A stretch of 64,000 bases of DNA from Marinomonas rhizomae (GTDB taxonomy: Bacteria > Pseudomonadota > Gammaproteobacteria > Pseudomonadales > Marinomonadaceae): assembly GCF_024397855.1 (NCBI RefSeq), contig NZ_CP073343.1:1798001-1862000 (forward strand), read 5' to 3'. A model generated the notes under the pieces. It did no database searches. It had not been told where the DNA came from and saw only the letters and a program-made list of their open reading frames with translations. Within the stretch, counting starts at the first letter, position 1, and each line of letters opens with the position of its first letter. Made by a program: the position numbers and the translations under genes. Positions 1 to 64,000 of this stretch are shown piece by piece.

Positions 1-2
1 AA

Positions 3-1055
3 GCCATTGAAGGCTTTGGCATCTTTTCGTTAGAAAAAGGCGTTGTTTCAACACGACATGTGGTTCATACCACAGAAGGAAAAGTCGTGGGTGAATGGGG
101 CATGCGCAAGTGGATGCAGTCTGACGCAACAACATCACCCAAGCGAACGAACATTCATATTGCTCGCCAAGCGTTGCGTTTAGCCTTGCTTGAGCAGTTG
201 GGTGGACGCGATGCCGTACAATGGGGACATCAGTTAGTCGACTTTAAAGAGGGTGATGATGTCGACCTTAGCTTTTTGGTTGATGGGCAGTTAAAGCACG
301 CAAAGGCGGATTTAGTTGTTGGTGCGGATGGTATTCGCAGCGCAGTACGCCGTTTGTTGATTGGTGAGGACACGACGCCATTACGCTATCTTGGTTGTAT
401 TGTCATTTTAGGGATTTGCTCTTTATCAGATCTGAACGGCATGGAAAGCGAATTGTTAGATTCAGCGACAGTATTTCAAACTGCCAATGGTAATGAACGC
501 ATTTATATCATGCCTTATGATGCAGATTCTGTGATGTGGCAGCTTAGTTTTCCTATGGCAGAAGAGGATGCTAAGGCATTGAGCGCCCAAGGCACTCAGG
601 CTTTAAAAGGAGAGGCATGTCGCAGAACACAATGGCATGACCCTGTTCCGCAGATTTTAGCAGCGACACAGGCTACTCATGTGTCTGGCTATCCGGTGTA
701 TGATCGAGAATTGCTCACAGCAGAACGTTTGGAAAAAGGCGATAAAGTGACCTTGCTGGGTGATGCCGCTCACCCAATGAGCCCATTTAAAGGACAGGGT
801 GCGAATCAGGCTTTGTTAGATGCGCTGTCTTTGGCACGCGAAATTTCAAAAGGCTGCTGGTCAAAATCCCAATGGCGCGAAGCGGGTATTCGAGCAAGTG
901 TATTAACCGAATTTGAAGCCGAAATGTTAGAACGCAGCGCGGTTAAAGTTGAAGGTTCCGCCGAAGCGGCCGAATTCTTGCATTCTGATATTGTGCTGTA
1001 CGAAGGCGATGAGCCGAGAGGCCGATCTTTAAAAAGAAAAAATAGTGATCTGTAA
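3..1055 (+). CDS. FAD-dependent aromatic-ring-type monooxygenase (5' partial)
   Basis: The reading frame is open from the window edge, so the N-terminal part with the dinucleotide-binding GxGxxG motif lies outside; a GTG at 60 is an internal codon rather than a credible start. Two hallmarks of class A flavoprotein monooxygenases are visible: an ADLVVGADGIRSAVRR stretch (DG motif) and VTLLGDAAHPMSPFKGQG (GD motif, binding the FAD ribityl and phosphate). The family adds one oxygen atom to an organic substrate using NAD(P)H and O2. The substrate cannot be told from the visible part. A Rho-like gene follows 61 bp downstream in the same direction. Confidence 0.85.
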   Translation, partial: AIEGFGIFSLEKGVVSTRHVVHTTEGKVVGEWGMRKWMQSDATTSPKRTNIHIARQALRLALLEQLGGRDAVQWGHQLVDFKEGDDVDLSFLVDGQLKHAKADLVVGADGIRSAVRRLLIGEDTTPLRYLGCIVILGICSLSDLNGMESELLDSATVFQTANGNERIYIMPYDADSVMWQLSFPMAEEDAKALSAQGTQALKGEACRRTQWHDPVPQILAATQATHVSGYPVYDRELLTAERLEKGDKVTLLGDAAHPMSPFKGQGANQALLDALSLAREISKGCWSKSQWREAGIRASVLTEFEAEMLERSAVKVEGSAEAAEFLHSDIVLYEGDEPRGRSLKRKNSDL

Positions 1056-1116
1056 CATCAGTGTGTTCAAATTAAGATACTGATTTTTAAATCCCCCAAG
1101 ACTATAAGACCACATT

Positions 1117-2076
1117 ATGACGAGAAAAATATTAAGTTTGAAAGGTAAGCGCGCTTCTGACGTGAATCCTGTCGATGAGGTGGCCGAGGACTTATATCCG
1201 AATGATCCTGAAAAACGTTTTTTAAACGGCGTTGCCATTCATCCTTCCCCTTGTATTCAATTGGCATCTGGCTCTTCAGAGCGGACAGTTCGCGCGATGG
1301 ACTTGATCACACCAATTGGCATGGGGCAGCGAGGCTTGATTGTCGCACCGCCAGGGTCGGGCAAAACCACTATGCTTAAACATATTTGTCAGTCGGTAGC
1401 TGAGGCTTATCCAGACATCAAGCTCTATGCTTTATTAATAGATGAACGGCCTGAAGAAGTGACAGACTTTAAACGCAGCGTATCGGCTGAAGTGCATGCA
1501 TCGTCTTCTGATGAAAGTTATACGCAACATGTTCGTGTGGCCGATGCGCTGCTTGCAACTGCGCGTAAGCAAGCTGGTGAAGGTCAAGACGTGATGATTG
1601 TGATTGACTCCCTGACAAGGCTTTCACGAGTTCATAATGCGGAACAACGAGGTAGTGGCCGAACCATGTCTGGTGGCCTTGATACCAGAGCCTTAGAAAT
1701 TCCTCGTAAGCTGTTTGGTGCCGCGAGAAAAATAGAAAACGGCGGATCGCTAACGATTCTGGCGACTATCCTGGTGGACACAGGCAGCAAGATGGATCAG
1801 GTGATCTTTGAAGAGTTCAAGGGCACGGGCAATATGGAAATTGTATTATCACGAGAAGCGGCGAGTCATCGCATTTTCCCCGCTATTGATATTGCGAAAA
1901 GCAGCACGCGTCGTGAGGAATTGCTTATTGATGTAAAAGATCTTGAGAAAGTGCGTGCTTTGCGTCGTTCACTAACAAACCTTAAGCCCGCTTATGGTGC
2001 TCAAAAATTGGTTGATTTGTTGCAAGAATACCCAACCAATGCGGATTTATTAAAGGCTTTTTCACCTACTGAATGA
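1117..2076 (+). CDS. Rho-like hexameric ATPase lacking the N-terminal RNA-binding domain
   Basis: 319 aa against about 420 for ordinary Rho. The ATPase core is clear: P-loop [11 protein letters not shown] near residue 77, [10 protein letters not shown] with the catalytic Glu, Walker [11 protein letters not shown] near 162, R-loop [13 protein letters not shown], and an arginine finger in STRREELL. The Rho helical and cold-shock-like domains that form the primary RNA site are absent. There is no room for them, because the upstream gene ends 61 bp before the ATG. In the P-loop and Q-loop, lysines of E. coli Rho are replaced (PPKAGKT becomes PPGSGKT; SGK becomes SGR). It is probably an accessory Rho paralogue whose role in termination is unknown. 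The secondary-site residues suggest it can still bind RNA in the ring centre. Confidence 0.85.
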
Positions 2077-2179
2077 TGAAAACATAAGGCTTTTTAAAAA
2101 GATTGGTATTTTTTTGATGATTTTTTATAGATTTCAGGGTTGATTCAAACCTTCTTTTTAACGTTTTACTGAGGCAGAA

Positions 2180-4324
2180 ATGACAAAACTACTTATATCA
2201 CTGATTTTCTTATTTCTGTATTCAGCCACGTCTATTGCAAAACCTTTGGAACTAACGCAAGAAGAAAAAAACTACATTAAAGAAAATCCAGTTGTGACAG
2301 TTGGTCTAATGCCGGATTTCACTCCTTTTTCGTATTATATAGAAGGTAAGCCAATTGGATTTGAGCATGATTTATTGGATCTTATTTCTAAGAAAACCGG
2401 TTTGAAATTTGAAAGGCATATTGATAAGTGGATGACTATTTATAATGCGTTCAAAAATAAAGAAATCGATATGATAGGCAGCATTTCTTATAAAAAATAT
2501 CGTGAGCCATTTACTGTATTTACGAGTGCTTATTACAATATACCCATTATGGTTTTTGTTAGAGATAATTTTGGTCAGTATAATGGTCTAAAAAGTTTGA
2601 CTGGTAAAAGAGTTGGCGTTCTGAAAGAGGTTTTTTACGTTAAAGAGCTGGAAGATTTAGGGACGATGAACTTGGTCTTTTATGATAGTTATGCTGAGCT
2701 AGCAAAAGGGTTAGTGTTTGGGGAAATTGATGCCCTAATGCAAAATTTACCTAATATAAACTATCTTATAAAAAAGAATCTTTATGACAATATCACTTTA
2801 GCAAGTGAGCTTATTTTACCAAATACAAAAAGAGAAGACTTGCGCTTCGGGTTGCAGCCCGAAAACAGTTTACTGGTATCCATTATGCAAAAAACTCTTG
2901 CTTCTATGTCGAATCGAGAAATGGAAGCTTTGAGCGATAAGTGGATAGGATCTATCAAAGAGTATCCGGGTGGGCACATTGACCTTAGTGATTCAGAAAA
3001 AAATTATCTTAATACTCATACTATTAAATATTGCATTAACCCAAGTGGTTTACCTTTTGAGGCTCTAAGTGAAGATGGCGAGCACATTGGAATGAGTTCA
3101 GACTACTATCGGCTTTTTGAGCAAATGCTTTCTGCCAAGTTTGAACTAGTCAAAACCAATACGTGGAATGAATCTGTAGAATATATAAAACAGAAAAAAT
3201 GTGACATGCTTGCCTTAGGCATGGAGACGCCGGAAAGGAAAGAATATTTAAATTTCACAAGTCACTATTTAGATGTTCCTTTAGTTGTCGCCACTAAAGT
3301 TGATGTTCCATTTATAAACCAGATTTTAGACTTGGAAGGTGAAAATATTGGGGTTATAAAAGGGGATGCTTTTGTTAAGATTTTACGTGAAAAATATCCT
3401 TCTTTAAAAATAATTGAAGTAGATGATATTTATGATGGTTTAGATCAGGTGAAAAACGGCAGTCTTTTTGCTTTTGTTGATACGCTAGCCAGTATTGGCT
3501 ATGAGTTTCAAAGTAAATATTTCGGTGAGTTGAAAATAGCAGGGAAAATATCTGAAAGTTTACAGTTATCTATTGCCGTAAGAAAAGATGACTCTATTCT
3601 GTTAGGCGTTTTACAAAAAGTGGTTAATAACATCACGAATGAGCGCCATAGGACCATCTTTACAAAATGGATTCCTATAAAATACGAACAAGATGTTAAT
3701 TATAAGATTGTATGGCAAATAGTGCTGGGAATTTTGATTTTTCTTTCTTTTATAATGTATTGGAATAGGAAAATAGCTCAAGCTAACAGGTTATTAAAAC
3801 AGGCTCAAAAGGATATTGAAGAAAAAAATAAAGAGCTGAACCGGTTGGCGTTGACCGATAACCTGACGGCACTGTTTAATCGGAGAAAATTAGAAAATCT
3901 TATACAGGCTGAAATTGATAAAGCTAGTCATGCGAAGCAGGGTTTTTGTCTTTCGATACTGGATATTGATCATTTTAAAGAAGTTAACGATAAATATGGC
4001 CATCAGCGTGGTGATAGTGTTCTCGTCGAGTTTGCTGATGTTTTAAAAAGCAGTTTGAGAGCGACGGATTATGTTGGTCGTTATGGTGGGGAAGAGTTTA
4101 TTATTATTTTTCCTGAATCAAGCATTGACGATGTTAGGTTAATAATAGAAAAAGTTAGGCTTGAAATTTCGCAATATGATTTTCAAGGTATTGAGCACAA
4201 AACTGCGAGTTTCGGTTTAACCTTTTCCATGCAAGGCGATACGATAGAGACGGTGATTAAGAGAGCGGATAATGCGCTTTATGAGGCGAAGGAAAGTGGC
4301 CGAAATAGGGTTGTTGTTCATTAA
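2180..4324 (+). CDS. Membrane diguanylate cyclase with two periplasmic SBP_bac_3 sensor domains
   Basis: 714 aa. An N-terminal signal peptide (about residues 1-20) is followed by two tandem family-3 amino-acid-type solute-binding domains (about 30-255 and 265-495), one membrane segment near 512-530, a short coiled coil, and a GGDEF domain from about 555. The active site reads GRYGGEEF (about 633-640), and the RATD sequence five residues upstream is an intact inhibitory I-site. It should make c-di-GMP in response to a periplasmic ligand, probably an amino acid or similar small molecule. ATG preceded by GAGGCAGAA. Monocistronic; the next gene converges on it. Confidence 0.93.
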   Translation: MTKLLISLIFLFLYSATSIAKPLELTQEEKNYIKENPVVTVGLMPDFTPFSYYIEGKPIGFEHDLLDLISKKTGLKFERHIDKWMTIYNAFKNKEIDMIGSISYKKYREPFTVFTSAYYNIPIMVFVRDNFGQYNGLKSLTGKRVGVLKEVFYVKELEDLGTMNLVFYDSYAELAKGLVFGEIDALMQNLPNINYLIKKNLYDNITLASELILPNTKREDLRFGLQPENSLLVSIMQKTLASMSNREMEALSDKWIGSIKEYPGGHIDLSDSEKNYLNTHTIKYCINPSGLPFEALSEDGEHIGMSSDYYRLFEQMLSAKFELVKTNTWNESVEYIKQKKCDMLALGMETPERKEYLNFTSHYLDVPLVVATKVDVPFINQILDLEGENIGVIKGDAFVKILREKYPSLKIIEVDDIYDGLDQVKNGSLFAFVDTLASIGYEFQSKYFGELKIAGKISESLQLSIAVRKDDSILLGVLQKVVNNITNERHRTIFTKWIPIKYEQDVNYKIVWQIVLGILIFLSFIMYWNRKIAQANRLLKQAQKDIEEKNKELNRLALTDNLTALFNRRKLENLIQAEIDKASHAKQGFCLSILDIDHFKEVNDKYGHQRGDSVLVEFADVLKSSLRATDYVGRYGGEEFIIIFPESSIDDVRLIIEKVRLEISQYDFQGIEHKTASFGLTFSMQGDTIETVIKRADNALYEAKESGRNRVVVH

Positions 4325-4350
4325 ATTATCAAGCGACTGACTTGTCCTAT

Positions 4351-4398
4351 GGTTGAGTATCATTAGAAATACTCAACCAACCCAGAACAATATTCTGG
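4351..4398. terminator. Two hairpins between convergent genes
   Basis: A 10-bp stem (4351-4360 with 4369-4378) and a 6-bp stem (4382-4387 with 4393-4398) sit between the convergent cyclase and bactofilin stop codons. Neither has a good U-run, so they are probable 3'-end structures rather than proven intrinsic terminators. Confidence 0.45.
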
Positions 4399-4431
4399 TT
4401 ATTGGCGTTCAACCTAAAAATTGATTTTAGA

Positions 4432-4887
4432 CTAAACGTTTTTATCGTTATTAATCAAAACCACTTTTTCCTTTTGATGGTCTAGCTCATCAAGGCTGCT
4501 CAAGCTTTCATGGTGTTCCTGCTCTTCTACGATTTGGTCAGAAGGGTTGGTAATGCCCATAAACTTGCCGCCGGGTTCAATGCTTAAGTTATCACTGTAC
4601 ACCGTGCCACTGACGCGACCGCAGCTTAAGATTTCAATGTAAGTAGCATGGCAAATACCTTCAAAATTGCCATTTATAATCAAGCGTTCTGTGGTGATTT
4701 CGCCTTGCACAGTACCTGAGGTGCTAATTTTGATTTGATTTTTTGCTTCAATCTGGCCTTCGACAGTGCCATCAATTTGTAGATGATTCGCAACTTTTAT
4801 GTGTCCGTTAATTGTGCAGCCTTCTGCGATGAGAGTTGTAGTTGCTGACTGACTCTTAACTCTATTTTGTCCACCAAAGATTCCCAT
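4432..4887 (-). CDS. Bactofilin (polymer-forming cytoskeletal protein)
   Basis: 151 aa. The core (about residues 18-112) is the bactofilin beta-helix, with regular hydrophobic/glycine repeats such as LQIDGTVEGQI, TSGTVQGEI and GRVSGTVYSDNLSIEPGG. The acidic C-terminal tail looks disordered. Bactofilins polymerise without nucleotide on the inner face of the membrane and often place peptidoglycan enzymes. Its start lies 91 bp inside the 3' end of the M23 peptidase gene, so the two are co-transcribed and probably translationally coupled, matching the known bactofilin/M23 partnership. Confidence 0.93.
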   Translation of the reverse strand: MGIFGGQNRVKSQSATTTLIAEGCTINGHIKVANHLQIDGTVEGQIEAKNQIKISTSGTVQGEITTERLIINGNFEGICHATYIEILSCGRVSGTVYSDNLSIEPGGKFMGITNPSDQIVEEQEHHESLSSLDELDHQKEKVVLINNDKNV

Positions 4888-5741
4888 CGTATACCTCTTA
4901 CACTTTCAAAAATTGTGTCAAAATTATCTACATCCCAAGCGATAAATGGTTTGGGGTCTAGTGCTCGTCCAATGAACCGTATTTCATAATGTAAGTGCGG
5001 TCCTGAGGTTAATCCGCTGTTACCTGAATAACCTATCAAGTCGCCTTTTTTAATAAAGTCACCTTTATTAACCGCGAACTTACTCATGTGAGAGTAAGAG
5101 CTAGAAAATCCATACCCATGTAATAAGCGCAGGAAGTTTCCTGAACCTTTTTTACTGGGTCTAGTGACTTCTACTGTGCCATCTGCTGGCGCATAAATTG
5201 GCGTTCCTGTATTAACAGCAAAGTCTTGGCCGCGATGAAACTTTGTTATGCCTAGAACAGGGTGCTGCCTTTTACCATAACCAGAAGAGGTTCTTGCATT
5301 CTTTACTGGCGGTCCGCTTGGAATCTGAGTCAGCATGGCTACTCGTAAGGATGAGTTCATTGCTGCTGTATCTAAACGTGATTCAAGTTCGACACTGTCT
5401 TGATCATCCATACCAAGAACTTTTTCTAAATCGTTTAATCGATCAGACACTAATTGCATTCGCTCTTCTCGATCCGTTAAATCCTGCTCCAAGCTTATCT
5501 TTAGAGCGGTAAGCGAGGTGATTTCTTTGGTTAAAGAAGAGGATTTATTTTCTAGTTCGAGCAGTTTGAGCTTTGAAGACTCAGCATCAGTAACTAAGTA
5601 GTAGATAATGCCACCAGTCACTAAGAGCCCAAGAAAAATAATATAGCTGATAAACTTGAATGTATGACGTGATCGTTTTCCGAAACTAAAATGCTTTGTT
5701 CCATCAACTGAAGAAATGGATACCGTTATATTGTCTTTCAT
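4797..5741 (-). CDS. M23 family metallopeptidase, membrane-anchored with coiled coil
   Basis: 314 aa. A cytoplasmic N-terminus of about 28 residues is followed by one membrane helix (about 30-52), a coiled coil (about 55-115) and a LytM/M23 domain (about 165-270). The zinc ligands are visible in FHRGQDFA and GPHLHYEIR. The layout is that of the peptidases that work with bactofilins on peptidoglycan in the periplasm. All main zinc-binding residues are present, so it is likely an active endopeptidase rather than an EnvC-type activator. Its 3' end overlaps the bactofilin start. Confidence 0.93.
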   Translation of the reverse strand: MKDNITVSISSVDGTKHFSFGKRSRHTFKFISYIIFLGLLVTGGIIYYLVTDAESSKLKLLELENKSSSLTKEITSLTALKISLEQDLTDREERMQLVSDRLNDLEKVLGMDDQDSVELESRLDTAAMNSSLRVAMLTQIPSGPPVKNARTSSGYGKRQHPVLGITKFHRGQDFAVNTGTPIYAPADGTVEVTRPSKKGSGNFLRLLHGYGFSSSYSHMSKFAVNKGDFIKKGDLIGYSGNSGLTSGPHLHYEIRFIGRALDPKPFIAWDVDNFDTIFESVRGIRWESLVDKIELRVSQQLQLSSQKAAQLTDT

Positions 5742-5869
5742 CGTTTTACTTTTTTACCAACATCATAATTCATTACTTAGATATACAGCAAAGCAGCTAG
5801 CTTTGTAAACTTTTGTATGCAGTCGTGCTGTTTTTATGCATAAATATTTCAGGTTTATGTAAAGGGAGG

Positions 5870-5899
5870 CGCTTTAGGTATAAAACTCTACCTAAAGCG
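5870..5899. terminator. Perfect 11-bp hairpin downstream of the DEAD-box gene
   Basis: CGCTTTAGGTA at 5870-5880 pairs perfectly with 5889-5899 around an 8-nt loop. It lies between the helicase stop codon and the M23 start, both on the minus strand. The sequence after the stem on the minus strand is CCTCCCTTT, so the U-run is weak. Confidence 0.5.
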
Positions 5900-5933
5900 G
5901 ATCTTCTATAACAAAACATAGAAAGACGCGATG

Positions 5934-7130
5934 TTAACGATTTGCTTTGCGGACGTAATTTAAAATAGAAACTGGCACGACTTTTCTGACCGGAAAGCCT
6001 GCAATTTCTTTGCGATCGATGATGTGTTTTAGTCGACTTTCAATGGCGCAAAGGTTTTTAAAGTCACCCATAGCAACGAAAGAAATGGCTTCGCCAGAAG
6101 CACCAGCACGACCTGTTCGACCAATGCGGTGAATGTATTCTTCTGGTTTGAACGGCAAGTCGTAATTGACCACACGGCTTAATTCTCCGATATCCAAACC
6201 CCGCGCAGCGACGCCGGTTGCGACTAGATATTTTAGTTCGCCAGATTTAAATTGTGCTAGGATTTTTTCGCGCATAGCTTGGCTTCTATCACCGTGAATA
6301 CAGTCAGCGACTATGCCACGTTTGGCGAGCTGATCGACAAGCTTGGCGGCTCCGTGTTTTTTCTCGATAAAAATAAGCGCCTGGTCCCATTTCTGCTCAT
6401 TAATTAAATGACTTAATAGGGCAGACTTGGTGTCTTTATCAACGGTGATTAGCCATTGCTTGATATTTTTAGCCGCGCGTACGTTTGGAGAAATGGAGAT
6501 TTCAGCTGCTAGGTCGGTCATCTTGCTGTCTGAAAAATTATAGGCAAGGGCGCGAACATCGTCTGTCATCGTTGCTGAGAACAATAAGTTCTGACGGTTT
6601 TCAGGTAAGCGCTCCATGATCTTGTTGATATCGCCAACAAACCCCATGTCGACCATTCTGTCGGCTTCGTCCAACACCATGACTTTCAGTTCATCAAAGT
6701 GCAGCGCACGCTGATGAGCCAAGTCGAGCAACCTGCCTGGAGTGGCGACGAGAATATCTACGCCTTCTATTAAACGCTCTTTTTGTGCTTCAGTATCCAC
6801 ACCGCCATAAATGGCCATAGACGTTAGCTTAGTGTGTTTAGCGTATTGAGCAACACTTGCTTCAACCTGAACCGCTAACTCACGAGTTGGCACAAGAATT
6901 AGTACTCGAATGCGTTTGCCGCGTAGGGTTCCTGCTTTAGTAAAACGCTCTAATAACGGTAGAACAAACGCGGCAGTTTTGCCTGTGCCAGTTTGCGCGG
7001 TAGCGATTAGGTCTTTACCTGAAAGAATGACGGGAATCGCTTGTTTTTGGACTGGCGTAGGGGTTTTGTAGCCCAGTTCAGTAATAGCTTGAACAAGAGG
7101 ACTGGATAATCCTAGTTTTGCAAATGGCAT
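5934..7130 (-). CDS. rhlE: DEAD-box ATP-dependent RNA helicase, RhlE type
   Basis: 398 aa. All core motifs are present: Q motif with PTPVQKQAIP, motif I ATAQTGTGKT (about 43-52), PTRELAVQ, DEAD (about 153), SAT, and HIGRTGRAG near the C-terminus. The opening MPFAKLGLSSPLVQAI and the QTGTGKTAAF form resemble RhlE rather than SrmB, DbpA or DeaD. There is almost no C-terminal extension. It unwinds short RNA duplexes, probably in ribosome assembly or RNA decay. The RhlE assignment is by resemblance. Divergent from rsuA. Confidence 0.9.
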   Translation of the reverse strand: MPFAKLGLSSPLVQAITELGYKTPTPVQKQAIPVILSGKDLIATAQTGTGKTAAFVLPLLERFTKAGTLRGKRIRVLILVPTRELAVQVEASVAQYAKHTKLTSMAIYGGVDTEAQKERLIEGVDILVATPGRLLDLAHQRALHFDELKVMVLDEADRMVDMGFVGDINKIMERLPENRQNLLFSATMTDDVRALAYNFSDSKMTDLAAEISISPNVRAAKNIKQWLITVDKDTKSALLSHLINEQKWDQALIFIEKKHGAAKLVDQLAKRGIVADCIHGDRSQAMREKILAQFKSGELKYLVATGVAARGLDIGELSRVVNYDLPFKPEEYIHRIGRTGRAGASGEAISFVAMGDFKNLCAIESRLKHIIDRKEIAGFPVRKVVPVSILNYVRKANR

Positions 7131-7289
7131 AAGGTGCTCTGACAGATTGTCGTAAGGGGTATCGAAAAGAAAAGATGGTGCAGTATAACGTAAAAAGTGT
7201 TTCTACATTGGCGAAAATCCGTCAGGCGTTGATAATTATTGCTCAGAAAGGATAATGTCTGGCTCTTTCACTATCTAATGTTGCCTGTT

Positions 7290-7994
7290 ATGCGCCTTGA
7301 TAAATTTGTTTGCAAAAGCACTGAGCTAACCAGAAAGGAAGCAATCCAATGTATCCATTCTGGTGAAGTTTTCGTAAATGGTGAGGTTGCGACAAGCGAA
7401 GCGACTCAGGTGCATGAAAACAATAGGGTATTACTGAATGGTATTAGGCTAAAAGCTCGTGATTTTCGCTACATTTTGATGAATAAGCCAGCGGGCACGG
7501 TGTGCTCGAATATTGATGAAGTGTATCCGTCTCTGTTTAATTATCTAGAGGTTGATAACGTCTCTGAGCTACATATTGCAGGGCGTTTGGACGCTGATAC
7601 GACGGGCTTGGTGCTGATCACCGATGACGGGCGCTGGTCTTTTAATATTACTCTACCAAGTAATGATTGCCGTAAAGTCTATCGAGTTCAATTGTCCCAA
7701 GCCATTCCTTCAGAACGGAGTAGTGATCTTGTCACTGAGTTTAAACAAGGACTGCAACTCCAAGGTGAGCAAGGTTTAACTCGTCCGGCTAAATTAGACA
7801 TTATCACTCCAAAAGAAGTACTTTTAACCATCACTGAAGGTAAGTTTCATCAGGTAAAACGCATGTTCGCAGCGGTTGGGAACCGTGTGGTTGGTTTGCA
7901 TCGAGAGCAAATAGGCGAGGTTTGCTTAGATCTCGACGCCGGACAATGGCGCTATTTGTCCAAAAGTGAAGTAGAGTCTTTTAATAACAATTAA
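7290..7994 (+). CDS. rsuA: 16S rRNA pseudouridine(516) synthase RsuA
   Basis: An S4 RNA-binding domain opens with MRLDKFVCKSTELTRKEA, followed by a pseudouridine synthase domain with HIAGRLDADTTGLVL (catalytic Asp near residue 101) and FHQVKRMFAAVGN. The alignment with E. coli RsuA runs end to end. I chose the ATG at 7290 because the protein then starts exactly like the family (234 aa). A TTG at 7239 would add 17 residues of poor character. No strong ribosome-binding site precedes either start. Confidence 0.92.
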   Translation: MRLDKFVCKSTELTRKEAIQCIHSGEVFVNGEVATSEATQVHENNRVLLNGIRLKARDFRYILMNKPAGTVCSNIDEVYPSLFNYLEVDNVSELHIAGRLDADTTGLVLITDDGRWSFNITLPSNDCRKVYRVQLSQAIPSERSSDLVTEFKQGLQLQGEQGLTRPAKLDIITPKEVLLTITEGKFHQVKRMFAAVGNRVVGLHREQIGEVCLDLDAGQWRYLSKSEVESFNNN

Positions 7995-8013
7995 AATTCA
8001 TGGAGGTTAGTTT

Positions 8014-8922
8014 ATGACAGCAAAACGTATATTATTTACAGGTGGATCGGGAAAAGCAGGTAAGCATGCAGTTGCGTATCTACTGGAGCAGGGCTATCGA
8101 GTACTTAATGTAGATTTGACGCCACTCGATCATCCTCAAGTCGATAACTTAATCGCAGATATTACTGATTCCGGTCAGATGTTTAACGCGATGACGTCAT
8201 ACTCCGGATTTGATGAGTTAGAGCCTGGAACCGGAGTGCCAACGTTTGATGCTGTCGTTCACTTTGCTGCGGTGCCAAGAATCTTAATTAATCCAGATAA
8301 TGAAACCTTTCGAGTTAATACCGTAGGGACTTATAACGTCATCGAAGCGGCAGTAAAACTTGGTATTAAGAAAGTCATTATTGCCTCGTCCGAGACGACT
8401 TACGGTATTTGTTTTTCTGATGGGCAAACCAATCCTCATTCTCTGCCATTAGAAGAGGATTACGATGTTGATCCTATGGATAGCTACGGATTATCTAAGG
8501 TAGTTAATGAGAAAACAGCACGCAGTTTTCAGCGTCGTTCAGGAATTGATATTTACGCGCTGCGCATTGGTAACGTGGTTGAGCCCCATGAATACGCTGA
8601 GTTGTTTCCGAATTATTTTAAACACCCGGAGGTACGTCGTCGAAATGCATTTTGTTACATCGATGCACGTGATCTTGGACAAATCATTGATTTGTGTTTG
8701 CAAAAGGACGGCTTAGGTTTTCAAGTATTTAATGCCGGAAACGATCACAATGGCGCAATTATTCCGGCTAAAGAATTAGCTGAGCGTTTTTTTCCAAGTG
8801 TGCCATTTACCAGAGAAATGGGCGAGCATGAGGCCTTGTTTTCGAATCGTAAAATTCGCGAAGTACTAGGCTTTATTGAGCGCCATAATTGGCGAGATTA
8901 TGTTCAAGTACCTAGTGAGTGA
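8014..8922 (+). CDS. NAD-dependent epimerase/dehydratase family protein
   Basis: 302 aa extended SDR. The Rossmann motif TGGSGKAGKH is at the N-terminus, ITD follows, then SSETTYG and the catalytic YGLSK. Members act on nucleotide sugars or on free uronates; the closing region is not distinctive enough to decide. ATG with GGAGG 11 bp upstream, 19 bp after rsuA, so possibly co-transcribed with it, and followed by a strong terminator. Confidence 0.85.
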   Translation: MTAKRILFTGGSGKAGKHAVAYLLEQGYRVLNVDLTPLDHPQVDNLIADITDSGQMFNAMTSYSGFDELEPGTGVPTFDAVVHFAAVPRILINPDNETFRVNTVGTYNVIEAAVKLGIKKVIIASSETTYGICFSDGQTNPHSLPLEEDYDVDPMDSYGLSKVVNEKTARSFQRRSGIDIYALRIGNVVEPHEYAELFPNYFKHPEVRRRNAFCYIDARDLGQIIDLCLQKDGLGFQVFNAGNDHNGAIIPAKELAERFFPSVPFTREMGEHEALFSNRKIREVLGFIERHNWRDYVQVPSE

Positions 8923-8943
8923 TGTTGGCTTTTCAGCCAATAA

Positions 8944-8979
8944 AAAACGGCTTCTATTGCAGAAGCCGTTTTGTTTTGT
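8944..8979 (+). terminator. Intrinsic terminator
   Basis: A perfect 12-bp stem (8944-8955 with 8961-8972), 5-nt loop, then TTGTTTTG. It has A-run and T-run on opposite sides, so it can serve both the epimerase-like gene and the convergent glutaredoxin gene. Confidence 0.85.
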
Positions 8980-9002
8980 CATCAGAAATCTCTCTATTCG
9001 CT

Positions 9003-9374
9003 TTAAGCAAAGCGCTTTTCAAGATAGCTAATGATGTCTGAAGATTCATACATCCACTCGACTTTGCCGTCTTGCTCAATGCGTAAGCAAGGTACTTTTA
9101 CTTTACCGCCACCTTCTAGCAATTCAGCGCGATGTTTTGAACCTTCTGGCGCATTACGCTTTTCAATTGGTAGATTTAATTTATACATAGCTCTTCGTGT
9201 TTTAGTACAAAATGGGCAGGCAGCGAATTGGTACAGAGTGATGTTTTTCAGCTCTTGGTTGATCTCTTGTTGCTTTTCTGGCGCGCGCTTCTGCTTGCTC
9301 CCGCGGGTTACAAGGTCAACGGCGATGATAATGTAGCCTAGTAGATTACGGATGAAGTTGATCAGTATTTTCAT
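9003..9374 (-). CDS. Membrane-anchored glutaredoxin-like protein
   Basis: About 123 aa from the ATG at 9374; a GTG at 9386 would add four residues and neither has a clear ribosome-binding site. One N-terminal hydrophobic segment (about residues 1-25) precedes a basic linker and a thioredoxin-fold domain with the redox motif CPFC, a cis-Pro region KVKVPCLR and an ESSDIISYLEKRF helix as in GST N-terminal and glutaredoxin domains. Probably a thiol/glutathione oxidoreductase held at the inner membrane; partner unknown. Confidence 0.82.
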   Translation of the reverse strand: MKILINFIRNLLGYIIIAVDLVTRGSKQKRAPEKQQEINQELKNITLYQFAACPFCTKTRRAMYKLNLPIEKRNAPEGSKHRAELLEGGGKVKVPCLRIEQDGKVEWMYESSDIISYLEKRFA

Positions 9375-9547
9375 GTAAACGCTCACTTGTTCTTAAAGCT
9401 TAAATCAATTTAGGGGGGTCAATGAGCGTCATTCTAACGACAAAGTGCAAATCATTTAAGGGGTAGAGTTAAATGATTTCAATTTGTGCTGTGATATGTG
9501 CCATTATCAATTTTACTTAACTGAATTTAGAGCCTTTTGGAGTCAGG

Positions 9548-9739
9548 ATGAACAATAAAGTTATCGGTATTATTTTAGTGATCGCTGGTGCTGCTTTGGC
9601 GGTATGGGGATATAACATTTACGATGCGGCTAGTTCGCAAGTGACACGGGCAATAATTGGTGAGACACCTGTAGAAGCTTGGGTCGGGATGGTAGGGGGG
9701 ATTATTTGTATTTTAGTGGGTCTTACCAGATTGAAATAA
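9548..9739 (+). CDS. Small DUF3185-like membrane protein
   Basis: 63 aa with two membrane helices: one near residues 4-24 and one near 46-60, with a GYNIYDAASSQVTR loop typical of this small family of unknown function. ATG with GGAGTCAGG just upstream. Its stop lies 11 bp before a mobile element. Confidence 0.82.
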   Translation: MNNKVIGIILVIAGAALAVWGYNIYDAASSQVTRAIIGETPVEAWVGMVGGIICILVGLTRLK

Positions 9740-9753
9740 TTATTAATATTTAG

Positions 9754-10063
9754 GGAAGGTGCGAACAAGTCCTCTTGTCTCGGTAATTGCTCCTGCATTA
9801 CCCTAATAACCTACATCCATGTAGGAATCAGCATGTGGATAAAAGCCTGTTGTTCGAGGCGAGTGCCGAATGTGAATAGTGGTTCTATTTTCGAGGTGCT
9901 CAACAAAGAATACAGGCTTTTAGACCATGCCCTGCGGGTCTTTCAGAGCAAATGCCACATGTCGTTGCGACTCTTTGAAAGGTACCTACATTCCTTCAGA
10001 GTCGCGCCTTATTTGACGATTTCTCTGAAAGACTGAGGCTTAGTAGACTTATTCGCACCTTCC
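9754..10063. mobile_element. Non-autonomous element (MITE) with IS5-like terminal inverted repeats
   Basis: The ends are GGAAGGTGCGAACAAG (9754) and its imperfect complement CTTATTCGCACCTTCC (to 10063), which match the ends of IS5 as I know them. The flanks are TTAG (9750-9753) and CTAG (10064-10067), fitting the YTAR target of IS5-type elements, with one base different. The 310 bp contains no transposase. Internal inverted repeats are 9810-9815/9820-9825, 9840-9850/9912-9922 (TAAAAGCCTGT) and 9967-9974/9998-10005, so the interior should fold strongly. A 67-codon frame at 9833 is incidental. Confidence 0.85.
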
Positions 10064-10102
10064 CTAGCATATAGTGAAATGGCAAAAGAGGTTGAATGAG
10101 TC

Positions 10103-10567
10103 ATGGAAGAAAGAAGTAAAGCGTATTTGGAGAGTTTTCTTCATTCCTTACCGATAGATGTTGCCGAAAAATATACGTCTTTTAGTGCCGACTATTATTG
10201 TGCTGATGAGTTTAATGCCAACGTTTGTGCTGATTTAATTGTGCAAGGTGAAAAACAAGCTTCTTGTAGTATGAAACATTGGTACAGCCACGAAGGTGAA
10301 GCCATGCCTCAGGTTGGTCATTTACAAGTCGTGACAAATTGGGACGGCAAACCTATGTGTATCATCGAAATTACTTCAGTTAGCGAGTGTCTATACTGTG
10401 AAGTAAACGCTGAGTTTGCCGCCGCGGAAGGTGAGGGCGATAAAACGTTAGGTTGGTGGCGTGAAGCGCACTGGGCTTTTTTCTCTGCGGAGTGCGAAGA
10501 GTTAGGCATTGAGCCAACGGAAGATATGCCGTTGGTGTTAGAGCGCTTTAAGGTTGTTTATCAATAA
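10103..10567 (+). CDS. ASCH domain-containing protein
   Basis: 154 aa. The sequence has the layout of ASCH-superfamily proteins: a conserved GEKQASCS-type motif, then PQVGHLQVVTNWDGKPMCIIEITSV and the GDKTLGWWREAHWAFF segment. ASCH domains are PUA-like beta-barrels proposed to bind RNA, and some hydrolyse N4-acetylcytidine. The exact role here is unknown. Convergent with the EAL gene. Confidence 0.85.
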   Translation: MEERSKAYLESFLHSLPIDVAEKYTSFSADYYCADEFNANVCADLIVQGEKQASCSMKHWYSHEGEAMPQVGHLQVVTNWDGKPMCIIEITSVSECLYCEVNAEFAAAEGEGDKTLGWWREAHWAFFSAECEELGIEPTEDMPLVLERFKVVYQ

Positions 10568-10577
10568 ATATTGCTAG

Positions 10578-11339
10578 CTAGTCCCAGTTAATTTCTGCCA
10601 GTGATTCAAAGCTTGGTCGAGCAAAATAGTAGCCTTGGAAAAGATGAATGCCCATATCTTGTAATGTGAGGTATTCAGCTTGTGTTTCAACGCCTTCTGC
10701 GATGATTATCATATTCAGTTCATTAAACAGGTTTACCAAGTTTCGTACGATGATTTGGCGCTTTTTGTCTTGGTCGATGTTCTTTACGAGCGCCATATCG
10801 ATTTTGGTGATGTCTGTTTTAAGGTCGGCAAGTTGGTTTAGACCATTAAATCCAGAGCCAAAGTCATCAGTAGCGGTTAAAAAACCTTGTTGCTGATAAT
10901 GCTGGATGATGGATTCTAAGTGTTTGCTGTCCGTAATTTGTTCGTTTTCAGTGAATTCAAAAATGATCTTTTCTTTTGGAAATTGATACTCTTCTGCGGC
11001 GTTTAGCGTGGTTCGTATGCAAAGTTCTGGTTTGTAAACCGCGTTAGGTAAGAAGTTAATACTAAGAAAGCTGTGTTTGTGAACTTCTAGTTCTGCTGCA
11101 AGCTTGATGGCTTTCACTCGACAACTTTGATCAAAGCGATATCGGTTGGTTTCATTAACGTTCTGAAAAACCTGAAATGCACTCTCTTGATTCAAGCCGC
11201 GTACCAGAGCTTCTTGTGCAAAGACCGTTTTTGTCCGGCTATTAATAATCGGCTGAAACGCCATTGTGAAATCAAAGCCTAAGTCACACCCAGTTGAACA
11301 TTCTGCGCAGCCTAACTTTCGAAAGTCCTTTTGTATCAT
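10578..11339 (-). CDS. EAL-domain c-di-GMP phosphodiesterase
   Basis: 253 aa, essentially a lone EAL domain. Catalytic motifs are intact: EALVRG near residue 42, INFLPN, EFTENE, TDDFGSG near 157, KIDMALV, AEGVET and QGYYFARP. An N-terminal cysteine cluster (Cys-x2-Cys-x4-Cys) precedes the domain and could bind metal or sense redox state. Predicted soluble. It would hydrolyse c-di-GMP, opposing the three GGDEF proteins in this window. Confidence 0.92.
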   Translation of the reverse strand: MIQKDFRKLGCAECSTGCDLGFDFTMAFQPIINSRTKTVFAQEALVRGLNQESAFQVFQNVNETNRYRFDQSCRVKAIKLAAELEVHKHSFLSINFLPNAVYKPELCIRTTLNAAEEYQFPKEKIIFEFTENEQITDSKHLESIIQHYQQQGFLTATDDFGSGFNGLNQLADLKTDITKIDMALVKNIDQDKKRQIIVRNLVNLFNELNMIIIAEGVETQAEYLTLQDMGIHLFQGYYFARPSFESLAEINWD

Positions 11340-11622
11340 ATCGCGGCTCTCTGTGTATTTCGTTTAGTGGGCAGAGAATAGTGAGACATCGTTTGAGTGC
11401 TTTATTCTCTATCACAATGATTTGTATAGATTATTAAACGATAGAGCTTTCAACTCAAATTTACCAGCACTGAGTTTTGCATTTTACATTGAATTGTCAG
11501 GTGTTTTAGAAAGTAGGGAGTATTTTTGGATAAAAAAGGTAGTGATTTGGCAAAAGAAAAAAGGGTTAGTCGTTTCGACTAACCCTTTTTATATCAGCGT
11601 ATTCTACTGAGTGAAGCTTTGG
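11340..11622. other. Intergenic region with no supported gene
   Basis: Between the EAL start and the symporter stop. It holds upstream sequence of the EAL gene and one strong terminator. A 62-codon frame at 11422 runs through the terminator hairpin, lacks a ribosome-binding site and is not supported. Confidence 0.6.
11557..11590 (-). terminator. Intrinsic terminator of the AGCS symporter
   Basis: Stem GGGTTAGTCG (11563-11572) pairs perfectly with 11576-11585 around TTT; A-run on one side and T-run on the other, so it can work in both directions. Confidence 0.88.
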
Positions 11623-13137
11623 TTATTTATCCGCTGCTTTTTCAGCTTGTTGCTTGTCGTAACGTTTTTCCCAGAACTCAGCGCCTTTGATACCAAGGGC
11701 TTTCGGGTTGAAAGTATAATCCTTTACGCCAGCGGCTTTTTGGTCTTCATAATCACGTAATGCTTTCATGGTTGGTTTTGCCATGAAGAAGATTGTGATA
11801 ATACCTACAATGTTTAGCCAAGCCATTAAGCCTACACCAACGTCACCTAGGTTCCAGATGTAACCTGCGGTGTTAACCGTACCGTAAGCTACCATGAACA
11901 TGATAAGCAGCTTCACGAAGGTTAATGACACGTTAATGTTTAATGCTCGACGTAGGTATGCAACGTTGGTTTCCGCAATGTAGTAATACGCCAAAATGGT
12001 GGTGAATGCGAAGAAGAACAGTGCGATACCAACAAAGATTGGACCAGTGTGACCAAAAACGCTTGCCAATGCCATTTGTGTGAAGGCAGGGGATGCAATA
12101 ATGGTAGAAGGGTCTACATTCTGTACGATGAACTGACCATCAGCCAAAGAACCTTGTACGTTGTACTGTTGCGTGATCAAGATCATCAGCGCAGTCGCTG
12201 TACAAATGAACAAAGTATCAACGTAAACAGAGAACGCCTGAACAAGACCTTGTTGTGCAGGGTGTTGAACTTCTGCTGCAGCTGCTGCATGAGGTCCTGT
12301 ACCTTGACCCGCCTCATTAGAGTATACACCACGTTTTACGCCCCAACCGATTGCTGCGCCAAACCCTGCTTGTGCAGTAAATGCATCAGTGAAGATTAGG
12401 TGGAAAATACCAGGCACTTTGTCTAGGTTTAGGAAAACAACGATCAACGCCATCACAATATAACCAAGCGCCATGAATGGCACGATGATTTGCGTGAAGT
12501 TTGCAATACGTTTGATGCCACCAAAGATGATGAACGCCAAAACGACTAGGATAACCGCTAGTGCAACCAGTTTAGTTGAACCAACGTCACCAAAAGAGCT
12601 GGATACAATAACGCCTTCACCAAAAATTTGCGTTACGGCATTACCAACGGAGTTTGCTTGAATGCCTGGTAAGAAAACACCGCAAGCAAGAATAGATGAC
12701 AAAGCAAATAAAACCCCCAGCCAACGCCAGCCAAGACAGCGCTCGAAGTAATACGCTGGACCGCCGCGGTATTGGCCGCCTTCGCTTACTTTATAAAGCT
12801 GACCTAAGGTAGACTCTGCATAAGCGGTGCTAGCACCTAAGAAAGCGACAACCCACATCCAGAAAATGGCACCTGGTCCACCAAAGCCAATGGCAGCGGC
12901 AACGCCTGCAATGTTACCTGTACCAACACGACCAGAAAGAGAAACAGCTAGCGCTTGGAAAGAAGAAATGCCTTTGTCTGATTCGTTAGAGTTGAACAAC
13001 AGAGAGCACATTTCTTTAAAATGACGAACCTGAGCAAAACGCGTCAGTATTGAATAGAACAAGCCAGCACCTAAACACAAATAAATTAGGGCAGGGCTCC
13101 AAATGATTCCGTTCAAGAAATCAATGAATTCTTGCAT
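11623..13137 (-). CDS. Sodium:alanine symporter (AGCS family)
   Basis: 504 aa with about ten membrane segments. Family signatures are clear: SSFQALAVSLSGRVGTGNIAG, GGPGAIFWMWVVAFLGASTAYAESTLGQ, GGPAYYFE and a GVKRGVYSNEAGQGTGPHAAAAAE stretch. It takes up alanine or glycine with Na+. The long charged C-terminal tail is cytoplasmic. Stands alone with its own terminator. Confidence 0.95.
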   Translation of the reverse strand: MQEFIDFLNGIIWSPALIYLCLGAGLFYSILTRFAQVRHFKEMCSLLFNSNESDKGISSFQALAVSLSGRVGTGNIAGVAAAIGFGGPGAIFWMWVVAFLGASTAYAESTLGQLYKVSEGGQYRGGPAYYFERCLGWRWLGVLFALSSILACGVFLPGIQANSVGNAVTQIFGEGVIVSSSFGDVGSTKLVALAVILVVLAFIIFGGIKRIANFTQIIVPFMALGYIVMALIVVFLNLDKVPGIFHLIFTDAFTAQAGFGAAIGWGVKRGVYSNEAGQGTGPHAAAAAEVQHPAQQGLVQAFSVYVDTLFICTATALMILITQQYNVQGSLADGQFIVQNVDPSTIIASPAFTQMALASVFGHTGPIFVGIALFFFAFTTILAYYYIAETNVAYLRRALNINVSLTFVKLLIMFMVAYGTVNTAGYIWNLGDVGVGLMAWLNIVGIITIFFMAKPTMKALRDYEDQKAAGVKDYTFNPKALGIKGAEFWEKRYDKQQAEKAADK

Positions 13138-13445
13138 AATTAGACCTCGATATGATTCGCTCTAAGAGCATTATTAGTTGTTATGGTTTTTACTAGAGTG
13201 CAGCGATTGTGGGGAAGATCACCGTTACTTTGCGGAATATTTCTTTGAAGAAAGGTAGATTGCGCATAAAAAGTGCACCGTAGTGGGGCAAATTTAGCAT
13301 GAAAAAGAAATGAGATCTATTTGTTAAAGCTGTTTTGGAGGGTTATAACAGGTTTAGTTAATTTTTCTATAAGCCATTTCATTTGGCTATTTCTGTGTGG
13401 CGTTCATCGATATACTGTTTTTTTTCACTATAAGGCTTCATAAGC
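13138..13445. other. Divergent intergenic region
   Basis: About 310 bp between the symporter and the EamA exporter start codons. It should contain both promoters. I found no convincing operator, riboswitch or small ORF. Confidence 0.5.
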
Positions 13446-14345
13446 ATGCAATATCAATCATCATTAAGTCGAGTATCTATGGTGAAAGGGTACATTTTTG
13501 CTTCTATTTCTATTCTGGTTTGGACTGGTTTTATTTTGATTTCAAGAGCTGGTGCTCTGGCCTCCTTATCTTTAGCCGATATGATGATTGTTCGTTTCGG
13601 CACGGCATTTTGTGTGTTTTTCCCCTTTATCTGGATGCAGCGTAAGACTATTTTTCAGTGGAGGATGATGCTGTTAGGTGTAATAGGTGGCTTGGCTTAT
13701 TCACTTTCTGTTTTTAATGGTTTTCAATCAGCTCCAGCGACACATGCCGCACTGTTATTGCCAGGGTTGATGCCCATTATGATTGCCATACTTGCCTATT
13801 TTTTAGCTGGTGAGAGGCATTCAGAATTTGCTTGGGCGGGTATTGGTGTTAGCAGTTTAGGTATTATCATATTGCTATTTGAAACCTTGTTATCAAGTGC
13901 ATCTTATTGGATAGGTGATATTAGTTTTGTGTTCGCCTGTCTTTTTTGGGGAATCTTTACCGTATTATTAAGGCGGTGGAAGTTTGCACCATGGCATGCA
14001 ACATTAGGCGTTATTACTGCAACCACGGTGTTGTTTGTGCCCTATTATCTGACTCAGCTATCACACGCTTTTGAAGGTGTGCCACGTGAAATGATAGCCT
14101 TGCAGGCCTTTTATCAGGCCATAATGGCGATTGCCGTTCAGTTTGTTTGTTATGGAAAAGCAGTACATATTTTAGGAGCGACCAAGATGGGGGCTCTGAT
14201 GGCAATGGTGCCTTTATTGGCTAGTACGCTTGCAATTCCTTTATTTGGTGAGCAGGTGACAACAGGATTGGTGGTTGCTTTGATCTGTATTTGCCTAGGA
14301 ACAATAATAGGTAATGTGCTCCCTATTAAACGACCAATTTTGTGA
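13446..14345 (+). CDS. EamA/DMT-superfamily transporter
   Basis: 299 aa with about ten membrane helices in two EamA repeats. The first repeat includes LASLSLADMMIVRFG and FNGFQSAPATHAALLLPGLMPI; the second includes FWGIFTVLLRRW and ALMAMVPLLASTLAIPLFGE. Such proteins export amino acids, nucleosides or other metabolites; the substrate is unknown. An alternative ATG at 13479 would remove 11 residues. Confidence 0.9.
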   Translation: MQYQSSLSRVSMVKGYIFASISILVWTGFILISRAGALASLSLADMMIVRFGTAFCVFFPFIWMQRKTIFQWRMMLLGVIGGLAYSLSVFNGFQSAPATHAALLLPGLMPIMIAILAYFLAGERHSEFAWAGIGVSSLGIIILLFETLLSSASYWIGDISFVFACLFWGIFTVLLRRWKFAPWHATLGVITATTVLFVPYYLTQLSHAFEGVPREMIALQAFYQAIMAIAVQFVCYGKAVHILGATKMGALMAMVPLLASTLAIPLFGEQVTTGLVVALICICLGTIIGNVLPIKRPIL

Positions 14346-14361
14346 GAAAAATAACCAATGA

Positions 14362-14389
14362 AGGTAGTAATAATGGCTTATTACTACCT
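14362..14389. terminator. Perfect 12-bp hairpin between convergent genes
   Basis: AGGTAGTAATAA (14362-14373) pairs with 14378-14389 around TGGC. There is no U-run. It lies between the EamA stop and the small ORF stop on the opposite strand. Confidence 0.5.
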
Positions 14390-14403
14390 AGCTATATGAT
14401 AGA

Positions 14404-14574
14404 TTAGTCTTTCTTCTCAATCGTTACTTCTAGCGTCTTACTGCTGCCAGCAAACCATTTTTGTACATACAGCGTTCCCATGATTGGGGCTTTTCCTTCC
14501 TCTGGTATTTCTTGGTAGCGTACGCTGTTTTTGGTTTCTTTTTCGTATTCGAATGTAACGGTTGTTTTAGACAT
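14404..14574 (-). CDS. 56-aa small protein coupled to the methyltransferase gene
   Basis: Translation starts MSKTTVTFEYEKETKNSVRY and ends LEVTIEKKD, so the protein is hydrophilic with likely beta strands. Its ATG overlaps the last 8 bp of the upstream methyltransferase frame, a usual sign of translational coupling. The charged, balanced composition and the conserved-looking TLYVQKWF segment suggest a real small protein. I do not recognise a named family. It is shorter than 60 codons, so it is easily missed in annotation. Confidence 0.75.
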   Translation of the reverse strand: MSKTTVTFEYEKETKNSVRYQEIPEEGKAPIMGTLYVQKWFAGSSKTLEVTIEKKD

Positions 14575-15541
14575 GCTGGCTTCCTTCGTTTGCTGTGTTA
14601 TCAGGTGTTTTCGTAAATATTAGGGCCTTCAGGCCGCTTTCGATATTAATATCCATAAATTCGGGTGGATTATCCAGTCGATATTGGAACTCGAGTGTAG
14701 GTGCTTCTTCGCGCATGCCATCAATTAAAAATTGTGCTGGAATGCTTGGGTCATTAACACAGGCAAGCACTTGTCCATTTTCTGTCAGTAACTCGGGCAG
14801 GCGTCGTAATATTTTTTGATAGTCTTTTGTTAGAGCAAAGCTGCCCCGTTGGAAGGTTGGTGGATCAATGATGATAAGGTCATATTCGCCATATTTTTTA
14901 ATTTTCCCCCAAGATTTGAAAATATCATGAGCAAAAAATTTAACGCTGTTTAAATCGTGTTGATTCAGGCGATGGTTCTCTCGTCCTCGACTCAGTACGG
15001 CTTTGGCCATGTCTAGGTTCACGACAAAGTCTGCTCCACCAGTTAAAGCGGCGACTGAAAAACCGCAGGTGTAAGCGAATAGATTGAGTACACGTTTGTC
15101 TTGGCTGTTTTCTTTTACCCAGCGTCGCCCGTATCTCATGTCTAAAAAAAGGCCAGAGTTTTGGTTTTTGCCAAGGTCTAATTGGAATAGAAGCCCATCT
15201 TCGTTAACAACTTGCTGCTCTTGATAATGTCCCCAAAGGCATTCGGTCGGGCTGCGTTCTCGACTCCGATGCTGGAGTAGGATGGATTGTACATTGAAGT
15301 CGCTCCATTTTGTTTGAATCGTCCAATTGATAATTTTATTATTTAATTTATCTAATTCGTCGGAAGAGGGTTCTTTAAAAAGAGATATGAGAATTTGCCC
15401 TTCTAGCCAATCCACAGTGATTTGCTCTAGGTCAGGAAAGCGGCGTCCTCGACCATGAAAAAGCCTTTTGGCGCCATTTGGTTGCAGTGCTAGCTGATTA
15501 AAAACGTGATCAGTTAAAATAGTGAGAGCTTGTGGGGTCAT
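14567..15541 (-). CDS. Class I SAM-dependent methyltransferase, RlmI/RlmK-like
   Basis: 324 aa. The N-terminal third is a small alpha/beta region; the Rossmann methyltransferase part contains LNLFAYTCGFSVAALTGGA (motif I), VNLDMAKAVL, and DLIIIDPPTFQRG (motif IV-type DPPTF). This matches the Methyltrans_SAM family that includes 23S rRNA m5C methyltransferase RlmI. It lacks the N-terminal PUA domain of full RlmI, so the substrate is uncertain. Confidence 0.85.
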   Translation of the reverse strand: MTPQALTILTDHVFNQLALQPNGAKRLFHGRGRRFPDLEQITVDWLEGQILISLFKEPSSDELDKLNNKIINWTIQTKWSDFNVQSILLQHRSRERSPTECLWGHYQEQQVVNEDGLLFQLDLGKNQNSGLFLDMRYGRRWVKENSQDKRVLNLFAYTCGFSVAALTGGADFVVNLDMAKAVLSRGRENHRLNQHDLNSVKFFAHDIFKSWGKIKKYGEYDLIIIDPPTFQRGSFALTKDYQKILRRLPELLTENGQVLACVNDPSIPAQFLIDGMREEAPTLEFQYRLDNPPEFMDINIESGLKALIFTKTPDNTANEGSQHV

Positions 15542-15652
15542 AAAATAGCATTTTGAGGGTAATTAAATGAGACGCATATTTTACTGATTACTAGGCGAGA
15601 GGCCAGAAGAAAGCGGAAAGAATAAAGCTTTTAGATTGAGGGGGATAGAAGG

Positions 15653-15689
15653 AATCACCGAGCTTATAAGTAAAGCTCGGTGATTTTTG
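15653..15689 (-). terminator. Intrinsic terminator between PepSY and methyltransferase genes
   Basis: A perfect 13-bp stem (15653-15665 with 15673-15685) is followed on the plus strand by TTTTG. It lies downstream of the PepSY stop codon (minus strand) and before the methyltransferase start, so it should insulate the two. The U-run is better on the plus strand, so its efficiency on the minus strand is uncertain. Confidence 0.65.
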
Positions 15690-15697
15690 TGGAGTTA

Positions 15698-17086
15698 TTA
15701 TTGGCGCTTCCAGCGAAGTGCGTCAATGAATAAGAATACTAATAAACTCACACCCATTACAGGCAGGCTTAAGCCCAGTGCGATGGTGACAATGAGAGTA
15801 AGTGCTTTTTGGGCTGCAGACAGTTTAGACCATGCTTGCAATAGAGGCTTGGATGTTGAACCTGCTTGTGGGCGACGAATCCACCACATTCTGTAGCCCC
15901 AAATAATCATGAAACATAAAGAGAGTCCAAATACGGTCAATATTATTTGGTTTACTACACCAAATAGAATGCCCATGTGAGCATCAATCCCCCAGCGGAT
16001 GAGTTTGGCTATCAGCGGGAAAGTTTCGAAGTTTGCTTGGCTGGTTACTGTCATGGTGCTGGCATCAACGGCTACACTGTCGACTTGAGTTGGCCAAGAG
16101 CGATCAATTTCTCGAACAAACCAAGCTTTATCTTTGGTAGTCGACGGTTTTATTTCAATTTTATTAGCCTCAATGCCGGCGCCTCTGGCTGCCTTTAATA
16201 CACCATCAAAGAGTAAGTCGATATTTTCAAACTTTTCTGCAGGCTGCTTTTCTGGGGGATTTTGGTGGCTCGCATGATTTAGGTGGTCAGCATGCTCGCC
16301 TGAAGCCGCTATTGTTTGAGTGTCTTTAGCAAGATTTCTGTCTACGGAAGGAGTGACCCAGCCAATGCTGGAGCGCAAGGTGCCAATATTGGCACCGGCC
16401 CATTTAGACCAAGTTAATCCAGTGATAGAAACAAAGATCAAACCGACAAACAGACACAGTCCTACTTGGTAATGGCGACGACGCTTGCGTAGATGCTCTG
16501 TTCTGCTAGCAAACTCCGCTTTATTTTTTTTGCCGCCTTTGTACCAAAGGAAAAGTCCGCCAAGTGCCGCGATCCAAAGCCAAGAGGCTGCCAGTTCACT
16601 GTAGTAACGCCCCACTTCCCCTAAAAGTAGCTGGCGATGCATAAAGTCTAAGGTTGTTCGAAGTGGCAATACGCCACTTGTACCATAAACGGGCAGGTTG
16701 CCTTTTACTTCTAATGTCACAGGGTCGATAAATAAGGCTCTGGCCCCTGTCAACTCAGCTTCTTTGTCAAGAAACATGATACGCGTTGTATCGCCTTGCT
16801 CTGGCGCAGGGCGAACCGCGAATAAGGTCAGATCGCTTGTTAGTTGTGATTTTGCGGCTGCGATTTGCTGGGAAAGAGGTTTATTCTCACCCACGCTTTG
16901 TGTTGTTAATACATCTTTGTAGATGGCGTTTTCAAGTTGTGGCGTGATCACATAGATGGTGCCGGTTAGGGCTGCAACAAAGATGAAAGGTCCAATAAAC
17001 AGGCCAATGTAAAAGTGTAATCGTGTAATCAGCAGCAGTAATGCATTTGATGAAGACTCGGAAGTCTTGTTGGTTTTTGTCGACAT
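15698..17086 (-). CDS. PepSY-associated transmembrane protein
   Basis: 462 aa from the ATG at 17086 (MSTKTNK; ACGAGAAAT upstream); an upstream start at 17116 would add ten residues. Four membrane helices: near residues 17-45, about 145-170, about 200-225 and in the C-terminal third. PepSY-type periplasmic regions lie between them, including TLDFMHRQLLLGEVGRY and GIDAHMGILFGVVNQ. The family is linked to siderophore or metal uptake as an inner-membrane reductase partner. Paired with the DUF2946 gene upstream. Confidence 0.87.
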   Translation of the reverse strand: MSTKTNKTSESSSNALLLLITRLHFYIGLFIGPFIFVAALTGTIYVITPQLENAIYKDVLTTQSVGENKPLSQQIAAAKSQLTSDLTLFAVRPAPEQGDTTRIMFLDKEAELTGARALFIDPVTLEVKGNLPVYGTSGVLPLRTTLDFMHRQLLLGEVGRYYSELAASWLWIAALGGLFLWYKGGKKNKAEFASRTEHLRKRRRHYQVGLCLFVGLIFVSITGLTWSKWAGANIGTLRSSIGWVTPSVDRNLAKDTQTIAASGEHADHLNHASHQNPPEKQPAEKFENIDLLFDGVLKAARGAGIEANKIEIKPSTTKDKAWFVREIDRSWPTQVDSVAVDASTMTVTSQANFETFPLIAKLIRWGIDAHMGILFGVVNQIILTVFGLSLCFMIIWGYRMWWIRRPQAGSTSKPLLQAWSKLSAAQKALTLIVTIALGLSLPVMGVSLLVFLFIDALRWKRQ

Positions 17087-17228
17087 AGTAATTTCTCGTC
17101 TTATAGAAAAGAGCAAAACAACGCCTCTGAGTAAAAAAACTCACTTTTCTATCATCATAAATGACGCATGCAAAAGTACCTGATCCGTGGAGAATCAGGG
17201 ATGCCCGCGTCGTACTTATTTGTTCTAT

Positions 17229-17720
17229 TTAAACGAGAGTGACGGGTGGTGCTCTGGGGAGAATGGAGGTGAAGGGCACATTGTATTTGTGCGAAATAGT
17301 CACCGTTACTATGTTCGGGTAACGGCTTTGAGTAAGGGGGATTAACTCAAAAGTTTTGGCATCGATCCAGTTTAAGTGGAAGAGCAGAGAGCAATAGCCA
17401 CAAGCCTCTAAGAGATTGGCGCTTTCACCGTGACCGTGATGACCATGGTGGCTAATGTGTGCTGAGCTTGTCGGTGTGTTGCTTGCTTGCTCGGAAAACA
17501 TTTTTGCATGGTCGTGCCCTGACATATCCATACTTTCCATCGACATTTGCATCGTGGTTGGTTGGGATGAAAGTGCATTGCTTACTTGCGAGAACAGCGG
17601 GCCAAAATAAATAAGAAAAACAGCAAACAAGCAAACGCACACAGCAAGTTGCGTGCGTTTATTTGGATTGCTCTTTAATAGACGACCATTTTGAGTAGGG
17701 GTCTTTATTTGAAAGTGCAA
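17229..17720 (-). CDS. DUF2946-like His-rich membrane protein
   Basis: 163 aa. One N-terminal membrane helix (about 25-45), then a methionine/histidine-rich stretch (MQMSMESMDMSGHDH and HHGHHGHGE) and the CGYCSLLFHL motif typical of DUF2946. The Met and His clusters suggest binding of copper or another soft metal in the periplasm. About 140 bp upstream of the PepSY gene in the same direction, so the two are probably a metal-handling unit. Confidence 0.82.
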   Translation of the reverse strand: MHFQIKTPTQNGRLLKSNPNKRTQLAVCVCLFAVFLIYFGPLFSQVSNALSSQPTTMQMSMESMDMSGHDHAKMFSEQASNTPTSSAHISHHGHHGHGESANLLEACGYCSLLFHLNWIDAKTFELIPLTQSRYPNIVTVTISHKYNVPFTSILPRAPPVTLV

Positions 17721-17751
17721 AGCGTGTTTAACTTAAGTCAAAGATTCTGGA

Positions 17752-18120
17752 TTAGCTTTGTAAGTCAGCAGCATGTTCTTCAGCAGAAGAAACAATGCAT
17801 TCGCCAGCAAGATTTGGTGCCACACCAACAGAGAAGCCATCACCTTGCATACCAGGAAGCCATTTCTCGGCCCAATCGGCAGCGTTAATTTCTAAACTGT
17901 TAAATCCTTGATAATCTTTCTCGCCCCAAGCGGTTGCTAGGGCTTGCGCTGGCCAAATTGGTAGTACTTTATCGCTACCAAGATCAATGATTAAACAGCC
18001 TTCTGAGTCAGCCAGCGTCCATACAGATGCGCCTTTCTTTACGAGGTTTAAAACGTGATCATAGCGTTCGCTGCTAGGTAAGCGGTAGAAGGTATCATCA
18101 AGAAGGATTGTGTTTGACAT
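17752..18120 (-). CDS. DUF2750 domain-containing protein
   Basis: 122 aa, soluble. It shows the pattern of DUF2750: FYRLPSSERYDHVLNLV near the start, the W-x-L-x-D-x-E-G core and PIWPAQALATAWGE. Function unknown. Separated by about 100 bp from the deaminase operon, whose genes run in the same direction. Confidence 0.8.
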   Translation of the reverse strand: MSNTILLDDTFYRLPSSERYDHVLNLVKKGASVWTLADSEGCLIIDLGSDKVLPIWPAQALATAWGEKDYQGFNSLEINAADWAEKWLPGMQGDGFSVGVAPNLAGECIVSSAEEHAADLQS

Positions 18121-18226
18121 GGGAGCGGCTCAGTTAGGTAATATAAAAAATGGCATCTTACCACATTGACCAAAAAGAGTGACCAATTCAAACACTTATT
18201 GTCATCAATGTGGTTGATAAAATGCT

Positions 18227-19234
18227 TTATGCAAATAGGCTATTTAATTGCTTTAAATGCTGTTCTTTGTGATGTTCTTCCATCCAGCTGCCGATAATGC
18301 CATTTTTAGCGAGTTGAAATAATTCTTCTTTGCTAATGCCTGTGTCATTAATAAGTGACGCGTAGTTATCATTCATGTAACCGCCGAAATAGGCTGGATC
18401 ATCTGAATTGACGGTAGCGTTTAGCCCAAGTTTCAACATGCTTCTGATAGGATGATCTTTCATGTCATTAACGACGCAAAGTTTTAAATTAGAAAGTGGG
18501 CAAACCGTCAGAGTTAAATTGCGCTCTATTATCGTATCAATAAGTTTGTCGTCTTCTAGTGCTCTGTTGCCATGATCAATTCGATCAACACCGATTTGCT
18601 CAATGGCTTGCCAAACGTATTCTGGCGGCCCTTCTTCGCCTGCATGGGCGGTTACTTTTAGGCCGAGGTTTTTGCAGGCTTCAAAAACGCGCAAGAATTT
18701 TTCTGGTGGGTGTCCTACTTCTGAGCTGTCTAGCCCAATTCCGTCAATCCATTTTAGATAGGGTTTTGCTGACTCAAGCGTTTCAAAGGCACTTTCTTCG
18801 CTCAGGTGTCGTAGGAAAGACATAATGAGCTGGGATGTCATGCCCCATTTTTTCTCTGCATCTTGAAGGGCGTTATAGATGCCTTTGATTTGCACTTCAA
18901 AACTTACGCCACGAGATAAGTGACCCTGAGGATCAAAAAAAATCTCTACATGGACGACATTCTCGCTGTGGACTTTTTCTAAGTACGCCATGGTAAGGTC
19001 GTAAAAGTCGGCTTCATGAAGCAGTACAGACATGCCTTGGTAATAAAGGTCTAGAAAATCTTGTAGATTGTTGAATTGATAGGCCGCTTTCAACGCGTCT
19101 ACCGTACTGTATTTCAATTCAACCTGATTACGTTGGGCTATGGCAAACATCTGCTCTGGCTCAAAGGTGCCTTCAATATGTAGATGAAGTTCTGTTTTGG
19201 GCATTTTCTTTGATAGTTCGATTAGTGTTTCCAT
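18227..19234 (-). CDS. Adenine/adenosine deaminase family protein
   Basis: 335 aa amidohydrolase barrel. Zinc and catalytic motifs are present: ELHLHIEG near residue 15, TAHAGEEG (His and catalytic Glu), RIDHGNRA, LTVCPLSNLKL and NSDDPAYFGG (Asp pair). The NSDDPAYFGG form with this overall length is more like the adenine deaminases of the family than classic adenosine deaminases; this is resemblance, not proof. Located at the end of a purine/nucleoside uptake operon. ATG with AAAGGT upstream. Confidence 0.85.
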   Translation of the reverse strand: METLIELSKKMPKTELHLHIEGTFEPEQMFAIAQRNQVELKYSTVDALKAAYQFNNLQDFLDLYYQGMSVLLHEADFYDLTMAYLEKVHSENVVHVEIFFDPQGHLSRGVSFEVQIKGIYNALQDAEKKWGMTSQLIMSFLRHLSEESAFETLESAKPYLKWIDGIGLDSSEVGHPPEKFLRVFEACKNLGLKVTAHAGEEGPPEYVWQAIEQIGVDRIDHGNRALEDDKLIDTIIERNLTLTVCPLSNLKLCVVNDMKDHPIRSMLKLGLNATVNSDDPAYFGGYMNDNYASLINDTGISKEELFQLAKNGIIGSWMEEHHKEQHLKQLNSLFA

Positions 19235-19345
19235 GGGGTTACCTTTCGTTGCTTTGCCTTTGATTCTTAAATATAGCGATAAAACCGAGGATGAAAAAGA
19301 ATGGTTGGCTGTGTTTAAGAATAGTGATTAGAAAAAACGGCAGAA

Positions 19346-19372
19346 TATACAGCCAGCGGCGCTGGCTGTATA
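19346..19372 (-). terminator. Intra-operon hairpin between the BMP gene and the deaminase
   Basis: A perfect 12-bp stem (19346-19357 with 19361-19372) around GGC. On the minus strand a T-run comes nine bases later, not directly after the stem. It may stabilise the BMP mRNA or act as a partial terminator that raises binding protein over deaminase levels. Confidence 0.6.
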
Positions 19373-19387
19373 TAAGCATGGTAGGAC

Positions 19388-20455
19388 TTAACGAGGAATT
19401 TCGTCGGTAATGCCTTCCACATACCAATTAACTTGAGCAAGTTCTTGATCTGTTAGTGAGTGGTTGGCTGGGACAGCGATATTGCCTTTGTTATCTTTAA
19501 TAGGGCCTGTGAATGGTTTGAATTCGCCAGACTTAATAGAAGCTAGAGTGGCATCAATCTTTGTACGCACATCTTTAGGGAGGTTTGGGTTAATAGACGC
19601 TAGAGACAGCATATCTTCATGGAAGCCGCCCCAGAAGTCCTTAGAGTCCCATTTGCCATCCATTACGGCTTGAACTCGTTTGATATAGTAAGGTGCCCAG
19701 TCATCACGAACAGAGAAAATGTGCGCATTTGGCGCAAATTTACTTTGATCTGACGCCTGACCAATAGCGCGTAAACCGCGTTTTTCAGCCGCAATCAGCG
19801 GAGCCGGGCTGTCTGTATGCTGCAGCATAACATCAACACCTTGGTCCATTAGCGCGTTTGCTGCATCGGTTTCTTTACCTGGATCATACCAAGTATTCGC
19901 CCAAACAATTTTCATTTTCACATCTGGGTTAACGCTTTTTGCGCCCATGTAAGCAGCATTGATGTCTCGGATAACTTCTGGAATCGGGAATGAACCAATA
20001 TAACCAATGGTATTGGTTTTGGTCATCATGCCTGCAGCGACGCCTGAGATATAACGACCTTCGTAGGTACGAAGTACATAAGTGCCTAAGTTTTTAGATA
20101 GTTTGTAGCCAGTAGCATGCTCAAACTTCACGTTAGGGAAGCGTTTTGCCACTTTTACTGTTGGGTTCATGAAACCAAAAGAAGTAGTAAAAATAAGGTC
20201 GTTACCGGCTTTGGCTAGTTGAGTGATCACTCGTTCAGCATCCGCGCCTTCAGGCACGTTTTCAACGTAAGTGGTTTTTACCTTATCACCAAAATATTCT
20301 TCTATGCCTTTACGACCTCTATCATGCTCATAACTCCAGCCTAAATCGCCCACTGGGCCAACATAGACAAAACCGACTTTGAGTGGCTCTTCAGCTTGGA
20401 CAAAACTTGCTCCAGCTAAAAGCCCTAGACTTACTAATAAACTTTTCAGTTTCAT
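19388..20455 (-). CDS. BMP-family (PnrA-like) periplasmic binding protein
   Basis: 355 aa with a signal peptide cleaved after about residue 21 (FVQA). The mature part has the BMP family features VGFVYVGPVGDLGWSYEHDRGR, TYVLRTYEGRYISGVAAGMMT, IGYIGSFPIPEV and DVMLQHTDSP. Characterised relatives bind purines or purine nucleosides. Placed between ABC permeases and the deaminase, it is most likely the receptor for adenine, guanine or nucleosides. Confidence 0.93.
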   Translation of the reverse strand: MKLKSLLVSLGLLAGASFVQAEEPLKVGFVYVGPVGDLGWSYEHDRGRKGIEEYFGDKVKTTYVENVPEGADAERVITQLAKAGNDLIFTTSFGFMNPTVKVAKRFPNVKFEHATGYKLSKNLGTYVLRTYEGRYISGVAAGMMTKTNTIGYIGSFPIPEVIRDINAAYMGAKSVNPDVKMKIVWANTWYDPGKETDAANALMDQGVDVMLQHTDSPAPLIAAEKRGLRAIGQASDQSKFAPNAHIFSVRDDWAPYYIKRVQAVMDGKWDSKDFWGGFHEDMLSLASINPNLPKDVRTKIDATLASIKSGEFKPFTGPIKDNKGNIAVPANHSLTDQELAQVNWYVEGITDEIPR

Positions 20456-20517
20456 TGTTTGCTCCTTTTGTGCCCGTGTAGGGGCGTTTTATGTAGTGTT
20501 TAAATTATTATTTAAGA

Positions 20518-21450
20518 TCAGGCCATTTGTCTTGGATCAAAAGGTTTTCCTAATGACCTAGGGGCCAGTAATTTCTCTTTAAATTTATCTGCGCTTATAA
20601 TCACCATGACCACGACGGTGGCGACATATGGCAACATGGCCAATAGGTTCGGCGAAATTGACCATCCCAAGCCTTGAAGTACCAAATGCATAATGCTTGC
20701 CAAGCCAAATAGATAGGCACCTAGCATAATTCGACCAACGCGCCACGAAGCGAAAACAACCAGGGCGAGTGCAATCCAGCCCCGTCCAGCCGTCATGTTT
20801 TCAACCCACATTGGGGTATAAACCAAGGACATGTAAGCGCCAGAAATACCTGCCATCACACCACCAAACATAACGGCTAGATAGCGGACTCTTAGCACTT
20901 TTATGCCAATGGCATTGGCTGCGTGTGGGTTTTCTCCAACCGCTTTAAGGGTTAGTCCAATTCGGGTTTTGTTCACCACAAACATGAGCACAAAGGTCAT
21001 CGTAAAAGAGGCGTATACCAAGATGTCATGACTAAATAAAATTTTGCCCAGATAGGGAATGTCAGACAGTAATGGCACGGCAATAGGCTGGAATCCTTGA
21101 ATTGTCTGACCAACCACGCCTGAGCCAATAAAGGCGCTCAACCCTGTGCCGAATATGGTTAAGGCAAGCCCTGTGGCTACTTGATTTGCACCAAGATGAA
21201 GAACAAGAACCGCAAAGATTAAGCTCATTACACAACCCATTAGCATAGCGGAAAGTACGCCTAAACCAGCGCTTCCAGTGCCGTAAGCCGCTAGGAAGCC
21301 AACTACAGCGCCCATTAGCATCATGCCTTCCTGGCCAAGGTTGAGTACGCCGGATTTTTCACAAATGACTTCGCCTAAGGCAATAAAAAGAAGAGGTGTG
21401 CCGGTTTTAACAGCGGCAAACAATATTTGTACGATTAGATCTGAGTCCAA
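20518..21450 (-). CDS. ABC transporter permease (BPD_transp_2, nucleoside type)
   Basis: 310 aa, about eight to nine membrane helices. GEVICEKSGVLNLGQEGMMLMGA and LTLKAVGENPHAANAIGIKV are the conserved loops of the YufQ/NupC-type permease of nucleoside ABC systems. It forms the membrane channel with the permease encoded 9 bp upstream. Confidence 0.92.
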   Translation of the reverse strand: MDSDLIVQILFAAVKTGTPLLFIALGEVICEKSGVLNLGQEGMMLMGAVVGFLAAYGTGSAGLGVLSAMLMGCVMSLIFAVLVLHLGANQVATGLALTIFGTGLSAFIGSGVVGQTIQGFQPIAVPLLSDIPYLGKILFSHDILVYASFTMTFVLMFVVNKTRIGLTLKAVGENPHAANAIGIKVLRVRYLAVMFGGVMAGISGAYMSLVYTPMWVENMTAGRGWIALALVVFASWRVGRIMLGAYLFGLASIMHLVLQGLGWSISPNLLAMLPYVATVVVMVIISADKFKEKLLAPRSLGKPFDPRQMA

Positions 21451-21459
21451 AATAGGCTC

Positions 21460-22527
21460 CTAGTTTGTCGCTTGATTAGAAAAGGCGAGGCGATTGTTAA
21501 TGAAAAAATCGCAAGCCAAAAGAAAGAACAATAAAACGCCTTGAAACATACTGACTACGGCAACGGGAATGCCCATTTCAATTTGGGCTAGGTCTCCGCC
21601 CATATAAAGCACTGCCATAAACATGGCGGCAATAATTGCTCCAAGTGGATGCAAACGCCCTAAATACGCCACAATGATGGCTGAATAGCCATAACCTGGA
21701 GACACATTGGGTACAAGCTGTCCTATTGGTCCTGTTGTTTCGCTGACGCCAGCTAAGCCTGCGAGTGCCCCCGCAAACAGCATGACAAACCAGCTGAGTT
21801 TTTTGCTACTGAAACCTGCATACCTTGCTGCTGGTTCATCGGCGCCAAAAACACGAACCTGAAAGCCAAGATGGGATTTACTTAGAATAAACCAAGCAAT
21901 AAAAGCCGAGATAATCGCGAATACAATACCAAGATGGATTCGGCTGCTTTCAAATAGAGTTGGCAATAATGTGGAATCTGCAAACATTGCCGACTCTGGA
22001 AAACCAAAACCTTGAGGGTCACGCAAAGGTCCATGCACAGCCCAAATCAGCAGATATAGGGCGATATAGTTAAACATGATGGTGGTTAAAATGAGGTTCG
22101 AGTTAAATCGTAATTTTAAGAAGGTAGGAACGGCTGCCCAAATCATGCCAGACGCAATGCCGGCTAATAATGTGATAGGCAGGGCGAACGCTGATTCTGA
22201 ATCAACAAAGTAAAGTGCTATTGCTGACCCACCTAGGGCGCCTGCTAGTAGTTGTCCTTCTGCACCAATATTCCACATATTGGCTCGGTAACACAAAGAT
22301 AATCCAACAGCGCAGAGCAGTAGTGGCCCCATTTTGACAAACATTTCTCCAATGTTGTAGCTGTCTGCTAATGGTGCAATTAACAGTACATGCAATGCCT
22401 GTGACGGCGATTTGCCTATAGCAGAAAAGAGAATGCTGCCGAAAATTAACGTTAATGCAATGGCTAGCAATGGCGAGGCGACTTTCATGAGTGAGCTTGG
22501 CTCAGTACGGGCTTGGATACGGATCAT
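21460..22527 (-). CDS. ABC transporter permease (nucleoside type, second subunit)
   Basis: 355 aa with about ten membrane segments; the conserved SLCYRANMWNIGAEGQLLAGA and VRVFGADEPAARYAGFSSKK loops match YufP/NupB-type permeases. The start overlaps the ATPase stop by 4 bp (ATGA), so translation is coupled. Confidence 0.92.
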   Translation of the reverse strand: MIRIQARTEPSSLMKVASPLLAIALTLIFGSILFSAIGKSPSQALHVLLIAPLADSYNIGEMFVKMGPLLLCAVGLSLCYRANMWNIGAEGQLLAGALGGSAIALYFVDSESAFALPITLLAGIASGMIWAAVPTFLKLRFNSNLILTTIMFNYIALYLLIWAVHGPLRDPQGFGFPESAMFADSTLLPTLFESSRIHLGIVFAIISAFIAWFILSKSHLGFQVRVFGADEPAARYAGFSSKKLSWFVMLFAGALAGLAGVSETTGPIGQLVPNVSPGYGYSAIIVAYLGRLHPLGAIIAAMFMAVLYMGGDLAQIEMGIPVAVVSMFQGVLLFFLLACDFFINNRLAFSNQATN

Positions 22528-24086
22528 GCTTTTGCCTCTTGTGCTTGTGCGTTAGAGGCTGACGCATTGTTTATAAAAGTGCCTGCCATCCATTGTCCTA
22601 TTTGATCTATATTAGTTGTTCCAGTTTTAACAACTGGGGATAAATAGCCGTCGCAAACGGCCGCCATACGATCGGCTAATAAAAATAGCTCATCAATGTC
22701 TTCCGAGATAAGTAAAATAGCAGCGCCTTGGTCGCGAAGTTCCAGTAAAGCTTGGTGAATGGCAAGAGCTGCTCCAACGTCGACTCCCCAAGTAGGGTGA
22801 GCGCAGATAAGCACTTTAGGGTTCTGCCCAATTTCGCGCCCCATAATGAATTTTTGTAAATTACCGCCACTTAAGCTTTTCGCTTCGGAAAATTCACCGT
22901 GGCATTTCACTTTATATTTGGCGATCAGCTCGCTGGTGTAATCTTTTATGCTCTGCCAATCGACTAGGCCGTTTTTAATAAAGCCTTCACTGTGCGTTAA
23001 AAGGGTATTTTCAGTTAGGCTCATGTCCGGAACTGCGCCTCGACCTAAGCGTTCTTCGGGGACGTAGGCCATACCTAGTTTACGTCGCTCTCCAGCATGC
23101 AAATGACCAATATTTAAATTGTCGAGTGACAGGCTGTTTTTTACATTACGTTCATCTTCGCCGCTGATTATAGCCATCAATTCGTCTTGACCATTGCCAG
23201 CAACACCCGCAATGCCGAGTATTTCACCAGATTTCAATTCAAAATTAATATTCTTTAATGAAGTGCCAAAAGGCTGTTTAGCTGGAAGTGACAAATTCTG
23301 AACATGGAACATTTGCTGTGTGCCTTCTCTTTTTACATAGCCTGCATCTTGTTCAGCGAGGTCGCCAACCATCATTTTAGCAATGGAGGCCGGGGTTTCC
23401 TCATTAGGCACGCAAGTATCAACGACTTTTCCTCCGCGTAAAATCGTTGCTTTGTGACAAATTTCAGTCACTTCGTGAAGCTTGTGGCTGATAAATAAAA
23501 TACTACAGCCTTCTTCAGATAGCGTACGCAATACATCAAATAATCCAGCGACTTCTTGTGGGGTTAAAACGGAAGTTGGCTCGTCTAAGATCAGTAATTT
23601 TACCGATTGTACTAGGCAGCGCATAATTTCGACTCGTTGTCTTTCGCCAATGGAAAGTGAGTGAACATATCGGCTTGGATTGACGTTTAATCCGTATTCT
23701 TCAGAAAGCTGAGTGATTTTTTCTGCTAAGTTATCTATTTTTTTTAATTGGGTTTTACTCAAACAAAGTTCAATATTTTGGCTAACTGTGAGTGTTTCAA
23801 ATAAAGAAAAATGTTGAAAAACCATGCCGATACCTAAGTCTCGGGCAATAGATGGTGATTTTATACTGACTTCTTTACCATCCCAAATAATGTCACCTTT
23901 ATCCGGAGCAACGACACCGTAAATGGTTTTTACTAAAGTGCTTTTTCCTGCACCGTTCTCTCCCAATAGCGCATGAATTTCCCCTGGCATCAGTGTAAGG
24001 CTGATGTTGTCGTTAGCGAGGCAGCCTGGATATTGTTTGGTGATATTGGCAAGCTCAAGGCGTGATACCAAATTATGTTTTTTCAA
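22524..24086 (-). CDS. ABC transporter ATP-binding protein with two nucleotide-binding domains (nucleoside type)
   Basis: 520 aa. The first ABC domain carries LGENGAGKSTL near residue 42, LSIGERQRVEI and LLILDEPTSVL; the second carries GVAGNGQDEL in place of a full Walker A and ends with KSLSGGNLQKFIMGREI. This asymmetry is normal for the family. The frame can only start at TTG 24086, preceded by AGGTG; in-frame codons upstream reach a stop within five codons. First gene of the operon with two permeases, BMP protein and deaminase. Confidence 0.92.
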   Translation of the reverse strand: MKKHNLVSRLELANITKQYPGCLANDNISLTLMPGEIHALLGENGAGKSTLVKTIYGVVAPDKGDIIWDGKEVSIKSPSIARDLGIGMVFQHFSLFETLTVSQNIELCLSKTQLKKIDNLAEKITQLSEEYGLNVNPSRYVHSLSIGERQRVEIMRCLVQSVKLLILDEPTSVLTPQEVAGLFDVLRTLSEEGCSILFISHKLHEVTEICHKATILRGGKVVDTCVPNEETPASIAKMMVGDLAEQDAGYVKREGTQQMFHVQNLSLPAKQPFGTSLKNINFELKSGEILGIAGVAGNGQDELMAIISGEDERNVKNSLSLDNLNIGHLHAGERRKLGMAYVPEERLGRGAVPDMSLTENTLLTHSEGFIKNGLVDWQSIKDYTSELIAKYKVKCHGEFSEAKSLSGGNLQKFIMGREIGQNPKVLICAHPTWGVDVGAALAIHQALLELRDQGAAILLISEDIDELFLLADRMAAVCDGYLSPVVKTGTTNIDQIGQWMAGTFINNASASNAQAQEAKA

Positions 24087-24578
24087 TGTTCTGGCACCTT
24101 ATTTTTATAGGTTGGGTTAACGAATAGCTGTTTTGTCATTTTTTTCTATAAAATTTGACACTCCTAGGAGCGTTTTTTTTGCACTGTTTTGGATTTGGTT
24201 GTGCTCTTTTTTTGTGCGCTTGTTCAGTGTGCTTTAGATATATTTGACCGATTAGTTAAAAAAATGATTATCTTCTAGATATACTAGATTTGTTTATCAA
24301 TATTCATGCCAATGAAGTGATTTAATGTGGTGGGCAAGAGTACGTAAATTTAGAGTGATTGTCTTTATCTGAACGTAGTTTTTAAATAGCTGATGTTTTG
24401 TAAGCGGTATTTAGCGGGGAGAATTTCCTTGTTTGAATTTCTAGGAAATGAGGTTGATATTCTGTAGAATAATGCGTTTAGCCTCCGCATTCTAGAAGCC
24501 CTGTTTTTATGGGAAATATAGCGATTCAAGCTTGATTATTTTTAGTGCAGACAATAAGTGCAGGGTACTGTGTTTTCA
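24087..24578. other. Divergent intergenic region (purine operon / diguanylate cyclase)
   Basis: About 490 bp, AT-rich. A 10-bp palindrome CTCCTAGGAG lies at 24161-24170, about 75 bp before the ATPase start, followed on the minus strand by an ATTTTATAG stretch that could be a -10 region. I looked for a purine riboswitch ahead of the transport operon and did not find its paired loops. No supported ORF. Confidence 0.45.
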
Positions 24579-25667
24579 ATGATTAAAAAAACCATAAATA
24601 AGCTACTGAATATTGGCTTTGATGATGAGTTTGGAAATGATCTCAATCAGAAGCATGTAGTGAATTTTTCTTACATGATGTTCTGTGCAAGTTGTTTGTT
24701 GATGCTTGTGGTGTTCTCGTTTCGTCAGATGTCTTCGGTTGCTATTTTTTCATTGATAGGCCTGTTAATTGGTATTGTTGGTTTACGCTACAATTATATT
24801 GGGCACTTTTCTCGTGCTCAATTATTGATGCCTATTCTTAAAATTTCTCAAGTATCTATTCTTAGCTTATTTTACTTTGGTACTGAAAGTGGCTTTCATT
24901 GGTTTTTTGTCAATGTAATTGCTTATTCCTTTGTGGTTTTTAGGGCTGATCAGCGCTTTATCAAGTGCTGGGTAGTCGGTATTTCTATTGCTTTGTTCTT
25001 ATTGTGTGAGCTTTTAAATACCAGAGGGATGTATTTAACGACGTTTGATCAAAGCGTGGTCATTATTTTTGTGTTTTTTGCGCTCTCGTTTAATTTTGCC
25101 ATGGTCATTAATTTGGTGATGAGCCGATTGAAATCAGTTAATACGCATTTACGAACACTCGCTGAAAGAGATGAGCTAACAGGGCTGTCGAACCGCAGAA
25201 AAGTATTGGCTGATGCGGTTAATATTTTTGCCGATTCGGTTATTAATAGAGAGTCCTGCGTTTTTTCGATCGTAGACTTGGACCATTTTAAAAAGATTAA
25301 TGACACATTTGGTCATGAGGCTGGAGATTTAGTGTTGTCTAAAGTCTCGACGACGATGGCGTCGGTTATACGCCCTCAGGATGAAATCGGTCGTTATGGT
25401 GGTGAAGAGTTTATAGTCATTATGCCCAATACTACTTTAAAAGAAGCGGAAGTTGTTATGGAGCACATGAGGCAGTCTGTTGAGGATTTGCTGATAGAAA
25501 CAGAACACGGCATTGTTATTCCCGTTACTATTAGTATCGGTTTGGCTTCTATTGCGCCTACTGTTTCGCGATATGAGGAAATTTTAGCGCAAGCAGATAG
25601 AGGCTTGTATGCAGCGAAGCGTAATGGCCGAAATCGACTTTCTGTGCAATCTGACTATCAAACTTAA
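24579..25667 (+). CDS. Membrane diguanylate cyclase
   Basis: 362 aa from ATG 24579 (a GTG at 24558 would add seven residues). Six hydrophobic segments in residues 30-190 form a MASE-like sensor region; the GGDEF domain follows from about 200, with VDLDHFKKIND and an intact GRYGGEEF near 271-277. RPQD five residues upstream is a complete I-site. It makes c-di-GMP; the signal is unknown. Confidence 0.92.
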   Translation: MIKKTINKLLNIGFDDEFGNDLNQKHVVNFSYMMFCASCLLMLVVFSFRQMSSVAIFSLIGLLIGIVGLRYNYIGHFSRAQLLMPILKISQVSILSLFYFGTESGFHWFFVNVIAYSFVVFRADQRFIKCWVVGISIALFLLCELLNTRGMYLTTFDQSVVIIFVFFALSFNFAMVINLVMSRLKSVNTHLRTLAERDELTGLSNRRKVLADAVNIFADSVINRESCVFSIVDLDHFKKINDTFGHEAGDLVLSKVSTTMASVIRPQDEIGRYGGEEFIVIMPNTTLKEAEVVMEHMRQSVEDLLIETEHGIVIPVTISIGLASIAPTVSRYEEILAQADRGLYAAKRNGRNRLSVQSDYQT

Positions 25668-25769
25668 ATATATTTACTTCTCCGTATTGACATATGAGTT
25701 GTCCACTTTCTCTGTGGATAAACTTGTTGGCTAATCCATTTTTTCTTTATTTTTTGTGATGAGGCTTGT

Positions 25770-26441
25770 TTGCTCCAGATATTATTTCGTTCAGTAGATT
25801 ACTGGGTTGTTGAAAAGCCTGCTGGTATGAGTTTTCATGCCGAGTCTGAGGAGTTGGGAGTGATGCAGTCGCTCGCGGCTTCTTATCCTGGCCATACTTT
25901 TTATCCTGTTCATCGTTTGGATAAAATGACGTCGGGTTTATTGGTTGTTGCATGTAATGCAGTTGCAGCGGCTAAGTTTGGGGTTATTTTCGAAAACCAT
26001 GAAATGGAAAAGCGTTACTTGGCATTGTCTTCTAAAAAACCGAAAAAGAAGCAAGGTACAATAGCGGGTGGAATGGCACCTAGTAGAAGAGGTCAGTGGA
26101 AACTTACCCAAGACAAAGAGAATTTAGCTGTTACGCAGTTTTTTTCTAATTATTTTCAAGGTTTTAGAGTGTTTTTTGTTAGGCCTTTAACAGGCAAAAC
26201 ACACCAAATTCGTGTCGCTTTGAAGAGTTTAGGGTCGCCTATTTTAGGAGATCTTAGGTACAGCGGAGAAGAGGCTGACAGAGGGTATTTGCATGCTTAC
26301 TCTTTGCAGTTTAATTGGCAAGGTGAGATGAAGCAGTATCTCAGCTTTCCTACGTATGGGCAGCACTTTTCATCTGAGTTGTCTGAATTTGTGGCAACTC
26401 AATTTGATGAATCGATATTGAAATGGCCTGCTAAAAAGTAA
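25770..26441 (+). CDS. RluA-family RNA pseudouridine synthase
   Basis: 223 aa. The catalytic motif HRLDKMTSGLLV has Asp51, and PLTGKTHQIRVAL and GSPILGDLRYS are the other RluA signatures. No S4 domain, so it resembles the short RluA-like group. The frame starts at TTG 25770 with GAGG six bases upstream; no in-frame ATG lies nearby. RNA target not predictable. 46 bp ahead of rlmM, so possibly an RNA-modification pair. Confidence 0.9.
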   Translation: MLQILFRSVDYWVVEKPAGMSFHAESEELGVMQSLAASYPGHTFYPVHRLDKMTSGLLVVACNAVAAAKFGVIFENHEMEKRYLALSSKKPKKKQGTIAGGMAPSRRGQWKLTQDKENLAVTQFFSNYFQGFRVFFVRPLTGKTHQIRVALKSLGSPILGDLRYSGEEADRGYLHAYSLQFNWQGEMKQYLSFPTYGQHFSSELSEFVATQFDESILKWPAKK

Positions 26442-26487
26442 TTAATATAGCTCAGCAGACGATTGTTCTGGTTGAGAAGGAATTTGA

Positions 26488-27540
26488 ATGAAAAATGTTT
26501 TGGTTTACTGTCGTCAGGGTTTCGAAAAAGATTGTGCGGCGGAATTGTCAGAAGTGGCGAGTAGTAAAGGTTTTTATGGTTACGCTAAGGTCGTTCCTGA
26601 TGCAGGTTACATTGTGTATAACCTTGATCAATCGGATGCTGGTGAAACATTAATTCAGCAGTTGAATTTTAATCGCCTGATTTTTGCTCGTCAGATTATT
26701 GCTGTTAATGATGTTATTGAATTGGAGCAAGGCGGTCGAGTAGAGTCTTTGCTCGAGGCGGCTAGGGAATTGCCATTAGCAGAAGAAATTTGGATTGAAA
26801 CGGCTGATACCAATGAGGCCAAAGCTCTGTCTGGCTTGATTAAAAAGCTGGAAAAGCCTTTGCGAGAGGGTTGGAAAAAATCTGGTGTATTGCGAAATAA
26901 GGCGGTAGGTGTTCGTCACCATGTATTTATGTTGGATGGCGAGGCAGCCTATTTGGGCGTGTCTTATGCTGCCTGCCGTAGCGAGTTTCCTATGGGCATT
27001 CGTCGTCTGCGTTTTCCGGCCGCTGGTCCGAGTCGATCAACACTTAAGCTTGAGGAGGCTTTTTTACAGTTTGTACCTGAGCGTACACTTGAAGCTGATT
27101 TGACTGAAGGAATGACGGCTGTTGATTTGGGGGCGGCGCCCGGCGGTTGGACTTATCAATTTGTTAAAAAAGGCATTCATGTTATCGCAATCGATAATGG
27201 GCCAATGCAAAAAGAACTGATGTCTACAGGTTTAGTTGAGCATGAGAAGGCGGATGGTTTTAAATACGAACCGCCTTATACCGTAGATTGGTTGGTGTGC
27301 GATATGGTTGAGCGTCCAATCAAAGTAGCGGAATTGATGGCTAAATGGCTAGCAAGTGGCTGGACAAGAAGGGCTATTTTTAATTTAAAGCTACCAATGA
27401 AAAAGCGCTATCAAGAAGTTGCTTTGTGTTTACAGTCGATTGAAGATTTATTGAGAAAAGCGGGTGTAAGTTATCAGTATCAAGTGAAGCATCTATATCA
27501 TGACAGAGAAGAAGTGACTGTTTGTATCATGGTTAAATAA
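26488..27540 (+). CDS. rlmM: 23S rRNA (cytidine2498-2'-O)-methyltransferase RlmM
   Basis: 350 aa. An N-terminal THUMP-like region opens MKNVLVYCRQGFEKDCAAEL; the methyltransferase core has VDLGAAPGGWTYQFVKKG near residue 211 (SAM), the acidic motif DWLVCDMVE, and NLKLPMKKRYQEV with the catalytic lysine region. Length and order match RlmM of gammaproteobacteria. It methylates the ribose of C2498 in the 23S peptidyl transferase region. Followed by a strong terminator. Confidence 0.95.
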   Translation: MKNVLVYCRQGFEKDCAAELSEVASSKGFYGYAKVVPDAGYIVYNLDQSDAGETLIQQLNFNRLIFARQIIAVNDVIELEQGGRVESLLEAARELPLAEEIWIETADTNEAKALSGLIKKLEKPLREGWKKSGVLRNKAVGVRHHVFMLDGEAAYLGVSYAACRSEFPMGIRRLRFPAAGPSRSTLKLEEAFLQFVPERTLEADLTEGMTAVDLGAAPGGWTYQFVKKGIHVIAIDNGPMQKELMSTGLVEHEKADGFKYEPPYTVDWLVCDMVERPIKVAELMAKWLASGWTRRAIFNLKLPMKKRYQEVALCLQSIEDLLRKAGVSYQYQVKHLYHDREEVTVCIMVK

Positions 27541-27565
27541 CGAACGGGTCTATTCTTTATTGCTT

Positions 27566-27601
27566 AAAAAACCCGATAAACAAAGTTTATCGGGTTTTTT
27601 T
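27566..27601 (+). terminator. Intrinsic terminator of rlmM
   Basis: A perfect 15-bp stem (27566-27580 with 27586-27600) includes ACCCGATAAA and ends in a T-run; works in both directions between rlmM and the convergent transpeptidase gene. Confidence 0.9.
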
Positions 27602-27635
27602 ATGTGCTGATTCTAAGGGGGAATTGTATTTTGGC

Positions 27636-29306
27636 TTAGATTGAATCTCTATAGCTAAAGGCTGAATATCCCATTGCTTCTTCCATAAGAGTGTCTCGAT
27701 CGTAGATGTCGTTACGGAATTCCAGCATGCCATTTGCATTTGGCACCACCGTGAAGTAAACCAAATAAACAGGGATATAAGTTGGTAGGGTGATTACCGT
27801 ATTGCTTCCTGTTTTAAGTGAGCGGTTCATATCATTAAATTGTTTGCTGCCTTTAGTTATTTCTCTTGCAAACTCCGCTGGGTTTTCTAGTCGTACACAG
27901 CCAGAGCTAAAGGCTCTGTCTTCCTCTCGAAATAGATGTTTTGACGGTGTGTCATGCAAATAAATTTCGTTTTTGTTTGGAAACATAAATTTGTACTGCC
28001 CAAGTGCGTTACCCTCATCAGGTTCTTGCTCGAAGCGATAGGCTAGCTTGTCTTCGCGGATTTCTTTCCAGTTGATTTTGGTAGAATCAAGCTCTTTTGC
28101 GCCAATGCTCCAGCTTGAGTAAAGCTTGTAGCCATGTTTAACCAAATAATTTGGATCTACCTGTAGTTTAGGGAGTAGGTTCTCTCTAGCGATGCGGTGC
28201 GGTACACGCCAAGTTGGATTGGTGACCATATATGTCATCAGGCCTTTGAATACCGGTGTTTTTCTATCTGGCTTGCCGATAACCGCTTTCATAGAGGTGA
28301 GCTCGCCATTTAAGTGCATATTGACCGTATAATTGGTGAGATCAACCCAGATGCGGTTTGCTTCCAGTTCGCTTGGTAGCCAGCGCCATCTTTCTAAGTT
28401 GTAAGCGATTTGTTTTGCGCGGGTTTTTAGTGGAACATTGAGCATTTCGATCGTTTTAGAGCCGGCAGCACCATCAGCGGTAATATGATGGCGTTGTTGA
28501 AAGCGCATTAGGGCATCTTTAAGGCGTATATCAAATTGCTCTTCATTTACTTTTCGAGTTGAAAAGCGAATGTCCCCGAGTTGAACTAATCTTGCTCTGA
28601 GTTGTGCTACTCGTGGGCCCTCATCGCCTGCGGATAGCGGAACGCCGGCGCTAACAAAAATGTCTTTTTCTTTTTCAGCTAAATCTTGGTAATACACTAG
28701 CCACTTTTGTAAAACTTGGTATTGAGGGCTTCGAGGAGCTAATAATGGTAATGAATTAACCATGTTTGTTGCCGAGTCAATATACAACAGGTCTTTCCAA
28801 TTGTTGTTTGGGGCATCTAGCTGCCAATTAGGGTCAATTAACAATGGTTCGTAGCGGCCATTACTTAAGTCATGTGCGTAACTGGTTAAAGCGATCGTTG
28901 CTATAACATCCATTTCGGCAAGCTGTTGAGGTGTTGGCTGTTTTAGAGCTAGGTATTCTTTGATAATGTTTGCGTGGTAGTGAATCGGATTAAGTCCGTG
29001 AGTATAAGACTGTTCGAGTATGTCGACCAGTTTGTATATAGACATGTTTATTTTTTTGTCTTTTATCCATATAGGGTCATAGTCACGATTTTGGTAGGCT
29101 TCAAGAACGCTCTGATTGGGGAGAGCTTGTCCAGCAACTGGAGTAAAGGCGTTTAGAGTTAGTGACACCTGATCTTTTACACTACTTTCTATTTGTGATT
29201 CGCTTGGCGGTACGACAACAAACTGTTTGTTTGAGCCAGATGAAGAGCAAGCGCTGAGTATCAAGCTGACACAAAGTAGCGGGAGTAGTTTTTTCGCAGA
29301 TGTCAT
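27636..29306 (-). CDS. L,D-transpeptidase family lipoprotein (YcbB/LdtD type)
   Basis: 556 aa. A lipobox LSAC with Cys20 replaces the usual membrane anchor of YcbB. An N-terminal scaffold domain is followed by a peptidoglycan-binding repeat (about 222-290; [15 protein letters not shown] and [18 protein letters not shown]) and a YkuD catalytic domain (about 315-480) with IYLHDTP and [10 protein letters not shown], giving the catalytic His and Cys. It should form 3-3 crosslinks or attach proteins in peptidoglycan. The start overlaps the end of the YkgJ-like gene by 4 bp. Confidence 0.92.
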
Positions 29307-29590
29307 TGATATTTCCTTTTTAATGAACGGGTATTTATTGGGCTTGTAGCAACTTCAAGATGGGATAATATATTGATGGCTTCTTCTCTATTATTGCCGC
29401 AAATATATTCTTCAGCCGTAAAATCTGCGCATACAATTGGTCTCGCAGGGTCGCCAAATATAGCGCAACGGTAGTCTTCTAGTAGTTGTATGCAAGGCTC
29501 CCCGGCCGCCTTTCCATTAGGCATGCCTGGGATGGGGGAGGTAATGGAAGGTGCTGTGCAACATGCACCACAACCTGACCGACATTGCAT
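29303..29590 (-). CDS. YkgJ-family cysteine cluster protein
   Basis: 95 aa. The N-terminus reads CRSGCGACC with further conserved cysteines in EPCIQL, DYRCAIF, PIVCADF and YICG, the pattern of the zinc- or iron-chelating YkgJ family. Function unknown. First of a two-gene unit with the L,D-transpeptidase (ATGA overlap). Confidence 0.88.
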
Positions 29591-29768
29591 AATTGGTAGC
29601 CTTGCTTAAAATGATTGAATGTAATGTTAATGTTGTAAACTTTGCTGTTTATTTACAAACCAGCATTTTGATCGTCATTTTAGAGTATCGTAATCGTGGG
29701 TCATAGGGGATAATTGTAAATATAGTTAAAAAAGTACAGGTGTCACTTTTTAGGGTGGAGTTTTACTC

Positions 29769-31016
29769 ATGGTACTAGAGAAAAGAATATTGGTGGTTGA
29801 GGATAGTCCTGTTGTATTGAGGATCCTTCATCATTTGCTTTCCCAAAATTCTATTTTCACACCAGTGTTGTGCGCTTCTTATGAAGAAGCGCAAGATGAA
29901 CTGGCCAAGTCAGACGAGGCTTTTTTTGCTGCTATTGTGGACCTAGATTTACCTGAAGCAGAAAGTGGTGAAATTGTAGATCTAGTATTGTCGAAAAAAA
30001 TTCCATGTGTGGTTTTGACTGCTAATTTTGATGATAAGTTGCGACTTAGTCTTTTAAACAAAGGTGTTTTAGATTACATCACAAAAGACAGTCGATATTC
30101 ATTTGATAATGTCATCAAAGTGATTGAGCGACTAAATAAGAATCAAGGGCTCAAGGTTTTGGTGGCGGAGGATTCGTCAACAAGTCGTTTATTCATTAGG
30201 ATTTTACTTGAGCAGTATTGCTTCAACGTTATAGAAGCAGTAAATGGTCAAGAGGCTTTGGCTAAGCTTGAAGAAGACTCTGAGATTAGGATGCTTATTG
30301 CTGATCATAATATGCCTTTGGTAAGCGGTTATGATTTGGTGAGAATGTTGAGGTGTAACTCTCGCTTTCAAGATCTGGTGATTATAGGGTTATCTGCTGA
30401 AGGGGATAATGCCTTATCTGCCAAGTTTATCAAGGCAGGCGCTAACGATTTTCTTAAAAAGCCTTTCTATCATGAAGAGTTTCACTGCCGTGTGGTGCAT
30501 AGCCTTGAGGCGCAAGAAATGCTAGAGACCATTCGTGATTTGGCGAGCATTGATCCGCTTACTAAGCTTAAGAATAGGCGCTATTTGTTTGACCAAGGGG
30601 AGTTACTATTTCGAGACGGCTCTGTTGAAATTGTAGCGGCAGTATTGAATCTCGACGCCTTTAAAAGTATTAATGAGACATATGGTCATCTTGCTGGTGA
30701 TAGTTTGTTGGGGGCGGTAGGGCAAGAAATTCAGGCTGCTTTTTCAGATATGTTGGTGTGTCGGTTTGGTGGTGATGAGTTTTGCATTATATCCACTGCA
30801 GGTAGTCAGAATTTAATTGATAGATTAAACGCATTTTTGGTTCTTTTTCGTCAGAAAGAGTTTACCGAGGCAAAAATATCCGTAACATTTAGTGTGGGAA
30901 TAACTTGTCAGCGAACGGATCAATTTGAAGTGTCAATTCAAAGGGCTGGTCAGCTAGCCCAAAAAGCAAAGCTTGCAGGTAAAAACAGAATTCTTTCTGA
31001 TATGGAAGGAAGCTAA
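29769..31016 (+). CDS. Response regulator with two receiver domains and a GGDEF domain
   Basis: 415 aa. The first receiver (about 5-120) opens RILVVEDSPVV with acceptor candidates in IVDLDLPEA; the second (about 130-250) opens KVLVAEDSSTS with its acceptor Asp near 178 in ADHNMP. The GGDEF domain (about 260-412) keeps RFGGDEFCII near 332. No RxxD I-site stands at the usual distance, so product inhibition may be missing. A PleD-like soluble diguanylate cyclase. GGGTGGAG upstream of the ATG. No sensor kinase is adjacent. Confidence 0.93.
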   Translation: MVLEKRILVVEDSPVVLRILHHLLSQNSIFTPVLCASYEEAQDELAKSDEAFFAAIVDLDLPEAESGEIVDLVLSKKIPCVVLTANFDDKLRLSLLNKGVLDYITKDSRYSFDNVIKVIERLNKNQGLKVLVAEDSSTSRLFIRILLEQYCFNVIEAVNGQEALAKLEEDSEIRMLIADHNMPLVSGYDLVRMLRCNSRFQDLVIIGLSAEGDNALSAKFIKAGANDFLKKPFYHEEFHCRVVHSLEAQEMLETIRDLASIDPLTKLKNRRYLFDQGELLFRDGSVEIVAAVLNLDAFKSINETYGHLAGDSLLGAVGQEIQAAFSDMLVCRFGGDEFCIISTAGSQNLIDRLNAFLVLFRQKEFTEAKISVTFSVGITCQRTDQFEVSIQRAGQLAQKAKLAGKNRILSDMEGS

Positions 31017-31227
31017 AATCTGATCTGATAATGACACCTTTTTACATCTATCTAGTAATTCATTCCATTTTCCAAAGCATCAATCTCTAATATCCAGTAA
31101 ATATGCAAGCTTGTCGTTTGGGGTTTTATCTTGGCGTCATACCCTTATAGTAATAGATAAGACTTTAAAAGGCCGTGGCGTTTTAATATTCGCGTCTCGT
31201 TCCTTGAAACGTAGAAGGAGGCAGGTT

Positions 31228-31881
31228 ATGAGTAAAACTCTCGTTATAGGTGCAAGTGGTCAAATTGGTCAGTTGATAACGAAGACACTTGTTGAGTCAA
31301 AAGAAGTTGCTCGTGCTCTGGTGCGAGATAAAAGTAAGCTGGATGAATTTAAAGACAGTGAGCTGGAGATAGTCGAGGCTGATCTTGAAGAAGATTTTAG
31401 TCATGCATTTGATGGTATTGATAATGTGATTTTTGTGGCTGGTTCTGGTGGCTCAACAGGTGCGGATAAAACCTTGCTGATTGATTTGTGGGCTGCTAAA
31501 AAAGCCGTCGACTATGCACAAAAAAACAATGTTAAACAGTTTATTATGTTGAGCAGTATTGGTGCTGACGATCCAGATGCCATGGAGTCTGATATTAAGC
31601 CGTACCTAGTGGCTAAGCACATGGCGGATCAATATCTGATGGCGTCTGGTGTGCCATACACCATTGTTCGTCCCGGCCCATTAACGAATGATGCAGGTGA
31701 AGGGAAGATTACTACTCGACGACCAACCACCATAAAAGAAATGAAGATTCCACGAGCCGATGTTGCTAAATCAATTTTATATATTCTGAGTAGAGAAGAT
31801 TTAAACGGTAAAATATTTGAGCTGTTTAATGGGTCATATGACATAGACACCATATTGTCTATAGAGTTTGATCTTAGTTGA
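31228..31881 (+). CDS. Atypical SDR / NAD(P)-binding protein (NmrA-like)
   Basis: 217 aa from ATG 31228, which follows an AAGGAGG ribosome-binding site; the longer frame from 31111 adds a basic stretch of no family character. The Rossmann motif is VIGASGQIGQLI; MLSSIGADDPD and YTIVRPGPLTND are typical of atypical SDR5-type proteins. Substrate unknown. Confidence 0.88.
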   Translation: MSKTLVIGASGQIGQLITKTLVESKEVARALVRDKSKLDEFKDSELEIVEADLEEDFSHAFDGIDNVIFVAGSGGSTGADKTLLIDLWAAKKAVDYAQKNNVKQFIMLSSIGADDPDAMESDIKPYLVAKHMADQYLMASGVPYTIVRPGPLTNDAGEGKITTRRPTTIKEMKIPRADVAKSILYILSREDLNGKIFELFNGSYDIDTILSIEFDLS

Positions 31882-31907
31882 TATGTCTCGTCCTAAAATA
31901 CGTTAAT

Positions 31908-31942
31908 AGCCCAATGCTCTATTTAGAGCATTGGGCTTTTTT
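31908..31942 (+). terminator. Intrinsic terminator
   Basis: A perfect 14-bp stem (31908-31921 with 31924-31937) with a 2-nt spacer and TTTTT, downstream of the SDR gene. Confidence 0.9.
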
Positions 31943-32001
31943 ATTAGCCGCTGTTGTTCGAGTGATTTTAGGCCTAAATTCAGATAATAAGTGATACAGC
32001 A

Positions 32002-32214
32002 CTAAGCTGGTTCAGTTTCACTGAGCTGCTCGCTTTTCGATTGCTGTAATTTTTCGGCTTGAATGCGTTTGTATATTTCTTCCCTGTGAACGCTTACTTT
32101 CTGTGGCGCTTTGATGCCAATGCGCACCTGCGTGCCTTGTATTCCTAATACCGTGACTTCCATATCATCACCGATATTAATCGTTTCACCTGGGTGTCGA
32201 GTTATGACTAGCAT
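32002..32214 (-). CDS. csrA: CsrA-family translational regulator
   Basis: 70 aa. It begins [17 protein letters not shown] and contains [22 protein letters not shown], with the RNA-contacting Arg of the VHREEI element. The tail (about 50-70) is charged and slightly longer than in E. coli CsrA. The protein binds GGA motifs in mRNA leaders. The changed opening (LVITRH rather than LILTRR) allows that it is a second CsrA-type copy in this genome. Confidence 0.92.
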
Positions 32215-32346
32215 GATTCCTATCCTTTGGTTGTTGTCGACTATTTTAAATTACAGTTTTTATTGTCTGTCAGTCAACAGCCTAAGTTGTTTTTATTGTA
32301 AAGATAAACCTCTACGTTATTATGAAGAGGTTGGTTTGTACATAGT

Positions 32347-32997
32347 TTAGAACATTATTCGGGCTTGGGTCACAACCCCTACGACCTCTAGATCATTAGC
32401 CACTTCAATAGGCCTGTAGTTTGAATTTAGTGGTGTTAGGTAAGTGCGACCTGCGTCTACAACAAATTTTTTAAAGGTTACGTCTTTGCTGTCTGCTAAT
32501 TTCGCAACGATCAAATCACCACTATTTGCCGTTAAGGCAGGTTCAACAAGAATAAAATACCCTTCTGGGACACTAATGCCAGACGATGACATCATGTTAT
32601 CGCCAATCACTTTTAGCCAAAATGCCGTTGCAGATACCGTATCTGGTACTTCTAGGTGTTTTAGCTCTAAAGATTCTAACTCGCCTATGTTTGGCCATTG
32701 TGCAGCTTGTTGGGCTGTGATGATGGGTCTTAGGTTATTTTTAAAGGGCTGTGAGGCTTGATCATCATTGATGTAGTGAGAGGTGTTTTCTCTTACTTCA
32801 TTTGTTGTGCCCAGTAACAGCCACTCTGCGTCGCAATCAAGCGCTTTGGCTAAATTGAGTAGCTTTCGCGGGTTTTGTGTTCTGCCATCTTCGATTTTTT
32901 GCAAAGACTGCTGTGAAATGCCAACGCGCTTGGCTAGCTCTGATTGAGTTAGTCTAAGGTCGGTTCGTTTTTGTTTAACGCGTTCTGAGATGCTCAT
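32347..32997 (-). CDS. XRE/S24 CI-like repressor with the catalytic Ser replaced by Asn
   Basis: 216 aa from ATG 32997 (MSISERVKQK); the frame extends to 33033 without a better start. An XRE helix-turn-helix (about 1-62) contains LTQSELAKRVGISQQSLQKIEDG. The C-terminal S24 domain (about 120-216) aligns with lambda CI, but the GNSM serine site reads GDNM (codon AAC), while the lysine of TFKKF is kept. The Ala-Gly cleavage dipeptide is not evident in the hinge. Self-cleavage is therefore not expected. Divergent from the YdaS-like gene. Confidence 0.88.
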   Translation of the reverse strand: MSISERVKQKRTDLRLTQSELAKRVGISQQSLQKIEDGRTQNPRKLLNLAKALDCDAEWLLLGTTNEVRENTSHYINDDQASQPFKNNLRPIITAQQAAQWPNIGELESLELKHLEVPDTVSATAFWLKVIGDNMMSSSGISVPEGYFILVEPALTANSGDLIVAKLADSKDVTFKKFVVDAGRTYLTPLNSNYRPIEVANDLEVVGVVTQARIMF

Positions 32998-33020
32998 AAG
33001 GTGAATAATTACAACTTTAT

Positions 33021-33059
33021 CTGTATTTGACAAACAATAAAAGCTGTTATCAAATACAG
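33021..33059. promoter_or_regulatory. Divergent operator with an SOS (LexA) box
   Basis: A dyad CTGTATTTGA (33021-33030) / TCAAATACAG (33050-33059) spans the centre of the 84-bp gap between the repressor and the YdaS-like gene. Inside it, CTGTTATCAAATACAG (33044-33059) fits CTGT-N8-ACAG, the LexA box. TTGACA at 33027-33032 is a possible -35 for the rightward promoter. Both autoregulation and LexA control are likely. Confidence 0.7.
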
Positions 33060-33081
33060 TAAAGGTTGTTAAGGAGGTTAT

Positions 33082-33297
33082 ATGTCAGCCATTGCAAAAG
33101 CAGTCGAAATTGTAGGAAGCCAAACTGCACTCGCGCACATCTTAGGAGTTAAGCAAGCTCACGTTTGGAACTGGTTACACATTCATAAACGTTCGCCAGC
33201 AAAATACATACGGCGAATTTCTTTGGCGACAAATGGACAAGTTAGTGAAAGTGAATTGCTTAAGGACCATGAACCTGACGTTTGTCGTGGTAGTTAA
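33082..33297 (+). CDS. YdaS/Cro-like DNA-binding protein
   Basis: 71 aa. The opening AIAKAVEIVGSQTALAHILGVKQAHVWNWL is a helix-turn-helix of the YdaS/Cro type, followed by RSPAKYIRRISLATNGQVS. In phages this partner antagonises the CI repressor. An AAGGAGG ribosome-binding site precedes the ATG. There are no other phage genes around, so it is a stand-alone switch. Confidence 0.82.
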   Translation: MSAIAKAVEIVGSQTALAHILGVKQAHVWNWLHIHKRSPAKYIRRISLATNGQVSESELLKDHEPDVCRGS

Positions 33298-33348
33298 TTT
33301 CTCATCTTTACAAAAATAGGCTAGTTTATTCGCATGCTTTAAAACATA

Positions 33349-33364
33349 CTGTACGAATATACAG
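33349..33364 (+). promoter_or_regulatory. SOS (LexA) box ahead of the UmuD-like gene
   Basis: CTGTACGAATATACAG has the CTGT-N8-ACAG form of gammaproteobacterial LexA sites. Its right end is only 15 bp from the ATG at 33380, so the transcript leader must be short or the start further upstream. Confidence 0.75.
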
Positions 33365-33379
33365 TTTGGATGTTTGTTT

Positions 33380-33832
33380 ATGCGCGTTTCTTATCTTGGT
33401 ACCTCCGAGTCTGCTGCTTTCATTGCGGCGAATAGTGTTCGAATTCCCCTTTATTCTGAATCTATGGCAATTTCTGATCTTAATGGACAGTCAGAAGAGA
33501 AGCCTGTGGATTTAAATACCTTGTGTATTCCTAACCCAGGGGCGACTTTTTTTGTGCGTGCTCAAGGTGAGTCTATGGTCAAGGAAGGCATTCATGCCGG
33601 TGATGTGCTGGTGGTGAACCGATCCTTGGCTGCGCGACATGGTGATATTGTGATTGCGTTTGAGCGTGGGAAAATGGCCGTAATGACGTTGCAATTGAAG
33701 CCCGATGTCTTGCTTCGCCCTAAGAATAAAGCGTATGCGGCGACCGTCACGCCCGTTGTAGAAAGTGAAGCGCCAAGCTTGGAAGTGTTTGGTGTTGTCA
33801 CCAGTGTTGTGCGTCAACTAGAGCGCGGTTGA
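33380..33832 (+). CDS. UmuD-like S24 protein with the catalytic Lys replaced by Met
   Basis: 150 aa from ATG 33380 (a TTG at 33374 would add two). It aligns with E. coli UmuD: FFVRAQGESMVKEGIHAGD keeps the serine, and DIVIAFERGKMAVMTLQLKP aligns with [20 protein letters not shown], so the position of Lys97 is Met (codon ATG). The Cys-Gly cleavage site before the S24 domain is also not visible. No umuC follows; the next gene is on the other strand. Possibly a regulatory or inert UmuD-type protein. Confidence 0.88.
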   Translation: MRVSYLGTSESAAFIAANSVRIPLYSESMAISDLNGQSEEKPVDLNTLCIPNPGATFFVRAQGESMVKEGIHAGDVLVVNRSLAARHGDIVIAFERGKMAVMTLQLKPDVLLRPKNKAYAATVTPVVESEAPSLEVFGVVTSVVRQLERG

Positions 33833-33851
33833 TTTTTAATTTAATAAAAAT

Positions 33852-33882
33852 ACGCCTTTCACTATTTGATAATGAAAGGCGT
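33852..33882 (-). terminator. Hairpin terminator between convergent genes
   Basis: ACGCCTTTCA (33852-33861) pairs perfectly with 33873-33882. The minus-strand transcript continues with GTATTTTTATT, so it best serves the DUF1127 gene. Confidence 0.6.
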
Positions 33883-33910
33883 GTTTGGCCATCCGGCCTA
33901 GTGGTTTACC

Positions 33911-33936
33911 GTCACCTCAGAGCCCTCTGAGGTGAC
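33911..33936. repeat. Perfect 12-bp inverted repeat
   Basis: GTCACCTCAGAG (33911-33922) and its complement (33925-33936) flank CC, just past the DUF1127 stop. No T-run on either side; perhaps an mRNA 3'-end stabiliser. Confidence 0.5.
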
Positions 33937-33943
33937 AATCTGG

Positions 33944-34159
33944 TCACCCGTCACTCGGTTGTTCTCCCGGTGGTATTTGGGCTTTCTCGTTGCTTTGACT
34001 TTCTAGGTCTTGCTTGCCAGCCAAAGGGCGGATTTGTCCGTTGTCGCGGTAGAAACCAATGTCTTTTAAGTAATGGTCATCAAGCTGACGAAACAGCTGA
34101 TTGGTGCGACGAGCTTCGAAGTATTCTTTAGCGGCGTTGAATAGGGCGATGATACTCAT
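33944..34159 (-). CDS. DUF1127 (YjiS-like) small protein
   Basis: 71 aa. RRTNQLFRQLDDHYLKDIGFYRD is the DUF1127 core, in which an Arg-rich helix precedes DIG. Some family members bind RNA and affect small-RNA or phosphate regulation. The C-terminal tail is polar. ATG preceded by GGAG. The leader contains a stable hairpin. Confidence 0.85.
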   Translation of the reverse strand: MSIIALFNAAKEYFEARRTNQLFRQLDDHYLKDIGFYRDNGQIRPLAGKQDLESQSNEKAQIPPGEQPSDG

Positions 34160-34197
34160 AAGTTTTCTCCAAAATATACATTTAATAGTGTGTTTTG

Positions 34198-34246
34198 GCG
34201 GAACTTACGGGGTGATTTCTTACAGAGGTGACCGCGTAAATTCCGC
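34198..34246 (-). promoter_or_regulatory. Leader hairpin ahead of the DUF1127 gene
   Basis: The arms 34198-34213 and 34231-34246 pair at 14 of 16 positions around a 17-nt loop. The structure lies about 40 bp upstream of the DUF1127 start on the minus strand and could act as a translational leader. Confidence 0.5.
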
Positions 34247-34259
34247 GGTCAATGGTGTA

Positions 34260-34358
34260 TTACACAGGCATTGAACGCGTGGACAAAGTTTTAATTACTC
34301 GATTATTACAGCGAGTCGCCATGGAAGAAGTAGAATGATTTAGCGTATAAATTGTCAT
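34260..34358 (-). CDS. Possible 32-aa leader peptide upstream of DUF1127
   Basis: ATG at 34358 with GGAG six bases upstream encodes 32 residues beginning MTIYTLNHSTSSMATRCNN, rich in Ser, Thr and Arg. It lies upstream of the DUF1127 gene in the same direction, with a hairpin in between. No known family. A real small ORF is plausible because of the ribosome-binding site, but unproven. Confidence 0.4.
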   Translation of the reverse strand: MTIYTLNHSTSSMATRCNNRVIKTLSTRSMPV

Positions 34359-34625
34359 TTTGCTTCTCCTTAACTTTGGGTTTTATTGATTGCGTTATGC
34401 ATTGTGTAATATTTGCTCGTTTGAGCTCCTCAATTGAGCCTTTTTTCGTGACTTATGTCAATCACTTATATTGAAATAACTTTTCTTTTTTTAATTGGCA
34501 TAAATACTTTTTGAATGTCAAAAAAACAGTCTGAATGTAGCGATATTGTGTGTGTGTTTTGCTGTACAATTCCTCGCGATTTTCCTGTGCTCTTTTTATA
34601 GTTAACAAATGTAGTAAGTGACCTC

Positions 34626-35180
34626 ATGGCAACGAAAGCAACAATTTATAAAGCATCGGTTCAAGTGTCCGATATGGATCGAAACCACTACCAAAGTTAT
34701 GAATTGACCTTGGCATTACACCCTTCTGAAACCGAAGAGCGCATGATGGTGCGTTTGGCGGCGTTTGCCTTGTTGGCTGATGAGAAAGAAGGTGGAGAGC
34801 AATTGAGTTTCAGTAAAGGTATTAGCACTGAAGACGAGCCAGATCTTTGGCAGAAAAATTACTCAGACGAAATTTTGCTTTGGATCGAGTTAGGTCAGCC
34901 AGACGAGAAGCGTTTGCGCAAAGCCTGTGGTCGCGCTCAAAACGTCGTTGTAGTGAATTACAACGATAAGTCTGATATTTGGTGGGAACAAAACAAAGGC
35001 AAGAACAGCCGTTTTGATAACATGCGAGTATTGCGTTTCCCAGAAGCTCAAGTTGAAGCATTAGCGAAGATCTGTACTCGCTCTATGCAATTGAATGTCA
35101 CCATTCAAGACAGCGAAATGTGGATTTCTGGTGAGCTAGGCGAATGCCAGATGACACCTATGTGGCGAGGCGAGCAATAA
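34626..35180 (+). CDS. yaeQ: YaeQ family protein
   Basis: 184 aa. Family features are present throughout: ATIYKASVQVSDMDRNHY, LALHPSETEERMMVRL, EDEPDLWQKNYSDEILLWIELGQPDEKRLRKA and MWISGELGECQMTP. YaeQ has a PD-(D/E)XK-like nuclease fold; its cellular role is not settled. Confidence 0.95.
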   Translation: MATKATIYKASVQVSDMDRNHYQSYELTLALHPSETEERMMVRLAAFALLADEKEGGEQLSFSKGISTEDEPDLWQKNYSDEILLWIELGQPDEKRLRKACGRAQNVVVVNYNDKSDIWWEQNKGKNSRFDNMRVLRFPEAQVEALAKICTRSMQLNVTIQDSEMWISGELGECQMTPMWRGEQ

Positions 35181-35217
35181 GCTCACCTTCGACCACAACA
35201 ATGTGCAGTTTACAGTG

Positions 35218-35961
35218 TTAAGCCTTGTGCAAAGTACGTTGGAACAGCGCAACGGCTTTGTTGTAACACTCTAAGGCTAGGGCCGGATCGTAACGATCGC
35301 CTTCGTCGCGCATGAAAGCATGCTGGCCGTTGAATTCATGCCAAGTGAATAAGCGGTCAGTATCGATCAATTGCTGGTAAATCTTCTGGCGTCCTTCCGT
35401 AGAAACATGCGGGTCTTGTTTTCCCCACACCATAGTGATTTCGCCTTGGATTTCTTTTGTGCGAGTGAAAGAGTCATTGCCTTCATCGCAAGGAATGGTA
35501 TTCGAATGAATGTCTGTTGCGTACAAGCAAAAAGCCGCTTGGATGCGAGGGTTTAACGCCGCACGATACGCCAAATGCCCACCCAAACAAACGCCCATGG
35601 TGCCAAATTGCCCCGTGCAATAATCTTGCTGTTCGAAATATTCCAGCATAGCCACGGTGTCGCTGTCATGGGCTTCTAGGGTTTTGGTGAATTTGTCCGC
35701 GTTGCCTTTGTCCTTGCCTTCATCGTCATAGCCCAACACTGTGCCGATTGGGTTAAGTTCATGAAACACTTCTGGCACAATCACCACAAAACCATGGCCA
35801 GCCATAATGGCAGCAGAGCGGGCAATTGGTGCGGTTTGTTGGAAAATCTCAGAGTAGAAAAAGATACAAGGAAAGCGACCTTCTGCTTGAGGGCGATAAA
35901 CCGTACAGCGCATGGTGCCTGTTGGCGTGTTAATATCTTGATCGTGACGTTGAATGATCAT
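35218..35961 (-). CDS. Dienelactone hydrolase family protein
   Basis: 247 aa from ATG 35961 with AAGGAA upstream; the frame extends to 36075 with no family likeness. An alpha/beta hydrolase with the cysteine nucleophile in MGVCLGGHLAY, Asp in KQDPHVS and His in GQHAFMRD. The family hydrolyses dienelactone or other esters; here a general role is likely because no aromatic pathway is nearby. Confidence 0.9.
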   Translation of the reverse strand: MIIQRHDQDINTPTGTMRCTVYRPQAEGRFPCIFFYSEIFQQTAPIARSAAIMAGHGFVVIVPEVFHELNPIGTVLGYDDEGKDKGNADKFTKTLEAHDSDTVAMLEYFEQQDYCTGQFGTMGVCLGGHLAYRAALNPRIQAAFCLYATDIHSNTIPCDEGNDSFTRTKEIQGEITMVWGKQDPHVSTEGRQKIYQQLIDTDRLFTWHEFNGQHAFMRDEGDRYDPALALECYNKAVALFQRTLHKA

Positions 35962-36101
35962 GGTTTTCCTTAAAGCAATTCGTAATTTTCCTACATGATA
36001 TTCGACCCAACCGAGATGAGCCAGCCGCAAAGCTTCCAAATAGACATAAAAGCTCTTAAATAGATAAAAAACCAAATTTAACCAACGAGTAGAAAGAAAT
36101 C

Positions 36102-37259
36102 GTGCGAATTTTATTGATCAGTGCTTACGAAGCCAGCAGCCATAAGGCCTGGGCAAATACCTTGATGAGTGGCTTAGGTCAGCATGAATGGAGTTACTTG
36201 TCTTTGCCTGCTCGACATTTTGCGTGGCGGATTCGCGGTAACGCCATGAGTTTTGCGTTTGATCCGCAATTTAAACCTCAGATAGAGCAAGAGTACGATT
36301 TGGTCATTGCGACGTCGATGACAGACTGTGTCGGTTTAAAAGCCTTTTGCACAAACTTACAGAACATTCCTTGGGTGCTGTATTTTCATGAAAATCAATT
36401 TGCTTACCCGGCCAGTGATAAACAGCAAGGTTTGGTGGAAATGCAGATGGTCACCTTGTACAGCGCCTTGGCTGCTGACCTGTGCGTGTTTAATAGCGCA
36501 TTCAATAAAGACTCTTTCTTTGGTGGGGCGCGGGCTTTACTAAAGAAACTGCCTGATTATGTCTCGCCAGATTGGTTAAATGATATAGAAGCCAAAGCTC
36601 AAGTGCTTGCTGTGCCTTTGGATATGCCTACTTCTAAAGATGAGTTAGCAAAAAATGTTTTAATGCCTGACGAGCAGGGCGTGAATAGCAAAGCATCAGA
36701 GCGAATTAAATTGGTTTGGTCGGCGCGTTGGGAATTTGACAAAGGGCCTGATCGATTGCTGGCTATGTTAGAAGAATTAGAGCGCCGCAAGCTAGACTAT
36801 GAAATTGCCATTCTTGGCGAACAGTTTCGTTCTATTCCAAAAGAATTTGATCAGATTCAAGCCAAGTTTACTCATCGAATCACACAGTTTGGCTTCGCGC
36901 CAAGTCGGGCGGATTATCTCGCTTTCCTTGCTTCGTCAGACATAGTTCTGTCGACGGCGTTACATGAATTCCAAGGTCTTGCTGTGCTGGAAGCGGTCGC
37001 GCTTGGTTGTGTGCCTGTGCTGCCAGACCGACAGGTTTATCCAGAGCTGTTTGGCAATCACCTGAACGAAAAGCTGTATCTTTATCAAAGCGATTTGAAG
37101 GATATTCAGAGCGAAGCCGAGCGAGCAGTGGACTTGATTCTGCGTGTTGTTAGGGATGATGTGAAAGCGCCAGATGTTAGCCATTACCAAGCCGAAAACT
37201 TACTAAAAAAATATGATGAGCTTATTGATCAGCACGGATGTCAAATTGATTATGTATAG
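36102..37259 (+). CDS. DUF3524-containing glycosyltransferase (tRNA-queuosine mannosyltransferase-like)
   Basis: 385 aa. The N-terminal domain (about 1-170), beginning MRILLISAYEASSHKAWAN and containing WVLYFHENQFAYP, is DUF3524. The C-terminal part (about 230-360) is a GT4-type domain with WSARWEFDKGPDRLL and STALHEFQGLAVLEAVA. The human relative mannosylates queuosine in tRNA; the bacterial role is less certain. The GTG at 36102 gives the expected N-terminus. Confidence 0.85.
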   Translation: MRILLISAYEASSHKAWANTLMSGLGQHEWSYLSLPARHFAWRIRGNAMSFAFDPQFKPQIEQEYDLVIATSMTDCVGLKAFCTNLQNIPWVLYFHENQFAYPASDKQQGLVEMQMVTLYSALAADLCVFNSAFNKDSFFGGARALLKKLPDYVSPDWLNDIEAKAQVLAVPLDMPTSKDELAKNVLMPDEQGVNSKASERIKLVWSARWEFDKGPDRLLAMLEELERRKLDYEIAILGEQFRSIPKEFDQIQAKFTHRITQFGFAPSRADYLAFLASSDIVLSTALHEFQGLAVLEAVALGCVPVLPDRQVYPELFGNHLNEKLYLYQSDLKDIQSEAERAVDLILRVVRDDVKAPDVSHYQAENLLKKYDELIDQHGCQIDYV

Positions 37260-37524
37260 ACAACTTGGCTAATCTGTATTTTATCAAGCACTTATTGTTT
37301 CTGTTTTTCTCTACATTATTTATGAATCAAAATGGCGCGTAATGCTTTATATTGCGCCTATTTTGTGCGATATTCCTATGGTTGATGCCTTAAAAATAAA
37401 AACAAATTCACTTTAATCGTAAGAAAGAAGAGCAAATTCACGTCATTTTAATATGTATATACATGTTGGTATGTATGTTGCTTTTTAGCTTATGATTAAT
37501 AACCTTCTCATAGGAAGTCTTCAT
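37260..37524. other. Intergenic region upstream of the YjiH-like gene
   Basis: AT-rich, with no supported ORF or hairpin terminator. It should hold the YjiH-like promoter. Confidence 0.45.
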
Positions 37525-38844
37525 ATGAATGCTACAGATCCAAAGTCAGGAGCGGTGTCTCCACTGTCTCTTCTTAAACTCATTGCCTATAGCTGCATTG
37601 GCCTTTTTGTCTTTTTCATTCCGATCAATATCGGTGGGAAAGAAACCATCCCGCTTGATCATATTGTGTCTTGGCTCCGTAATGATTACGGTCAAATGGC
37701 CGAGGTTTACGCTATTTTGGTTGTGTTGGCCGGTGGTGCTTATCCTTTTATCTCGGGTAACTGGAAAGCCAGTAAAACGCAAACGGTGTTGTCTATTTTT
37801 AAAGTCTTGGGCGTCGTCACTGCGATAATGGCGTTTTTCTCCGTCGGGCCTGCTTTCTTGTTCGAAAAAGACATGCTGCCGTTCTTATTTAGCAAGTTGG
37901 TGGTGCCGGTTGGTTTGATTGTACCTATTGGTGCAGTGTTTCTAGCGTTTCTGATTGGTTACGGTTTGCTTGAATTTGCCGGTGTGCTTTTACAGCCGAT
38001 TATGAAGCCTCTGTTTAAGACGCCAGGTAAGTCAGCGATTGATGCGGTTGCGTCCTTTGTTGGTAGTTATTCTATTGGTCTGTTGATTACCAACCGCGTT
38101 TATAAATCTGGTCAATATTCCGCGAAAGAAGCGGCGATTATTGCGACTGGTTTTTCTACCGTCTCGGCAACCTTTATGGTGATTGTGGCGAAAACACTGG
38201 GCTTGATGGATGTTTGGAACGTCTTTTTCTGGGCCACTTTATTGATCACTTTTGTGGTGACAGCAATCACAGTACGCATTTTTCCGCTTAGCAAAATGGA
38301 CGACACGGCAGAAAGTCGTGAAGTCGAAAAGTTCGAGCATTCGCGCTTCAAACAAGCGGCATTGGAAGGGTTGGATGTGGCGAAAAACGCCGCGCCTATC
38401 GGTCGTAATATCCTACAAAACATCAAAGAAGGCATGTTAATGGCAATGAGCATTTTGCCTTCTATTATGTCGGTTGGTTTGTGTGGCTTGTTATTGGCGA
38501 AATACACGCCAGTGTTTGAGTGGATTGGTTACCTGTTTTACCCATTCGCATGGATCGCCCAGTTGCCAGATCCAATGATGGTGGCGACAGCGTCGGCTAC
38601 TGGTTTGGCTGAAATGTTCTTACCGGCGCTAATCGCAGCGAAAAGCGTGTTTGTTGTGAAGTTTGTCGTTGGTGTAGTGTCTATCTCATCCATACTTTTC
38701 TTCTCTGCATCGATTCCTTGTATCTTGTCGACCGAGATCCCATTGAATATTAAACAAATGTTGATTGTTTGGTATCAGCGTGTTGCTTTAACGATTCTCA
38801 TTGCTTCACCTGTAGCATTTTGGGCTGAGCAGTTTGTTCAGTAG
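37525..38844 (+). CDS. YjiH family membrane transporter (nucleoside-recognition/gate domain)
   Basis: 439 aa from ATG 37525, preceded by AGGAAG; an upstream ATG at 37492 would add eleven residues. About ten to eleven membrane helices with two gate-type motifs, including SFVGSYSIGLLITNRVYKSG and ASATGLAEMFLPALIAAKS. YjiH proteins are presumed transporters of unknown substrate. Confidence 0.88.
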   Translation: MNATDPKSGAVSPLSLLKLIAYSCIGLFVFFIPINIGGKETIPLDHIVSWLRNDYGQMAEVYAILVVLAGGAYPFISGNWKASKTQTVLSIFKVLGVVTAIMAFFSVGPAFLFEKDMLPFLFSKLVVPVGLIVPIGAVFLAFLIGYGLLEFAGVLLQPIMKPLFKTPGKSAIDAVASFVGSYSIGLLITNRVYKSGQYSAKEAAIIATGFSTVSATFMVIVAKTLGLMDVWNVFFWATLLITFVVTAITVRIFPLSKMDDTAESREVEKFEHSRFKQAALEGLDVAKNAAPIGRNILQNIKEGMLMAMSILPSIMSVGLCGLLLAKYTPVFEWIGYLFYPFAWIAQLPDPMMVATASATGLAEMFLPALIAAKSVFVVKFVVGVVSISSILFFSASIPCILSTEIPLNIKQMLIVWYQRVALTILIASPVAFWAEQFVQ

Positions 38845-38908
38845 TCAGTAAACTGTTGCTCTACTATCGTTAAATTATTGGTAATAGAGAGTTATAGAAA
38901 AATAAAGC

Positions 38909-38952
38909 AAAACACACCGAATTGACCTTTTTACATTAATTTGGTGTGTTTT
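38909..38952 (+). terminator. Intrinsic terminator
   Basis: A 15-bp stem (38909-38923 with 38938-38952) with one wobble pair and a T-run at its end, after the YjiH-like gene. Confidence 0.8.
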
Positions 38953-39044
38953 ATATTTCCCTTCAAAATGTCGAATTTCTTCAATTAATGCTGATCAGCT
39001 ACCGCTAGGATTGGGCTTCAAATTTATTCTTTGGAGATCTCAAT

Positions 39045-39500
39045 ATGTTAAAACGTATCAACTATTATGCTGCTGCTCCACAAGTGTTCGAGCTGTTGTT
39101 CAAGCAAGAAGAAATTTTAGGCAAACAATTTGCGGATATACCAAGCTTAGGTAAAACTATATTGGAATTAGTGAAGCTTCGTGTCTCACAAATAAACCAA
39201 TGTGCGTTTTGTTTGGATATGCATAGCACGCAAGCATTTGAAATGGGTGAGACGTACGAGCGAATGATAGCCTTGAATGCATGGCAAGATTCACCGCTAT
39301 TTTCTGAGCAAGAACGTCAGGCTTTGGCTTGGGTGGAGCATCTTATCGCAGGTCATTCTGTTGGGGACGGTCATTATGAAGAAATGCAGGCAAATTTTGG
39401 TGAATCTGGATTAACTCATTTAACCGCTGCAATAAACGCTATTTCTAGTTGGAACAGAATGGTAAAAGTATATAAACCTGAAGTTGGTAGCTTTCGCTGA
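39045..39500 (+). CDS. Carboxymuconolactone decarboxylase / AhpD-like protein
   Basis: 151 aa, helical. The redox motif CAFCLDMHSTQA is the CxxC-x3-H signature of AhpD-like alkylhydroperoxidase domains. ATG with GGAG upstream. It lies 39 bp ahead of an AraC-type regulator in the same direction and is probably part of one unit. Confidence 0.9.
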   Translation: MLKRINYYAAAPQVFELLFKQEEILGKQFADIPSLGKTILELVKLRVSQINQCAFCLDMHSTQAFEMGETYERMIALNAWQDSPLFSEQERQALAWVEHLIAGHSVGDGHYEEMQANFGESGLTHLTAAINAISSWNRMVKVYKPEVGSFR

Positions 39501-39539
39501 ACAAGCGGTTTGCTTACACCAGTAAATGAGAGGACTAAC

Positions 39540-40313
39540 ATGTTGTCGCCCTTGTTGTTTGATATTCACTTTCCACAAGGGCGACTTTCTTTGTGGTTGC
39601 AGGCTATTTGGTCGGCACAAATCCCAATGGATCAACAGGGTGTTACGCGTCGCTTGGTTGCTGATGCAGGTAGTGGAATATTGTTCAATCTTGGAGAGCC
39701 GATACGGGTTGATCAAGAAGTTTGGAATGAAACAGTGATATTTCAATCAACCAATCGGCAGGCGCATATTATTCATTTACCCACTGGTGCTAATTTAGTT
39801 GGTGTGCGTTTTCAGCCCGGAATGGGTGGCTTGTTGCAGACGGAGTTAGCTGCGCTGGAAGGCAATATTGGCTCATGGCAATCGTCTGAATTTATCCAAT
39901 CTTTATTGGTTCAGTTAAAAAGTATTTTAAGTGTAGAAGAACGTATTAATTTATTGGATAAGGCTTTCGATCACGTTACTTCAGGATCGACATATGATCA
40001 TGACCCAGTAGTGAAAGCCATAGAATTGCTTCAACAATCTTCCCGAGTTGATTTGTTAGATAGCCTTCCTCTTAGTCAGCGGCAAATAGAGCGTCAGTTT
40101 CAAACTCGTTTGAGTATGTCTCCAAAATACTTCCAACGCTTGAGAAGAGTTCGAGCGGTTTTGTTGGCTCTAAAAATGGAAGAAAATCATGTCAAACTGG
40201 CTGAACTCGCTGTCGAATACGGTTTTTCTGATCAAGCCCACATGACACGTGAATGTCAGTTAATCGCCGGTATTACGCCAAAGCGTTTTATGAAAAGCAG
40301 GTTCTTACGCTAA
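39540..40313 (+). CDS. AraC-family transcriptional regulator
   Basis: 257 aa from ATG 39540 with GAGAGGAC upstream; a longer frame from 39510 is less likely. A DUF6597-like N-terminal part precedes a C-terminal AraC helix-turn-helix domain (about 165-257), with LPLSQRQIERQFQTRLSMSP and LAELAVEYGFSDQAHMTREC. Likely regulates the AhpD-like gene or the membrane protein gene that follows. Confidence 0.9.
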   Translation: MLSPLLFDIHFPQGRLSLWLQAIWSAQIPMDQQGVTRRLVADAGSGILFNLGEPIRVDQEVWNETVIFQSTNRQAHIIHLPTGANLVGVRFQPGMGGLLQTELAALEGNIGSWQSSEFIQSLLVQLKSILSVEERINLLDKAFDHVTSGSTYDHDPVVKAIELLQQSSRVDLLDSLPLSQRQIERQFQTRLSMSPKYFQRLRRVRAVLLALKMEENHVKLAELAVEYGFSDQAHMTRECQLIAGITPKRFMKSRFLR

Positions 40314-40362
40314 CGGGCTTATTTTTGATGGTGCCTATAGTCAAGTTTGCTATGATTCCAGC

Positions 40363-41097
40363 ATGAAATCAAAACTGCAATTTACCGCTATTTATCTGCC
40401 TGTCTTCCTTGTGTTATGGCTGGGGCTTTTCCTCGATAGCAAAGCATTGGCAGAGCACATTCCGTTTAATCAATGGATCACTAATTTCTTGGTATTGATC
40501 TGTTTTGCCTGGGTTTATTCTCGTGTTACGGCAAGAATCAAAAAGCTGATGTTGTATGGCATTGCGTTGGCTTTGCTGGGGGAGGTGGTGTTTTCCCTTC
40601 TTTTGGGAATGTATGAATATCGGCTTGAGAATGTCCCTATTTATGTGCCTCTTGGTCACAGTCTTATTTATGCCGCTGTGTTTTATATCCAAAAAGAAAA
40701 AATTATCCAGCGTAATAAGGCACGTATTATTTCGATCTTGTACTGGGCAATGATTACCTATTCAAGCCTTTGGCTGCTGTTCGACCAGGATGTATTTGGC
40801 TTCCTTTGTATGTTGGTGATTGTGCTGCTGTTAAGAAAGAAAACGGGCAATGAGCTGTTTTTTCTTATCATGTTTTTCATGGTGGTGTATTTGGAATTAC
40901 TGGGAACTTATTACCAGTGCTGGTTTTGGCCCGACACCTGGTTCGGTAAGGTGCCTTTCATTGCGAGTAGTAATCCGCCGAGTGGCATTAGCGTGTTTTA
41001 TTTTGGTTTCGATATTGGCTGTTTATGGATATATAAAAAACTGAATAGACAAAAATGGAACCGCATGAAGATACTTAGACAAATCCGGTCTTCATAG
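40363..41097 (+). CDS. Unrecognised multi-pass membrane protein
   Basis: 244 aa, mostly hydrophobic, with about seven membrane helices spaced over residues 5-230. Charged residues sit in short loops, and the motif SSNPPSGISVFYFGFDIG is near the C-terminus. I do not recognise the family. It follows the AraC gene by 49 bp and ends at a strong terminator. Confidence 0.75.
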   Translation: MKSKLQFTAIYLPVFLVLWLGLFLDSKALAEHIPFNQWITNFLVLICFAWVYSRVTARIKKLMLYGIALALLGEVVFSLLLGMYEYRLENVPIYVPLGHSLIYAAVFYIQKEKIIQRNKARIISILYWAMITYSSLWLLFDQDVFGFLCMLVIVLLLRKKTGNELFFLIMFFMVVYLELLGTYYQCWFWPDTWFGKVPFIASSNPPSGISVFYFGFDIGCLWIYKKLNRQKWNRMKILRQIRSS

Positions 41098-41100
41098 CAA

Positions 41101-41135
41101 AAAAAAGAGTCACGTTATTGGCGTGACTCTTTTTT
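41101..41135 (+). terminator. Intrinsic terminator
   Basis: GAGTCACG (41107-41114) pairs with 41122-41129; A-run before and T-run after, so it serves both the membrane protein gene and the convergent glutathione peroxidase. Confidence 0.88.
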
Positions 41136-41156
41136 GTCTAAACTTTGCTTTAACGC

Positions 41157-41690
41157 TTATAGATCGGCTTCAATCGATGCAACAAGTGCGTCGTCTTTTG
41201 GCGTTACATCGGGAGAGAAACGCCCAACCTTGCCATCTTTGGTGATCAAAAACTTCTCAAAGTTCCAAACTACTTCTGGTGCATTTGTCGCTTCGATTTT
41301 ATGACCTGCCAACATGTTAACCATAGCATCGCGATTTGGTGTAACCGGTGCCGCTGTAATCAAGCCTTTGTATAAAGGATGTTTGTCTTCGCCAGTGACA
41401 GTAATTTTGCTGAACATTGGGAAGGTTACATCGTAGGTAAGGCTGCAAAACTGTTGAATTTCTTCATTGCTACCTGGTTCTTGACCTGCAAAATCGTTTG
41501 CAGGGAAGCCTAGGATTTCTAAACCTTGCTCGTGGTATTTTTTGTACAAGGCTTCAAGGCCTTCGTACTGTGGCGTTAGCCCACATTTAGACGCAACGTT
41601 AACCACCAAAACGGTTTTGCCTTGGTAAGTCGATAGATCAACACTTTTGCCTTGGATGTCATTAACTGTCAAATCTAATACGTGACTCAT
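41157..41690 (-). CDS. Glutathione peroxidase
   Basis: 177 aa. NVASKCGLTPQYEGLE carries the peroxidatic cysteine (about residue 36), GFPANDFAGQEPG the Gln and Asn region, and WNFEKFLI the Trp. A Cys, not a Sec, enzyme. It reduces hydroperoxides, using glutathione or more probably thioredoxin as for many bacterial members. Confidence 0.94.
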   Translation of the reverse strand: MSHVLDLTVNDIQGKSVDLSTYQGKTVLVVNVASKCGLTPQYEGLEALYKKYHEQGLEILGFPANDFAGQEPGSNEEIQQFCSLTYDVTFPMFSKITVTGEDKHPLYKGLITAAPVTPNRDAMVNMLAGHKIEATNAPEVVWNFEKFLITKDGKVGRFSPDVTPKDDALVASIEADL

Positions 41691-41800
41691 GTAACCCCCT
41701 TATAGATGATAAAAATCAATTCGAAAAATCCGTTTAAGCATAGCGTTTAATGCTTGGTTGAAATGCGAAGCAATTGCATAAATTAATGTTATGCGTGTTG

Positions 41801-43135
41801 TTAGCTTTTTAAAGGGCCGCCTTGGTCTAATAGTAATTCACGTAATTTGCAGAACACTTCTGGCGATTGACGAACTCCGTCGTGTTCGTAGCTATTGGTG
41901 ATCCAAACTTGAGAGTGTCCGACTTGGCTCGCCGTTTTTAGCGACAATTCACGGGGCACGTACATGTCGTTGTGATACACAGCGGCGACAACGGGCACCT
42001 TGTTCTTGGCAAGTTTTTCGAGATCATAAAGTGGCGCGTAGTCTTGGTATTCCGCTAGGGCGTTTGCTGCATCCGCAAAAGGGCGCAGTGAGGCAATTTG
42101 ATCAAACATCCACGGATAGATCATTTCGCCAGTAAGCATCAAAGGCGAGTGTGATTCGTCAAATTCACTAAATTGCCCACGCAGTTGTTGGGCTGACCAG
42201 TTGGTTTTTTCATTGGGTTGACCATAGATACTTTCATGAATCGCCGCAAATAGCGGGCCTTCATAGTAGCTGGTGATGTTCATTACCTGTTCTAAAAATA
42301 CATCGCTGAGTCGCGTTTTGTCACTGCCAGCAAAGGCTTCGTCCACCAACCAGTGTACTTGATCAATTCCAGGACCCATGCCCAAGAGAATGCCGATACT
42401 CTGAAAGCGTTCTAATGTGAGCTGGTCGCCATCGGGTAACAGTACCGTTTCGTTAGTAAGGCATTGAGCGATTTTTGCCATGGTATTGGCGTCTTCTGGG
42501 TAACGCGCATAATAGTCTTGGTTTTTCTCGATCACGCGCTGATAAGTTAGCTGATAAACCTCTTTTGCTGATTCTTCAAGCCCAGCCAATCCACCCGTTA
42601 CATAACATGCCGCTAGCCCTTCCGGCGCTTGGGATAAATAAGCCAGCGTAATAAAGCCACCGTAGCTTTGTCCCAAGGTTTCAAACAAACGGCCGCCATA
42701 AACGGTTTTTCTTAAATGTTCGCAGTCGGCAACAATGCTGTCAGCACGGAATTTAAGTAGATAATCACGACCTTCCTCAGCAGATAACTTGCTAATCAAG
42801 TTGCTATCAATTCGGCTGCTGCGGCCAGTGCCACGTTGATCTATCAGAATAACCCGATGGGTTTTCAACGCTTCCGCCATCCAAGATGGGGAACCAGGCA
42901 TTGGGCGAGGGGATTTGCCGCCAGGTCCGCCTTGTAAAAATAGCAATAAAGGAAGCTCTTCATCGGCGCGGTTTATGTCCACCACTTCGCGAGCAAACAG
43001 CGTAATCGTTGGGGTATTTCCAGTAGTATGATTAACGGAGTCCTGATCACAGGAAGTCCAGTCCAGAGGGACGTCTAACTCGTATTCGGTAATCTGCATG
43101 CCTTTCATCTGGTACTGTTTCTGTACTGCGTTCAT
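41801..43135 (-). CDS. Prolyl aminopeptidase-like alpha/beta hydrolase (S33)
   Basis: 444 aa. LFLQGGPGGKSPRP (oxyanion region), LIDQRGTGRSS and the nucleophile GQSYGGFITL near residue 158 are S33 signatures; Asp and His are expected near DMYVP and YEHDGVR. The usual HGGPG is QGGPG here. It probably cleaves N-terminal residues from small peptides. Confidence 0.9.
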   Translation of the reverse strand: MNAVQKQYQMKGMQITEYELDVPLDWTSCDQDSVNHTTGNTPTITLFAREVVDINRADEELPLLLFLQGGPGGKSPRPMPGSPSWMAEALKTHRVILIDQRGTGRSSRIDSNLISKLSAEEGRDYLLKFRADSIVADCEHLRKTVYGGRLFETLGQSYGGFITLAYLSQAPEGLAACYVTGGLAGLEESAKEVYQLTYQRVIEKNQDYYARYPEDANTMAKIAQCLTNETVLLPDGDQLTLERFQSIGILLGMGPGIDQVHWLVDEAFAGSDKTRLSDVFLEQVMNITSYYEGPLFAAIHESIYGQPNEKTNWSAQQLRGQFSEFDESHSPLMLTGEMIYPWMFDQIASLRPFADAANALAEYQDYAPLYDLEKLAKNKVPVVAAVYHNDMYVPRELSLKTASQVGHSQVWITNSYEHDGVRQSPEVFCKLRELLLDQGGPLKS

Positions 43136-43187
43136 TCTTACCTCGTTGTTATGTATAACGATTTGACGGTTTGTATTGTTGGATACT

Positions 43188-43958
43188 TTATACTTGATAA
43201 ATGCGGGTGATGAAATGTTCAGCGACTTTTTTGGGCAGGTCGCTGTCGGCTAACAAAGTTGAAAGCCCTAGGTTGATTGAATGAATTTGATCTGGGCTTA
43301 AATCGTCTTCAATCTGGAATTCTGTGGTAATACAATCTTTACCGTCATGGTTTTTTTCGATGTGACGTGAAATCTTGTAATGTTTGATACGTTGAGCAAG
43401 AAAATAATTACTCACAAGCGTGAAATATTCTTCGGTTTCTTCTGGCGTAATATCGTGCTTAATAAGAAACTCTTGCAATGCGTTTTCTTGAGGGACGTTG
43501 GATTTTAAATACGTCTCCATTAATTTGGCGTCTTTCGCAAATGCCCCCATGCCTTTATAAAGATTGCTTAGCGTGACAATTACGCTCATGGATGCCGGAG
43601 TGGATGCTAGGTAATCTTCTAGCACCTGAACCGCCATTTTGGGAAAGCCTAGGCTGTTAAGGTGGGAGGCGTAGTTAGTATAAATAGTGGCATTGTCTAA
43701 ATAGTTCAGTGTTTCAAAAAACGCTTTGCTCAATTCTTTCTGGTTACCCAGAGCGACTTGCAAATACATCATTGCCACGTAACTGTAGCCTTTAGACAGC
43801 TCGCTTAGATGACTGATTTTTACTCGAATGTCTCGTTCAATACTGGCTTTTTCGAACTCAGTTACTGCACTAAATGGCCCCATTTGATAATAAAATTGCT
43901 CACATTGAGTCATTACATCATTCATGAGGTCGTTTATTGAAAGCTCAGGCTGCGTCAT
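43188..43958 (-). CDS. Alpha-helical TPR-like protein of unknown function
   Basis: 256 aa from ATG 43958 with AGGAC upstream; the frame reaches 43982. The middle consists of helix pairs such as TIYTNYASHLNSLGFPKMAVQVLEDYL and VIVTLSNLYKGMG, as in tetratricopeptide repeats. No catalytic motif seen. Probably a scaffold or interaction protein. Confidence 0.75.
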   Translation of the reverse strand: MTQPELSINDLMNDVMTQCEQFYYQMGPFSAVTEFEKASIERDIRVKISHLSELSKGYSYVAMMYLQVALGNQKELSKAFFETLNYLDNATIYTNYASHLNSLGFPKMAVQVLEDYLASTPASMSVIVTLSNLYKGMGAFAKDAKLMETYLKSNVPQENALQEFLIKHDITPEETEEYFTLVSNYFLAQRIKHYKISRHIEKNHDGKDCITTEFQIEDDLSPDQIHSINLGLSTLLADSDLPKKVAEHFITRIYQV

Positions 43959-44242
43959 CGTTTGTCCTACGTTCTCTATCATTTGGCCAATTCACCATGA
44001 CTTGATCCTAGCAAATATGATCGAAGCACGACTATAGCCAATGACAAAAAGACCAAGCTCAACATGATTTGAATGTAGAAACCGACAGAAATAGTACAAA
44101 ATTGCCTTTAAAGACGGGCCTTAGGCTTGTAATTGTTATTTTTAGTACTTATCTATTACTTTATGCATAATGATTGCGATATGGTTATCAGACACCGTCT
44201 ACATTAGATTTATTACAAGAGAGAACTTCGGAGCGGCTTTAT

Positions 44243-44800
44243 ATGAAAAAACTTGATTTTTACCCAACAACTGACATCGACGAATTGGCTTGGCCTGAAG
44301 AAAACTACGATCTTACCATCGACTCCCCAGCACTGAGTTTTTTTACTGATTTTCAAAACAACAAACCTTTGATTGTTGAGTCCACTTGGTCTGTATTAAA
44401 CGTTAAAGAGCTGATGCAAAAAGAGCACGTGCGCTTAAAATTTGTCATTGACGAGAATAAGCATTTTATTGGTGTTGTTAGTGCAGATGATCTGATCGAA
44501 CGAAAAATTGTTCAAAAAGTATCGGAAGGTTTGGAGCGAGCTGAAATCGTCGTTGCTGATCTAATGACAGCTAAAAAGAATCTAAAAGCATTGGATTGGC
44601 AGGATATTTCCAAAGCCAGCATTTCTGATGTCATCACCGCCCTTAAAAATGATGGTGAACGTCACTGTCTTGTTATGGATCGTGAGAATCACAAGATTCG
44701 CGGTATTTTCTCAGCCAGTGATATTTCGCGCAGACTGCGTCTGAACATCGATATTCAAGAAAAAACCAGCTTCTCTAAAGTCTTTACCGCAACACTTTAA
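44243..44800 (+). CDS. CBS-pair domain protein
   Basis: 185 aa from ATG 44243 with GGAG upstream. Two CBS motifs: RLKFVIDENKHFIGVVSADDL (about 70-95) and HCLVMDRENHKIRGIFSASDISRRL (about 150-175). CBS pairs bind adenosyl nucleotides. No effector domain is fused, so it may act on a partner protein. A longer frame from 44174 lacks a ribosome-binding site. Confidence 0.87.
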   Translation: MKKLDFYPTTDIDELAWPEENYDLTIDSPALSFFTDFQNNKPLIVESTWSVLNVKELMQKEHVRLKFVIDENKHFIGVVSADDLIERKIVQKVSEGLERAEIVVADLMTAKKNLKALDWQDISKASISDVITALKNDGERHCLVMDRENHKIRGIFSASDISRRLRLNIDIQEKTSFSKVFTATL

Positions 44801-44804
44801 CATC

Positions 44805-44877
44805 TCAGACAGACATTTTTTGATTGTCTGATCTTCTATAGCCCTTATTGCGAAACGTTAATAGGCAATAAGGGCTA
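44805..44877 (+). terminator. Two hairpins after the CBS gene
   Basis: A 7-bp stem (44805-44811 with 44825-44831) and a perfect 13-bp stem (44839-44851 with 44865-44877). The second has no T-run, so termination may depend on Rho. Confidence 0.5.
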
Positions 44878-45071
44878 CACAGTTTAAGCCATTTACCTAA
44901 GCAACAGCCCACAATCCGTTAAATTCCTGCTCAAACCAAACTGCTCCATCTTCCGCACCCTTAAAAATCTCATTGGCTCAAGAGTCCGAGCCGACCGTAT
45001 GTATCAATTACTAATAGCAAAACAGCCGAGCTGCACTAGTTTTGGTTCCATTATGGCAACAAGTTGACTGA

Positions 45072-45203
45072 ATTGGATTGATCGATGACCTCGTCACATT
45101 CTATCAGAATCACGGCTTCATCTTCCTTCAGAAGGAAGAGCACACCTCCAAACTTTGGATGCCGATCGAATCCATTGCTAAATTCTCCAAAGACCGAAAA
45201 TAA
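45072..45203 (+). pseudogene. Remnant of a GNAT acetyltransferase (C-terminus, TacT-like)
   Basis: A frame beginning after a stop at 45069 reads LIDDLVTFYQNHGF then KLWMPIESIAKF. The FYxNHGF motif and the LxMPIxxI ending match the C-terminus of GNAT acetyltransferases of toxin-antitoxin type. The rest of the gene upstream is disrupted by stops and unrecognisable. No antitoxin is visible. A perfect hairpin terminator follows. Confidence 0.65.
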
Positions 45204-45206
45204 TCT

Positions 45207-45236
45207 ATTAAATCAGCAATCAAATGCTGATTTAAT
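45207..45236 (+). terminator. Hairpin after the GNAT remnant
   Basis: ATTAAATCAGCA (45207-45218) pairs perfectly with 45225-45236 around a 6-nt loop, followed by CTTCTC. It probably once ended the GNAT gene and may also serve the convergent LysR gene. Confidence 0.55.
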
Positions 45237-45272
45237 CTTCTCACCAAAAGCAGCCAGACAAAATGAGATCGC

Positions 45273-46196
45273 TTAATTGACGCAGGTATACCATTTGGGT
45301 TGCTCCGAGCAGATATCAATGATTTGGCTTCTTAGCCACTGGTGGGCTTGGGAGTGATGAGTTAGCTTATTCCAGTAAAGGCTAAGTTCAAACTTACTTT
45401 CAAACGGGCAATCTTTAACAACCATTGGACCACCAATAATACGAGCAAGTCGCTCTGGTAGAGTGGCGACTAGCCCATTGCCCGCCATTCTTGAAATAAA
45501 ATTGGAAACACTTGGAAGGCGAAGCGCTATGGTGAGGTTCGCGCCTTGTAATTCTGGCATGCTCAGATAAAGCGGTTTCCAGCCACCTTCATAACTAATC
45601 TCTATGTGCTTTGCTGCGGTGTAGTCACTTAGCGTAATGTCTTTTTCAGCTAAATCGTGTTGCGGGGACATCAAGCATACATAACGATCTTTGTATAAAG
45701 ATCGTTTGTAGAGCGTCTCGTAATCGTGGGTCACCGGAGACAATAATATATCGCACAATCCCTGCTGAAGTTGCTTATGACCATTTACATTCGATTGGAT
45801 AAATATCAGATGGATATTGGGCGCGAGCGTGCTTAGTCTTTCAACTAAGGTGGGTATGATCACTTGTAGTTCGTAAAGATTGCACGAAATTGTAATGTTT
45901 AATTCTGCTTGGCTGGGCACAAAATCGGTTGGCTGAAACAGCTCTGTCATGCCTTTAAGTAGGTTTTCTATGTGCGGCATGATTTGGTGGCAGCGGCTGG
46001 TGGGTGCAACGCCTCGGCCGGAACGAACAAACAGCGGGTCTGCAAATGCTAAGCGCATCTGCTCCAATGTGTAGCTCACTGTGGGTTGATTTTGCTCTAA
46101 CGCTGCGGCCGCCGCCGTTATCGAACCCAGCTCGTAAATGAGCTTGAGTGTCTTTAGGTTTTTAAGGCTCAGTGAGCCGGAATCAAAATTTTCCAT
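45273..46196 (-). CDS. LysR-family transcriptional regulator
   Basis: 307 aa from ATG 46196. The helix-turn-helix LKTLKLIYELGSITAAAAALEQNQPTVSYTL runs near residues 12-42, and the effector domain from about 90. Divergent from the dioxygenase gene with about 80 bp between them, so it probably controls that gene and perhaps the binding protein after it. Confidence 0.92.
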   Translation of the reverse strand: MENFDSGSLSLKNLKTLKLIYELGSITAAAAALEQNQPTVSYTLEQMRLAFADPLFVRSGRGVAPTSRCHQIMPHIENLLKGMTELFQPTDFVPSQAELNITISCNLYELQVIIPTLVERLSTLAPNIHLIFIQSNVNGHKQLQQGLCDILLSPVTHDYETLYKRSLYKDRYVCLMSPQHDLAEKDITLSDYTAAKHIEISYEGGWKPLYLSMPELQGANLTIALRLPSVSNFISRMAGNGLVATLPERLARIIGGPMVVKDCPFESKFELSLYWNKLTHHSQAHQWLRSQIIDICSEQPKWYTCVN

Positions 46197-46278
46197 AATG
46201 CATATCAAATTTATCAGGTTATTTGATGATATGGCTTAGGTTATATTTTGGTCAACAATAAAAACAAAGGAAAACATT

Positions 46279-47115
46279 ATGAGCCATAGAAACCTTTCGA
46301 GTGCAGAGATTGCACAATACCAAAAAGACGGTGTGGTGTGTGTGCGTAACGCAGTAGATCCTATTTGGATTGAACAATTGGCGGCGTTTGGTCAATTCCA
46401 AATAGACAATCCAAGTCAACTGGCGAACGACGCTAACCCCGGCCAGAAAACCGGTCGTATGTTTACCGACCGTTATCTATGGCGCTCCAATGATCTTGTG
46501 TATCGCTACGCAAAAGATTCTGGCTGCGCTCGTCTTGCCGCCCAGGCGATGAAAAGTCACTCCAGCCGTTTTTATTTTGATCACCTTCTTATCAAAACCA
46601 CTCAATCAAACACACCTACACCTTGGCACCAAGATGTGCCGTATTGGCCTTTTAGAGGCAAGCAGATTGCGTCTATTTGGTTGGCCTTAACGCCCGTGAC
46701 TCTGGAAGGCAGCGGCTTAGAGTTTGTCAGAGGTTCGAATAATGACAATGTGTTTTATTTGCCTGAGGCATTTGGAACGTCTGACAAAAATGCCAATGTT
46801 GGCTGGACGGGAAAAGGCGAGGGCGTTCCTTGCCCTGATATAGAAGCCGACCGCGATAGCTTCGACATCATCAGTTACGAACTTCAGCCGGGCGATGCAT
46901 TGATATTCTCGGCTTGGACGCTACATGGTGCACCAGGTAACAAATCAGCTAGCCAAGACAGGTTGGCGTTTTCTACTCGCTGGTTAGGGGATGATGCCAT
47001 TTGGGACCCAAGACCAGGTACAGACCCAAGCGTTAACGCCAGTGAAGTCCGAGTTGAACCAGGGCAGTACCCAAATGACAATGCCATCTTTCCTGAGTTC
47101 TATTACGAAGAATAA
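46279..47115 (+). CDS. Phytanoyl-CoA dioxygenase (PhyH) family protein
   Basis: 278 aa. The Fe(II) triad is visible as WHQDVPYWP (His-x-Asp near residue 117) and the distal His in WTLHGAPGN, with a 2-oxoglutarate-binding Arg in RLAFSTRW. Not EctD: the EctD signature sequence around the first His is missing. Substrate unknown. AAAGGAAAAC precedes the ATG. Divergent from LysR. Confidence 0.88.
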   Translation: MSHRNLSSAEIAQYQKDGVVCVRNAVDPIWIEQLAAFGQFQIDNPSQLANDANPGQKTGRMFTDRYLWRSNDLVYRYAKDSGCARLAAQAMKSHSSRFYFDHLLIKTTQSNTPTPWHQDVPYWPFRGKQIASIWLALTPVTLEGSGLEFVRGSNNDNVFYLPEAFGTSDKNANVGWTGKGEGVPCPDIEADRDSFDIISYELQPGDALIFSAWTLHGAPGNKSASQDRLAFSTRWLGDDAIWDPRPGTDPSVNASEVRVEPGQYPNDNAIFPEFYYEE

Positions 47116-47185
47116 GAGGTGAATAGACAAAAGACGTCTTGAATTTCGGAATGTAAAACAACAATAAAAAAATGAGGAAAATCGA

Positions 47186-48202
47186 ATGTCAAAAATTAAA
47201 ACAACACTTTTGGGTTTGGCGCTAGGCTGCGTTGCGAGCAGTGCTGTTCTTGCTCAGAGCACGACAACATTACGAGTGGCGACTTGGGCACCAAACAGTA
47301 ATCCACAAAATGCGGTGGTTTGGCCGACATGGGCGAAATGGGTAAAAGAGGCAACGGAAGGACGGGTGGATGTAGAAATTATCAATTACACGGGCCATCC
47401 AAAATCTATTTTTTCCGGCGTTGAAGATGGCATTTACGACGTGGGATTTAGTGTGAATGCCTATCTTTCAGGGCGCTTTTTACTGACCAGTATTGCCGAG
47501 ATTCCTGGCGAAACGATTGATGCGGCTTCCGCTTCCAGTGCCCTTTGGCGTGTTCAGCAAGAATACTTTAAATCTGCAAATGAATACGATGGCCTGACAT
47601 TACTGGGTATGTTTGTTCACGCACCGGGGCAGATGCAAACCACTTTTCCTGTTAACAGTTTAGAGGATTTAAAGGGTAAGAAAATCAGGCTTGGTGGCGG
47701 TATGGTCAATGAGCTTGCTAAACGCTTAGATGTGACACCTGTTATCGCCCCAGCCAGTAAGTCTTATGAAATGCTGCAACAAGGCATAGTAGAAGGCACT
47801 TTTTTGCCAACGGGGGAGCAAAAATCTTATCGCTTAGCGGAAGTCACAAGTGATTTAACGCTGTTCCCGAATGGTCTTTATACCACTGTGTTTAGTATTG
47901 TGATGAATCCATATACTTTTGATCAGCTTAGTGAAAAGGATCAAAAAGCGATTATGAGCGTATCTGGAGAGAAGCTTTCGCGTATGGCGGGTAAAGCTTG
48001 GCAAGAAGATGCAACCAAGGGAATTACCTATGCGAAAGAAAACGGCGTAAACGTGGTTACCTTGGATAAAAATGATCCGCGTGTCATTGAGATGGGCAAG
48101 TTGACGAAAGGCATTGATCAAGTTTGGTTAGATTCGGTAGCGGATCGAAAGGTTGATGCAAAAGGCGCTTTGGCGGCCTTTCGACAATATGTAAAAGAGT
48201 AA
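47186..48202 (+). CDS. TRAP transporter solute-binding protein (DctP family)
   Basis: 338 aa with a signal peptide cut near residue 23 (VLAQ). The DctP fold shows LRVATWAPNSNP, GVEDGIYDVGFSVNAY, FPVNSLEDLKGKKIRLGGG and EMLQQGIVEG. No DctQ/DctM membrane genes are adjacent, so it either works with a distant permease or has another role. About 70 bp after the PhyH gene. Confidence 0.9.
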   Translation: MSKIKTTLLGLALGCVASSAVLAQSTTTLRVATWAPNSNPQNAVVWPTWAKWVKEATEGRVDVEIINYTGHPKSIFSGVEDGIYDVGFSVNAYLSGRFLLTSIAEIPGETIDAASASSALWRVQQEYFKSANEYDGLTLLGMFVHAPGQMQTTFPVNSLEDLKGKKIRLGGGMVNELAKRLDVTPVIAPASKSYEMLQQGIVEGTFLPTGEQKSYRLAEVTSDLTLFPNGLYTTVFSIVMNPYTFDQLSEKDQKAIMSVSGEKLSRMAGKAWQEDATKGITYAKENGVNVVTLDKNDPRVIEMGKLTKGIDQVWLDSVADRKVDAKGALAAFRQYVKE

Positions 48203-48276
48203 TCTGTTTAGGATTCCGGACAAGCTGTTGCAATGAGCCTGTTCGGAGTCCTTGAAAGCTCTTGTTTAAGCATTTA

Positions 48277-49032
48277 TTAATTTGAAAACAGCTCTTTCAG
48301 CATTGGCTCAGGGTTGTTTAGGAAGGCCCTTGTCACTCCGTAATGTTCGGTGTCTTCGTATTTGACTGGGTAAATACCAGTTTTATCGATTTGGTAAATT
48401 TTCGCACCCGGATACGCCATCAGAATGGGTGAATGTGTTGCTATGATGAACTGAGATTGTTGGTTTATCAGTTGGTGCATTCGACTTAATACAGCAAGTT
48501 GTCTTGTTGGTGAAAGCGCGGCTTCTGGCTCGTCAAGGAGATAAAGCCCATTTCCACCAAAACGCTCCAACATAAGAGCTAGAAAAGATTCACCATGGGA
48601 TTGATGATGCAGCGACTTTCCGCCATAGCTATCTTTAATAAATGGTCCTGGCGAGGGGTCTTCATCTAATTCATCAATATTGGTAGCCACGTTATAGAAG
48701 CTTTCTGCTCGAAGAAAAAAGCCGTCTCGGTAGCGTTTAAAGGATTTCGAAAGGCGAAGGTAGCTATGTAGATCCGAATGAGTACTGCGTGTACCGAAGT
48801 TGAAGTTTTTGGTGCCACCTTCTGCGTTGAAGCCAAGACTGACTGCAATGGCTTCGAGTAAGGTGGATTTGCCACTGCCGTTTTCCCCAACAAAAATAGT
48901 CACAGCTTTATCAAACTCAATAAAATCCAGTTCTTTCACCGCTGGGATAGAGAATGGATAAACGTCAAATGAGTTGATCAAATCTCGTTTAAGTTCGATT
49001 GTTTTTAAATATGGCAGCGGTTCCATGCTCAT
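48277..49032 (-). CDS. AAA-family ATPase (ABC-like, OLD-related)
   Basis: 251 aa. Walker A FVGENGSGKSTLLEAI near residue 47, signature-like HQSHGESFLAL, and Walker B GLYLLDEPEAALSP with D-loop and ATHSPIL. No coiled-coil insert or TOPRIM domain, so a compact stand-alone ATPase. Function unknown; such proteins sometimes belong to defence or repair systems, but no partner is present here. Confidence 0.88.
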   Translation of the reverse strand: MSMEPLPYLKTIELKRDLINSFDVYPFSIPAVKELDFIEFDKAVTIFVGENGSGKSTLLEAIAVSLGFNAEGGTKNFNFGTRSTHSDLHSYLRLSKSFKRYRDGFFLRAESFYNVATNIDELDEDPSPGPFIKDSYGGKSLHHQSHGESFLALMLERFGGNGLYLLDEPEAALSPTRQLAVLSRMHQLINQQSQFIIATHSPILMAYPGAKIYQIDKTGIYPVKYEDTEHYGVTRAFLNNPEPMLKELFSN

Positions 49033-49068
49033 TACTCTTGTTACTTGTTTAAGGGTTACTCATATACA

Positions 49069-49094
49069 AAAAGAGCCTCAAGTGAGGCTCTTTT
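49069..49094 (-). terminator. Intrinsic terminator of the ectoine catabolic operon
   Basis: A perfect 12-bp stem (49069-49080 with 49083-49094) with A- and T-runs, just past the dehydrogenase stop codon. Confidence 0.88.
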
Positions 49095-49125
49095 ACTGAG
49101 TGTTAAACATAATAGCAATATAGTG

Positions 49126-50523
49126 TTAAGCAATCCAAATCTGCTGTACGTTAACAAACTCCCGTATGCCTTGCGGGCCAAGTTCACGACCATAACCAGA
49201 CTTACCAATCCCGCCAGATGGCAGTCTTGGGTCGCTTTTTACGATACCGTTCACAGCAATTTGGCCTGACTCTAGGGTCTCAATGGCTCTATCTATGGCC
49301 ACTTGGTTGCTCGTCCAAATGCTGGCGCCTAAGCCATATTCTGTGTCGTTCGCCAATTCCAGCGCTTGATCTATCGTATCAATCGGCGTCACGCTGAGCA
49401 CTGGGCCAAAGGTCTCTTCTTCAAATACTGTCATGCCAGGTTTTACATCAACCAATAACGTCGGCGGATAGAAAAAGCCCGAACGAGAAGGTAAGTCGCC
49501 GCCAGTTAAACAGCGTGCACCCGCGTCGATGCTTGCAGATACTTGGCGATGTAATTGATCTCGTAAGTCTTCTCTCGCCAATGGCCCTAGATTATTACTT
49601 TCGTCTCTTGGATCACCACATTTAAGTTTGCTAAAGCGTTCACGCAGTGCTTCACAGACTTCGTTATAAATCGATTTTTCGACAAACAGGCGTTTTACGG
49701 CGATACAAGATTGCCCCGCATTTATCATGCGCGAGAGAGTTATAATATCGAGTGCTTTTTCTAAATCCGCATCGGCCATCAGAATGCAAGGATCAGAACC
49801 GCCAAGCTCTAAGACGGCTGGTTTTAATCCCGCTGCCGCTTGTGAAGCAATGGATTGTCCCGCCTTACTTGAGCCGGTAAAAGACACGGCTTTTACTTGC
49901 GGATGGTCGATCATTTTACTCGCCACCGAGTTGTCGACGGCTAAGTTTGCGACGACGTTTTCGGGTACGCCAGCTTGATAAAAACATTCCACCAATTTTT
50001 TGGCTGTGGCAGGCACATTTGGATCGGCTTTTAGCACGCAAGTATTACCCGCCATTAAGGCTGGTGCCAAAAAGCGTAATGCCAACCAAACCGGTGCGTT
50101 CCAAGGCAAGATGCCCAACACCGTGCCAAGAGGAGGGTATTGCACATAGCTGTGGCTCGCGTCCGACTCTAAGCTTTCAGGTGTTAGAAATGCTTCACCG
50201 TTGTCGGCATAATATTCTGCGCACCAAGCGCTTTTCTCGACTTCAGCTATGCCTTCTTTAATTGGCTTACCCATTTCAAGCGCCATTAAATCGGCCAGTT
50301 CGTGTTTGTTTTCTCGCATCGAAGCGGCAACGGCTTTTAATATAGCCGCTCGCTTTGGAAAGCTTTTCGCCTTCCATTCCGAGAAGCCTGCCGCCACCTT
50401 ATCGATGGCGGAGCGTGCTTCATCAAGTGACAACGCGGCACATGAAGGTAAGGCTTGCCCTGTTGTAGGGTTAATGCTTTCAAGAGCTGCAGTTTCTAGT
50501 TTGGCTGCTGTTAACATAGTCAC
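49126..50523 (-). CDS. doeC: NAD(P)-dependent aldehyde dehydrogenase, probable aspartate-semialdehyde step (DoeC-like)
   Basis: 465 aa. Catalytic Cys in NAGQSCIAVKR (about residue 272), Glu in VLELGGSDP, and the cofactor motif FTGSSKAG. The sequence resembles succinate-semialdehyde dehydrogenases. Context points to oxidation of aspartate semialdehyde to aspartate, the last step of ectoine catabolism. Last gene of the operon, 7 bp after doeA. Confidence 0.88.
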   Translation of the reverse strand: MTMLTAAKLETAALESINPTTGQALPSCAALSLDEARSAIDKVAAGFSEWKAKSFPKRAAILKAVAASMRENKHELADLMALEMGKPIKEGIAEVEKSAWCAEYYADNGEAFLTPESLESDASHSYVQYPPLGTVLGILPWNAPVWLALRFLAPALMAGNTCVLKADPNVPATAKKLVECFYQAGVPENVVANLAVDNSVASKMIDHPQVKAVSFTGSSKAGQSIASQAAAGLKPAVLELGGSDPCILMADADLEKALDIITLSRMINAGQSCIAVKRLFVEKSIYNEVCEALRERFSKLKCGDPRDESNNLGPLAREDLRDQLHRQVSASIDAGARCLTGGDLPSRSGFFYPPTLLVDVKPGMTVFEEETFGPVLSVTPIDTIDQALELANDTEYGLGASIWTSNQVAIDRAIETLESGQIAVNGIVKSDPRLPSGGIGKSGYGRELGPQGIREFVNVQQIWIA

Positions 50524-50530
50524 CTCCTAA

Positions 50531-51808
50531 TTAGCTCGCCGCTTTCTCGGTTTGCTTGGTGTTCGATTTGGACTTTTTGACTTCCTCTTTTGTTGGCAAG
50601 GTGCTGGACAGGTCAATAGCTTTCTTTTCCTGAGGCACTGCCACGCCGGATTTCACCGTAAAGTCACGATCCATGTTAAAGAAAGAGCGACAGCCATCTT
50701 CGGTAATTTCGATAGTATCGGAAATACCGCAGGTTTTATCGCCTTCAATGCCCCACATCCATGGAATCATATGGAAGGTCATACCCGGTTTTAGTACCGC
50801 TGAATTACCTTGTTTCAAGCTGATGATATAGCCTTCATCCCAGCTTGGTGGGAAGGCGATGCCGATGGAGTAGCCAGAGCGAGTGATCAAACTGGCGCCG
50901 ACTTGGTTGTCCATAATGATGTTTCGTACCATGTTATCCACGTCCGACACTGTCATACCCGGCTGCACCACGCGATGTATTTCATTGAGCGCGCGCTTCA
51001 TGATTTCTTGGGATTGATACATGGCATCGGATAATTCGCCAAGAATCACAGTACGCATCATGGCGGTGTGATAACGACGATAACAGCCACCGACTTCCAA
51101 AAAGACGTGTTCATTCGGTTGAACCGTTCGACCTTCGAAAGTAGCATGACCTATCATGCTTCGTGGCCCAGAAGTCACGTAGGGCATGACTGCAGGCGTT
51201 TCACCACCCGCACGGAACATGGCCGCCGCGATTTCTGCACCAATTTCGTTTTCCGTAATGCCTGGGCGACAGATCTCAATACCGGCTTTCATACCGGCTT
51301 CTGTCGCCAATGCAGCACGGCGCATTACCATGATTTCTTCTTGAGACTTACAGATTCGGCCTTCTTCGACGATGCCGAAACAGTCCATTAACTTGGCGTT
51401 TTTCAATGTCGTGTGAATACAGTCCTGCTGGTAAGCTGGGAAGAAGTAGCTATTGCGTTCATAGCCAATGCGTTTGTCTGCCAAACCAAATTCTCGCAGC
51501 GCATCCACTAGCATTTGAATTGCATCGCCTGTATCAGGATAAGGTCGAGTGAGTTCAACCCATGTGCGAGCAAATATATTAGATTCTTCCAACGCTCGGG
51601 TGATCATGAAAGGCTCTTTTTCGAGCGGAATCACTAACGCCTGAAAGAAGGAGTAGCCAGTAGTCTGATAATCCGTTAAATACGCGATGTTCTCAGGGTC
51701 TGTGATCACAATTGCATCCAAGCGGCGCTCAGCAATGCGAGCGCGTAATTCACCTAGTCGGCGCTGATATTCAGCAAAGGTAAAGGTCATATCATCACGT
51801 TCAATCAT
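50531..51808 (-). CDS. doeA: Ectoine hydrolase DoeA (M24 family)
   Basis: 425 aa. A creatinase-like N-terminal domain (about 10-150) and an M24 pita-bread domain (about 165-385) with FLEVGGCYRRYHTAMMRT and GMTFHMIPWMWG. The ectoine hydrolases of this group open the ectoine ring to N-alpha-acetyl-diaminobutyrate. A Lys/Ser-rich tail follows residue 385. The start overlaps the transaminase stop by 4 bp. Confidence 0.9.
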   Translation of the reverse strand: MIERDDMTFTFAEYQRRLGELRARIAERRLDAIVITDPENIAYLTDYQTTGYSFFQALVIPLEKEPFMITRALEESNIFARTWVELTRPYPDTGDAIQMLVDALREFGLADKRIGYERNSYFFPAYQQDCIHTTLKNAKLMDCFGIVEEGRICKSQEEIMVMRRAALATEAGMKAGIEICRPGITENEIGAEIAAAMFRAGGETPAVMPYVTSGPRSMIGHATFEGRTVQPNEHVFLEVGGCYRRYHTAMMRTVILGELSDAMYQSQEIMKRALNEIHRVVQPGMTVSDVDNMVRNIIMDNQVGASLITRSGYSIGIAFPPSWDEGYIISLKQGNSAVLKPGMTFHMIPWMWGIEGDKTCGISDTIEITEDGCRSFFNMDRDFTVKSGVAVPQEKKAIDLSSTLPTKEEVKKSKSNTKQTEKAAS

Positions 51809-53064
51809 GCGGCTTCCTCCATTACAAAACGGACAGCGTCTTTTAAAATATCCAAGCCTTCTATCAAGTCAGCCTCAGGGATGGTTAATGGTGGAATGAT
51901 TTTCAAGACGCGACCGCCGCTACCACAGGCGCCGAGCATCAAACCTTGTTTGAAGCAACGTTGAACTACTTTGGCGGCCACTTCACCGCTGCCCATATCC
52001 AAACCTAGAATCAGGCCTTTGCCGCGCAGTTCTTTGGCGCTGTTCTCGCTTACTAAGGGTTCTAGTGCGCTACGAACGGTTTTGACTTTATCGACGACTT
52101 CTTTCATCAGTTTATCGTCTTCAAAGTAGCTTAATGCGACCTCACCGGCGACGAAGGACAAGTTCTGACCGCGGAAGGTGCCAGTGTGTTCGCCCGGCGA
52201 CCAATGTTTGTCCAAATCAGGATGCACCAAGTTCATTGCCATCGGTGTACCTGCGCCACCAATGCCTTTGGCCAAGGTAATGATGTCTGGGCTGATGCCC
52301 ATGTCATCAAAGCTAAAGTAAGAGCCTGTCCGGCCGCAACCGACTTGAATATCATCAACGATCAGCACTGAGCCAAACTCTTTGGCGAGTTTTTCCAACT
52401 TTTGCATCCACGTTTTACTAGCAACATTGACGCCGCCTTCCGCTTGGATGGTTTCTACCATGAAGGCCGCTGGTGGTTTAATACCACTAGATGGGTCGCG
52501 GTATTGGCTCGCTAGTGCATCTAACGCCGCAAGTGACGTTTCTTGATCGTGTTCTTGATCGAATAATTCATGGCTGACATGCAGCAAAGGCACGCCGGAA
52601 GCTTGACGGAAATATTCGTTGGCGGTCGCTGCTAACGCACCCAAGGTCATGCCGTGAAAGCCTTGGCTAAAGGCGACAATATTGTGGCGTCCAGTTGCAT
52701 TACGCGCCAGCTTCATCGCGGCTTCTACTGCGTTAGTGCCTGTTGGCCCCATGAATTGCATGCGATGAGGCATATTTCTTGGAGTAAGAATAACGTCGGT
52801 AAACTTCTGCATAAATTGGGCTTTGGCTTGGGTTTGCATATCCAAACTGTGAAGCACGCCATCATTTTGCATGTAATCGATCATGGCTTTTTTCATGTGT
52901 GGATTATTGTGACCAAAGTTCAGTACCCCAGCGCCGGCGAAAAAGTCGATGTATTCCTTGCCGTCTTCGTCAATTTGGCGAGCGTTTTTTGCCGTAACAA
53001 AAACCGTTGGGTACGTGCGAGCGTAAGCTCTAATATTGGATTCTCGTTGTTCGAAAATAGTCAT
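51805..53064 (-). CDS. doeD: Diaminobutyrate-type class III aminotransferase (DoeD/EctB-like)
   Basis: 419 aa PLP enzyme. The PLP lysine is in IITLAKGIGGAG (near residue 264), IVDDIQVGCGRTG is the Asp region, and SPGEHTGTFRGQNLSF is the hallmark of EctB/diaminobutyrate transaminases. In this operon it most likely converts diaminobutyrate to aspartate semialdehyde (DoeD). No ectA or ectC is adjacent, which argues against EctB. ATG with GAGGAG upstream. Confidence 0.88.
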   Translation of the reverse strand: MTIFEQRESNIRAYARTYPTVFVTAKNARQIDEDGKEYIDFFAGAGVLNFGHNNPHMKKAMIDYMQNDGVLHSLDMQTQAKAQFMQKFTDVILTPRNMPHRMQFMGPTGTNAVEAAMKLARNATGRHNIVAFSQGFHGMTLGALAATANEYFRQASGVPLLHVSHELFDQEHDQETSLAALDALASQYRDPSSGIKPPAAFMVETIQAEGGVNVASKTWMQKLEKLAKEFGSVLIVDDIQVGCGRTGSYFSFDDMGISPDIITLAKGIGGAGTPMAMNLVHPDLDKHWSPGEHTGTFRGQNLSFVAGEVALSYFEDDKLMKEVVDKVKTVRSALEPLVSENSAKELRGKGLILGLDMGSGEVAAKVVQRCFKQGLMLGACGSGGRVLKIIPPLTIPEADLIEGLDILKDAVRFVMEEAA

Positions 53065-53131
53065 AACGTCTCCTCAAAAGGTCTTATCTCTATGACCTTT
53101 GGTTCGGGTTTTTGGGTTGTTACTGTTGCAG

Positions 53132-54304
53132 TCAGTGCTTTGGTAGTGATTGATCGGTAAGGCCGGCAAGTTGGCAAAACCAACGGCAGACATCAGCAAT
53201 CAAGCGATCATTGAAATCGTAATGTGGGCTGTGGCAAGACACGTTATGGCCTTCGCCATCGTCGCTGCCAATCAGAGCAAACGCACCGGGAATAGCTTGT
53301 AGGTAATAGCTAAAATCTTCCGACGCCATGATAGGCAAGGCTTGTCCATGATTAAGTGTTTGCTCGCCATAAAGGGATTGCCAAATTTCTCTCGCGTATG
53401 TCGCTTGGACTTTATGGTTAATCGTTGCCTGATAGCGCATGTCATGCTCGATCGTGCTTTTCACACCGTAGGCCGCTGCGGTGTAGGTGGCTACTTCAGA
53501 AATCTGCTGGTTGATCTTTTGCCGAGTGTCTTCGTCGGGAACACGAATGCTACCGCTTAGTGTCGCTGTTTCTGGAATCACCGTTGGCGCGGTTCCACCG
53601 TGTATTTGCGTGACACTGATCACCGCTGTGGCTTGAGGCGCAATGCGTCGACTGACGATTTGTTGCAATGCAACGTTTACAGCGCTTGCTGCCAATAATG
53701 GATCAGCGCACAGTTCTGGTTGGCTGGCATGTCCGCCACGACCTTTGAATTCCATGCTGAAAGTGCCATTGCCGCACATGACAATATCGTCAGGACAAGC
53801 GATTGTGCCGTAAGGCAGAGCTGGCCAGTTGTGCCAACCGTAAATCTCACCAACATTTTCCAGCGCGCCGTCTTTGATCATTTCACGTGCACCGTGAAAA
53901 CCTTCTTCGGCTGGCTGAAAGATGAGTACCACGGGCTGAGGTAACTCATCTTCAAATTGTTTTAACCAACGTGCCGTTGCTAACAGTGTTGCTGTATGGC
54001 CATCGTGACCACAAGCGTGCATGCAGCCTTGATTGACTGATTGCCATTCCTTGCCTGTCTGTTCGTCAATGGGTAAGGCATCCATATCTCCACGCAAAGC
54101 AATCGCTTTGCCTTCGCCGTTTTTGTTCAACCAAGCCACAGTGCCTGTACCGGCACAAGCACGCCATGGAATATCTAATTCATCGAGTTGGCCTCGCACC
54201 AAAGACGCGGTGTTATTTTCTTGCCAACTAAGTTCTGGATGAGCGTGTAACTGCTTCCGCAATTTTTCAGCGAAGAGAATATTGTCTTGCCATTGTTGTT
54301 TCAT
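53132..54304 (-). CDS. doeB2: M20 amidohydrolase, probable N-acetyl-diaminobutyrate deacetylase (DoeB2)
   Basis: 390 aa. Metal-binding motifs LRGDMDALPIDE, MHACGHDGHTA and FQPAEEGFHGA are those of M20D amidohydrolases. The M20 class of deacetylases in ectoine operons (DoeB2) removes acetyl from the DoeA product. GGGAGG upstream of the ATG. First gene of the operon, 67 bp ahead of the transaminase. Confidence 0.85.
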   Translation of the reverse strand: MKQQWQDNILFAEKLRKQLHAHPELSWQENNTASLVRGQLDELDIPWRACAGTGTVAWLNKNGEGKAIALRGDMDALPIDEQTGKEWQSVNQGCMHACGHDGHTATLLATARWLKQFEDELPQPVVLIFQPAEEGFHGAREMIKDGALENVGEIYGWHNWPALPYGTIACPDDIVMCGNGTFSMEFKGRGGHASQPELCADPLLAASAVNVALQQIVSRRIAPQATAVISVTQIHGGTAPTVIPETATLSGSIRVPDEDTRQKINQQISEVATYTAAAYGVKSTIEHDMRYQATINHKVQATYAREIWQSLYGEQTLNHGQALPIMASEDFSYYLQAIPGAFALIGSDDGEGHNVSCHSPHYDFNDRLIADVCRWFCQLAGLTDQSLPKH

Positions 54305-54787
54305 AAACGCCTCCCTGAAAGCCCGTTAAACTTTGTAAGATTTGAAAAACTTCATACAGTAGTAATTAAATATTTGATGGGTTGCAATAGAGGAAAATAG
54401 AAAAAGCATCAATAAAAAGCGCAAAAGACGAATAATAAAAGATAAAAGCATCAAAAAAAGTGCTCAAAACAAACACATAGAGAAATATGCAAAAAAATCA
54501 AAAAAATATAAAAATTCACATTTTAATCAATAGATTGAACGCCTTTAAGCGCTCCAAAAATGCGCGTTAACGCCCTGAAAATAGGCGTTTAGCTTAAAAT
54601 TAGTAATTATAAATATGTGTCATGTCTAATGATTAGTAATGTAAGGTTTTGTTGAACTAAAGATTATATATCTAACAATTAGTGTTGTAGTGTTATTTCT
54701 TTATTGTTTTACTACGTATAAAAGAAAAGGGTGGTGTTGAATTAAATTAAAGGCGTGGTAAGTGATAAAAGCGATAATATAAAGTTG
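54305..54787. other. A-rich intergenic region upstream of the ectoine operon
   Basis: About 480 bp without a supported ORF. From about 54385 to 54530 the plus strand is strongly A-rich, with many runs of four to seven A spaced roughly a helical turn apart, so curved DNA is expected. Promoter and regulator sites of the catabolic operon should be here; no clear GntR or Lrp operator was recognised. Confidence 0.5.
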
Positions 54788-55207
54788 CTAAGAGGGTAGT
54801 GGTTTATTGACTAAGCTATCGCGCCATTTCCATTCTAAATAGGCGAGTGTTCCGACGAAAATAGCTTCTCCAAACAAATGCAGCAACCCAAATGTGCTAG
54901 CCGTATCCCAATAGTTCAAAGCTAACCTCAGACAGTTAATGGCCCAAATAGAATTTGCTATGACTAATACAGTGACCAAAATCATAAGACGGTTTTTAAG
55001 TACTGAGAGACTGAGTGAATAGATTGCGTAGAGCAGATTGATTAAGGCTATGGATACTAATAATTCGCTAGGAAGCTTATGCAAATCTTGTAACCATTTC
55101 GTGAATGACAAAATCGCAATGCCTGCCATAGAGGCGGCTATTCCATCAATAACAAGGATATTGCGTCGATAGTCCATTTTTATGAAAGGCTCCTTTTCAT
55201 CATTCAA
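54788..55207 (-). CDS. Small membrane protein of unknown function
   Basis: 139 aa with four membrane helices (about 15-38, 47-67, 72-90 and 103-122). No recognised family. 15 bp after the nucleotidyltransferase-like gene in the same direction, so probably co-transcribed. Confidence 0.7.
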   Translation of the reverse strand: MNDEKEPFIKMDYRRNILVIDGIAASMAGIAILSFTKWLQDLHKLPSELLVSIALINLLYAIYSLSLSVLKNRLMILVTVLVIANSIWAINCLRLALNYWDTASTFGLLHLFGEAIFVGTLAYLEWKWRDSLVNKPLPS

Positions 55208-55222
55208 ATGCTTGCGAGTTCA

Positions 55223-55759
55223 CTATGATACAAGCGTTAGCTTAGGCCAATAATCTAGCCATTTTTTTGATGTGACTCGATGTTCAAATATGGCTTTCGT
55301 GCGTTTGGGGTTGTGACTTAGCTTTAAGTCAAATAGTGAATCAAAGCCGAAGGCTGATACGCATTCATAGTCTTTGCTTTCGAGTTTTCTAATCGCCAAG
55401 GCCGTTTCTTTTTCAGGCCAATAGCTCATAGCATCGATTGAGCTTAGATAAGGCTTATCGCCATTTTTTAAATGCATGTTAGCTTGATTGCGAACTTGCC
55501 AGTTTAGTTCTGGCATCAAGACCGACAAACGAGCTTCATACTCTAAATACTTATTTTGGTTATTTCCGTTAGCGTCATAATAAATAACATCAACATCGTT
55601 TAACGCCGTTGGTGTTTGCTTGTTGTGCAACGAATCCCATACTAAGTTTCTGATAAAACCAGCTGCTATGTAGCATTGGGGCAAGCCAAGAGAAGAAACG
55701 CATTCAAGTGCTTTTACACGAATATCGTCTTGTTTGATTAATTGAATGATTCTCTGCAT
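55223..55759 (-). CDS. Nucleotidyltransferase-family protein (NTP_transf_6-like)
   Basis: 178 aa. The motifs CYIAAGFIRNLVWD near residue 28 and LNDVDVIYYD (catalytic-type Asp pair) fit the DUF925/NTP_transf_6 group of uncertain nucleotidyltransferases. The C-terminal half carries RTKAIFEHRVTSKKWLDYWPKL. Substrate unknown. Confidence 0.82.
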   Translation of the reverse strand: MQRIIQLIKQDDIRVKALECVSSLGLPQCYIAAGFIRNLVWDSLHNKQTPTALNDVDVIYYDANGNNQNKYLEYEARLSVLMPELNWQVRNQANMHLKNGDKPYLSSIDAMSYWPEKETALAIRKLESKDYECVSAFGFDSLFDLKLSHNPKRTKAIFEHRVTSKKWLDYWPKLTLVS

Positions 55760-55777
55760 TTTGTATTTCGCTTAACT

Positions 55778-56128
55778 CTAGCGAACAGTCGACTCATTGA
55801 CATGCCAAGTACCATCTTTACAGTGAATGCCAATGGTAATTAGGGCTTCACGCTTTTCATAAATGCCTTTCCAAACGAATCGATAGCAAGCGTCACGCTT
55901 ACCATTGTGATATCCCTTCAAAACACCAAAGTATTCGTAACCCATGTTCCTGCCATTTCTGGCTTGCATGTGCTTAATGTCATCCTCAAAACGTTCTGGA
56001 GAGAAATCGACCAGATCTTGCACTTCGTAATGTTTAACAAACAAATCATAGTTGCCTGTGTCATCTGCTTCCAGCATTTCCTTGAGGAACTTTTCCGCGA
56101 TGGTTCTTTCTGCTTTGAGTTCTGGCAT
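55778..56128 (-). CDS. Small hypothetical protein, possibly NTF2-like
   Basis: 116 aa, soluble. The helix AEKFLKEMLEADDTGNYDLFVKHYE followed by strands and a WHVNEST ending suggests an NTF2-like fold. No named family recognised. It lies between the GST and nucleotidyltransferase-like genes in a same-strand run. Confidence 0.68.
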   Translation of the reverse strand: MPELKAERTIAEKFLKEMLEADDTGNYDLFVKHYEVQDLVDFSPERFEDDIKHMQARNGRNMGYEYFGVLKGYHNGKRDACYRFVWKGIYEKREALITIGIHCKDGTWHVNESTVR

Positions 56129-56142
56129 GTTGGCTTCCTTCT

Positions 56143-56781
56143 TTAGTGATAGTCAGCAAGGTTTAGGCCTTCTTTTTGACAGACTCTAATGATCGCTTTA
56201 TGTTGAGCCAATTGGCGTAGATATCGAGAAAGGTTCTTGAAGGATAGAGGTGGTTTTTTTAGTTCGTCTGCCCACACGGCCAGCATAAAAAGAAAGTAAT
56301 CACAGACACTGATTGTTTCTCCTACCAGGAAGCTTTTGCTTTCCAACTCATGGTCAAGCAGCGTTAGTATTTCAGTGATTCTTGTTTCTTGTGCGGCGAG
56401 AATGCCGCTGACGCTATTAATCTCTGTTGTGTATTTCTCTGGGTAGCAATAGATCATCAGCTCTGCTTGTAAGGTGTTGGTTAAATACATCAGCCATTGA
56501 AAAAATAATGCCCTGTTTTTATCGCTTATTGGCGGCATCAAATTAGATGTTGGGTGTGATTCAGCTAAATGTATGCAGATTGCTGCACTTTCAAAAATGG
56601 CGAAGCCATCATCTATTAAAGTAGGAATGCGTCCAGCGGGGTTTAGTGCTAAATAACTAGGAGACTTTTGGGCTTTGCTATTTCTATCGACAAGGGTCAA
56701 CTCGAAATCAACTTGTAAGGCTTCAAGTATGAAATGAGGAGCCATACTGGCGTTTAACGGGTGATAATATAACTGGTACAA
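56143..56781 (-). CDS. Glutathione S-transferase family protein
   Basis: 212 aa. An N-terminal thioredoxin-fold domain (about 1-80) with YYHPLNASMAP, LNPAGRIPTLID (cis-Pro) and FESAAICIHLAE; then an all-alpha C-terminal domain with VCDYFLFMLAVW. The active-site residue is probably Ser or Asn near position 11. Substrate unknown. Confidence 0.9.
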   Translation of the reverse strand: MYQLYYHPLNASMAPHFILEALQVDFELTLVDRNSKAQKSPSYLALNPAGRIPTLIDDGFAIFESAAICIHLAESHPTSNLMPPISDKNRALFFQWLMYLTNTLQAELMIYCYPEKYTTEINSVSGILAAQETRITEILTLLDHELESKSFLVGETISVCDYFLFMLAVWADELKKPPLSFKNLSRYLRQLAQHKAIIRVCQKEGLNLADYH

Positions 56782-56827
56782 GTGCGGCGATCCTTCTGAA
56801 ATTGTTTATTCTTTTGTATAAGAGATT

Positions 56828-57298
56828 TTAGTCATTAGTAAACAAACTTATCGTCCGAACGCGAGCCAGTGCATTACGAACAATCAAAACGTGAAAGGGC
56901 AGAATGGTTTTAAGGTAAATTTTTCCGCCAAGATTATGGGGATGAACCCAAGTCGATAAAAATACTTGGCCATCTTTAGACATGACAGAGATTCTAAAGT
57001 CTAAATGTTTATCATTAAACCCAGCGATCAATTCTTGATCGGTTTCAGACTCAATAGGGAAGAAGCCTGTTTTGTCAGTCCCTTCTGATGTATCGCTTGA
57101 TAAACCAAATTTAGAAACGACAGAGTTTCGTATGCTGACTAGAAAACGTGCCCATCCGGGAAAGTCGGTAATAATTTCAGCTGCTTCGCGAGGTGATAAA
57201 TTGGATTGAACAGCGTAGCAATCGATGAAATCAGATTGCTGGATACGATCACTAAGAAGGCTGTTGCTAGGAAGTTCCGTTTCTACGACTTTGCTCAT
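56828..57298 (-). CDS. DUF2867-like protein
   Basis: 156 aa, soluble. SPREAAEIITDFPGWARFLVSIRN and STWVHPHNLGGKIYLKTILPFHVLIVRNAL match the DUF2867 pattern. Function unknown; a lipid-binding-type fold has been suggested for related families. Confidence 0.8.
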   Translation of the reverse strand: MSKVVETELPSNSLLSDRIQQSDFIDCYAVQSNLSPREAAEIITDFPGWARFLVSIRNSVVSKFGLSSDTSEGTDKTGFFPIESETDQELIAGFNDKHLDFRISVMSKDGQVFLSTWVHPHNLGGKIYLKTILPFHVLIVRNALARVRTISLFTND

Positions 57299-57353
57299 TG
57301 TTAATCATCCTGTTGATTTTGGTATTTGCTAACAGTTTATCTGTGTTTTTGTT

Positions 57354-57998
57354 TTATTCAAAAGGGCTTTTTACCCCCAACTCCAAACATTCTCCTTCCA
57401 TGGCTTTGGCATCTTCAGGGTCGTGGGTGACAAGCAGTGCAGGTATATTCGCACTGCGTATTTCGTTTAATACAAAAGCTCGTACGTCGCGTCTTAGGGC
57501 TGGGTCGAGTTTGCTGAAGGGTTCGTCGAGCAGTAAGAAGTCGGGTTGGGAAAGCAGTGTGCGAAGCAGGGCGACGCGGGCTTGTTGTCCACCGGAAAGA
57601 TCTTTTGGTAGGGCGTTGGCTTTGTCGGGAATGCCGAGTTTTTCCAAGGCGTTTTGCGCCATGTCGATGCGTGCAGATTTTTTGATATCGGCAGGGATGG
57701 CAAAGAGTAGATTTTCTATGATGCTCATGTGAGGGAACAACAAGGGCATTTGTTGTAACAAGCCGACTTTTCGTTCTTGGGTAGACTTTGTGTGCAAGGC
57801 TTGGTTGTTTAAAAAGGCTTCGCCAGTAGTGGTTAAGTTAGGTGATAAAGAACCACTGAGAAAATGCAGTAAGCTGGATTTACCAATGCCGCTTGGCCCC
57901 ATGATGGACAAGACTTGACCATCGGCGATCTCGAAGCTCAAATCTTTGATAAGTGTCTTGCCGTCCAATGTCAAAGAAAACGCATTTACACTGAGCAC
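57354..57998 (-). CDS. ynjD: ABC transporter ATP-binding protein YnjD-like
   Basis: 214 aa, one ABC domain: MGPSGIGKSSLLHFL near residue 33, DLSGGQQARVALLRTL, and LLLDEPFSKLDP. Third gene of the transporter unit; its ATG follows the permease stop directly. Confidence 0.9.
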   Translation of the reverse strand: MLSVNAFSLTLDGKTLIKDLSFEIADGQVLSIMGPSGIGKSSLLHFLSGSLSPNLTTTGEAFLNNQALHTKSTQERKVGLLQQMPLLFPHMSIIENLLFAIPADIKKSARIDMAQNALEKLGIPDKANALPKDLSGGQQARVALLRTLLSQPDFLLLDEPFSKLDPALRRDVRAFVLNEIRSANIPALLVTHDPEDAKAMEGECLELGVKSPFE

Positions 57999-59761
57999 TA
58001 TGTATTCCTTCTGCTAAACAAATTTTTCAATACCAATCGCCACCTAGTCCAACGTGGTGGGATGAATTGTGCGAGCCAAAATACCATGATGGGGAAAAAG
58101 GCTTGCAGCATTGCCATGCTGCCCACTTGTTTTCTGTCGCCCGATGCGGCTTGTGCCACGGCTTCTGTCGTCAACGTACTGTAACGGCCTTCACCGGCGA
58201 TAAGAGTTGGTAAATATTGGGCGATGCTGACGGAAAAACCAATTGCAAAAGCCGTCAATATTGCTGGTTTTAACATGGCGATTTTCACTAAGACGTAATT
58301 ACGCCAAGGGCGATGATTAAGTCGATTAGCTTGCAGTAAGTATTCTTCTTCGTAGGCCAAATAGGGGCCTTTTAAGGTTAGATAAACATAAGGCAAAACA
58401 TACATTAGGTGCAGGGCAATAATGGCGCACAAGTCGCCATTTAGGTTCGAGTAAATCAGCAGCACATGCAAACCAAACAAAAAGCCAATTTGTGGTAATA
58501 AAATCGGCACATAAATGAGCCAATCGAACACATGTGGTTTACTTGAGTTTGCACCTGTCGTGTTGTGACGTTTGGTTTCCAGCATCACAAGGCTAATCGT
58601 GCACGCCATGATAGTTGCGACTAAGGCAATGGTCAGCGTATTTGAGGTGAGTTCCATCAGCAGTGGTGTGGCGCGGTCGATATTATCCCATGTCCATTGG
58701 CTTGGTAATGCATCGGGAAAACGCCAGCGTCGAGTAAGCGACCAAATCGGTAGCAAAGCCAGAGCCACAAAGGCATTCAGTAGGGCGAACATACCCAAAA
58801 AAACACCCAATTTGAGCACACTGTCGGTTAAGCCAAAGCGCTTGCCATTGCTGCGTTCGGCACGAGTTAAGCGGCTAAACAACAAGTGCGAGAGTTCCCA
58901 GCCAGCCAATACAACAACAATGACGAGCATAAGAGTGACTGCGCCCGCGCTGGCCATTAATCGCATGGATAAATCTGGGTCGTTAAACCAGCGCAATAAA
59001 GTGACTGCCAGTGTTGACGGTGTATTGGGGCCAATCACCAAAGCTAAATCCACCACCGTCAAACTAAAAGCAATGACGATAAAAATAGGCAGGCGAATGA
59101 TCGGATAGAGTTGAGGGATTAACACCTTGCGCCATAAGGTGAAACGGCTGTAACCAAGAGCTTGGCCAACTTGTAAGCTTTCTCGCGCCTTGATGCTTTT
59201 CATGGTGGCGAGCATAACAAACAAAAGATAAGGCATTTCTTTTATCACCAGGGCGAGAATCAACGAAACGCCATAAGGATCTTGTACACTAATCCAGTTG
59301 GGCGGGCGATCAAACCCTGTCAGCCAAGGGCTAAACAGCCGAACTAACCAACCAGATGGACTCAATAGAAACAACAAGCCAATGGCAATGGCCGCATGAG
59401 GAATCGCCAGAATCGGTGATAACAGTACTTCAACTTTACGGAAAAATGGTCGTTGATAACCCCAAGCCAACAGCGACAGAGCGAACCAAAGGGCGAGCAG
59501 AGGCGCGGCAATTCCCGTCACGAGAGTGAGTTTTAAACTGGCGTAAAATTCCCCTTGGGTAAACAAGTCACGCCAAGGAGAGAAGGAAAGGTCGTATTCA
59601 CCAAGGGGAGGGAAATACGCAAACGCAGGAAGCAAGGTGCCGATCAAACCAATGGCAATGGGAAATACCAATAACAGACTAATTATCCCAGTGATCCATT
59701 TCGCGTGTTTTAACGGCATCTTGCTTCTTAATATATTTGGTGGGGTAATAATCATAGCCAC
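57998..59761 (-). CDS. ynjC: ABC transporter permease YnjC-like (two-domain)
   Basis: 587 aa with about twelve membrane helices in two BPD_transp_1 halves, like ThiP. EAA-like loops include QVGQALGYSRFTLWRKVLIPQLYP and LLQANRLNHRPWRNYVLVK. The start follows a 215-bp gap with a repeat that separates it from the binding-protein gene. Confidence 0.9.
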   Translation of the reverse strand: MAMIITPPNILRSKMPLKHAKWITGIISLLLVFPIAIGLIGTLLPAFAYFPPLGEYDLSFSPWRDLFTQGEFYASLKLTLVTGIAAPLLALWFALSLLAWGYQRPFFRKVEVLLSPILAIPHAAIAIGLLFLLSPSGWLVRLFSPWLTGFDRPPNWISVQDPYGVSLILALVIKEMPYLLFVMLATMKSIKARESLQVGQALGYSRFTLWRKVLIPQLYPIIRLPIFIVIAFSLTVVDLALVIGPNTPSTLAVTLLRWFNDPDLSMRLMASAGAVTLMLVIVVVLAGWELSHLLFSRLTRAERSNGKRFGLTDSVLKLGVFLGMFALLNAFVALALLPIWSLTRRWRFPDALPSQWTWDNIDRATPLLMELTSNTLTIALVATIMACTISLVMLETKRHNTTGANSSKPHVFDWLIYVPILLPQIGFLFGLHVLLIYSNLNGDLCAIIALHLMYVLPYVYLTLKGPYLAYEEEYLLQANRLNHRPWRNYVLVKIAMLKPAILTAFAIGFSVSIAQYLPTLIAGEGRYSTLTTEAVAQAASGDRKQVGSMAMLQAFFPIMVFWLAQFIPPRWTRWRLVLKNLFSRRNT

Positions 59762-59770
59762 TAATGTCTG

Positions 59771-59958
59771 TCATTCCCGCCTTTGAGCTTGTCGCTAAAG
59801 GTACTAAGCGAATTTTGTAGACCTTTATTAAGCCCTAAAGCCCCACCCTAATCCTCCCCTTCAAAGACACAAGGGGAGGGAATTAAAACAGTCTGCTCCT
59901 CCCCCTGCTAAGGGGGAGGCTGGGAGGGGGTATTGCGATGGTCTCATCGCGGGAATCA
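59771..59958. repeat. G/C-run repeat bounded by an inverted repeat
   Basis: TCATTCCCGC (59771-59780) and GCGGGAATCA (59949-59958) form an imperfect terminal dyad. Inside are CCTCCCCTT/AAGGGGAGG (59853-59861 with 59871-59879) and CCTCCCCCT/AGGGGGAGG (59898-59906 with 59911-59919). The block sits between ynjB and ynjC and looks like a dispersed non-coding repeat rather than native operon spacing. Confidence 0.65.
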
Positions 59959-59975
59959 CTTCGTACCTTCAAACC

Positions 59976-61187
59976 TTATTGTGCGTAACGCTTACGCCAC
60001 TCACTCTCTAACGCTCCCACCCAACTACTGTGTGGTTCCGGTAGCGTTTGTCCTAGCTCTTCAATACTCAACGTTGCGATGCCGCGAGGTAAAGCGTCGA
60101 ATTTGGCTTGTTCAGCCGCTGGCAATTTTGCGTAAGATAAAACACTTAAGTCGCCCCAAATGGTTGGCGTTTGTTTTTTAATTTGTGCTTCAGGTGACAA
60201 CATGAAGTTGGCAACCACTTGTGCGCCTGCTGTTGCGCCGCTGTTGTAGGGAATCGCTAGAAAGTGTGTATTACCAATGGTGCCGTTGGTGAAAACGTAA
60301 GAGCGCACCGTGTCTGGCAAATTACCTTTGTCGATTTGAACCGATGCAGCGGAAATGTCGAAGCTTAATGCCACGTCAATTTCTTGGTCATCCAGCAGGC
60401 GCATCATTTCTTCTGAGCTGGATGGGAAGGTTTGACCATTGCGCCATGCGACCTTATGAAGCTGATCTAAATAGGCCCACAAAGGTGCGGTAATCTTGTC
60501 GAAATCCACACTGTCTGCGGGTTGCGACAGCGCTTTGCGGTAAGGTGTTAATTCGTACAAAGCTTGTTTTAAAAAGGTCGAGCCTAGGAATTGCGGTGGC
60601 TCAGGATAGGTGATTCGTCCAGGATGCGCTTTGGCGTAAGTGAGTAAATCGGCAATCGATTTTGGCGGATTACTCAAGGTCGCTGTGTCGTACATAAAGA
60701 TGACCTGCGCCATGCCCCAAGGGGATTCCATGCTATCAACAGGCGTGCCGAAGTCTTGGGTTAAGCTTTGGCGAGCATTTTCGTCCACGTACGTAATGTA
60801 ATTTGGCAGTGACTGGCTAAATGGGCCAAATAATAGGTTGTTGTCTTTCATGGCGCGGAAATTTTCGCCATTTAACCAGATGAGGTCGATTGAACCATTC
60901 GTGTTTTTGCCTGCGGCTTTTTCAGCTAAGACACGATTGACCGCATCAGAAGTATCGGTCAGTTTCACTTGTTTTAGCGTCACATCGTATTCTTCTTTAA
61001 CACGATCGGCGGCCCATTGAATGTAATCGTTAATATTGTCGGCACCGCCCCAAGCATTGAAATACACGGTTTGGCCTTTGGCTTGTTGGAGCGTGTCCTG
61101 CCAAGTCTCAGTTGTGCTGGCTTGAGTGGATAAGCTGGTAAACGCAAACGTGGCAGCGATGGAGGCTGCGAGTAACGATTTTTTCAT
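59976..61187 (-). CDS. ynjB: ABC transporter substrate-binding protein YnjB-like
   Basis: 403 aa with a signal peptide cut near residue 23 (TQAS). VYFNAWGGADNINDYIQWAADRV, SIDLIWLNGENFRAMKDN and ESPWGMAQVIFMYD are typical of YnjB. It is the receptor of the YnjBCD ABC system, whose substrate is not established (a thiamine-related or other small molecule has been suggested). First gene of the unit. Confidence 0.9.
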   Translation of the reverse strand: MKKSLLAASIAATFAFTSLSTQASTTETWQDTLQQAKGQTVYFNAWGGADNINDYIQWAADRVKEEYDVTLKQVKLTDTSDAVNRVLAEKAAGKNTNGSIDLIWLNGENFRAMKDNNLLFGPFSQSLPNYITYVDENARQSLTQDFGTPVDSMESPWGMAQVIFMYDTATLSNPPKSIADLLTYAKAHPGRITYPEPPQFLGSTFLKQALYELTPYRKALSQPADSVDFDKITAPLWAYLDQLHKVAWRNGQTFPSSSEEMMRLLDDQEIDVALSFDISAASVQIDKGNLPDTVRSYVFTNGTIGNTHFLAIPYNSGATAGAQVVANFMLSPEAQIKKQTPTIWGDLSVLSYAKLPAAEQAKFDALPRGIATLSIEELGQTLPEPHSSWVGALESEWRKRYAQ

Positions 61188-61354
61188 TCCTTTCTCCTGA
61201 TGTTTTTAATCTGTACGAAAGCTTAGACGTAAATAGATCTTTGTTTCTTACAACTTTTATATTTAAGGAATTGTTTTTTATTAAGAATCGGTTTTAGCGT
61301 ACCATGTTGCAGGCTCAAATTGGTCGAATGTTTTACTGCTTTTTTCGAGGTGTT

Positions 61355-62497
61355 ATGTCTTACCAAATTTACTCTCATGTATTGCCGAGCGCGACACCGG
61401 GCACTCAACGTGTGTTAAAAGCCCATCACTTTGGTGAAGCGGGTGCGCGACCTAAAGTCTATTTTCAGGCGGGATTGCATGCCGATGAATGGCCGGGATT
61501 TTTGGTGCTTAACACCTTGCTGAGAAAATTAAAGAAAGCTGACGACGCAGGATTGATTCAAGGGGAGATAGTGATTGTGCCTGTGGCGAACCCGATTGGT
61601 CTGGCGCAGAACTTTCACGGCTATATTCCTGGACGTTTTGCGTTTTCTGACGGTGGCGGTAATTTTAACCGCAACTGGCCTCAGCTAGGTGCGAAAGTAG
61701 AAAAACGCATCAAGGGCGATATAACGGGTGATATAGAAAGCAATATAGACATTGTTCGTCAAGCGATTCACGATGAGTTGGTGTTGTTGCCAGAAACCAC
61801 AGAACTGCAAGGCATGAAGAAAAATTTGTTGGCTCTATCTATGGACGCAGACGAAGTGCTCGACCTACATTGTTCGGGTGAAGCCAGTATGCACGCCTAT
61901 GTGGCACAAGAATTTGAAAGTCACTTTAAACCGTTATTGGCGCTGTTGGGTGCAAAAGTCGGTTTGTCTGAATTAGAAACCGGTGCCGCCTCGTTTGACG
62001 AAACCAATGTCAGCGTGTGGCGCGATTTAAAAGCCCATTATGCCCATTTGATTCCTTGGGGAAGCCGCTCTTTAACGGTAGAATTACGCGGCGAAAATGA
62101 CATATCCAATGAGTTTGCCGAGCAAGACGCACAAGCTTTGTTCGATTACTTGGTATTGCGAGAGGTAGTCGCTGGAAAAGCGCCCGCGATCAACGACAGT
62201 GAAGTGGAATACTATCCGTTGGATGCCATGGATCTAGTCAAAGCGCCGTGTGCTGGCATTGTTTGTTATCACAAAGCCATTGGCGAAGAAGTGGAAGCTG
62301 GCGAGGTGATTGGCGAAGTGGTAAACCTAATGGACGATGACGTGGAAACCTCCAGTTATCCTCTTGTTGCGCGAACCAATGGTGTCTTTTTTGCCCGAGT
62401 GCAACGACGTTTAGTCGTATGTGGCGAATCTATTGCCAAGATCGCTGGCAGAGAGCATCTTGCGTTTCGTGAAATTGGCCATCTATTTGAAGACTAG
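61355..62497 (+). CDS. Succinylglutamate desuccinylase/aspartoacylase family (M14) deacylase
   Basis: 380 aa from ATG 61355 with CGAGG upstream; the frame extends to 61304. Zinc motifs are AGLHADEWPGF (His, Glu) and DLHCSGEA (His), with the catalytic Glu in LTVELRGEND. The C-terminal domain (about 280-380) resembles a biotinyl/lipoyl-type barrel. It is not the DoeB-type of ectoine operons. Divergent from ynjB, so it may act on that transporter's substrate. Confidence 0.85.
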   Translation: MSYQIYSHVLPSATPGTQRVLKAHHFGEAGARPKVYFQAGLHADEWPGFLVLNTLLRKLKKADDAGLIQGEIVIVPVANPIGLAQNFHGYIPGRFAFSDGGGNFNRNWPQLGAKVEKRIKGDITGDIESNIDIVRQAIHDELVLLPETTELQGMKKNLLALSMDADEVLDLHCSGEASMHAYVAQEFESHFKPLLALLGAKVGLSELETGAASFDETNVSVWRDLKAHYAHLIPWGSRSLTVELRGENDISNEFAEQDAQALFDYLVLREVVAGKAPAINDSEVEYYPLDAMDLVKAPCAGIVCYHKAIGEEVEAGEVIGEVVNLMDDDVETSSYPLVARTNGVFFARVQRRLVVCGESIAKIAGREHLAFREIGHLFED

Positions 62498-62527
62498 CGC
62501 TTTGAAGATTTACAAGGCAAAACTATT

Positions 62528-64000
62528 TTGATTCAAGCTCAACCTAATACTGACGTGACGTCCTCGTTAACCGATGAGCAGCAAAGCGTTGTTCATCACG
62601 ATCTTTCGTTGCCAGCAAAAGTAATCGCCGTAGCGGGCGCAGGCAAAACCACCACCTTAATTTCTCGTATAGAGCATTTATTAGGTCAGGGCGTGGACCC
62701 GTCTCATATCGGCGTGTTTATGTTTAACAAAAGCGCCCAGGAAGAATTCTCCGAGCGTTTAAGTAAGCGACTCATGACGGCCGGACATTTGCGTTCCCCC
62801 AGTGTGATGACTTTTCATGCCTTTGGTATGAAGTTCTGTCGACGTTTGGAGCAGCAAGGTTGGTTGGCTCCTGCGAAGCTGGTTACCGACGATTTTAGCT
62901 TGGTGAAGATGTTGCGCGAGGCCTTGCAGCGCCTGGTTCGAAGTGGTGAGAAAATTGCGATTTTGGCCGAGAAAGATTGGCTGGAAGACGTGTTGTTATT
63001 TGTCGATCAAGTCAAAGCCTCTGATCAAGCTGCGCAGATTGTTTTTGAAGCCTTGGGTTGGTCGAAAGAGCGTAAGTTTTTTCCTGCCCTTTATGACGAA
63101 TTGGAGAAGCTACGCAAACGCAATAACATTCGTTTCTTTGCCGATTTACTTAGCGACCCTTACGATTTAATCAGTCAATTAGACGAAGCTGAACGTGTGA
63201 GAGTGCGTGGCTTGGTGCCAGATTTCCGCTACTTGTTAATTGACGAGTTTCAAGACATCAACCCTTGCCAATACGAGCTACTAAAATTGCTTTATCCTGC
63301 GCCTTGTCAATGGATGATTGTTGGCGATGTGCAGCAATGTATTTATGAATGGCGCGGCGCCAGTCCAGACATTATGGCGACGCAATTTGACCAAGATTTT
63401 GCCAATGTAGCAGCTTATCCATTGAGTACCAGTTTCCGCTTTGGCCATGCCGTCGGGTTAATGGCGTCGAGCGTGATCAGTGAAAACGATCCTGATGCCT
63501 TGGTGATTGGCGCTGGCGAACGTACGCGAGTGTCTTTTGCTCGCGCTCCGAAGACAGGTAAAGCTCTGTTGGGCGAGCTAAAATCTTGGGTTGATGAAGG
63601 TCGTGCATTAAGCGACACCGCGGTGTTGGTGCGCTTGTACAGCGACATGGTTCCAGTGCAATTAGCCTTGATGCACAAAGGCGTGCCGTATCAATTGCAT
63701 GGTGATTCGCCATTGTTGGAAAATCGCCAAATTCGCATGCTAATGGCGTATCTCGCGGTGATTGCTGGTGGTTTGGAAACGTCGAACACCTTCTTTCATC
63801 CTGACGATATTGAATACTTGCTGACGGTGCCGAGCCTTGGTGGTTCTATGGCGCAGCGCAAAACCTTGATCCAACAAGCAAAACAGTCACCGCATTTGTT
63901 GCCACAGATTATCGAGTCTGTGGCCGACGCTACGGAGGGCTGGCGCGCGAAAAAACTCTACGAGCGTGCTGATTGGTTGCGCAGCCTTGACATTTATCGC
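62528..64000 (+). CDS. UvrD-like superfamily 1 helicase (3' partial)
   Basis: The frame is open from 62498 to the window end. A TTG at 62528 with AAGG upstream gives the likely start; a GTG at 62555 is the alternative. UvrD/Rep motifs: LTDEQQSVV, VAGAGKTTTLISRI (motif I), MFNKSAQEEF (Ia), TFHAFGMKF, LIDEFQDINPCQYE (II), VGDVQQCIYEWRGASPD (III) and STSFRFGH (IV). A 3'-5' DNA helicase, probably in repair or recombination. Confidence 0.88.
   Translation, partial: MIQAQPNTDVTSSLTDEQQSVVHHDLSLPAKVIAVAGAGKTTTLISRIEHLLGQGVDPSHIGVFMFNKSAQEEFSERLSKRLMTAGHLRSPSVMTFHAFGMKFCRRLEQQGWLAPAKLVTDDFSLVKMLREALQRLVRSGEKIAILAEKDWLEDVLLFVDQVKASDQAAQIVFEALGWSKERKFFPALYDELEKLRKRNNIRFFADLLSDPYDLISQLDEAERVRVRGLVPDFRYLLIDEFQDINPCQYELLKLLYPAPCQWMIVGDVQQCIYEWRGASPDIMATQFDQDFANVAAYPLSTSFRFGHAVGLMASSVISENDPDALVIGAGERTRVSFARAPKTGKALLGELKSWVDEGRALSDTAVLVRLYSDMVPVQLALMHKGVPYQLHGDSPLLENRQIRMLMAYLAVIAGGLETSNTFFHPDDIEYLLTVPSLGGSMAQRKTLIQQAKQSPHLLPQIIESVADATEGWRAKKLYERADWLRSLDIYR

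Follow-up and report, generated by a model that had tools for sequence, protein, structure and literature searches.

A UmuD-like protein predicted to be uncleavable and a CI/YdaS repressor pair are separable neighbours in Marinomonas

The window, i.e., the whole stretch of 64,000 nucleotides analysed here, covers positions 1798001–1862000 of a one-contig genome of 4.37 Mb. Based on open reading frames (ORFs) and profile searches, the locus under study carries, in this order, csrA (−), a CI-like repressor gene (−), a YdaS/Cro-like gene (+), a UmuD-like gene (+), a small DUF1127-like gene (−) and yaeQ (+) (Table 1). The first-pass annotation had described the CI-like and UmuD-like genes as neighbours separated by a YdaS/Cro-like gene, which the PF15943 match to the latter (80.3 bits) confirms. 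The small gene gave no Pfam or NCBIfam match, and we take it to be DUF1127-like by eye. A prophage remnant was considered for CI/YdaS; no phage genes were seen around the two genes when the surrounding ORFs were inspected by eye. In the genome records, the named relatives come from Marinomonas at 23 of 24 loci, and the remaining one, 34% identical, from a Bacteroidales MAG.

Table 1. Genes and sequence features of the locus (positions within the window).
Feature	Position	Strand	Basis
csrA, left neighbour	32002..32214	−	PF02599 (Pfam) and PRK01712 (NCBIfam), both over cut-off
CI-like repressor, 216 aa, HTH and S24 domains, predicted uncleavable	32347..32997	−	PF01381 48.5 bits, PF00717 62.9 bits
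Retained dyad Lys codon of CI-like (TFKKF)	32470..32472	−	sequence
Asn codon replacing catalytic Ser of CI-like (GDNM)	32596..32598	−	sequence; shared with L014 of G006
Ala-Ala of CI-like replacing scissile Ala-Gly	32701..32706	−	alignment with second CI of the genome (QAGAW)
Operator-like motif O1, ACA-N8-TGT	33011..33024	+	motif search
Operator-like motif O2, ACA-N8-TGT	33034..33047	+	motif search
First CTGT-N8-ACAG site, right half of O2 plus left half of O3	33044..33059	+	13.7 bits
Operator-like motif O3, ACA-N8-TGT	33056..33069	+	motif search
YdaS/Cro-like gene	33082..33297	+	PF15943 80.3 bits; P22_Cro 19.7 bits, below cut-off
Putative LexA box of UmuD-like gene	33349..33364	+	22.5 bits, top site of the window
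UmuD-like gene, 150 aa, without adjoining umuC, predicted uncleavable	33380..33832	+	PF00717 54.9 bits; PRK10276 99.6 bits (cut-off 110)
UmuD-like loop, residues 28–42, place of Ala-Gly in Pol V UmuDs, none here	33461..33505	+	alignment; pN/pS
Retained Ser codon of UmuD-like (GESM)	33572..33574	+	sequence
Met codon of UmuD-like replacing catalytic Lys (AVMTL)	33683..33685	+	sequence
Small DUF1127-like gene, right neighbour	33944..34159	−	ORF; conserved at locus
yaeQ, anchor of the locus survey	34626..35180	+	PF07152 250.1 bits

By sequence and by fold, the best PDB matches of the UmuD-like protein are UmuD chains (E. coli UmuD 8gmt_B, E 1.6e-24), and UmuD' heads the Foldseek matches of its AlphaFold model, which is weak (mean pLDDT 66.7) and in which the N-terminal arm cannot be placed. 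The protein carries an S24 domain (PF00717) and stays below the curated cut-offs for both UmuD (PRK10276) and HumD (NF051876, 54.9 vs 120 bits); its gene forms no operon with umuC. As had been read earlier, it retains the Ser of the Ser-Lys dyad, with Met in place of the Lys. A point beyond that reading is that, in our alignments, the scissile Ala-Gly is gone from both this protein and the CI-like repressor. The cleavage loop of the UmuD-like protein is shorter by two residues and contains no Ala-Gly, while the two UmuC-adjoining UmuDs of the genome read SAGFPSP. All 12 UmuD-like copies found at yaeQ loci lack a scissile Ala-Gly or Cys-Gly, and the Lys is replaced by Met or Val throughout the 9-member clade of the window copy, L048 excepted. 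Sequencing error as the source of the Asn and Met codons was rejected, since the Asn recurs in the CI of G006 and the Met in several relatives. With the residues for known self-cleavage missing, the protein is predicted to be a naturally uncleavable UmuD, a variant without several defining features of the autoproteolytic subunit which, we infer, works like full-length UmuD.

The CI-like repressor also reads as first described, with Asn for Ser and the Lys kept. It possesses the HTH and S24 domains of autocleaving CI/LexA proteins, but neither Ala-Gly nor a complete dyad: the site reads QAAQW vs QAGAW in the second CI of the genome, which keeps Ala-Gly. With Ala-Ala in place of Ala-Gly, the protein probably cannot cleave itself. 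Among 20 aligned locus orthologs (the alignment left out the locus copy of G032), Ala-Gly is present in none, Ser in 18 and Lys in all 20. Only 10 of 48 database homologues (P0121–P0168) combine Ala-Gly, Ser and Lys, and Ser is lost in nine of the 38 without Ala-Gly (Asn in two, Cys in one, Gly in two, His in three, Thr in one); as judged from these sequences, the Asn of the window is thus one of several sporadic Ser losses within a family that has no cut site. All 48 homologues retain the dyad Lys, which possibly has a structural role. Both domains are constrained (pN/pS 0.17 for the HTH and 0.25 for S24, 11 orthologs).

The HTH of the CI-like protein is closest to the 434 repressor (E 5.6e-15) and 434 Cro chains; an AlphaFold model of the CI-like protein has a mean pLDDT of 79.3. 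Operators of phage 434 have the form ACA-N8-TGT, and we found three such motifs, at spacings of 23 and 22 bases, within 81 bases before YdaS (0 of 5000 shuffles); the three are kept in 19/20 locus orthologs. The divergent CI and Cro-like genes, the repeated operators between them and a 434-like DNA-binding domain with predicted binding liken the locus to the 434 CI/Cro switch. It differs in that a YdaS-type protein takes the place of Cro, the CI lacks Ala-Gly and Ser, and the locus is chromosomal, with no phage genes recognized by eye. CI and YdaS would repress each other via the three operators, without a RecA-triggered release. A search for a wider CI regulon with a 20-mer operator arm returned only its two own exact sites, and five further matches had three mismatches each, as many as the reversed control. 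Gifsy prophage repressors of the GfoR/GtgR type are likewise unable to self-cleave; yet they are short and without the cleavage motif, whereas the CI-like protein keeps its S24 domain (PMC3121763). In G032 (L213) and G010 (L214), csrA-like, CI and YdaS genes also occur together elsewhere in the genome, and these CIs keep Ala-Gly.

According to the first-pass annotation, both forward promoters carry a CTGT-N8-ACAG box. Both sites exist, but they are unequal (22.5 vs 13.7 bits). The scores come from a matrix built on 11 sites in this genome (recA, lexA, dinB, umuDC, ruvC, uvrA, topB, yebG, intI and a further promoter with two sites). RecA and the Y-family polymerases were identified by family search, and LexA was read by eye as the top S24 match; the remaining names (ruvC, uvrA, topB, yebG, intI) are presumed, being assigned by eye. 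Of the bare motif, two were found vs 0.67 expected, 14 of 100 shuffles reach two, and genome-wide its number is near chance (51 sites vs 46 for the reversed control). The box of the UmuD-like gene falls within the leave-one-out range of the reference sites (15.8–29.3 bits) and has no equal in one simulated 4.37 Mb genome, whereas the CI/YdaS box lies under all 11 reference SOS sites and has 10 equals there; the idea of two equal LexA boxes was accordingly dropped. A box of 22.5–24.0 bits precedes 9 of the 12 UmuD-like orthologs and is not found before L048, L150 and L151 (150 bases upstream scanned). LexA would therefore be expected to repress the UmuD-like gene, and DNA damage to induce it. 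The CI/YdaS box may bind LexA in some species, because its score varies (−1.5 to 20.7 across 18 locus orthologs) and the exact CTGT-N8-ACAG occurs in 11/20. LexA control of YdaS is nevertheless doubtful, as the site is made of the halves of two operator-like motifs; a caution to draw from this is that two adjoining phage-type operators can mimic a LexA box where they meet. Of the LexA-controlled, non-cleavable switch suggested earlier, the absence of self-cleavage residues from both proteins and the strong box of the UmuD-like gene hold, but control of YdaS by LexA is doubtful. Elsewhere in the same genome (L226, around 2580493), an integrase-like gene, of integron type by eye, has an SOS-type box upstream.

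We surveyed the yaeQ locus in 46 congeners and detected CI in 21 and the UmuD-like gene in 12; both are present in 8, CI without the UmuD-like gene in 13, the UmuD-like gene without CI in 4 and neither in 21. The survey reached 1.5 kb upstream of yaeQ at many loci, so a divergent copy farther off could be missed. This distribution does not agree with a coordinated loss of opposite dyad halves, as had been proposed, and we rejected that idea: the genes are separable and both scissile bonds are gone. Nor does a mutually regulating pair fit G006, the closest relative, whose CI bears the same Asn with no UmuD-like gene at the locus. That the two proteins complement or regulate each other, with coordinated losses, draws on their adjacency in 8 genomes and on the finding of no terminator between YdaS and the UmuD-like gene, but 17 of the 25 genomes with either gene have a single one of them at the locus, the Asn persists in G006 and Ser loss in CI is sporadic. 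A complemented dyad would also have no usual bond to cut, as neither protein has a scissile Ala-Gly. We regard such a partnership as highly improbable, and the loss of Ser in CI and the loss in the UmuD-like protein are likely unrelated. In G006 (L152, 2678–7387), a gene of dehydrogenase type together with a proVWX-like cluster (names by eye) separates YdaS from the DUF1127-like gene, where the UmuD-like gene would be; a proX-like gene also precedes umuDC in the genome of the window (L002), so a rearrangement is possible.

A UmuD-family search across 48 genomes of the genus yielded 89 matches (E of 1e-25 or lower), spread over 46 genomes. All 89 were scored, and five fragments shorter than 100 aa were left out of the residue count. 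Ala-Gly, Ser and Lys are kept in 65/65 UmuDs with a UmuC sequence directly downstream, although UmuC itself looks broken beside a few of them, e.g., G047:C11 and G035:C33. In turn, 15/19 UmuDs without adjoining UmuC lack at least an intact Ala-Gly, and 4/19 are intact (Fisher p 2.6e-13 for element loss vs UmuC adjacency, relatedness ignored). In the UmuD tree, which is built on few columns and whose bootstrap is not settled, the 12 yaeQ-locus copies form one clade (96/78; 95/87 with L059 included) and L126 and L129 are placed elsewhere, which suggests that loss of the cut site arose at least three times in the genus. The dyad is still present in L048, L059, L126 and L129, so the cut site would have been lost first there. 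Three of these, L126 (G033), L129 (G007) and L059 (G001), are UmuC-less UmuDs without intact Ala-Gly in which Ser and Lys are retained and the LexA box scores 19–28 bits. An element is missing from 33 of the best 120 database homologues (133 in all), fragments P0070 and P0076 included, and five are intact with N-terminal extensions (P0019, P0023, P0027, P0039 and P0046). Among the matches listed, all element-lacking homologues with an organism name come from Marinomonas, save the fragment P0070 (Maribrevibacterium).

Ten of the 12 carriers of the UmuD-like gene have a further UmuD-family gene and nine have UmuC, which is absent from G024, G025 and G031 (Fisher p 0.09 for UmuD-like presence vs UmuC absence, relatedness ignored). 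In G024 and G031, which still keep the gene, nothing else matches the UmuD family at E 1e-25; the protein of G031 is identical to that of the UmuC-bearing G030. The copies of G005 and G012 are strongly diverged and without a LexA box, although UmuC is present. The copy of G025 ends early, and the reading frame is open in 12/12.

Within the 9-member window clade, dN/dS ranges from 0.03 to 0.22 (33 of 36 pairs computable, dS above 1 in many), which indicates purifying selection, and the median of 13 Pol V umuD genes is 0.036. Regional pN/pS was compared between 8 window-clade members and 11 Pol V UmuDs, the regions being short and the sequences related. In the UmuD-like protein, the N-terminal arm varies least (pN/pS 0.09, 74% invariant, vs 0.22 and 48% in Pol V UmuD) and the cleavage loop most (0.73 vs 0.05), with the body at 0.20 vs 0.10; in Pol V UmuD, arm and loop stand in the opposite order. 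A constant arm with a drifting loop is the pattern that a UmuD needing its arm, but not the cut, would show. In two UmuC-less genomes, the UmuD-like gene has a non-synonymous branch 2.2–4.5 times (G025) and 1.7–2.2 times (G024) as long as its comparison branch, and the control branches give 1.3–2.4 times for CI (G025 only) and 0.9–1.7 times for dinB; the contrast concerns two lineages, and in G025 the CI control overlaps.

We tentatively read the locus as two separable neighbours, i.e., a CI/YdaS repressor pair and a likely SOS-induced, uncleavable UmuD holding back Pol V, and we rate this reading at somewhat less than an even chance. LexA would repress the UmuD-like gene, and the protein, once induced by DNA damage, would pair with cleavable UmuD from the two umuDC operons of the genome. 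In a mixed dimer, the UmuD-like arm would have no cleavable bond, and the UmuD-like active site would be unable to cut the partner arm, so that the dimer would stay full-length and non-mutagenic; the retained arm might also help to bring UmuD' to ClpXP. According to one source, full-length UmuD2 prevents UmuC- or DinB-dependent mutagenesis and the uncleavable UmuD S60A lowers UV mutagenesis (PMC3901139). Another states that UmuDD' heterodimers form preferentially, that the ClpX signal sits in the UmuD arm and that the arm is cleavable in trans (PMC5342242). A brake on Pol V is further supported by the faster change of the UmuD-like protein in the UmuC-less G025 and G024. Against it stand the retention of the gene in the UmuC-less G024, G025 and G031, the divergence of the G005 and G012 copies despite UmuC, the presence of the gene in only 12/46 congeners with yaeQ, the single Y-family match of 5/48 genomes of the genus, the four intact UmuC-less UmuDs and the missing box of L048. 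A broader proposal, namely a dedicated locked SOS UmuD in Marinomonas that traps Pol V (or DinB) in mixed dimers and that lost its cut site first and its dyad later, seems possible to us, with the chances nearer to one in three than to even.

The main role of the protein might instead be to manage DinB (Pol IV), its locked form limiting frameshifting throughout the SOS response. DinB occurs in 12/12 carriers, the three UmuC-less ones included, dinB has a LexA-type box of more than 13 bits in all of them, and full-length UmuD2 is reported to bind DinB and to reduce −1 frameshifts (PMC3901139). The co-occurrence of DinB says little, since DinB is near-universal in the genus (47/48 genomes by score class), and the UmuD-like protein changes faster in two genomes with DinB but no UmuC, G024 and G025; we think the idea unlikely. 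No more probable to us is a slowly decaying relic, in which umuC was lost, then cut site and dyad, and the old SOS promoter remains. The confinement of function loss to UmuC-less copies (15/19 vs 0/65), the patchy presence, the early end of the G025 copy and the divergence of those of G005 and G012 are in line with decay, but dN/dS is not near 1, the frame is open in every carrier, the arm is more constant than that of Pol V UmuD and the LexA box is kept in 9/12. An improbable role, to a greater degree, is that of a decoy which binds activated RecA without being consumed and slows the cleavage of LexA, CI or UmuD. A solved structure (8gmt) shows UmuD on the RecA filament, and since that chain has Ala at the catalytic Lys, a dead UmuD can bind there; the arm of our model, however, is of low confidence.

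Returning to the locked UmuD, its closest relatives are the Pol V UmuDs (E. coli and the two UmuC-adjoining copies of the genome), with which it shares fold, sequence, the N-terminal arm and a LexA box just before the start; it differs in lacking Ala-Gly, the catalytic Lys and an adjoining umuC, and in scoring under the curated cut-off. HumD of phage P1, which we take to be UmuD'-like from the outset, is a UmuD relative without need for processing as well, but it represents the processed form, while the UmuD-like protein keeps its arm and falls far below the HumD cut-off. UmuDAb of Acinetobacter is another UmuD relative turned to other use, with umuC reduced in A. baylyi; it is a repressor that binds DNA and has a 5' extension, which the UmuD-like gene does not have. 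We found no natural uncleavable UmuD family among the matches listed from the open-licence literature, where absence is not proof, and no publication on UmuD in Marinomonas in that literature. Uncleavable UmuD is known as a laboratory mutant, S60A (PMC3901139). Natural counterparts appear to exist, the cut site having been lost more than once in one genus, mostly alongside a cleavable form. If the protein does restrain Pol V or DinB, bacteria can tune SOS mutagenesis by carrying the manager protein in two copies, and what full-length UmuD does in its own right becomes testable in a natural setting; a locked UmuD would then be nature's converse of HumD, with a brake on SOS mutagenesis built into the genome. 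The genome of the window also carries, around 1896501 (L011), a third umuC of 426 aa without umuD ahead, whose upstream CTGT-N8-ACAG letters equal those of the umuDC box.
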